Part shown: positions 1 to 34,633 of the stretch, one piece after another
Numbering within the stretch: the stretch's first letter is position 1
How the letters are laid out: every line of letters starts with the position of its first letter
Source of the DNA: an uncultured Pseudomonadota bacterium
Lineage (GTDB): Bacteria > Myxococcota_A > UBA796 > GCA-2862545
DNA: 34,633 nt
Direction: 5' to 3'
NCBI GenBank assembly: GCA_937891875.1
Contig: CALATR010000452.1
Location: 1-34,633 of the forward strand
Translations under genes and position numbers: made by a program
The notes under the pieces: generated by a model
Database searches by the model: none
What the model saw: the letters and a program-made list of their open reading frames with translations, nothing else
Told to the model about the DNA's origin: nothing

Positions 1-76
1 GGACGAATAACGTAAGCTATCGCGTTTTGGGTGCCGGTTGGTAGCGGCTACCCTCTCGCCAGCCCCGGGAGGGTCG

Positions 77-850
77 ATGACGCGCCTCGTTCCCCTGTTC
101 CTGCTCCTCTCCATCGCCGCCTGCGACGGCGGGCCGGACCTCCATGACCTCCAGGAGGTCACGGAGCAGACGCGTTCGGCTGCACCGCGAGCTCCGCGAG
201 CCCCGCCCACACGCCCACCTGCCCCGCCCGCCAGATCGACCCCCAGGGGCGCACCGCTGTCCGCCGACGGCCTCCCCGCAGTCCAGGCGCGAAGCGACGA
301 GCCCCCGACTCGCTACACCCTCGAGATCGACGGGACCGCACAGACCATCCGGCCGGACGAGCCGCTGACGATCGGCGAGGGCGCGGAGGCGAAGACGGTC
401 GTTCTTCGGGTCGACCCGTACCGAGAGCTCGATGCGAAGGGCGTTCGCTTCCTGTTCCCGCAGACCTACAGCTACGAGTTCGAAGAATCGCCGGACTTCC
501 GCACCTGGACGCTCACGGGCAACGCCCAGGTGATCACGGTCTTTCACCTCGAGACCCTGGATCATGAGGCCATGGGTCGGAGCATGGTCTCCGAGATGGG
601 CAAGATCTACGGTCGGGGCAACATGACGGCGACGCCGACCAGCCGAACGCTGAACGGCGTGAGGCTGGAGGGTACCCTCCTGCACGTGACCATGGCTGGC
701 TCCCACCTCACCCAGGAGGTGTACGACTTCGGCGGACCGGGGGGCGACTACCTGCTCATCCTGCAGGACACGCTCGACGACGCCGGCAAGCCCACGGCCG
801 AGGCCAGGATCGGCCTGCAGGCCCTGGACGCGACCTTTCGGATGGAGTGA
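77..850 (+). CDS. Putative secreted lipoprotein, function unknown
   Basis: ORF in track (38..850). ATG at 77 gives MTRLVPLFLLLSIAACDGG, a lipobox-type signal (LSIAAC). GGGAGGG lies just upstream. Confidence 0.75.
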   Translation: MTRLVPLFLLLSIAACDGGPDLHDLQEVTEQTRSAAPRAPRAPPTRPPAPPARSTPRGAPLSADGLPAVQARSDEPPTRYTLEIDGTAQTIRPDEPLTIGEGAEAKTVVLRVDPYRELDAKGVRFLFPQTYSYEFEESPDFRTWTLTGNAQVITVFHLETLDHEAMGRSMVSEMGKIYGRGNMTATPTSRTLNGVRLEGTLLHVTMAGSHLTQEVYDFGGPGGDYLLILQDTLDDAGKPTAEARIGLQALDATFRME

Positions 851-990
851 GCGCCGCACTGTGCCGTGGGCGTGATCAAGAGGAATCCTACAGCCCGCGA
901 GGCGCGGCGGCTGTGGGCTACGGGCCGAGCCCGTCGCGCTGTGTCAAGCCCGGCGCGCGCCTGTCCGACCTTCCGGACTGGAGGTGACTC

Positions 991-1056
991 ATGCGTCTCG
1001 AGTCCAGGCTGCAGGCCATGCAGGCCGTGGCCGCGCTGAACAAGCGGGCCGCGTAG
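991..1056 (+). CDS. Candidate 21-aa small protein MRLESRLQAMQAVAALNKRAA
   Basis: Read directly: GGAGGTGACTC-ATG (strong SD) then 21 sense codons and TAG. Not in the ORF track, which lists no ORF below 60 aa. Confidence 0.4.
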   Translation: MRLESRLQAMQAVAALNKRAA

Positions 1057-1104
1057 CCGTCCTCCTCTCGCCCGCTGGCGGGTCGCCCCGCGGCGCCGCG
1101 AGGA

Positions 1105-1341
1105 TCAGACGTCGCCCTGGCCGCCGATCCGCTCGCCGTCCTCGCCCGTGGGAGGATCGAGGCGAACGTCCAGGTTGCCGCCCTCGGCCTCGGTCAGCAC
1201 GTGGTGCACGCGCGTGTGCCCGTCCGCATCGCTCCACTGATCCCGCTCGATCAGGGCGACCAACGCCGAGTTCAGACCGGCACGCTCCGCCAGATCGTTG
1301 CGGGACCAGCCGAGTGCCTTCCTTCGTTCCTTGACCGACAT
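1105..1341 (-). CDS. Small XRE-family helix-turn-helix regulator (78 aa)
   Basis: MSVKERRKALGWSRNDLAERAGLNSALVALIERDQW... resembles an HTH_3/XRE fold. Internal start chosen within the 202-aa track ORF, whose N-terminal part overlaps the divergent gene. Confidence 0.6.
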   Translation of the reverse strand: MSVKERRKALGWSRNDLAERAGLNSALVALIERDQWSDADGHTRVHHVLTEAEGGNLDVRLDPPTGEDGERIGGQGDV

Positions 1342-1527
1342 ACGCGTCTCCGGAGTGTTGGCCGTGCAGTGTAGGGGGGTCTCGCCCTCCTCGCGACCCC
1401 TCGGGGCGGCCGCAGCTGGATCCCGGGTGGGGTCGAGGAAGACCATCCGCACCGGCTCTCCGCTGCTGGACGTCTGGCAGGACAGATCCGGAACTGGTCC
1501 GAGCCGTTCGTTCGCCAGTCGGACCGG

Positions 1528-1543
1528 TGACAGGTTCCTGTCA
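1528..1543. promoter_or_regulatory. Operator-like dyad TGACAGG-TT-CCTGTCA
   Basis: Perfect 7-bp arms with a 2-bp spacer, in the divergent intergenic region between the XRE gene and the hydrolase gene. Confidence 0.55.
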
Positions 1544-1569
1544 GGGTACTGAGTCAGATCCATTGAATG

Positions 1570-1612
1570 ATACAGCCCATAAGCATCTCTTCTCGATGCG
1601 ATGAGGCTGTAT
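1570..1612 (+). promoter_or_regulatory. Start-proximal nested hairpin in the hydrolase leader
   Basis: ATACAGCC(1570-1577)...GGCTGTAT(1605-1612) with inner GCATC(1583-1587)/GATGC(1595-1599). It ends immediately before ATG 1613 and its 3' arm overlaps the GAGG SD. Confidence 0.5.
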
Positions 1613-3808
1613 ATGCAAGCAAAGAGTACTCGCGCGTCCTCCTCTGAGGCCGCGCCACTGTCCAGTCCGTCCCCCGTCGCCCGCCCGGCCGAGTTCGGCA
1701 GCAACGGGGCCAACCAGGCGCTCTTGTCAGCCCCGCGCCCCCGGCCCCGCCCGGTCCGGTCGTTCTCCGACGGCGGTGGCTACACCTACCGGGCGCGCTC
1801 CGACGGAGGCTACGAGATCACCGGCGCCCCGCGACCCAGCGCCATCGGTCTCATCGTGCGGGATGGAAAGGCGTTCGAGGCCATCCACGCGCTCTACCTC
1901 TCCATCGCTCCCCCGGGCCGCCGGATGAACGAGCCCTGGGAGCCCGAGGCGGACGAGACTCCGGTCGAGGTGGCGCCCACCGAGGAAGCGCCCACCGAGG
2001 ACGCCCCGGTCGAGGTCGCTCCCACCGAAGAGCTCCCCGCCGAGCAGGAGCAGGTCGAGACCAGCGAGGACCCCTCGATGTGGGATCGCCTCGTGGAGGA
2101 CGTGAAGGAGGGGATCACCGACGTGGTCGACTGGGTCTCCGACTGGTGGGACAGCGTCGGCGAGGACGTCGCGACCGAGGAGGCGAAGGACGCCGAGCAG
2201 GATGCCAGCGGCGGCGGCGGCAACCGGAGCTCGGCCCCGCAGGAGGACCCGGCCCAGGAGACGCCGGACACGTCGAACGACCCGTTCGTGGTCGCTCGCG
2301 GCCAGCTCACCTTCGACGCCGAAGGTACCGAGGGAGGCCGCTTCCACACCCGCACCGCCCACTGGCCCGGCGGTGCCTCGGGCGTGACCATCGGGCGCGG
2401 CTACGATCTTGGTCAGCACTCGGAAGACGACATCCTGCGCGACATGGGGGCCGCGGGCATCAGCGAGGACGTCGCCGGCGCCTTCGCCGAGGCTGCCGGA
2501 CTCACCGGGCAGGACGCCCGGGCCTGGCTCAACGGCCACCAGCAAGAGCTGCCCGAGATCACCCCCGAACAGCAGGAGCTGCTCTTCGACATCGTCTACG
2601 GCGCCCTGGCGCAGGACGTCGAGCGGATCAGCGGCAACTATGCGCGCATCGTGAGCGGTCGCGAGGGCGGCGAGCGCGAGGACTACGAGATCGACTGGGA
2701 GACCCTGCACCCGGCCATCCGCGATCTGCTGGTCGATCTGCGCTACCGCGGCGACTACACGCCGACGACGCGCGCAACCGTGCAGCCGCTCGCCATCGCC
2801 AACGACCTGCCCGGCATGGCCGACCTCATGGCGGATCGCACCCAGTGGTCGAGCGTGCCCCTCGACCGGTTCAACCGCCGCGCCGCCTTCATGCGGGCCG
2901 CCGTCGAGGGTGGCGCCAACGACGTGGACCTGCAGGACGACGCCCCGGTCAAGGACGACGCCGCCACCGAGACGGACGAGGTCAGCGAGGGCGCGCCCGC
3001 GGTCGACACCTCCAACGCCGGCACCGGCTACCGCGTCAACGCGAGCTCACTGAACGTGCGGCGCACGCCCAGCAGCGACACCAACGACAACAAGGTGGGC
3101 AAGCTGAACGGCGGTGCGCGGATCACCGCCACCGGCAGGACCGAAGGGTGGATCCAGTTTTCCTACGATGGCGTCACCGCCTACGTCTCCGCCGATTACA
3201 TGGTGGAGATCGGCGCGGGAGACGAGGACCAGGCGGTCGGCGACGGAACGCTCTCCGGAGGCGACTGGTACGACATCGCCAACGCCAACGGCTGGGCCAA
3301 CTCGACCGACTTCGACGACCTGTCCCCGGAGTTCGGCCCCAAGGCCAAGACCTTCGTCGACGGCCTGCGCGACAGCGGGGCCTCGGTGCAGATCACAGCC
3401 GGGCTGCGCCACGAGAAGCGCGCCATCCTCATGCACTTCGCCTGGCACGTCGCCAAGGGCACCAAGTCGACCGCCGTCGCCAACGAGTACTGCCGCAGCA
3501 AGGGCATCGACATCGAGTGGAACCACGGCAACGCGCAGGCCTCGCGCGCGGCGGCCCAGGCGCTGGTCAACCGGTTCGGGCTGGTCCGCTCCGCCTCACT
3601 GACCTCCAACCACATGGGCGGCGACGCGGTCGACATGAAGATCACCAACGTGCCCGCCAACCTCACCGTGGACGGCAAGGCGTACCAGGCCGGCCCGAAG
3701 GGCAACGGCACCCTCGAAGAGGACAAGGTCGACCACATCGGCAAGGAGCTGGGCGTGATCTGGTACGGGCCCGGCGACTACGTGCACTGGTCCAAGACCG
3801 GCCGCTGA
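1613..3808 (+). CDS. Multidomain peptidoglycan hydrolase: pesticin/lysozyme-like domain + SH3 + M15-type peptidase-like domain
   Basis: GGASGVTIGRGYDLGQHSEDDI (pesticin/lysozyme-like), YRVNASSLNVRRTPSS...VTAYVSADYM (bacterial SH3), and C-terminal SNHMGGDAVDM...DYVHWS (SxHxxGxAxD and final HW of M15-type zinc peptidases). The track start at 1601 is an in-frame alternative. Confidence 0.75.
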   Translation: MQAKSTRASSSEAAPLSSPSPVARPAEFGSNGANQALLSAPRPRPRPVRSFSDGGGYTYRARSDGGYEITGAPRPSAIGLIVRDGKAFEAIHALYLSIAPPGRRMNEPWEPEADETPVEVAPTEEAPTEDAPVEVAPTEELPAEQEQVETSEDPSMWDRLVEDVKEGITDVVDWVSDWWDSVGEDVATEEAKDAEQDASGGGGNRSSAPQEDPAQETPDTSNDPFVVARGQLTFDAEGTEGGRFHTRTAHWPGGASGVTIGRGYDLGQHSEDDILRDMGAAGISEDVAGAFAEAAGLTGQDARAWLNGHQQELPEITPEQQELLFDIVYGALAQDVERISGNYARIVSGREGGEREDYEIDWETLHPAIRDLLVDLRYRGDYTPTTRATVQPLAIANDLPGMADLMADRTQWSSVPLDRFNRRAAFMRAAVEGGANDVDLQDDAPVKDDAATETDEVSEGAPAVDTSNAGTGYRVNASSLNVRRTPSSDTNDNKVGKLNGGARITATGRTEGWIQFSYDGVTAYVSADYMVEIGAGDEDQAVGDGTLSGGDWYDIANANGWANSTDFDDLSPEFGPKAKTFVDGLRDSGASVQITAGLRHEKRAILMHFAWHVAKGTKSTAVANEYCRSKGIDIEWNHGNAQASRAAAQALVNRFGLVRSASLTSNHMGGDAVDMKITNVPANLTVDGKAYQAGPKGNGTLEEDKVDHIGKELGVIWYGPGDYVHWSKTGR

Positions 3809-3838
3809 GGCCCGTTCTGGGCGTTCACGGCGCGGGAC

Positions 3839-4687
3839 TCACGGGCTGCCGAGGATCAGATCCCGGCGGCCCACCTGGGCGATGGCGCCGGGCTTGCCGC
3901 CGACGGCGTCCACGCGCACGCCTGACGGGATGATCGCGCGCAGGAGCAGCACCACGGTGTCGTCGGGCAGGCGGAACGCGCCGAGCGGCCTCGGAACGCC
4001 CAGCGCGAACGGATCGTCCAGGCTGGCGGTCGTCGGCTCGATGTCCGCGGACGTCGGCGTGGTCCATGCGTGCACGACGCTGCCGCCGGCGGCGGTCGTC
4101 ACGGTGGCCTCGCCCCCCTGACCAGACAGGGTCACGACCACGGTGAACGGCCCCACCTGCCAGGTTCCAGACCCCTTCTCCACCGGAGCGAAGGCCTTCG
4201 AGTCCCGGGCCCCCGGGAGGTCGGCGGGAAGCACCCAGACCGGCTGCTCGGCGAGGTCCTTCGGCACCTTGAAGCCGGTCATGACGGTGGGCACGTCGTC
4301 CCAGCCATACGGGATCTCGGACTGCTCGGAATACTTCAGGTCCAGGATGCCCTCGCGGGAGACGCCGACGAAGGGCGTGCCCTCGGTCAGGTCGAACCAG
4401 GCGTCCCGAGCGTCGACGATCGCCACCCGCGCCCCCTCGTGCACGGGCGTCCAGGGGTCCTTGCGGTCGTCCCGGCGAGCGGTCGCGAGGGCGAAGTAGC
4501 CGGGGATGCCGTCGAAGTGGGCGGGCAAGGCACTCTCCTGTGCAGGCGACGCTGTGGGCGTGGTGGGTTCGGCGGGTACGGGCACATCCGCGCTCGCACC
4601 GCTGGGCACGCCCCCACACGCGAGCACGGAGATCACTCCGGCAGCGACGAGCACGGGCCACGGTCGAGCGGCATGAGGATCAGGCAC
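3839..4687 (-). CDS. Putative lipoprotein, function unknown
   Basis: GTG start at 4687 preceded by GGAGG. VPDPHAARPWPVLVAAGVISVLACGG has a lipobox (SVLAC). It is the C-terminal part of a track ORF whose upstream 650 codons are antisense to the DUF1592 gene. Confidence 0.65.
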   Translation of the reverse strand: MPDPHAARPWPVLVAAGVISVLACGGVPSGASADVPVPAEPTTPTASPAQESALPAHFDGIPGYFALATARRDDRKDPWTPVHEGARVAIVDARDAWFDLTEGTPFVGVSREGILDLKYSEQSEIPYGWDDVPTVMTGFKVPKDLAEQPVWVLPADLPGARDSKAFAPVEKGSGTWQVGPFTVVVTLSGQGGEATVTTAAGGSVVHAWTTPTSADIEPTTASLDDPFALGVPRPLGAFRLPDDTVVLLLRAIIPSGVRVDAVGGKPGAIAQVGRRDLILGSP

Positions 4688-4831
4688 GGACACCTCCAGA
4701 TTCAGCGGCCTTCGCCTGACCCCACAGTACCGGAACGAGACTCCCTGTCGGCCAGCCATGGGGAACGGAAGGGGCATGTAATCCACGTTCGGCCGACAAC
4801 CTGCGATCACGTGACGAGAACAGGAGTCGTC

Positions 4832-6481
4832 ATGCTTCGTGCCCTGCCCGTGCTCGCACTCCTCCTGGCGAGCGGCTGCAAGGGGGAGGACCCCGACGCG
4901 GAGACGCCGGAGACGCCGGAGATCGCTGGTGTGGAGGTGCCCCCCGCGCCCCTCGCCCGCCTGTCGGTGGACGACTATGAGCGGACCCTGCGCGTCATCT
5001 TCGGCGATGACGCCATCGACGCGGTGCAGCCCCAGATCGACGCCCTGCCCCAGGACGCGCCCGAGGGCGAGGGGCTGTTCAGCCGCGACGACCAGCGCAC
5101 CTCCCAGCGCCACATCGACCAGCACTACGCCATCGCCGATGCCCTGGCCAGGGCGTCCGCCGGCGACGGGGCGCTGCGGGTGCGCCTCGGTGGCGCCTGC
5201 GAGACGGTGGACGATGCCTGCCTGCAGCCCTTCGCGACGGCGCTGCTGGACAAGGTGCTGCGCCGGCCGCCGACGGACGCCGAGGTCAGCGCCCTGCTCG
5301 CGCCCGTCGGCGAGTTCGACGGCACCGATCGGGTGCATGCCATCGTCTTCCTGGCGCTGATGAAGCCGGAGCTGGTCTACCACCTGGAGAACCAGGGCAG
5401 CGATGAGGACGGGATGGTCGCGCTCACCGGCTACGAGCTGGCGTCTCGGCTGTCGTACCACTTCTGGGGCGAGCCCCCCGACGCCGAGCTGCTGGACGCG
5501 GCCGCAGACGGCAGCCTGCTCACCGACGAGGGCCTGCGGGCCCAGGTGGACCGCCTCTTCGACGACCCGCGCACGGAGCTGACCCTGCGCGAGTTCTTCG
5601 AGGAGTGGCTGCACCTGCGTCGGGGGGACTTCCTGCCCGGTCCGCGCCACGACCGCCTGTCCGGAGGCATGGACACCACCGGCCTGTCCGCCGAGATGCG
5701 CGAGGAGACCCACGCGCTGCTCTACCATGCCATCTACGCCGAGCCGCACACCTGGTCGGACGTGCTGCTCACCCGCGAGTCCTTCGCCCGCTCGGACCGG
5801 CTGGCCTCGCTGTACGGCGTGGACGCCTGGGACGGCAGCGGCGCTCGACCCCAGCTTCCGCCCGCCGAGCGTGCGGGCCTGCTCACCCGGGCGGGGGTCC
5901 TGGCCACGTCGGACGGCTCCACCAATCCCTTCCGCCGGGGCGCGTTCATCCGCCGCCTGGTGCTGTGCGAGCACGTCAACCCGCCGCCCGGCAACCTGCC
6001 GCCAGACGCCCTGGTCCCCCCCGAGACCACTGCGTCCACGTCCACCCGAGACGCCTTCGCCGCCAAGGTCGAGGGCGCGCAGTGCCGGGACTGCCACGCC
6101 CAGTTCAGCGCGCTCGGCTACGCCATGGAGTCCTACGACGGCTTCGGGCGCTTCCGCACCCGGGAGCAGCTGGTCGACTCCGCGGGCAGGGACCTGGGCT
6201 TCGTGGACGTCGATGCCGCCGTCACCACCCGGATCGACGGGGAGGAGGTGGCGCTGGCGGGCGGGGTGGCCCTGTCCGAGCAGATCGCTGGCTCCGAGGA
6301 CGCCCGGCAGTGCCTGGCGCGCCAGTACTTCCGCTTCGCCCACCGCCGGGTCGAGACCGGGGCGGACGCGGGGCTGATCGGCCACTGGTCCGACGCCCTG
6401 GCCGACGGCGAGCCCATGGGGCCCTGGCTTCGCCGGATCGCCCTGCACGCGAGCTTCCGCTACCGCGCCATCGAGGAGTGA
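4832..6481 (+). CDS. DUF1592-type (DUF1587/1592/1595/1588/1585) secreted lipoprotein with CxxCH motif
   Basis: MLRALPVLALLLASGCKG lipobox; RLSVDDYERTLRVIFG; LKPELVYHLE...LASRLSYHFWGEPPDAELL; CRDCHAQFSALGYAMESYDGFGRFR. All typical of this planctomycete/myxobacterial family. Confidence 0.85.
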   Translation: MLRALPVLALLLASGCKGEDPDAETPETPEIAGVEVPPAPLARLSVDDYERTLRVIFGDDAIDAVQPQIDALPQDAPEGEGLFSRDDQRTSQRHIDQHYAIADALARASAGDGALRVRLGGACETVDDACLQPFATALLDKVLRRPPTDAEVSALLAPVGEFDGTDRVHAIVFLALMKPELVYHLENQGSDEDGMVALTGYELASRLSYHFWGEPPDAELLDAAADGSLLTDEGLRAQVDRLFDDPRTELTLREFFEEWLHLRRGDFLPGPRHDRLSGGMDTTGLSAEMREETHALLYHAIYAEPHTWSDVLLTRESFARSDRLASLYGVDAWDGSGARPQLPPAERAGLLTRAGVLATSDGSTNPFRRGAFIRRLVLCEHVNPPPGNLPPDALVPPETTASTSTRDAFAAKVEGAQCRDCHAQFSALGYAMESYDGFGRFRTREQLVDSAGRDLGFVDVDAAVTTRIDGEEVALAGGVALSEQIAGSEDARQCLARQYFRFAHRRVETGADAGLIGHWSDALADGEPMGPWLRRIALHASFRYRAIEE

Positions 6482-6485
6482 GTCG

Positions 6486-8108
6486 ATGAGGTACTTCCGC
6501 TCCACCCGACGCATGTTCCTGACCGGCCTGGGCGGCGTCCTGGCGATCCCGCTGCTGCCCTCGCTGCTCCCCCGCGGCCTGCGCGCCGAGGCCCTCGCCG
6601 ACGAGGGGGACGTGGCGCGACGGTTCATCGCGATCAAGGGCTACTCTGGCGTCCCTGTGCTGGACCTGTACCCCCGCACCGCACCCGGCGGGTACACCAC
6701 CCGGGGTCGCGACGGCACGGTGGTGCTCTCCGATCCGCTGGCCACGGCGACCGGACGGCACAGCAACGGCAACGCGTACTACGGTCACCAGGCCCCGCTC
6801 TCCGACTTTGCCGAGACCGGCCTGGGCAACATCTTCGGCCAGCACTTCAACCGCTACCTGCAGGCCATGACCCTGTTCCGGGGTCTGGACTTCATGCCCA
6901 ACCTCAACCACAACGACGGGGGCTTCCTGGGCAACCTGGGCCTGCGGACCAACGGGGTGGGCGGGGCGCTGCCGGGCGCGCAGATCAACGTCACCATCGA
7001 TCAGGTGATCGCGGCGAGCAGCGCGGTCTACCCGAGGGCCCCGGTCGGGCCGCGGATCCTGCACCTGGGCAGCCGCACCAACACCTGCAGCTTCGAGCCC
7101 CGGGACCCGGACAACCTGCTGGCCACGGGTGCTGGCGCCGTGCAGCAGGCCAAGGCCTACACCAATCCCAAGGTCGCCTTCGACGCCCTCTTCAGCTCCT
7201 TCGAGCCCGGCGGATCCGCCCCCAGCCCGTCGTCCAGGCTGGTGGACCGGGTGGTCGAGGACTACCGCCGGGTGCGCGACGGGCGCCTGCTGTCCGCAGC
7301 CGATCGCCAGGTGTTGGACCGCCACCTGACCTACCTGACCGAGCTGGAGGAGCGGGTCAGCTCGGATGACACCCGGGTGTGCGAGCCCGGTGACGGTCCC
7401 GGCGACTTCGCCACGGGGGGCGAGTTCGACGTCACCGTGGACACCATCGAGCGCTTCTTCACTCAGATGGTGGACCTGCTGGCCCTGGCGCTGGCCTGCG
7501 ACGTCACCCGCGTGGCCACCCTCGACATCCAGAAGATGGTGGTCCGCGACGGGGGGCAGGTCTTCGGCATGGGCGACAGCCAGAACGCGGGCTCTGCCGG
7601 GCGCTCCAACTGGCACCTCCAGGCCCACAACTGGGACGACAACGCCAGGCGCTGGATCGGCCTGGGCTACCAGTGGACCGCCCAGGAGGTGATCCTGCGC
7701 CTGCTGGACCGCCTGGACGAGGTGACCGAGTCGGACGGGCAGAGCCTGCTGCACCACTCCCTGGTCCTGTGGGGCAACGAGCTGTCCTTCAACCACCTCA
7801 ACTACAGCGTGCCCACGGTGATGTGGGGCAGCGCAGGCGGCCGCGTGCAGGCCGGGCGCTACCTGGACTACGTCGACTGGGACCGCCCGGTGCGCTTCTC
7901 CCAGCACGACGGTGCGGTCATCGAGGGCGTGCAGTACAACCGCCTGCTGGTCAGCGCCATGCAGGCCATGGGACTGCAGCCCGAGGAGTACGAGATCGCG
8001 TCGGGGCGGGGCTTTGGCGAGACCCACCACGTGGACAAGGACGGCGCCTGGGCCATCGACTACGACGACAGCAACGTGGGCCAGCCGCTGCCCGATCTGC
8101 TGACCTGA
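6486..8108 (+). CDS. DUF1552 domain-containing protein, probable Tat-type signal
   Basis: MRYFRSTRRMFLTGLGGVLAIPLLPSLL twin-arginine leader. Lies directly after the DUF1592 gene, as in many genomes. LNHNDGGFLGN and DVTRVATLDIQKM are family-like stretches. Confidence 0.85.
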   Translation: MRYFRSTRRMFLTGLGGVLAIPLLPSLLPRGLRAEALADEGDVARRFIAIKGYSGVPVLDLYPRTAPGGYTTRGRDGTVVLSDPLATATGRHSNGNAYYGHQAPLSDFAETGLGNIFGQHFNRYLQAMTLFRGLDFMPNLNHNDGGFLGNLGLRTNGVGGALPGAQINVTIDQVIAASSAVYPRAPVGPRILHLGSRTNTCSFEPRDPDNLLATGAGAVQQAKAYTNPKVAFDALFSSFEPGGSAPSPSSRLVDRVVEDYRRVRDGRLLSAADRQVLDRHLTYLTELEERVSSDDTRVCEPGDGPGDFATGGEFDVTVDTIERFFTQMVDLLALALACDVTRVATLDIQKMVVRDGGQVFGMGDSQNAGSAGRSNWHLQAHNWDDNARRWIGLGYQWTAQEVILRLLDRLDEVTESDGQSLLHHSLVLWGNELSFNHLNYSVPTVMWGSAGGRVQAGRYLDYVDWDRPVRFSQHDGAVIEGVQYNRLLVSAMQAMGLQPEEYEIASGRGFGETHHVDKDGAWAIDYDDSNVGQPLPDLLT

Positions 8109-8157
8109 CGTCCTCTTGGGGGAGGTTGTTACAGGGCTTCGTCTGACTGGGGGGCGA

Positions 8158-9453
8158 ATGCTCGACGTGCGTGGCCTGGTGCTCGGTGTGTGCCTGGGGC
8201 TGACCCTCGGAATCGGAGGTCCGGCCCGCGCGGGTGGGCGGACGCAGGAGGCGTTCGCCCGCGAGGCGCTGGCGGCGCTGCGAGACGGGGGCCTCGACTG
8301 CGCCCACGACGCGCAGGACTTCACCATCCGCTGTGACAACGGCCAGGTGACCTTCCTGCAGAACAGCTTCGAGCGCTGGGAGGCGGCCGGCAACAAGGCC
8401 GAGCGCAAGGCGATCGTCGAGCGGCTGGTCTCCCTCGTGACGCACCCGCCCTCGCCGCTGCCCGACACGTGGGAGGAGGCGGCGCCCCACGTCCGGCTGC
8501 GGATCCGGCCGCCCCACTGGGACCTGGCGATGGAGCAGGCGGCTCGTCAAGCCGGCTCGACCACGCCCACTCCGGCCACGCCGGGTCGTCCCCTGGCGGG
8601 CACCGTGATCGTGCACATCGTCTACGACCTGCCGGACGCGATCGCCATGGTGCCCCCGTCGAAGCTCGAGGCGTGGGGGGTCGACTTCGACGCCGCCATC
8701 GACCAGGCGCTGGTGAACGTCCGCGCCGCCTGGCCGAAGCCGTTCACCGAGTTCGCCCCCGGCATCTACGCCGCCCAGGTCGGCGACGACTACGACAGCG
8801 CCCGCATGCTGATGATCCCCGAGGTGCAGGCGCTCCGGCTGGCTCCGCCCATCCTGGCCCTGCCGATCACCCGCAACCACCTCTACCTCGCCAGTGAGAC
8901 CGATCCGGCCGCGGTGGCACGGCTGCTGGAGCTGGCGCAGGCGGGTCCCTCGATCCCCGGCGGGTTCGACAACCTCGCGCCCCTGGTCCTGCGGGACGGA
9001 CAGTGGCACGCGTGGGAGCCCGGACCGGGCATCGCCGACCGGGCCGGGTGGGCCGATCTCCTCGTGCGCAACCGCGGCACCTGGTACGCCGAGGCGAAGC
9101 GGGTCCTCGAGGCGCGGTTCGCCGCCGAGGAGCGCGACATCTTCGTCGGCAGCTTCGGCGCCGTGGAGCTGGAGGAGGGGCACCCCCGGTCGTACACCAC
9201 CTGGACGCCGGCCCACGCCTGGATCCCGCGGACGGAGGTCGTGGCGGTGGTGAGGCAGGTGCAGGGCGGTGACGACGATCGGGTGCTGCTTGTGCCCTGG
9301 TCGGCGATCGAGGCCCACGCCTCGGAGTTCATCACGCCTGTTCCTGGCGTTCATCCAGCCTATTTCGAGCATCGGGGCCCGGCTTCGTCCGAGGTGTTCG
9401 AGCGCCTCGTGCCCTTCGATCTGCTGAAGCCCGCCACGGAGACGGAGCCGTAG
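8158..9453 (+). CDS. Secreted DUF1444-like protein
   Basis: Signal peptide MLDVRGLVLGVCLGLTLGIGGPARAGG. Body resembles the DUF1444 family from memory. ATG at 8158 follows GGGGGGCGA. Confidence 0.6.
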   Translation: MLDVRGLVLGVCLGLTLGIGGPARAGGRTQEAFAREALAALRDGGLDCAHDAQDFTIRCDNGQVTFLQNSFERWEAAGNKAERKAIVERLVSLVTHPPSPLPDTWEEAAPHVRLRIRPPHWDLAMEQAARQAGSTTPTPATPGRPLAGTVIVHIVYDLPDAIAMVPPSKLEAWGVDFDAAIDQALVNVRAAWPKPFTEFAPGIYAAQVGDDYDSARMLMIPEVQALRLAPPILALPITRNHLYLASETDPAAVARLLELAQAGPSIPGGFDNLAPLVLRDGQWHAWEPGPGIADRAGWADLLVRNRGTWYAEAKRVLEARFAAEERDIFVGSFGAVELEEGHPRSYTTWTPAHAWIPRTEVVAVVRQVQGGDDDRVLLVPWSAIEAHASEFITPVPGVHPAYFEHRGPASSEVFERLVPFDLLKPATETEP

Positions 9454-9466
9454 CCGTCCTGGTCGC

Positions 9467-10573
9467 TCACAGCGCCGCCAGGAACCTCCCGACCAGGTTC
9501 AGGTGTGCCCGCTCGTGCCGCCACTGCGCGGTCGAGGACTCACCCCACCACGGGTTGGCGGTCACGACGACCACCAGGTCCAGCTCGCGGACCAGGAAGA
9601 TGAAGTTGCCGCCGTGGCCCCACGCGAAGTCGACGTGGTGCTCGCCCGCGGTCGCCGCCCACCACAGGTAGCCGTACTCCCAGTCGTCGAAGGTCGGGCC
9701 CGGCGTCAGCGCCGGCTCGGGGTCGGTCGACCAGGGCTGCAGCGAGTCCTCGACCCACGACTCGGGCAGGAGCTGCTGGTCCCCGAAGGCGCCGTCGTCC
9801 AGGTAGAGCTGACCGAAGCGCGCCATGTCCCGGGCCGTGAACTCGATGTCGCCCATGCCGATGTAGTAGCCGTCGACGTCCTGGGTCCAGCCGTGGAGCT
9901 CCACGCCCAGCGGATCGAACAGCAGGCGGTCGCCGAGGGTCCGCAGGTCTTCGTCGCAGGAGCGCGCGACCGACTTGCCCAGCCAGTGCGTGCCGAAGTT
10001 GCTGTAGTGGTGGACCTGGCCTGGGTCGGCCTCGAGGGGGACCTCGGCGATCAGGTGGTCCAGATCGCCCGTCCAGACCTGCTCCCAGACCTCGGGGTGG
10101 GCCTCCTCCCAGGGGAAGCCGGACCGCATCTGGAGCAGGTGGCGCAGGGTGATGTCGTGCTTGCGGGAGTCGTCGACGTCCTCGGCGATGTCGGGGAAGA
10201 AGTCGAGCATCGGCTGGTCCAGCGACGGCAGGCACCCATCCTGAAGGGCGGCCCCGACGATCGCCGACAGGTAGCTCTTGGTCACCGACGCCCGCTTGCC
10301 GTGCTCGTCGATGGCGCCCTCGTTGAAGTAGCGCTCGGCCACGAGGCGCCCGTTCTTGACGACCAGCAGGCCGTACAGCTCGTCGCGGCGGGAGGCCTCG
10401 CAGTACAGGTCGAGGACGGCGTCTTCATCGAGACCCTCGGCGGCCGGGGTCGAGACCTCCCAGTCATCCCGCTCGACCGGCCGGAAGTCTGCCGCCTCGA
10501 CCGCACAGCAGCCCGACATGCAGGCCGAGATGAGAACGGACAGCGTGATGGTAGGGAGCAGGCGGATGGTCAT
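9467..10573 (-). CDS. Beta-lactamase-family (class C-like) serine hydrolase
   Basis: SVTKSYLSAIVGAALQDG (SxxK), YSNFGTHWLG (YxN), WGHGGNFIFLV near the C-terminus. N-terminal signal MTIRLLPTITLSVLISACMSGC. Confidence 0.8.
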   Translation of the reverse strand: MTIRLLPTITLSVLISACMSGCCAVEAADFRPVERDDWEVSTPAAEGLDEDAVLDLYCEASRRDELYGLLVVKNGRLVAERYFNEGAIDEHGKRASVTKSYLSAIVGAALQDGCLPSLDQPMLDFFPDIAEDVDDSRKHDITLRHLLQMRSGFPWEEAHPEVWEQVWTGDLDHLIAEVPLEADPGQVHHYSNFGTHWLGKSVARSCDEDLRTLGDRLLFDPLGVELHGWTQDVDGYYIGMGDIEFTARDMARFGQLYLDDGAFGDQQLLPESWVEDSLQPWSTDPEPALTPGPTFDDWEYGYLWWAATAGEHHVDFAWGHGGNFIFLVRELDLVVVVTANPWWGESSTAQWRHERAHLNLVGRFLAAL

Positions 10574-10638
10574 GGTACCGGGCCTAACCCGCGCGCGACG
10601 CCGTGGGGATCTGCCCACGACCTCGGCCCCCGTGCGCC

Positions 10639-11769
10639 TCACGGCTTCGCCGTCACCCCACCCGGTCGCCGGTTCCCCTGGCTCGCCTGCCCCCGAGCCA
10701 GCCGCTCGCGCAGGCTGTTCGCGAGCCGCACCGCGTCCCAGACCTTCTCGACCAGCGCGGCGTCGCTGAACGAGCGTACGTCCACGACGATGCGCTGGGC
10801 GTCGACGGTCGAGCCCGGGTTGCCGTGCACCACCGCGAGCAGGTCCTCGCGCACGCCGTCCTGGGCGACCAGATCCTGCAGCACCGCGAGGGGGGCGCCG
10901 GTCGCGGTCACCATGCGGTCGAGGATGGGATCTCCCAGCTCGCAGCTGCCCTTCTCGAGGTGGAGGTCCGGGGGCAGGCCAGGCGGGAGCTGGGCCGTGA
11001 TCCGGGTACGGCCGCGACGCGGATCGCCGAGGACCTCGATGGGCACGCCGTCGAGCTGGCCGCTGATCCGGTAGAGCTGGCCCTGCTCCACCAGCTCGAG
11101 GCCGGGCAGGTCGCGGAGCGCGGCCCAGGGCTGCACCCGCGCGGCGGTGAGGTCGTCGGCGAGGAGGACCGTGCGGTCGATCAGCTCGTCGAGGCCGATG
11201 GTCAGGCTCTCCTTGACCACGAGGGTGACCCAGCCCTCCCGCACGCCGTCGTGGGCGGTGTCGACCGCGTGGGCCAGCTCCATGGCGGCAGGCTGGGCCA
11301 TCCAGCTGCGCAGGTCCTCGGGGGTGCGGCCGCGCAGGCGCAGGCGGTAGTCCAGCTTGGGGATGCCGACCTCGATGTCCTGGCCGCCGACCATCTTCGC
11401 GAGCGTGGCCTCGACGCCCTCCCGACCGACGATCGCGCCCGCGGGCAGGGCCACCGGCGGCCGGACGCGCACCCGGGTCCAGGTGGTCTTGTGCTTGCCG
11501 CCGGTCTGGAACATGTCGACCAGCACCTCGTGCTTGCCCACCGGTCCGCGCAGGGACGGCCACTCCTTCCAGGTCTTCTTGCGGAACACCAGGCCGCGCC
11601 GATCACCGACCTTCTTCCAGTGTTCCCGGAGCGTGCGCATGCGCGACTGCTGGTGGGTCAGCGCCATGACCACCCCGCCCACACCGATGATCAGGAACGT
11701 GCCGAAGAAGAGCATCGGCACGAGCGCGCTCACCAGACCTACGACCATCGGGGCAAAGACCTCCACCAC
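10639..11769 (-). CDS. Membrane-anchored hypothetical protein
   Basis: N-terminal hydrophobic segments (MVVGLVSALVPMLFFGTFLIIGVGGVVMAL), then a soluble region. Start is GTG, with an in-frame alternative GTG at 11766. Confidence 0.6.
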   Translation of the reverse strand: MVEVFAPMVVGLVSALVPMLFFGTFLIIGVGGVVMALTHQQSRMRTLREHWKKVGDRRGLVFRKKTWKEWPSLRGPVGKHEVLVDMFQTGGKHKTTWTRVRVRPPVALPAGAIVGREGVEATLAKMVGGQDIEVGIPKLDYRLRLRGRTPEDLRSWMAQPAAMELAHAVDTAHDGVREGWVTLVVKESLTIGLDELIDRTVLLADDLTAARVQPWAALRDLPGLELVEQGQLYRISGQLDGVPIEVLGDPRRGRTRITAQLPPGLPPDLHLEKGSCELGDPILDRMVTATGAPLAVLQDLVAQDGVREDLLAVVHGNPGSTVDAQRIVVDVRSFSDAALVEKVWDAVRLANSLRERLARGQASQGNRRPGGVTAKP

Positions 11770-11869
11770 ACCCTCCTGGCGGGAGTGTAGACACGTTCCC
11801 CCCGACGGCGACCGAGGTCGTAGTGCGAGGGCGAAGCTCGCGCAGCACGAACGCGCAACGGGGAGCGTC

Positions 11870-13336
11870 CTACCTCCCGCTGCCGTCGACGAAGATCAGC
11901 AGCCCGTCGCGCTGGTGCACGTCCGCAGGCGTAGCGGGGATCAGCCAGTCATCGAAGCCGTCTTGGTCGACGTCGTCGAAGGCAACCGCACCGGAGGGCG
12001 CGAAGGCCTTGAACCACAGCTGGGGGGTGCGCTCGAGGTCGGTTCCGTCGATGGGGCCCAGGTACACGGAAGGTCCGCCGTGGCTGCCCGGCGGCACCAG
12101 CAGGTCGAGCACCCCGTCGCCGTTGACGTCGTGGGAGCCAGGGTACATGCACGACCCGTCGGGGGTGTCCAGCAGCTGGCGGGGCGACTCCCCGGCGACG
12201 AGCGGCCCCGCGAAGAAGCCCACAGTGCCTGGGTTGGCGATGCAGAGGTCGTCGTGGCCATCGCCGTCCACGTCCGGGAGCGTGGAGATGGTCGCACCGG
12301 CGCGGACCGCGACCGACGGCACGTGCAGCTCTCCGCGGAGCTCCACCGGCAGCACGACCTCCCTCGCGAAGCCGGTGTCGTCGTCGATCACGTAGGCGAC
12401 CAGGTCGTCGCCCGGACCGCCGATGGCGTCGTCGAGCGGGCGACTCACGCCGACGGTCCCGGTGAGCACGACGTCGGGAGCGGGGACGTCCTCGACCTCA
12501 CGGGCGAACGGGCCCAGCCACACGCCGTGGGCGCCCCCCGGTTGCAGGGCCACGAGGTCGTGCACGCCGTCGTCATCGACGTCGAGGGAGAAGTTGACGT
12601 ACACCGCGTCCCCCAGCGGGTTGGTCCTCTCGGGGGCGGCCGCGGCGAGCGGGCCCCACACCACGGAGATCCCGCCGAACGTCGACTGCACCACCAGGTC
12701 GACATGTCCGTCACCATCGAGATCACCGACCGACATGACCTGACCGGGGAGGCTCCACAACACCGGCCCGAACTCGGGGCCGGGACCCAGGCGCAGGGTC
12801 GTCTGGTCGACGCCGTGGAGCAGGTCCACGTGTCCGTCACCGTCGATGTCGACGAGGCGGATCCGCGTGCCGCGCTGGCCGGTGAGCGCGAGCTGGAACG
12901 GCCCCTCGATCGCGCCCTTCAGCTCGCACCGGCCGTCGTCGGGCAGGCAGTCGTTGTCGACTCCGTCCAGGCAGATCTCAGGGGCTCCGGGGAAGATGCT
13001 CGGGTCGTCGTCGTCGCAGTCTCCGGAGGCCACCACGAAGCCCGCCGGGGAGGTGCAGGCGGTGGCGGTGTGCTCCCCGCCGAAGCCGTCGTCGTCGCCG
13101 TCGTAGTGCCACGTGGTCAGGTCGACCGCGTCCTCGTCGATCTCCCCGTCGCAGTCGTCGTCGGTGCCGTTGCAGCGCTCGTCCGCGCCGGGGAAGACGT
13201 CCGGATCGGAGTCGTCGCAGTCGACGGTGGCCGGCGAGCCATCCTGGTCGGCATCGAGGCGATCGCTGGTGTCCGTGGGCGACGGGGTGCAGGCGGCACA
13301 CAGCACGCTGATCATCACGGCGCTGGTCGGTCGCAT
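11870..13336 (-). CDS. MopE-like / FG-GAP repeat putative metal-binding lipoprotein
   Basis: DADQDGSPATVDCDDSDPDVFPGADERCNGTDDDCDGEIDEDAV motif plus repeated VDIDGDGHVDLL / GDLDGDGHVDLVV / PDVDGDGHDDLCI repeats. Lipobox SVLCAAC. Confidence 0.8.
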   Translation of the reverse strand: MRPTSAVMISVLCAACTPSPTDTSDRLDADQDGSPATVDCDDSDPDVFPGADERCNGTDDDCDGEIDEDAVDLTTWHYDGDDDGFGGEHTATACTSPAGFVVASGDCDDDDPSIFPGAPEICLDGVDNDCLPDDGRCELKGAIEGPFQLALTGQRGTRIRLVDIDGDGHVDLLHGVDQTTLRLGPGPEFGPVLWSLPGQVMSVGDLDGDGHVDLVVQSTFGGISVVWGPLAAAAPERTNPLGDAVYVNFSLDVDDDGVHDLVALQPGGAHGVWLGPFAREVEDVPAPDVVLTGTVGVSRPLDDAIGGPGDDLVAYVIDDDTGFAREVVLPVELRGELHVPSVAVRAGATISTLPDVDGDGHDDLCIANPGTVGFFAGPLVAGESPRQLLDTPDGSCMYPGSHDVNGDGVLDLLVPPGSHGGPSVYLGPIDGTDLERTPQLWFKAFAPSGAVAFDDVDQDGFDDWLIPATPADVHQRDGLLIFVDGSGR

Positions 13337-13420
13337 CACTCCCCCTGTTTCACTGTACCCGCCAGACGACGGAGTGGCGGGATCGTGGAACGAGGGTTCC
13401 CACTCGTGCACCGTGAACGC

Positions 13421-14953
13421 TCACTCGAACGGGTCGAGGATCTCCACCACGTCCAGGTCGAACTCCGAGGCTTCGCCGGCGGGGGCCTTGGGAGGCGCCT
13501 CGGGCACGCGCGCCGGCTCCTCCGCCGACAAGGCCGACACCGGGGGCTCGGGAGTGGGGGTCTCGGCGGGGACCTCCGCCACGCCTTGGGGCTGGCGCGG
13601 GCGGGGGCGGACCCGGGCTCGCGGTCGGGCGGTCGGCGTCGTGGTCAGGGTGACGGCGTGGGTCCCGTCCCGGGTCACGGCGTAGGGGAGGTCCTCGTAG
13701 CCGACCGCCCGCAGGACCAGGTCTCTCGTGCCGACGAACTCGAGGTCGCACGGCGTGGTGCACAGCACCTCGTCGCCATCGAACACGGCAGCACCCGACG
13801 GCGTCGACTGAAGCGTCACCTTGCGCGTCTCGGGGGCGGCCGCTTCGACCTCCACCGTGGTGGGCTCGTCCGGTGGCGCGGGCGTCGCGACCGGATCGGC
13901 CGCCAGGCTCTCCGGTGCGTCGCCCTGGCCGAGGGTGCTGGCGAAGAGGACCGCTCCACCGATCAGGAGCAGCAGCAGGACCAGCACCGCTCCACCCGCG
14001 ACCAGGGCGAGGCGGCGGGGCGCCCGAGCTACGGCGCGAGGCTCGTCGTCGTCCAGCGCGAAGCTGACCAGGGCGTCGTGGAACTCCTTGGCGCTGGCGA
14101 AGCGCTCCTTGGGCTTCTTCGCGAGGCCCTGGCGCAAGATCCGTCGAAGTACAGGGGGAAACTCCGAGAAGCTCGGGATGTCCTCCGTGATGTGCATCGA
14201 CATGGTCGCGACCGAGGTGGAGCCCTTGTAGACGGTGTGGCCGGTCAGCACGCGGACCAGCAGGCACGTCGCGGCGTAGATGTCCGTCTGCGGGGTGGGC
14301 TCTGCGCCCAGGAGCTGCTCCGGGGCCATGTAGGCGGGGGTTCCGAGGATCAGCCCGGCCTGGGTCTCGAGCTCCATCGAGTCGTCGAGCCGCTTGGCGA
14401 GGCCGAAGTCGACGACCTTCACCCGGTGGTCGTCGGTGACGAGCACGTTCGACGGCTTGAGATCCCGGTGCACGATCCCCTGGGCGTGGGCGGCGTCCAG
14501 CGCGTCCAGCACCTGACAGACCAGGTCCAGCGCCTGCTCCAGCGGCAGCGTCTCGCCGCGGCAGACCAGCTCGGACAGCGCCTTGCCGGGCACGTACTCC
14601 ATCGCGATGTAGTGCATGACCTCCTGGGAGACCGGGTGGTGCCACTCGCCATAGTCGTAGACGACCGCGATGTTCGGGTGGGCGAGCCGCGCCGCGCTGG
14701 CCGCCTCCCGGATGAAGCGATCGGTCGGACCGAGGCTGCCGCCGCCCTCGGAGGCCTCGTCGGGCAGGACCAGATCCGCGCGTGGATCGAGGATCTTCAG
14801 CGCGACCTTGCGTCCCAGCGGGACCTGCTCGGCCTCGAAGACCGCCCCCATGGACCCCCGGGCGATGGGGCGGATCAGCTGGTAGCGGCCCGCGATCGGG
14901 GCAGCCGCCAGCTCGTCGAACCGCTCGAACATGGTCTGGGACATGGCCAACAC
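13421..14953 (-). CDS. Ser/Thr protein kinase with TM helix and periplasmic PEGA-like domain
   Basis: YQLIRPIARGSMGAVFEAE, VALKIL, IVHRDLKPSNVLV, VVDFGLAKRL, GTPAYMAPEQ; TM LALVAGGAVLVLLLLLIGGAVLFA; PEGA-like VTLQSTPSGAAVFDGDEVLCTTPCDLEF. GTG start overlaps the upstream stop (TAGTG); ATG at 14944 is an alternative. Confidence 0.9.
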   Translation of the reverse strand: MLAMSQTMFERFDELAAAPIAGRYQLIRPIARGSMGAVFEAEQVPLGRKVALKILDPRADLVLPDEASEGGGSLGPTDRFIREAASAARLAHPNIAVVYDYGEWHHPVSQEVMHYIAMEYVPGKALSELVCRGETLPLEQALDLVCQVLDALDAAHAQGIVHRDLKPSNVLVTDDHRVKVVDFGLAKRLDDSMELETQAGLILGTPAYMAPEQLLGAEPTPQTDIYAATCLLVRVLTGHTVYKGSTSVATMSMHITEDIPSFSEFPPVLRRILRQGLAKKPKERFASAKEFHDALVSFALDDDEPRAVARAPRRLALVAGGAVLVLLLLLIGGAVLFASTLGQGDAPESLAADPVATPAPPDEPTTVEVEAAAPETRKVTLQSTPSGAAVFDGDEVLCTTPCDLEFVGTRDLVLRAVGYEDLPYAVTRDGTHAVTLTTTPTARPRARVRPRPRQPQGVAEVPAETPTPEPPVSALSAEEPARVPEAPPKAPAGEASEFDLDVVEILDPFE

Positions 14954-16485
14954 TACTGGGGGTTGAGATCGTTGAGTCTGGAGTAGTCCACGTAGGTGCA
15001 GCCGACGTCGATGATCGAGCCGTACACGGAGTCGGAGCCGTCATGGTCGTCCGGCGAGAAGGACAACACCTCGCCGACGTTCACCGAGAAGGACGGGTCT
15101 TCGAGGGTGGCGACCAGGGTGTCGACCGAGAGATCGTCGCCGGTGGCCAGCACGGCCTCCACCCAGGCCCGCCCCGCGATCCAGCCCTCGAAGGACACGA
15201 AGCCCGGGTCCAGGTTGGGGTCGTACGCCTCGAGGTCCTGGCGGTACTGGACCGCACCTGCGCTGCCCCCCGTCGGGAACGGGACGACCTGCGAGACGAT
15301 CACGGGCTGGCGACCGTCGGCGCCCTGGCAGTACTTGGCGGCATTGCTGTTGCGCAGGTTGGCTGCCAGCTGATCGCCGACGGGCGAGATGGAGGTGATC
15401 ACCACCTGGGCCTGCTGGAGCTGGCTCTTCACGGTCGCGGGTGTGTCGGCCCACTCCTGCGCGCTCACGCCGGGAGGGGGCTTGCCCTGCTCGATGTCGG
15501 CCAGGCCGTCGATGACCTCCTTCACGAAGGGCGTGGCGGCGGAGGCGACCGGGACCATCGCCACGCCGATGCGGACCTGACCCGACTCCGGGATGTCGGG
15601 CTTGAGTCGCTCCAGGCCCAGGAGCCAGCGGAAGAAGTAGTCGGACGCGATGCTGGTGTCGGTATTGGTGGCCCGGTAGCTGGCGAGCGCGATGTCCGCG
15701 TTGTCCTGGCCTGCCTCCCGCAGCGCGTCCCGGATGCCCAGGAAGCCGCTCAGGCCGTAGGGGTCGAGATCGTCCTCGGCGGTGGCGCCGATGTCGGTGA
15801 GTCCGTTGGTCTCGATGGTCAGCGCCGACTGCGCGAATACGAAGACGTTGTCCGGGGCGATCTGCGTCACAACAGGTGTGCGATGTAGCAGGTAGCGCCC
15901 GATGGCCTCACCCTCGAGGCGGTAGCTGGCGCGGGTGTTGAACACGACCCGGTCCGGCGGCGTGGCCCGCAGGTGCTCGGCGCCGCTGTAGGTGCCGAAG
16001 AGCGGCACCTGATTGGAGTTGATGACCGGGAGCATGGCGGAGGTCGTGGGCGAGCCCATGCCGCCGAGCACGGCGAAGTGCGACCGACCCTCGTTCACGC
16101 CGTCGCCGTCGAGCACGGACCGCAGGTTGGAGACGCTGATCTGGGGGTCGTAGGCGTCGTCGAGGGTGTCGTGCAGGAACTGACGAGCGGAGGGATTGTC
16201 CCGATTGTGCGCCTGCAGTGCTGCGAGCACGCCGTCGCGCATGCCGCCGCCGAGGTCCTGCAAGGAGCCCGTCACATCGGCGATACCCACGGTCCGGACC
16301 GCTCCGGCGCTCACGCCGTCGACGAAGTCCTCGTTGCCGAGGGCGCAGTAGCCGTCGACGTCACAGGTGGCTCCGGCGCCGAAGACGTTCGCGCACTGGT
16401 CTGAGGACTCGCAGGGCGTGGGCTGGAACAGGGTGGGGCTGCAACCGAGTGCCAAGACGGGAAGAAGGAGGTTCAACCTTTGCAT
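14953..16485 (-). CDS. ABC-type branched-chain amino-acid-like substrate-binding lipoprotein
   Basis: MQRLNLLLPVLALGCSPT lipobox; Cys-rich CESSDQCANVFGAGATCDVDGYCA; Peripla_BP_6-like VGIADVTGSLQDLGGGMRDGVLAALQAHN ... VPLFGTYSGAEHLRATPPDRVVFNTRASYRLEGEAIGRYLL. Confidence 0.75.
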   Translation of the reverse strand: MQRLNLLLPVLALGCSPTLFQPTPCESSDQCANVFGAGATCDVDGYCALGNEDFVDGVSAGAVRTVGIADVTGSLQDLGGGMRDGVLAALQAHNRDNPSARQFLHDTLDDAYDPQISVSNLRSVLDGDGVNEGRSHFAVLGGMGSPTTSAMLPVINSNQVPLFGTYSGAEHLRATPPDRVVFNTRASYRLEGEAIGRYLLHRTPVVTQIAPDNVFVFAQSALTIETNGLTDIGATAEDDLDPYGLSGFLGIRDALREAGQDNADIALASYRATNTDTSIASDYFFRWLLGLERLKPDIPESGQVRIGVAMVPVASAATPFVKEVIDGLADIEQGKPPPGVSAQEWADTPATVKSQLQQAQVVITSISPVGDQLAANLRNSNAAKYCQGADGRQPVIVSQVVPFPTGGSAGAVQYRQDLEAYDPNLDPGFVSFEGWIAGRAWVEAVLATGDDLSVDTLVATLEDPSFSVNVGEVLSFSPDDHDGSDSVYGSIIDVGCTYVDYSRLNDLNPQ

Positions 16486-16556
16486 GTGGGCTCCGAAACG
16501 GCTCCTCTCCCCGGCGCCGCGCCCGTGCGCGACGGCGGTGGGAGACCAGGTCGCAA

Positions 16557-17309
16557 TCAGAAGTGGGTGGAAAAGGTGGCGTGATTCAGTCCGACGCGGA
16601 TCGACGCGGCGCGCTTGCCGCTACCAGCGACGACCAGCACGGTGCCGGTTCCGAGGAGCGCGGCGCCGGAGATGAGGGCGATGTCCGCTCCCAGGGCGAG
16701 CCCTCGGGCAGACTCGATGTCCTGTTGGGCAGTCTTGAGGCACAGGCCTCCCAGGCAGTCGTTCTGCGCACGGCCCGACGCGGACCCGGCCAGTCCGGCG
16801 AGCACGCCACCGGTGGCCAGCCCCGCCGCGCCGACTCCGATCAGGGCGAGGCCAGCGACCTTGGCGCTTCGCTTGCGCGGCGCCGCCGGTGTGGACGGCC
16901 CGGCCGGCTCTGCGGAAGGATCCAGCGTCAGCTCGGCCGTCTCGGCCTCGCGCTCGATCTGCGCCTCGAGGTTGCGCAGCCTGCGCTGCAGCGTCTCCTG
17001 GTCGTCGATATCGCCGAGTGCCCGGTACAGGTTCAGGGCCTCCAGCGCCTTGGCGTATTCCCCGGCTCGCTCGTACGCGCTGGCGATGTTGAACAGGAGC
17101 TTCGGTTCCTCGGTCAGCTCGTAGGCCCTTTCCCAGGCCGCGACGGCGGCCATGTAGTTCCCCTCGTCGAACAACACCTTGCCGTTGTTGAACAACGCCA
17201 CCGCACGGTCTCGGGCGGCCTCGGACGGCGCGGCTTCGGACGCCGGCTCAGCCGGGCTCTCTTGCGCACTCGAGACATCGGTCAGAAACAAGAGGATGGC
17301 CAAGAACAT
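16557..17309 (-). CDS. TPR-repeat protein with C-terminal hydrophobic segments
   Basis: Start at MFLAILLFLTDVSSAQ (17309). ALFNNGKVLFDEGNYMAAVAAWERAYELTEEPKLLFNIASAYERAGEYAKALEALNLY. Two hydrophobic Gly/Ala-rich segments near the C-terminus. Confidence 0.75.
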   Translation of the reverse strand: MFLAILLFLTDVSSAQESPAEPASEAAPSEAARDRAVALFNNGKVLFDEGNYMAAVAAWERAYELTEEPKLLFNIASAYERAGEYAKALEALNLYRALGDIDDQETLQRRLRNLEAQIEREAETAELTLDPSAEPAGPSTPAAPRKRSAKVAGLALIGVGAAGLATGGVLAGLAGSASGRAQNDCLGGLCLKTAQQDIESARGLALGADIALISGAALLGTGTVLVVAGSGKRAASIRVGLNHATFSTHF

Positions 17310-17772
17310 GGATGGCTGCCTGTCGGGGGGGAGGTGTGCGAACCCGTTTGGAAGCAACATCTCGTTGCGGGGGCAGAACGGGCGCGGACACATTGCCGAA
17401 CGAGACGTCGCAAGTCGAGGGTGCACCCTCCGATTTCCTCTTTCTTCCGGATTGCTTGGTGAACGAGGGGCGGAAATCCGGCCTTGAACCGAGCCGGAAG
17501 ATTTCCATTACGCACGTATGTAGATAAGGACGCGCATCGTGCATCCGGGTACTGACCTGAGGTCCCGACCGTGCGTCCTGGCCCGCCCTTCGAAGCGGCG
17601 GGCCCCGGCCGCCTTGCCCCGGGTTGCCCTCGCAGGCGCGCGGCGCGGTTTTCGGTGTGGGCGGCCGGCGATGGGCGAGCCGAGTGTGCAGGATGGCACA
17701 GGCCCGAGGTCCAGCGGACGCCTCCCGGCTGGTGTTCGTGGGGGGGGGCGACCGCGGTGAGCCGACCTCACG

Positions 17773-19779
17773 TCATCCGCGCCGTACCCACCGCCGCCTG
17801 ACCAGCAGGCCCGCGAGCGCCACCGCCCACCCGAGCCCACCCCCGACGCCGCTGCTGTCGCAGCCGCCCCCCGCGGCGGCCGGGTCTTCGCCGTCGCAGT
17901 CCTGATCGATTCCGTCGCCGGGCACCTCCTCTGCGCCGGGGTAGACGGTGGCGGTGGCGTCGTTGCAGTCGCCGGCCGGCGTGGTGGCGGAGGCCTCGCC
18001 CGGGTCGTCGCAGTCGGGGTCGGTGGACGCGCGGGTGCCCTCGGTGCGGACGCCGTCTTCGTCGGCGTCCTCGAAGCAGAGCTCCTGTCCGTCGCAGTCC
18101 TGATCGGACCCATCGCCGATGATCTCGTCTGCGCCGGGGTTGACGTCGGAATCGTCGTCGTCGCAGTCGCCGCCTGACCGGGTGAGGGGGGCCAGACCGG
18201 GGGTCGCGCAGGACAGGTCCGGGCTGCCGACCGTGCGCGCGTCGGCGGAGCGGTAGCCATCGCGATCCTGGTCGACGAAGCACAGCTCCTGGCCATCGCA
18301 GTCGGTGTCGATCCCGTCGCCGGGGACTTCGGTGGCGTGGGGGCCGAGCTGGGGGTCGAGGTCGTCGCAGTCGGTGCCGCCGTAGTCGCCGCTCCGGGCG
18401 CCATCCCCGTCCTGGTCGAAGTCGTCGGCCCCGTCGCAGTCCGAGTCGATCCCGTCGTACCAGCCGTCGTCGGCGCCGGGGTACACCGCGGGGTCGAAGT
18501 CGTCGCAGTCCTCGGTGTGGTCGAAGCCGTCGTCGTCGCTGTCGTCCTCCTGGACCACGAGCCAGGTCTGGGTCGTGCGCCAGTCCGCAGTCGCCACCAG
18601 CTCTTCGCGGCCGTCCCCGTCGAAGTCGAGCACGGCTGGCGGGTAGACGGTCCCCGGGCGCATGGAGATCACCAGCTCGCCGAAGTCCTCGCTGCCGAGG
18701 GGATCGTGCCACTGGGGCGCGGGGATGAACCAGGGGCGGCCGTCGAAGCCGGTGATGTGCTCGACCGCGCCGTCGCCATCGAGGTCGATGCTGATCACGT
18801 TCGGTCCGGGCACGACGCCCGCGCAGCCCTCGGCCGTGCAGCGCACGTGGCGGTCGACGTCCTCGGTGCTGGCGGGCGCGCACTCGACCAGGTCGTGGGC
18901 GACCCAGGCGTCGCCGCCGCCGGTGCGGCCCTGCTCGATGAACCCGGTCGGGCGGACCGAGCCGCGGCAGCCATCGGCCAGCTCCCACTGCCCGCTGCTG
19001 CCGAGCACCTCGTCGGCGTCCTGGTAGATCGTGCCGACCGGGGTCACGACGTCGCTCGCCAGATCGACCAGCATGGCGCCGTAGCCGTCCCGCTTCAGGT
19101 GGCGGGTGGTGCCGGTGTAGTCGCTCACGGTGTAGTCGGCGAAGACCCCGGCTACGAGCACCTCCTGCTCGCCGTCCCCGTCGAAGTCGCCCAGCCGGAC
19201 GAAGTCGACGGCGACGCTGCTGTAGTCACCGCGCAGGGCGAAGGTCTTGCCTGGGGTGCCGGGCACGCCGGTGCCGGTGTTGCGGTAGACCGCCAGATCG
19301 CCCTTGGCGTTGCTGGTGACGACGTCGATGTGTCCGTCTGCATCGAAGTCGCCCGCATCGAGGAAGTCGTGGCGGGTCTGGGCGCTCCAGGGCTCGTCGG
19401 ATTCGAGGCCGGCCGGGGAGCCCAGGTGCAGGGTCCACTCGGAGAAGTGGTCGATGATCGCGTCTTCGTAGCCGTCCCCGTCGATGTCGCCGGGGCAGAT
19501 GGCCAGGGTGGCGTTGAGGATCGTCAGCTCGACCGGCTCGGCGGGGAAGTCCGCGCCGCCTGCGTAGACGTACAGATCGAGCAGGGAGGTGGCGAGCAGG
19601 TCGTCGTAGCCGTCCCCGTCGAAGTCGCCGCCGCAGCCCACGGTGTGCATCCGCGTGCCGACCGGCCCCTCCCAGGCGTCTGGGTGCAGGGTCCGCGCGC
19701 TCCGTGGCGCCTGCACCTCCGGGGCTGCCGCGGGCGCGCACGCGGCGAGGAAGAGGGCGGGCCAGGACGGCAGACGCAT
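17773..19779 (-). CDS. FG-GAP / MopE-like repeat surface protein with MYXO-CTERM-like sorting tail
   Basis: GDFDGDGYDDLL, GDIDGDGYEDAII, GDFDADGHIDVV; four MopE-type GDCDD...PGADE...DCDG units; C-terminus GGGCDSSGVGGGLGWAVALAGLLVRRRWVRRG. Confidence 0.85.
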   Translation of the reverse strand: MRLPSWPALFLAACAPAAAPEVQAPRSARTLHPDAWEGPVGTRMHTVGCGGDFDGDGYDDLLATSLLDLYVYAGGADFPAEPVELTILNATLAICPGDIDGDGYEDAIIDHFSEWTLHLGSPAGLESDEPWSAQTRHDFLDAGDFDADGHIDVVTSNAKGDLAVYRNTGTGVPGTPGKTFALRGDYSSVAVDFVRLGDFDGDGEQEVLVAGVFADYTVSDYTGTTRHLKRDGYGAMLVDLASDVVTPVGTIYQDADEVLGSSGQWELADGCRGSVRPTGFIEQGRTGGGDAWVAHDLVECAPASTEDVDRHVRCTAEGCAGVVPGPNVISIDLDGDGAVEHITGFDGRPWFIPAPQWHDPLGSEDFGELVISMRPGTVYPPAVLDFDGDGREELVATADWRTTQTWLVVQEDDSDDDGFDHTEDCDDFDPAVYPGADDGWYDGIDSDCDGADDFDQDGDGARSGDYGGTDCDDLDPQLGPHATEVPGDGIDTDCDGQELCFVDQDRDGYRSADARTVGSPDLSCATPGLAPLTRSGGDCDDDDSDVNPGADEIIGDGSDQDCDGQELCFEDADEDGVRTEGTRASTDPDCDDPGEASATTPAGDCNDATATVYPGAEEVPGDGIDQDCDGEDPAAAGGGCDSSGVGGGLGWAVALAGLLVRRRWVRRG

Positions 19780-19826
19780 GGTTGCTCCGGTCGAGACAGG
19801 GGCTTGTCGGCGGGGCTTCTGCCGCT

Positions 19827-20639
19827 TCACCCCGAGCCGTCGACCTCCCGCTCGGCGGACTCCCGGAAGTCGTGCCAGGTGCCGTCGTCCTCGCGGGTGT
19901 CGGGCGTGGAGAACGTCAGCTCGCTGGGGCCCGCCTCGCTCTCGCACAGCGCCATGTCGGTCACGTCGACGGTCCAGAGCACGTCGTTCTGACCCTGCTC
20001 GACCTCATCGGCGAAGTGACCGAACGGGTCCGGGCCACACAGGTCCCCGCCGCGCTCGCGGAACACGATCTCGATGGGCTCGGCATCCGTGATGTCGCCG
20101 GCGACGTGGTACGAGAGCACCACGTCCGAGCCGACCGACAGCCGCTCGTTCGGGGCGATGGGCTGCAGGTCGGTGGCGCGCCACTCCTGGCAGCCGATCC
20201 AGGCCCTGACGTCGGAGGCCACCACGCTGAAGGTCAGCAGCGGCTCCTCCCCGGGCTCGTCGACGAGAACCGGGCCTTCGAAGGCGTCGGTGCCCTCGAT
20301 GCCGAGGTGGTAGCCGACCGTGCCCTCGGAGCCGGCCTGCACGTCGACATCGAAGGAGAGCGCACCCGTGGCGTCCAGCGTGTCCTCGGCGATCAGCTCG
20401 GGGAAGTTGCGCACGGGATCGACCTCGAACAGGCGCACCTCGAGCCCGGCGAGCTCCACGTCCTTGCCCCTCCGACTTCCCGCGACGAGCACGTCGAGGG
20501 TCTGGGGGCCCGCGTACGCCCGCCCGGCGAGGTTCGAGTCGATGCAGAGCCCGTCGCCTCCAGACGTCCAGGTGACGTCGTAGGTCCCGGATCCACCACA
20601 CGCCACCAGGAGGGCGGTCAGGCCCCACCACCGAATCAT
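19827..20639 (-). CDS. Putative lipoprotein, function unknown
   Basis: MIRWWGLTALLVACGGSGTYDV lipobox; GGAGG SD 6 nt upstream. Confidence 0.7.
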   Translation of the reverse strand: MIRWWGLTALLVACGGSGTYDVTWTSGGDGLCIDSNLAGRAYAGPQTLDVLVAGSRRGKDVELAGLEVRLFEVDPVRNFPELIAEDTLDATGALSFDVDVQAGSEGTVGYHLGIEGTDAFEGPVLVDEPGEEPLLTFSVVASDVRAWIGCQEWRATDLQPIAPNERLSVGSDVVLSYHVAGDITDAEPIEIVFRERGGDLCGPDPFGHFADEVEQGQNDVLWTVDVTDMALCESEAGPSELTFSTPDTREDDGTWHDFRESAEREVDGSG

Positions 20640-20644
20640 CTGCG

Positions 20645-20681
20645 GCCTCCATCACCGAGTGTGCACCCGGTGATTGGAGGC
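20645..20681 (-). promoter_or_regulatory. Hairpin pairing the Shine-Dalgarno of the 20639 gene
   Basis: Minus-strand RNA GCCTCCAATCACCG-GGTGCACACT-CGGTGATGGAGGC-CGCAG-ATG; 13-bp stem with one bulged base; GGAGG lies in the 3' arm. Confidence 0.5.
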
Positions 20682-20711
20682 TAGCACGCCGATCTGACGC
20701 TGGAGGCGGGA

Positions 20712-21491
20712 CTACTTCTTCTTGCCGGAGGAAGCCGGCTTTCCGACGCCGCTGCGGGCGGCGGCGGACACGATGCCGCCCTTGTCTGCCTCGTCGATGA
20801 GGCCCGCGTCGACGAAGGCGTCGGCGGTGTCAGCGACGCAGGAGACGTACGCGCCGTGGTTCTTCCAGCTCTCGTCAGCGGGGCAGATCTGGTCGATCGA
20901 GCAGCCGTCGACGTCGACGATGGCGCCCTCGGCGGTGTCGGGGCACGCGTCGTCGCCGTCGTCCACGCCGTCCCCGTCGCTGTCGCCGGGGGCGTCGAAG
21001 TCGGTCAGGGTGACCGTGCCATCAATGAAGTTCGCCGAGTCGAAGTTGCTGCCGCCGACGATGACGCCGAAGTCGTAGCCCTCGTGGACCTCGATACGGG
21101 TCGAGCCGCTGAACGAGCGCGGACCGGTGAAGGTGGCGTTGGCGAAGTCGACGAGGCGAACCCGGGTGCGCCCGCCGGGACCGTCGGCGTAGACCCACAG
21201 GTCGGCCTCGACGCGGAACCAGGCGTGGTGGAAGTCGTAGGCCCAGTCGAAGGCGGCCTCGCCGTCGCTGACCGCCTCGACGCTGAAGGTCGTGGTCCGG
21301 TGGGTGACGTAGCCCGAGCCGCGGGCGTTGTAGGAGAGCTCGAGGCTCTCGTCGTCCCCGCTGATGGAGGTCGTGCCGCCGGCGATGCCGGAGCTGGACC
21401 ACGCGTCGGCGGAGTAGGCCTCGGAGTCGAGACCCGCGGCGAGCGCAGTGGCGGGAAGCACGAGGGCAACGGCAAGAGCAAGAAAACGCAT
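20712..21491 (-). CDS. Secreted protein with thrombospondin-type-3-like calcium-binding motif
   Basis: Signal MRFLALAVALVLPATALAAG; DSDGDGVDDGDDACPDTAEGAIVDVDGC motif; Lys-rich C-terminus. Confidence 0.75.
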   Translation of the reverse strand: MRFLALAVALVLPATALAAGLDSEAYSADAWSSSGIAGGTTSISGDDESLELSYNARGSGYVTHRTTTFSVEAVSDGEAAFDWAYDFHHAWFRVEADLWVYADGPGGRTRVRLVDFANATFTGPRSFSGSTRIEVHEGYDFGVIVGGSNFDSANFIDGTVTLTDFDAPGDSDGDGVDDGDDACPDTAEGAIVDVDGCSIDQICPADESWKNHGAYVSCVADTADAFVDAGLIDEADKGGIVSAAARSGVGKPASSGKKK

Positions 21492-21626
21492 CGGGGACCT
21501 CCGGTCGGTTGGACGTCCCTGTTCTACGGCAGCCGAGGCGCCGCAGCGATGTCATCCGGTTTCAGCGGAGTCGTCGAAAATGTAGGAGGAAAGCGTTCTC
21601 ACGGCGAGAACGGATCCCCGTCCGCC

Positions 21627-23201
21627 CTACATCCCCCACACCACCTCTTCGAAGATCGCCAGCAGGTCGGGCGAGGTGGCTCGGCTGGTGTGGAAGGTCG
21701 ACAGGACCAGGCTGCCGTCGCCCACGTCGAGGCGCACGATGGCGGGCTCCTTGCCACGGCCCATGCCGAGGTCGACCAGGAGCAGCTCGGTCGCGGTGAT
21801 GGACGGGTCCTTCTTCGCGTCGACCTCGAGCCCGATGACGGCCTCGTAGGCGATGGACAGCGAGGACGGCACCCGGGTGAGCATCGCGGCGTCCTGGGGG
21901 AAGGCGAGCACGGTGCCGTACAGACCGCCCGAGGAGGGGGCCCACACGTGGTCGAACAGGCTGGCCGACCCGCTGGTCGACAGGTCCGAGACGTACAGGG
22001 CGCCGCCGTTCTCGATGTAGCGCTCGACCAGGCGGTCGTCGTAGATGCTGCTGTTGACCGCGGCGCATCCGCCAAAGATGAGGTCGTACTGGGCCATTCG
22101 CGACGCGGACTGGAGCAGGCTCGCATCCTCCTCGCTCCACTCGAGGCCGATGCCGTCGAGCAGGGCGCCGGTGTCGTCGAAGCCGCCGGGGATGACCGCG
22201 ATCCGCAGGTCGCCCTGGTCGAGGCAGGTGGGGTCGGGCAGCTCGTGCACGCCGCCGCCGGTGACGTCGACCGTGAGCTCGGCCTTGAGCCGGCCCTTGG
22301 TCGCCTGGATGTCCACGGTCGAGCGGGGCAGGTCTTCGATGACGTAGTAGCCGTCGCCATCGGTGGTAGTGGTGCGGGTGGCGTCCACCACGTGGTCCCC
22401 GTTGGTGTCGACGCTTGCGACGACGGTCGCGCCGGCGACCCAGCCGCCCTCGGACGGATCGCAGATCCGCCCCTTGATGCCGCCGAGGATGGACTCGCCG
22501 ACGAGCGGCACCGGGCCGCTGGTGTCCCGAGTGCCGGTCACCTCGGCCCACAGCACGCCCTCCTCGCTGCCCTTCTCCATGAGCGGGTCGAAGGTGAGCT
22601 GGACCGGCGCGGTCTCGCCGGGGCCCAGCTGCAGGGGCAGATCGGGGTGGTCGTCCAGGTAGAACGCCTTGCCGACCACCGACAGGTCGTGCACCAGCAG
22701 GGGGGCGTTGCCGGCGTTCTCCAGCAGGGCCTCGCGGTCGACCGGGTTGCCGAAGCCCGCCGTGCCGAAGTCGAGCGGGTTCGGGGTGATGATCAGCTGA
22801 CCCAGGGCCTCGCGGGTGACCAGGGTGACGGCCACGTCCCGGGTGTCCGAGTCCTGCTCCAGCGGCAGGGGCTCGCGCTTCTCGAAGCCGTTGGACAGGT
22901 AGTGCACGGTGAACTCGCGCTCCTCACCGGGCTGCAGGCGCTGCTGGGGCTCGTCGAAGGAGAAGCCGAGCTCCGCGGGCATGGAGCTGACGCCTACGTC
23001 GACGTTGCCGTTGCCGACGTTGCGGACGGTGAAGCGGCGCGTGGCCGACTCCCCGGGGGCCACCGCGCCGAAGTCGAGCACCTGCGGGCGCACCTCGATC
23101 CGCCGGACGATCGGCTCGGGCTCCTTGAACGACCCGACGCCGGTCTCGTTGCACGACACGAGCAGCAGCACGCTGGCCACCGCACAGATCCCTCTTCCCA
23201 T
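21627..23201 (-). CDS. Lipoprotein with ASPM-SPD-2-Hydin-like (choice-of-anchor D) repeats and a carboxypeptidase-regulatory-like domain
   Basis: PQVLDFGAVAPGESATRRFTVRNVGNGNVDV and NPLDFGTAGFGNPVDREALLENAGNAPLLV; GRICDPSEGGWVAGATVVASVDTNGDHVVDATRTTTTDGDGYYVIEDLP. ATG at 23201 with GGGAGGT; track start at 23207 is GTG. Confidence 0.8.
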   Translation of the reverse strand: MGRGICAVASVLLLVSCNETGVGSFKEPEPIVRRIEVRPQVLDFGAVAPGESATRRFTVRNVGNGNVDVGVSSMPAELGFSFDEPQQRLQPGEEREFTVHYLSNGFEKREPLPLEQDSDTRDVAVTLVTREALGQLIITPNPLDFGTAGFGNPVDREALLENAGNAPLLVHDLSVVGKAFYLDDHPDLPLQLGPGETAPVQLTFDPLMEKGSEEGVLWAEVTGTRDTSGPVPLVGESILGGIKGRICDPSEGGWVAGATVVASVDTNGDHVVDATRTTTTDGDGYYVIEDLPRSTVDIQATKGRLKAELTVDVTGGGVHELPDPTCLDQGDLRIAVIPGGFDDTGALLDGIGLEWSEEDASLLQSASRMAQYDLIFGGCAAVNSSIYDDRLVERYIENGGALYVSDLSTSGSASLFDHVWAPSSGGLYGTVLAFPQDAAMLTRVPSSLSIAYEAVIGLEVDAKKDPSITATELLLVDLGMGRGKEPAIVRLDVGDGSLVLSTFHTSRATSPDLLAIFEEVVWGM

Positions 23202-23246
23202 CCTCACACCTCCCGCGAGGTCAGTCTTCCTGGAACGCAGGATCCT

Positions 23247-24041
23247 TCAGTGCTTCTGGCGAGAAGATCGGATCACGTGGAGCGACGGGACGAGGAGGAG
23301 CGCGGCGACGGCGCCGAGGATGGAGGCGAGCAGCACAGACCGGAGCCCGAGCGCCAGCAGCCACGGCAGGCCGAGCGGCAGGTCGACCAGGAGGAACAAG
23401 GACCAGGTGAAGACGAGGATGATCCCGAGGATGGCCACGGAGCGGCGACCGAGCTGCACGAGGCCCACCGTGGCGCCCACGGTGAGGGCGAGCACGGTGA
23501 TCTCGGTCGCTACCCAGGGCAGCGCGGCGAGCTGTCCGTGGACGATGGCCCCGAGCACGGCGCCAAGGGCCCAGAGCACGGGCTGTGCGACGACGACCAG
23601 GGCTCCCCCGGCCATCAGGTAGGCCGTCGGCGGGCCCGGCTCCGGACCCGGCTCCGCCCGGGAGAGCAGGGCGAACGCGACCCAGGCGATGAGCGCGGCG
23701 TCGAAGACGCGCAGTCCGAACATGTGCGCCACCCCGGTGGGGCCGGGCATGGTCGTGAGGGCCAGGAAGGTGAACAGCGCGAGGCTGGCCGCCATGAGCC
23801 AGACCATCGCCCGGCGCAGGGTGTGCATCGAGATCGGCAGCGCCCAGCCGACCCCGGCGAGCACCACGCCGAGCACGAGTCCGGGGAGCTGGGTCAGCGG
23901 CGCCGCCCAGACGCGGACGTCGCCGATGAGCGTCCACACGAGCCCGGCCCGCACGAACACGGCCAGCACCAGCACGACGGTGGCCAGGGCCAGCACCCGC
24001 ACCGGCCACCCGCTGGTTCGACGATCCACCGCTTCCGACAC
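23247..24041 (-). CDS. Polytopic membrane protein, function unknown
   Basis: Multiple hydrophobic helices (VLALATVVLVLAVFVRAGLVW, LVLGVVLAGVGWALPI, AILGIILVFTWSLFLLVDLPLGLPWLLALG). Confidence 0.7.
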   Translation of the reverse strand: MSEAVDRRTSGWPVRVLALATVVLVLAVFVRAGLVWTLIGDVRVWAAPLTQLPGLVLGVVLAGVGWALPISMHTLRRAMVWLMAASLALFTFLALTTMPGPTGVAHMFGLRVFDAALIAWVAFALLSRAEPGPEPGPPTAYLMAGGALVVVAQPVLWALGAVLGAIVHGQLAALPWVATEITVLALTVGATVGLVQLGRRSVAILGIILVFTWSLFLLVDLPLGLPWLLALGLRSVLLASILGAVAALLLVPSLHVIRSSRQKH

Positions 24042-24092
24042 GGCCCCCCCCGAAAAAGGTGGGGCGAGCCTACCGCGCAGGAGGGCGGCGGG

Positions 24093-24395
24093 TCAGATCC
24101 GCAGCTGCCCCGCCAGGCGATCGCTGTCCGAGTCGATCGCGATGACCTCGATGAACTCGCCGTCGCAGGGCTCGACCAGCATGTCCTGGCAGGTGCTGTC
24201 GGGCAGGCTGACCGAGGCTCCAGGTTCGAGCGGGTCCGACGGGCTCACCACGTCGATGGGGCCGCTGCCGTCGCAGGGGCTGACCTGCACCACGCAGATG
24301 GAGGTCTCGAGGCGGTTGGTGACGGTGGGGCCCGGCTCCGCGGTGGTGGAGCAGGCGGCGAGGGCGAGGGCGAGCAGGGGAAGGACGAAGCGCAT
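24093..24395 (-). CDS. Small lipoprotein (100 aa)
   Basis: MRFVLPLLALALAACSTTAEPGPTVTN lipobox; GGAGG SD. Internal start of a longer track ORF. Confidence 0.65.
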   Translation of the reverse strand: MRFVLPLLALALAACSTTAEPGPTVTNRLETSICVVQVSPCDGSGPIDVVSPSDPLEPGASVSLPDSTCQDMLVEPCDGEFIEVIAIDSDSDRLAGQLRI

Positions 24396-24744
24396 GGGAA
24401 CCTCCAGGCAGAGCGCGGCTGTGCGGACGGGCGGGCTTGCCGCGTCCGAGGGTCTCGGTGAGTGGGCGTCTGGTCCGCCCGGAAGATCACAGCGCATGGG
24501 GCGCCGTGGGTGAGGTCTACGCAGGGGCCGGAGGTTCATTGCAGGAAATCGACGCTGGCTGCAGGGCGGGCGGCCCACGATTCCTCGCCCGCGGAGGGTG
24601 GAGCGACTATTCCGAACCCGCAGCTCACGTTGTCGCCGACCTCGCCTGGTGCGCCCGCCCCACGTCCTGGGGCATGACGTCCGCCGTCGGCGCGCGTCTC
24701 CGGCCCCCCGTCGAGGCGCATCACCCGGACGCCCCGAGCACTTC

Positions 24745-26133
24745 GTGCACGTCGAACTCAGTGAAGCCCTCCCCGCCCTGGTCGCGCTGATCGAGGGCCA
24801 CCTCCTCCGAGAGCGGGTCGAGCCGGTCCGTACGCCGCTCTCGCCCGAAGCCCTGCTCGAACGCCTCGATCTGGCGCTCGGTGAGCAGGGCGTGCCCTTC
24901 GGCGACGTCGTCGAGCAGCTCCACGAGGTGCTCGCCGTCACCCCCACCACCGCCAGCGATCACTTCTTCAACCAGCTCTTCGGTGGACGCGACGGCGCGG
25001 CCGTGGTCGGCGAGGCGCTGGCGGGCGTGCTCAACAACAGCATGTACACCTACAAGGTCGCCGGTGTGCACGTGCTCATCGAGCTGCTGCTGGTGAAGCG
25101 CATGGGCGCGCTCATGGGCTACGACGAGCCGGAGGGCGTGTTCACGCCGGGCGGCTCGCTGTCGAACCTGGCGGGCATGGTGATGGCGCGCAACGAGGCC
25201 GTGCCTGACCTGATGGACCGCGGCTCGGACGGTCGTGCCCTGCGGATCTACACCTCGGCCGACAGCCACTACTCCATCCGAAAAGCGGCCAGCATGCTGG
25301 GGATCGGGCGGGACAACGTGGTGAAGGTGGCCGTCGACGAGCGTGGGCGCATGGTGCCCGAGGCCCTCACAAAGGCGATCGCCGCGGACCGTGCGGCCGG
25401 CCACGTCCCGGTGATGATCAACGCCACCGCAGGCACGACCGTGCTCGGCGCCTTCGACCCGCTGGAGCCCCTGGCCGACCTCGCCCAGCGCGAGGGGATC
25501 TGGCTGCACGTGGACGCGGCCTACGGGGGGAGCATGGTGTTCCACCCCGACTTTCGCGCGCACTTCGCCGGCATCTCCCGGGCCGACTCCATCACCTGGG
25601 ACGCCCACAAGATGATGGGCGTGCCGCTGACGTGCTCGGTGGTCCTGGTGCGGCACAAGGGCCACCTGACGAAGCACTTCAACGAGACCGCCGACTACCT
25701 GTTCCAGGACGACACCGACGACCTGAACCCGGGCACGCGCTCGCTGCAGTGCGGCCGCCGCAACGACGTGCTCAAGCTCTGGACCGCCTGGAAGACCCAC
25801 GGCGACGAGGGCTACCGCCGTCGGGTGCAGGTCCTGCGTGACAACACCCTGTACGCCCGGGAGATCGTCGAGCGGGAGCCCCGGCTGGAGCTGGTGCGCG
25901 AGCCCGAGTCGCTCAACCTGTGCTTCAAGGTCGGCGGGGCCCGTGCCGACAAGCTGTGCACCGCCATGAATCGCCGCGGGCGGGCGATGGTCGGCCACGC
26001 CTTCGTCGACGGTGAGCCCGTCGTGCGCCTGGTCTTCCTCGATCCGACCCTGCCCCGCGAGCGCATCGACGCCTTCTTCGAGGCCCTGCTGCTGACGGCG
26101 GAGGAAGGCGAGCTTCCGGAGGTGTCCCGATGA
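24745..26133 (+). CDS. Group II PLP-dependent decarboxylase, CSAD/GAD-like (candidate cysteine sulfinate decarboxylase)
   Basis: FFNQLFGGRD, GVFTPGGSLSNLAGMVMAR, ATAGTTVLGAFDPLEPLADL, WLHVDAAYGGS, ITWDAHKMMGVPLTCS (PLP lysine), SLQCGRRNDVLKLWTAWKTHGDEG. Start uncertain: GTG at 24745 or further upstream. Confidence 0.85.
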   Translation: MHVELSEALPALVALIEGHLLRERVEPVRTPLSPEALLERLDLALGEQGVPFGDVVEQLHEVLAVTPTTASDHFFNQLFGGRDGAAVVGEALAGVLNNSMYTYKVAGVHVLIELLLVKRMGALMGYDEPEGVFTPGGSLSNLAGMVMARNEAVPDLMDRGSDGRALRIYTSADSHYSIRKAASMLGIGRDNVVKVAVDERGRMVPEALTKAIAADRAAGHVPVMINATAGTTVLGAFDPLEPLADLAQREGIWLHVDAAYGGSMVFHPDFRAHFAGISRADSITWDAHKMMGVPLTCSVVLVRHKGHLTKHFNETADYLFQDDTDDLNPGTRSLQCGRRNDVLKLWTAWKTHGDEGYRRRVQVLRDNTLYAREIVEREPRLELVREPESLNLCFKVGGARADKLCTAMNRRGRAMVGHAFVDGEPVVRLVFLDPTLPRERIDAFFEALLLTAEEGELPEVSR

Positions 26134-26702
26134 GCGCGCGCAGAGAACGCCTGGACCTGCTGATCAGCAAGCTCGAAGCTTCGGTATCGTTCGATGACTG
26201 CCGCCGGGCACGCTGCCGCGCGGTGGAGTCGGCATTGTCCGAGGCGGTCCTGCCCGGCGCGCCGCTCCTGCCCGCCGATCTGCGCGCCCCCTGCGCCGAG
26301 CACTACGCCCGCCACCTGGTGCACCGCGATCCCGAGGGTCGCTTCTCGGTCATCGCCATGGTGTGGGCGCCGGGGCAGGGCACGCCGATCCATGACCACG
26401 GCGGGCTGTGGTGCGTCGAGTGCGTGCTGCAGGGCCGCATCGAGGTGCGTGCCTACCGTCCGACCGACGCCGAGGGAGACCGCGCCGACGTCGACTTCCA
26501 GTGCGCCGAGGTCATCCGCGCCGAGCTGGGCGAGTCGGGACACCTGATCCCGCCGCTCGACCACCACGTGATCTGCAACCCCTTCGACGAGGTCGCCGTC
26601 ACCCTGCACGTCTACGGCGGCGATCTCGACTGGTGCCGGGTCTTCGAGCCCCTTCCCGAGGGCGGCTACGTCGCGGTGCGCAAGGAGCTGGCGACCGACT
26701 GA
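26130..26702 (+). CDS. Cysteine dioxygenase family protein (cupin)
   Basis: ATGA overlap with the upstream decarboxylase. GTPIHDHGGLWCVECVLQG (two His) and DHHVICNPFDEVAVTLHVYGG (third His) match the thiol dioxygenase 3-His pattern. Confidence 0.8.
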   Translation: MSARRERLDLLISKLEASVSFDDCRRARCRAVESALSEAVLPGAPLLPADLRAPCAEHYARHLVHRDPEGRFSVIAMVWAPGQGTPIHDHGGLWCVECVLQGRIEVRAYRPTDAEGDRADVDFQCAEVIRAELGESGHLIPPLDHHVICNPFDEVAVTLHVYGGDLDWCRVFEPLPEGGYVAVRKELATD

Positions 26703-26705
26703 CGA

Positions 26706-28304
26706 TCAGCGTCGGCGGCGGATCATGCCGAGGATCAGCCCGAGGCCTGCGAGCGCCACACCGGCCGGCGCTCCGGTGCTGGAGCAGCCGGGCGGGTCGG
26801 GGATGGTGGCGCCGGTGCCGGGGAACGGGTCCAGGTCAGGCTCGTCCTGGCAGCGGGTGAGGCTGCCCGACAGCAGGGCCTCGGTGTCCATCGCCTCGCC
26901 CGCGCCCGCGGTGATGAGCACGTATGGCGCGGGATCGACGTAGAGATCGCCGCGGGGCACGGTGTCCTCGGGGATCGCCTGGGCGGTCAGCTGCAGGGTG
27001 TAGTCCCCGGCCGGCAGGTCAGACGCGATGAGGATGCCGTCGAGATCGCGGTAGCCCGTGGTCTCGTCGAGGAAGAGCGGCGCGCGCTCCAGGGTGCGGA
27101 CCACCGACCCGTCGCTGTCGAGCAGGTCCATGCGCACGCGGACGGCGGAGAAGACGCTCCAGGCCATGGGCACGACGACCAGCTCGCCGGAGATTCCGTT
27201 CAGGGCCAGGTTGCGGGTCTGTCCGGGGGCGAGCACGTCGGGCAGGGTGGCAGCGCCGTTGCCGTCGAGCAGGACCCGACCCTCGGCGACGGGCTCGACG
27301 TAGGCGGCGCCGTCGCCGGTACAGCGGGCGACCAGCGTGCCCGCGTCCTGGGCGTCACCGGTGATGGCGTACGTGGAGAGTGTGCCTTCTTCCGAGGTGA
27401 TCGGCGTGCGGGCCAGGGTCCCCGGAGAGCAGGTGGAGCTGACGACCGGGCCGGTCAGGGTGCCCTCGCCGGCGAGCCAGGGCTCGACGACCAGGTGGTA
27501 GCGGCCGTCCTCGAGACCCTCGATGGCGAAGTGACCGTCGGCGTCGGTGAGGGCGGAGGCGTAGGGGGTGCGGCGATCGAGGGAGACGGCGAGCACGTGG
27601 GCGCCGGACAGCACGGTGCCGTCGTCGGCTTCGACCTGTCCGGTCAGCGCGCCGCCTCCGTCGCCGTACAGCGCGCGGGCACCCGCCCGGTCATCGCAGC
27701 CGAGCGTGTGCTGGCCGTTCCAGTTGTAGGTGAACTGAGTGGAGCTCATCACCCCGGTGTGGTCGAGCCCGATCGCGTGGCCCAGCTCGTGGGTGACCAC
27801 GTCCTGGAGCAGGATGAAGCGTCGGGTCACCGCGTAGTCCACGTCCTGTGGGTCGGACAGAAAACCGTAGTCGCGGTCGTTGATCGCCATGTCAATCTCG
27901 ACGATGGATCCATCCTCATCGGTCCAGACATGGGTATAGGCGATGGCGTGGAAGTCTTCACCGAGCTCCGCGATGGGGTCCTTCATCGCCGTGACGTAGA
28001 AGATGGTGGAGAGCCCATCCTGCTTGATCCGCTTGGGATAGGCGGTCTGATCCTCTGGTTTGAACACGTCGTAGGAGAGGTTCCCGCCGGCGGCGGTGCG
28101 CCACTGCTCCAGTGCCGTCCGGGTGGCGTCCAGGGACTCGGACGCGCTGATCCCGGCGCTGTTTCCGGGAATGACGACCAGGCCCAGGTAGGGCGTGTCG
28201 TCGGAGCCCGTGGCGAGGCGGAGCGCCACGCCCGCGTCGTCGCGCATCGGCGCGTGGGCCAGCGAGGCGGACGCGGCCAGGAGTATCGGTAGAATGCGGA
28301 TCAT
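26706..28304 (-). CDS. Secreted matrixin-like zinc metalloprotease with MYXO-CTERM-like tail
   Basis: Signal MIRILPILLAASASLAHA; DVVTHELGHAIGLDHTGVMSS (HExxHxxGxxH); GHFAIEGLEDGRYHLVVEP; C-terminus PDPPGCSSTGAPAGVALAGLGLILGMIRRRR. Confidence 0.85.
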   Translation of the reverse strand: MIRILPILLAASASLAHAPMRDDAGVALRLATGSDDTPYLGLVVIPGNSAGISASESLDATRTALEQWRTAAGGNLSYDVFKPEDQTAYPKRIKQDGLSTIFYVTAMKDPIAELGEDFHAIAYTHVWTDEDGSIVEIDMAINDRDYGFLSDPQDVDYAVTRRFILLQDVVTHELGHAIGLDHTGVMSSTQFTYNWNGQHTLGCDDRAGARALYGDGGGALTGQVEADDGTVLSGAHVLAVSLDRRTPYASALTDADGHFAIEGLEDGRYHLVVEPWLAGEGTLTGPVVSSTCSPGTLARTPITSEEGTLSTYAITGDAQDAGTLVARCTGDGAAYVEPVAEGRVLLDGNGAATLPDVLAPGQTRNLALNGISGELVVVPMAWSVFSAVRVRMDLLDSDGSVVRTLERAPLFLDETTGYRDLDGILIASDLPAGDYTLQLTAQAIPEDTVPRGDLYVDPAPYVLITAGAGEAMDTEALLSGSLTRCQDEPDLDPFPGTGATIPDPPGCSSTGAPAGVALAGLGLILGMIRRRR

Positions 28305-28399
28305 GGGGCCTCCGGCGCGCGACGGGGATGGCCCGCCTCCCCCTGGGGGGAAGCGGGCCGGGCCGCCTGATCGGGGGGCTCAGGCGGCACGAGCAGAGG

Positions 28400-29554
28400 T
28401 CAGTCGCACTCGGGGTAGAGCGCCTCTGCGATCAGCTTGTCGAGCTTGCCGTCGGAGTCGCTGTCCTCGCACAGGTGCTTGCGCACGTCGGCGTCCACCT
28501 TGTGCTTGTTGCCGGGGTCGCAGTAGTACTCCTCGGCGGTGGTGGGCTTGCAGACCGAGGTGGCGACCACGTCGATGTCCACGCCGTCCGCGTCGACCAG
28601 GGTCCCGGTGCTGTCGAAGCACTTCGGGTACTCGATCCAGTTGACGTGCCAGGGGGAGCTCATCGAGAAGTGCGACACCGCATCGTCGGAGGGCACGCCC
28701 CAGTCCTCGAGCTTGTCCTCGATGCGCTTGCCGTCGGTGTCGAGGTCGTAGATGGTGACCTCGAACTCGTGGGTGTCGGTCCACTTGACCCAGATGTCGC
28801 GGCAGTCCTCCCAGACCCGGTGGCCGCCTTCCATGTCGACGATCTTGGGGTAGCCGGAGACGGCGTAGGTGTTGAAGTCCTTGCCATCGCCCTTGGTGGA
28901 GCCGTAGCCCTTGGTCTTCTTCCACACGAACTCGACCGGGTCGTCGTCGACGTCGTAGCCGGTGGCGCAGACGCGGGTGAGCTCGCACTCGTAGTTGAAC
29001 TTCTCGAAGGACTCGATCTCGAGGACGGGCGGGTGGTTGAGCAGGACGAGCGCGTCCATCGCGCCGCCGCCGTCACCGACGCACTGGCTGACGAGCTCGG
29101 TCTCGGCGGTCTTGCCGGCCTCGACGTTCACGCCCTTGGTGGCGCTGGTGGAGCAGTCCTCGGTCACGTAGTCGCTCGAGGAGGTCTCGTAGTCGGACAC
29201 GCTGGCGGGGATCTTCTTGAGCGGCGTGGCGACGATGTCGTAGCAGCCGGGCTCCATGGACGCGAAGAGGTCCGCGCCGAGGTGGCGGCTGTCGGGGTCG
29301 AAGTAGTCCTCCACCAGCTCGATCTTGCCGGGGAAGATGCCGTCGACGAGGTCGACGAAGAAGGTCTGGTCGTCGAGGCCCTGGCCGGTCAACGTACAGC
29401 CGGTCTCGGTGGACTCGGTGATCTCGAAGGCAAAGCCGACCACGTCGGTGTCACCGAAGTAGTCGAGCGACAACATGGCGCCGGTGCCCTGGCCCGCAGA
29501 GCAGGCGACGAAGGAGAGCGGCAGGAGAGCGAGAGCGAGCGTGCGATGCATCAT
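28400..29554 (-). CDS. Putative lipoprotein, function unknown
   Basis: MMHRTLALALLPLSFVACSAG lipobox (SFVAC). Start at one of two adjacent ATGs (29554 or 29551). Confidence 0.7.
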   Translation of the reverse strand: MMHRTLALALLPLSFVACSAGQGTGAMLSLDYFGDTDVVGFAFEITESTETGCTLTGQGLDDQTFFVDLVDGIFPGKIELVEDYFDPDSRHLGADLFASMEPGCYDIVATPLKKIPASVSDYETSSSDYVTEDCSTSATKGVNVEAGKTAETELVSQCVGDGGGAMDALVLLNHPPVLEIESFEKFNYECELTRVCATGYDVDDDPVEFVWKKTKGYGSTKGDGKDFNTYAVSGYPKIVDMEGGHRVWEDCRDIWVKWTDTHEFEVTIYDLDTDGKRIEDKLEDWGVPSDDAVSHFSMSSPWHVNWIEYPKCFDSTGTLVDADGVDIDVVATSVCKPTTAEEYYCDPGNKHKVDADVRKHLCEDSDSDGKLDKLIAEALYPECD

Positions 29555-29570
29555 GTACCTCAGGTCAACA

Positions 29571-29590
29571 GGAAAAGTGTCCACTTTTCC
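29571..29590. promoter_or_regulatory. Operator-like dyad GGAAAAGTG-TC-CACTTTTCC
   Basis: Perfect 9-bp arms with a 2-bp centre, just upstream of the start at 29554. Confidence 0.55.
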
Positions 29591-29943
29591 GCAGATTGTG
29601 GGCGCAGGTGTCCGAACAGGTCGACAACCGACCTGGAGACATCCCGTGAACCGGGCGCAGTTCTAGGGCAACCCTGACGGGCCGGCTCAAGAGATGGCGT
29701 TCAAACTTCCTTTCAGGTGACGCCGAGTTCCCCCCCGGCGACGCTCATGGTTTACGTGGAAACGTCATCTTGCTCAACCCTTGCAGCGCATTCTGAAACG
29801 CTTTGTGGCTCGGTACGTGAATGACGACGTACTCGTCGTGAGAACAACCCTATTGTTTCGGATTTCGTACCATGTCAGTACCCGGTGTTGTCAGCGTGCA
29901 ACCGACTGTCATCGCGAGGCGTAGGGGGTCGGAGAACCGGATC

Positions 29944-29973
29944 GGGGGTCGAGGGGGAGCGGGGAGAGGGGGG
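29944..29973 (+). other. G-quadruplex-type motif
   Basis: GGGGG-TCGA-GGGGG-AGC-GGGG-AGA-GGGGGG: four runs of at least 4 G with loops of 4, 3 and 3. Confidence 0.55.
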
Positions 29974-30005
29974 AGGACGTGGGTCCGGGGAGGGACGTGG
30001 CGCTG

Positions 30006-30401
30006 CTCGGCACAGAGGCTCAGAGGCACCGAGATCTGCGCAGAGGGGGGTGGGGTGGTTTGAACGTCTGTCTTCAACACGGAGGAGCGGAGGTCCGGAG
30101 GTCTGACGGAGGGGAGAGTGGCGGGCCCGTTGGTCAGCCGGATGGCCGGTCGAGAGGGCCTGTGGAGCCTGTTCCTCTCGGGGTCTCGTCCTCTTCTTGA
30201 TCGCCAGAGACGACGCCCTCGCGACCCGCCCCACCTCCGCGAGTCCTCGAGACCCCCAGCGCCGGAACGCCCTCCTGCGGAGCCACGCATCCCCGCTCCG
30301 TCAGAACTCCGGCCCTCAGCTCCTCCGTTGTGAAAGCCGGCCTTCGCCCAACCGACTCCCTCTCTGTGACCCCCTCTGTGCCTCTGCGCCTCTGTGCCGA
30401 G
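30006..30401. repeat. Imperfect inverted-repeat element, arms of about 110 bp
   Basis: Outer arms CTCGGCACAGAGGCTCAGAGGCAC (30006-30029) versus reverse complement of 30378-30401: 23/24 by eye. Inner segment from 30080 versus reverse complement of 30291-30327: 29/32 before a 1-nt indel. Confidence 0.7.
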
Positions 30402-30509
30402 AGCTGCCGGCGCGTCGGGCGTGCAGGCGACGAGGACCGCCACGGGTTGACCGAGGCTCCCGTAGAGGCTAAAACCCGTTGAAATCGGCTTTCATTTTCA
30501 GGAGGCTCC

Positions 30510-31892
30510 ATGCTTCGCGCCGCCCTCTGGGCGCTCTGCCTCGTCGCCTGCACCGGCGACTCCAGCGATGACACCGATCCCGGCACGGTTCCCGACCGCT
30601 ACGCCTTCGAGGGCCGCGACGGCGGCAGCTCGGTCGTGCACACGGGCCAGACCCTGCGCCACGTGCTCATCGACGACCTCGCCGACTATGTCGGGGGCTT
30701 GACCGCCCAGATCGACGGGGGCCGGGTGCCCCAGGCGGGCGAGGTCACGGCAGACTGCGAGTTCTACCTGGCGTTCGACGCCTCGGTCGGCGGCTCGGTC
30801 GAGCACGGCGTCGGGGCGGATCTGCCGATCGTGCAGGCCACCTACGGCGAGATCGGCGACGCGAACCTGTGGGGCAAGCTCGCCGGCAACGACGAGGTGG
30901 GGCAGCACGAAGACTGGTCGACCGCGTTCGTCGGCTTCCAGGCGGGGTCGCCGCAGGGGCTGGTGGAGTCCTGGCTCGCCGAGCTCGACGCGCTCGCGGT
31001 CGCCCGCGGCAATGGTGAGGTCGGGCAGACGCCGGACGGCGCGCCCATTCGGGAGGTCTACGTCACCGCCGACGGCCGCGACCTGAAGCAGCTGCTCGAG
31101 AAGTTCCTCCGGGCCGGGGTCGCGTTCAGCCAGGGCACCGACGACTACCTGGACGACGATCTCGACGGCAAGGGCCTGCTCGCGGATCACACCGCCCTCG
31201 AGGAGGGCGAGCCGTACACGGCACTCGAGCATCAGTGGGACGAGGGCTTCGGCTACTTCGGCGCCTCTGCCGACTTCGGCCAGCGGGCGACCGCGGACAT
31301 CGCCGAGACCCCGTGGCACGACACCGACGGGGACGGCAGCATCGACCTGCTCACCGAGGTGAGCTTCGGGCACAGCGGCAACGCGGCCAAGCGGGACAGC
31401 GGCGCGGTCAGCCCCACGACGTTCTCCGACGACGCGTTCTCGGCGTTCGTGGCGGGTCGTGCCCTGCTGGCCGACACGGACGGCGCCCTCGACGAGGACC
31501 AGCTCGCCACCCTGCGCGGGCACCGGGACGAGGCGGTCGCTGCGTGGGAGAAGGCGCTCGCTGCCACCGCGGTGCACTACGTCAACGAGGTCCTCGTCGA
31601 CCAGGGCCACATCGGCACGCCCGACTACGACTTCCACGACCACGCCAAGCACTGGTCGGAGCTCAAGGGCTTCGCGCTGGCCTTCCAGTTCAACCCGCGC
31701 TCGCCCATGTCCGACGCCGACTTCGCCCAGCTGCACCAGCTGATCGGCACCGCACCGGTGCTGTCGGACGCCAGCGAGGCGGAGCGGACCCAGCGCATGG
31801 ACGACCTGCGCGCGGCCCGGGACATCCTGGGCCAGACCTACGACTTCGAGGCGGCCAACCTGGGAGGCGACGATGGGACCGGCGGCTGGTAG
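30510..31892 (+). CDS. DUF4856-like (imelysin-associated) lipoprotein
   Basis: MLRAALWALCLVACTGD lipobox; GQTLRHVLIDDLADYV, LEHQWDEGFGYFGASADFG, HDHAKHWSELKGFALAFQFNP are DUF4856-like. AGGAGG SD. Confidence 0.75.
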   Translation: MLRAALWALCLVACTGDSSDDTDPGTVPDRYAFEGRDGGSSVVHTGQTLRHVLIDDLADYVGGLTAQIDGGRVPQAGEVTADCEFYLAFDASVGGSVEHGVGADLPIVQATYGEIGDANLWGKLAGNDEVGQHEDWSTAFVGFQAGSPQGLVESWLAELDALAVARGNGEVGQTPDGAPIREVYVTADGRDLKQLLEKFLRAGVAFSQGTDDYLDDDLDGKGLLADHTALEEGEPYTALEHQWDEGFGYFGASADFGQRATADIAETPWHDTDGDGSIDLLTEVSFGHSGNAAKRDSGAVSPTTFSDDAFSAFVAGRALLADTDGALDEDQLATLRGHRDEAVAAWEKALAATAVHYVNEVLVDQGHIGTPDYDFHDHAKHWSELKGFALAFQFNPRSPMSDADFAQLHQLIGTAPVLSDASEAERTQRMDDLRAARDILGQTYDFEAANLGGDDGTGGW

Positions 31893-33063
31893 GCGGGCGG
31901 CGTCCTGGGGACTGCTCGGCGGGCTCGCGGTCCTGGCGGCGGCCCAGCCGCTGGGCTGTGCGACCGAGCCGGCCCCGGAGGACGATCCGCGGGTGGCCGA
32001 GGTGCTCGCCGCGGTCGGCCCCGAGGTGGTGCTGCCGGCACTGGCTGCGGTCCACGAGGACGCGGTCGCGGCAGAGCAGGCGATGATCGCCTGGGAAGCG
32101 GCGATCGGCACCGAGGACGAGGCGGCCGAGAAGGCGCTCGCGGTGGAGGCGTTCCGCGCCGTGGTGCGCAGCTGGCAGGTGGTCGAGGTGATGCAGATCG
32201 GGCCGCTGGCCTCGTCGGCGACGGCCGTGGCGGGCGGCGACGGCCGCGATCGGATCTACTCGTGGCCGCTGACGAACCCGTGCCGGGTGGACCAGGAGAC
32301 CGGGCGGCAGGCGTACGCGGCCGACGGCTGGGCGGACGCCGCCCTGGTCAACGTGCTGGGCCTGGACGCGCTGGAGCACCTGCTGTTCGCGGGGCCGGAC
32401 AACGTCTGTCCCGGGCAGGTCGACATCAACGAGGACGGCCTGTGGGACGCGCTGGGTGAGGAGGGCGTGCGGCAGGCGCGCGCCGAGTACGCCGTGGTGC
32501 TGACCGGCGCCCTGGTCGCGGACCTGGAGGCCCAGCAGGCTGCGTGGGAGGCGTTTGGTCCCAAGCTCGCGGCGGCGGGGGACGGCAGCCCGTACGAGAC
32601 GCAGATCGACGGGTTGAACGCCGTGTTCGACGCCCTGTTCTACCTGGAGACCAGGTCGAAGGACCTCAAGCTGGCGGTGCCCCTGGGCCTGCGCGACTGC
32701 GCCGAGCCCGTCTGCCCGGAGGAGGTCGAGCACGTGCCCTCGGGCGAGAGCCTGGTGGCGCTGGAGGCCAACCTCGACGGCTTCGAGCAGCTCTTCACCG
32801 GCGGCGACGGCCCCGGGCTGGACGACCTGCTGCGCGAGCGGGGCCACACCGACCTCGCCGATCAGGTGCTCGCCGATCTGGACAACGCCCGGTCCGAGCT
32901 CGAGGCCCTCGGCGTGCCCGTGGACGCGGGCGTGGTCGACGATCCCGACCAGGCGCTGGCCGCCCACGACGCCATCAAGCAGATCGCCGATGACCTCAAG
33001 GGCGACATCGCGACCGTGCTGTCGATGCAGATCCCCGCAGAAGCCGCGGGGGATGCGGACTAG
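31873..33063 (+). CDS. Imelysin-like (peptidase M75 / EfeO-like) lipoprotein
   Basis: Lipobox AAAQPLGC; FRAVVRSWQVVEVMQIGP, VNVLGLDALEHLLF, ETRSKDLKLAVPLGL. Overlaps the end of the DUF4856 gene by 20 nt. Confidence 0.75.
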   Translation: MGPAAGRRAASWGLLGGLAVLAAAQPLGCATEPAPEDDPRVAEVLAAVGPEVVLPALAAVHEDAVAAEQAMIAWEAAIGTEDEAAEKALAVEAFRAVVRSWQVVEVMQIGPLASSATAVAGGDGRDRIYSWPLTNPCRVDQETGRQAYAADGWADAALVNVLGLDALEHLLFAGPDNVCPGQVDINEDGLWDALGEEGVRQARAEYAVVLTGALVADLEAQQAAWEAFGPKLAAAGDGSPYETQIDGLNAVFDALFYLETRSKDLKLAVPLGLRDCAEPVCPEEVEHVPSGESLVALEANLDGFEQLFTGGDGPGLDDLLRERGHTDLADQVLADLDNARSELEALGVPVDAGVVDDPDQALAAHDAIKQIADDLKGDIATVLSMQIPAEAAGDAD

Positions 33064-33087
33064 CAGGCGCTCGGCGAGGGCGCGCGC

Positions 33088-34633
33088 CTACAGCTCCGCC
33101 TTGATCCCGATCCAGAACGTCCGCCGTCCGACCGGCCGGGGCCCGAGGGGGCGCAGGGAGGCGACGGCGGTGGAGTTCAGCAGGTTCTGGGCGGTCGTGT
33201 AGACCTGCAGCTGGTCGAGGATGCGGACGCGGGCGCTGGCGTGCACCAGGGCGCGGCCGGCGACGTCGGGCTCGGTGAGGTCGCCGGCGGTGTCGAGCTG
33301 GCCGCTGACGGCCTCGACGGAGCCGTCCAGGCTGGCCCGGTAGTGGTTGATCCCGATGCGCCCGGTGCCCTGCCAGCGCGGCAGATAAGGCAGCTTGTCC
33401 CCCATCTCCACGGAGCCGAACTGGGGGAAGGCGGACTGGAAGGTGGTCAGGAAGGTCGCGTCGGTGAACGTCGCGGTCGCGCCCACGGGCAGGGTGAAGC
33501 CGCGGCCCAGATCGACGTCGTGGCTGGCTGCCGCCTCGACGCCCACGACCCGCACCTGTCCCGCGTTGAACTGGTCGCCCACCTGATCGTCGGTGCAGCC
33601 GGACGAGAACGTGCACTGGCCGGTGAGGTTGCGGTAGTCGCTGATGAAGCCGGTCAGCTCGCCGCGGGCCGAGCCCTGCTGGGCGCGCACGCCGATCTCG
33701 CCGTTCCAGGCGGTCTCGGGCTGGGCGTCCTGGGCACCCTCGGGGGCCACGGGGGAGAAGCCCCGGTAGGCACCGCCGAACACGGCCACGTGCTCGGACG
33801 GCTGGTAGCGCAGGCCCAGGCCGGGCAGGGGGTGCACGCGGATCTCGGGCTTGGTGGCGTCGACGATCCAGGTGCGGATGACCTCGGTGCGGAAGCCGGG
33901 CTCGACGTGGAAGTCGCCGAGCCCCAGGTCCCAGGCGGTGTGGGCGGCGAAGGCCAGGGCGTGGGCGGTGTCGTCGCGGGTCGTGACCCGGTCGGCGTCG
34001 GTCGCGACCAGGGCGCCGTCCTGCATGGCGTAGGTGTCGTAGGTGTGCAGCCGGTGCACGTCGTCGTAGTGCACCCGCAGGCCGACCTCGCCGCGCAGGG
34101 TGGGGCCGTCCCCATCCCGGGCGACGAAGCGGGCGAGTCCGCTGACTCCGCTGGCGACGAAGGACCGGTCGTTGTTGCCGATCAGCAGGTTCTCGTCGGG
34201 GGTGAGGGAGTCGGCCTGGCCGCGCAGGAGCGCCAGCCACGGGGCGTTCGCGCCGGCGTCGGGGCTGGTGAGGACCTCGTAGGCGTCGGTGCCACCGGCG
34301 AACGCGTTGAACTTGCGCCAGTCCCGGTGGAGCTGGTGACGGTAGGCCGTGACCCGCAGCTGCAGCTTGCCCGGGGTCGTGTGCAGGTACGACAGGGTCG
34401 CCTGGTTGCGGGTCCACTGCATGCGCGCCTCTGAGGTCGTGAGGTAGCGGCGCCAGGGGTTGTCGTCGTAGTCGTCGGGGTGCAGGCCCAGGTAGGTCGA
34501 GCGGGAGTCCTCGTGGGCGAGGCCGAGCTTGACCTCGAGCGCGTCGCGGCGGTCGGCGTCGTTGCGCAGGTAGAGGCGCCCCTTGGCCATCAGCTCGGTG
34601 CGGCGGGTGCCGACCGGCCCGCCGTGATCGGCC
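33088..34633 (-). CDS. TonB-dependent receptor, FecA-like beta-barrel, N-terminus beyond window
   Basis: LGLHPDDYDDNPWRRYLTTSEARMQWTRNQATLSYLHT, ...VFGGAYRGFSPVAPEGAQDAQPETAWNGEIGVR, C-terminal barrel strand GRRTFWIGIKAEL. The frame stays open to 34633 (ADHGGPVGTRRTELMAK...). Confidence 0.85.
   Translation of the reverse strand, partial: ADHGGPVGTRRTELMAKGRLYLRNDADRRDALEVKLGLAHEDSRSTYLGLHPDDYDDNPWRRYLTTSEARMQWTRNQATLSYLHTTPGKLQLRVTAYRHQLHRDWRKFNAFAGGTDAYEVLTSPDAGANAPWLALLRGQADSLTPDENLLIGNNDRSFVASGVSGLARFVARDGDGPTLRGEVGLRVHYDDVHRLHTYDTYAMQDGALVATDADRVTTRDDTAHALAFAAHTAWDLGLGDFHVEPGFRTEVIRTWIVDATKPEIRVHPLPGLGLRYQPSEHVAVFGGAYRGFSPVAPEGAQDAQPETAWNGEIGVRAQQGSARGELTGFISDYRNLTGQCTFSSGCTDDQVGDQFNAGQVRVVGVEAAASHDVDLGRGFTLPVGATATFTDATFLTTFQSAFPQFGSVEMGDKLPYLPRWQGTGRIGINHYRASLDGSVEAVSGQLDTAGDLTEPDVAGRALVHASARVRILDQLQVYTTAQNLLNSTAVASLRPLGPRPVGRRTFWIGIKAEL

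Follow-up and report, generated by a model that had tools for sequence, protein, structure and literature searches.

A cysteine sulfinate decarboxylase and cysteine dioxygenase gene pair, a probable hypotaurine operon in a Myxococcota-related bacterium

Introduction

A bacterial taurine pathway built from cysteine sulfinate decarboxylase (CSAD) and cysteine dioxygenase (CDO) was reportedly described by Agnello et al. in 2013, with the CSAD of Synechococcus sp. PCC 7335, and CSAD homologues are said to lie often in operons with bacterial CDOs. A later article (PMC12585060) cites Agnello et al. 2013 (ACS Chem Biol 8:2264) on this CDO/CSAD pathway. The Synechococcus sp. PCC 7335 system has in common with the gene pair examined in this study the two enzyme classes and the three-residue recognition motif; the pair differs in being Myxococcota-related, in its gene order (CSAD then CDO), in its 4-base overlap and in having a CDO on a scaffold resembling that of 3-mercaptopropionate dioxygenase (3MDO, or MDO). 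Judged from its sequence, the pair is very likely a solid new example of a bacterial operon type known since 2013, and not a new kind of system.

Results

The window, by which we mean the whole stretch of 34,633 nucleotides that was analysed, carries on its plus strand a gene for a putative CSAD-type PLP group II decarboxylase of 462 amino acids with a GTG start (24745..26133) and a gene for a putative Arg-type cysteine dioxygenase, a CDO_I cupin of 190 amino acids (26130..26702). When the frames were re-read from the sequence (GTG 24745 to TGA 26131-26133, and ATG 26130 to TGA 26700-26702), the coordinates given for both genes in the first-pass annotation proved correct, as did the ATGA stop/start overlap (26130..26133, plus strand), which may allow translational coupling and is kept in the sister genome (L003). 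The decarboxylase frame stays open upstream as far as GTG 24598; the start was placed at GTG 24745 because the protein of the sister species begins, with TTG, at the aligned residue. On the downstream side, the dioxygenase stop is followed 3 bases later by the end of a convergent matrixin-like gene (28304-26706), and upstream lies a divergent, minus-strand lipoprotein-like gene; the two neighbours therefore make the pair a bounded two-gene unit. The gene arrangement points to 24397..24744 as a presumed divergent promoter region, in which a consensus search found no sigma-70-like promoter, and promoter and terminator scans likewise found nothing. Elsewhere in the window, at 4838-8108, adjoining DUF1592/DUF1588 and DUF1552 genes resemble the planctomycete-type pair of a cytochrome-like and an HXXSHH protein.

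The decarboxylase matched Pyridoxal_deC (PF00282) with 277.8 bits. Its solved relatives ranked in the order CSAD (320 and 317 bits), GADL1 (290) and GAD (about 271), and identity was 44% to mouse CSAD, 40% to GADL1 and 37% to GAD1/2. The group II PLP decarboxylase fold is present together with the lysine of the HK motif, Lys289 (25609..25611, plus strand), which in the alignment matches the HK found in human CSAD, GADL1 and GAD and which we take, from knowledge of the family, to be the catalytic Schiff-base lysine. A CSAD-type substrate-pocket motif, Phe79-(19)-Ser99-x-Tyr101, lies at 24979..25047 on the plus strand. The aligned triad reads FSY in the decarboxylase and in human and mouse CSAD, YSY in GADL1 and SNF in GAD1/2; both the Ser-(19)-Asn-x-Phe pocket of GAD65/67 and the GADL1-type Tyr at the first position, here Phe79, are absent. 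Work comparing the structures of the mammalian enzymes identified precisely this Phe (CSAD), Tyr (GADL1) or Ser (GAD) as the pocket difference behind specificity (PMC7367687). The motifs quoted earlier for this protein, QLF and QCGRR, were also right, since both match human and mouse CSAD, with QLS and QCGRH in the solved GAD65 and GAD67. Animal CSAD (2JIS, 6ZEK) is thus matched at 44% identity over the core, with the F-S-Y pocket and QCGRR identical, whereas the window decarboxylase is bacterial and falls outside the animal clade; GADL1 shares the pocket Ser and Tyr but has Tyr in place of Phe and prefers aspartate. Together these features support the identification of the protein as a cysteine sulfinate decarboxylase.

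The genome itself bears on this question. No other PF00282 decarboxylase was found in it (at a genome completeness of about 92%, this absence is uncertain), and panD is present, so that beta-alanine supply does not need the window decarboxylase. With panD and a single detected PF00282 member, neither GABA synthesis nor CoA supply would explain the enzyme. The preference of the first-pass annotation for CSAD activity over GABA synthesis is supported by the FSY pocket and by the lead of CSAD in both bit score and identity.

We regard it as improbable that the protein works chiefly as an aspartate 1-decarboxylase (GADL1- or PanP-like) and produces beta-alanine, with the dioxygenase an incidental neighbour. 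The 40% identity to GADL1, an enzyme that acts on aspartate (PMC5947694), the weak aspartate activity of CSAD itself (PMC7367687) and the many homologues without a CDO would all fit such an activity, but the discriminating position holds Phe and not Tyr, panD is available, and the PanP model scored 155.6 bits, far under its cut-off of 606.1. Moreover, all 29 CDO-linked homologues are of the Phe type and none of the seven bacterial Tyr-type homologues is linked (counts not corrected for relatedness), and the gene overlap and natural fusions speak against an incidental neighbour.

A decarboxylase tree, to which the first-pass annotation had looked for a decision between CSAD and GAD, was built but could not give one. 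The animal CSAD, GADL1 and GAD fall together in a single clade (UFB 100), itself joined to Bacteroidota proteins (UFB 100), so that phylogeny alone cannot tell CSAD from GAD, and the active-site motif carries the argument. The window decarboxylase was placed in another clade, with Myxococcota-related proteins. Because nearly all bacterial clade relatives in a sample picked by similarity to the window protein carry an F-S-Y or Y-S-Y pocket, the GAD pocket looks derived. In this sampling, which is skewed towards the window protein, the nesting of the animal GAD65/67, CSAD and GADL1 clade with Bacteroidota CSAD-type proteins hints that a CSAD-like enzyme was the ancestor of animal GAD. The bacterial homologues with a GADL1-type Tyr-Ser-Tyr pocket (L008, L011, L048, L062, L079, L081 and L088), all without a linked CDO, are candidate aspartate decarboxylases.

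The dioxygenase matched CDO_I (PF05995) with 35.2 bits, above the cut-off of 23, and its AlphaFold2 model (pLDDT 94.8) has a thiol-dioxygenase fold. Among PDB matches it is nearest overall, by sequence and predicted fold, to 3-mercaptopropionate dioxygenases (6XB9, 4TLF), with 69 bits against 49 for human CDO1. The concern raised beforehand that the enzyme might prefer 3-mercaptopropionate was therefore a fair one as regards overall similarity, but its binding residues match those of CDO. Arg61 (26310..26312, plus strand) is, when aligned with human CDO1, the equivalent of CDO Arg60, the cysteine carboxylate contact, whereas the three MDO-type chains in the alignment carry Gln; neither Gln63 nor Arg168 of MDO is found, the aligned residues being Arg and Val, with Val at the position of the carboxylate-binding Arg168 of the Azotobacter enzyme (Av3MDO). 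The motif HDHGGLWC (26391..26414, plus strand) supplies by alignment the iron ligands His88 and His90 and Cys95, the equivalent of the cross-linking Cys93; the third ligand, His146, and the Thr158-His160-Tyr162 network lie at 26565..26615 on the same strand. Both the 3-His iron site and the S/T-H-Y network are thus present. These features, with the Arg60, Cys93 and Tyr157 equivalents, are shared with mammalian CDO1, from which the window dioxygenase differs in overall sequence (29% identity) and in having Gly-Gly where CDO1 has Ser-Pro after Tyr157. Relative to the 3-mercaptopropionate dioxygenases, its closest scaffold, it has one extra residue in the HxH...C loop besides the CDO-type Arg, and it carries a natural Cys at the position engineered in 4WVZ, the G95C cross-linked 3MDO variant.

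That the dioxygenase acts on 3-mercaptopropionate or some other thiol, with the pair handling that compound instead, is very improbable. Its best PDB matches by sequence and fold are 3MDO, and mercaptosuccinate dioxygenase is also close; the Arg in place of Gln and the Val at the Arg168 position argue against it, as does the fact that sulfinopropionate, the product from 3-mercaptopropionate, would offer the coupled decarboxylase no alpha-amino acid. Although overall similarity speaks for 3MDO, we rejected that assignment on the binding residues, and the evidence supports an Arg-type cysteine dioxygenase as the sequence-based assignment. The genome encodes another CDO_I protein (L002, contig C1174:15435-15764), which has Gly in place of Cys93 and beside which no CSAD was found.

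In the sister genome both genes and their ATGA overlap are retained, with a DNA identity of about 71%, and in blastn around the pair similarity starts and stops at the two genes, with no other gene matched; because the pair persists where the flanks do not, chance adjacency is argued against. In a wider survey of loci with CSAD relatives, a CDO lay within 500 bp of CSAD or was fused to it in 29 of 85, a lower bound owing to contig ends; the adjacency recurs among relatives. The 29 arrangements comprised 17 CDO-CSAD, four CSAD-CDO, six divergent and two fused. Of five CDO_I genes found among 198 sampled Bacteroidota genomes, four adjoin CSAD. Within the sampled order, seven genomes encode a CSAD-like protein that is 50% or more identical, with a linked CDO only in this genus. 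No CDO_I was seen in 24 of 50 CSAD-bearing genomes, and the decarboxylase can therefore work without this partner. When the linked label is mapped on the dioxygenase tree, six changes are required, at least four of them forced by well-supported branches, because of which CDO has apparently been recruited to CSAD repeatedly, at least four times.

Several neighbouring observations were made in the same sample. The natural CDO-CSAD fusions (L047:1897-3819 and L078:3494-5359), of 641 and 622 amino acids, come from Bacteroidota metagenome-assembled genomes and hold both Pfam domains in one frame. A sodium:solute symporter gene (PF00474) lies within 2.5 kb of CSAD at L050:1608-3140 and 22 other loci of Bacteroidota and Planctomycetota, and its recurrence makes it a candidate hypotaurine/taurine or sulfinate transporter.

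Animal CDOs cross-link Cys93 to Tyr157, a feature usually described as eukaryotic. An older review noted that the cysteine is absent from many bacterial CDOs (PMC4019311), and a recent paper stated that the Tyr of bacterial forms is unmodified (PMC8050391). By alignment the window dioxygenase has both equivalents, Cys95 and Tyr162, and the counterparts of Arg60, Cys93 and Tyr157 are kept in all 33 distinct CSAD-linked CDOs sampled. Cysteine occupies the Cys93 position in 33 of 33 linked and 13 of 36 unlinked Arg-type CDOs (Fisher p = 2e-9 on raw counts), but we do not claim that Cys93 is tied to CSAD linkage, since the tree provides only four to six independent contrasts (sign test p = 1). Within Myxococcota, Cys93 does not follow the presence of CSAD: five CSAD-free genomes have it, and five CSAD-bearing ones with an unlinked CDO lack it. 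Because all 33 linked CDOs keep these residues across lineages that recruited the enzyme separately, and because the window enzyme has a natural cysteine on an MDO-like scaffold, it is possible, if on balance rather doubtful, that the CDO used by bacterial taurine operons makes for itself the Cys-Tyr thioether cofactor hitherto described for eukaryotic CDOs.

The Cys93 position varies in other ways among the relatives. In L186:1351-3003, where CDO_I and methyltransferase domains are fused, the residue is Trp, as it is in Myxococcota proteins such as L139 and L142. In the CDO-like paralogues L160 and L181, from Bacteroidota with CSAD, the iron-ligand His88 is lost to Tyr or Phe, and these may be non-catalytic.

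Discussion

We consider it highly probable that the pair is a two-gene operon for hypotaurine synthesis, a reading whose observed basis lies in the genes, their overlap, the pocket residues, the fold, the recurrent linkage and the fusions. The dioxygenase (3-His Fe(II), Arg type) would convert L-cysteine, its predicted substrate, to cysteine sulfinate, which the translationally overlapping PLP enzyme would decarboxylate to hypotaurine, the predicted product; the two genes may be translationally coupled at the ATGA overlap. Oxidation of hypotaurine to taurine would fall to another enzyme or occur spontaneously; the two-gene operon holds no gene for this step, and when a hypotaurine oxidase of the FMO type was sought, the hits were all weak and uninformative. 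The first-pass proposal of a dedicated taurine operon is thus upheld for the CSAD/CDO pair and predicted hypotaurine formation and falls short at the last step, for want of a hypotaurine-oxidising gene in the operon. Its assignment of the two enzymes as CSAD and CDO agrees with the pocket motif, the residues separating CDO from MDO, the recurrent linkage and fusions, and panD. Least credible is a role as glutamate decarboxylase, in GABA formation or acid resistance, which the common Pfam family and 37% identity to GAD65/67 might suggest but against which stand the missing Ser/Asn/Phe pocket, a score of 32.9 against a cut-off of 380.4 for the bacterial GadA/B-type model TIGR01788 and the neighbouring thiol dioxygenase. 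The GAD and aspartate decarboxylase assignments were rejected on the pocket residues and panD.

As a probable hypotaurine operon, the pair would extend the animal-type taurine route of bacteria to a Myxococcota-related lineage. Because CDO appears to have been recruited separately to the same decarboxylase, either as a neighbour or as a fusion, the genomic record points to a strong functional link between the two enzymes independently of any assay. If the tentative cofactor suggestion is true, the cross-link would be tied to pathway flux and not to eukaryotes. The conserved cysteine offers a direct way to probe the purpose of the Cys-Tyr cofactor, with bacterial relatives that carry Gly at this position allowing the comparison.
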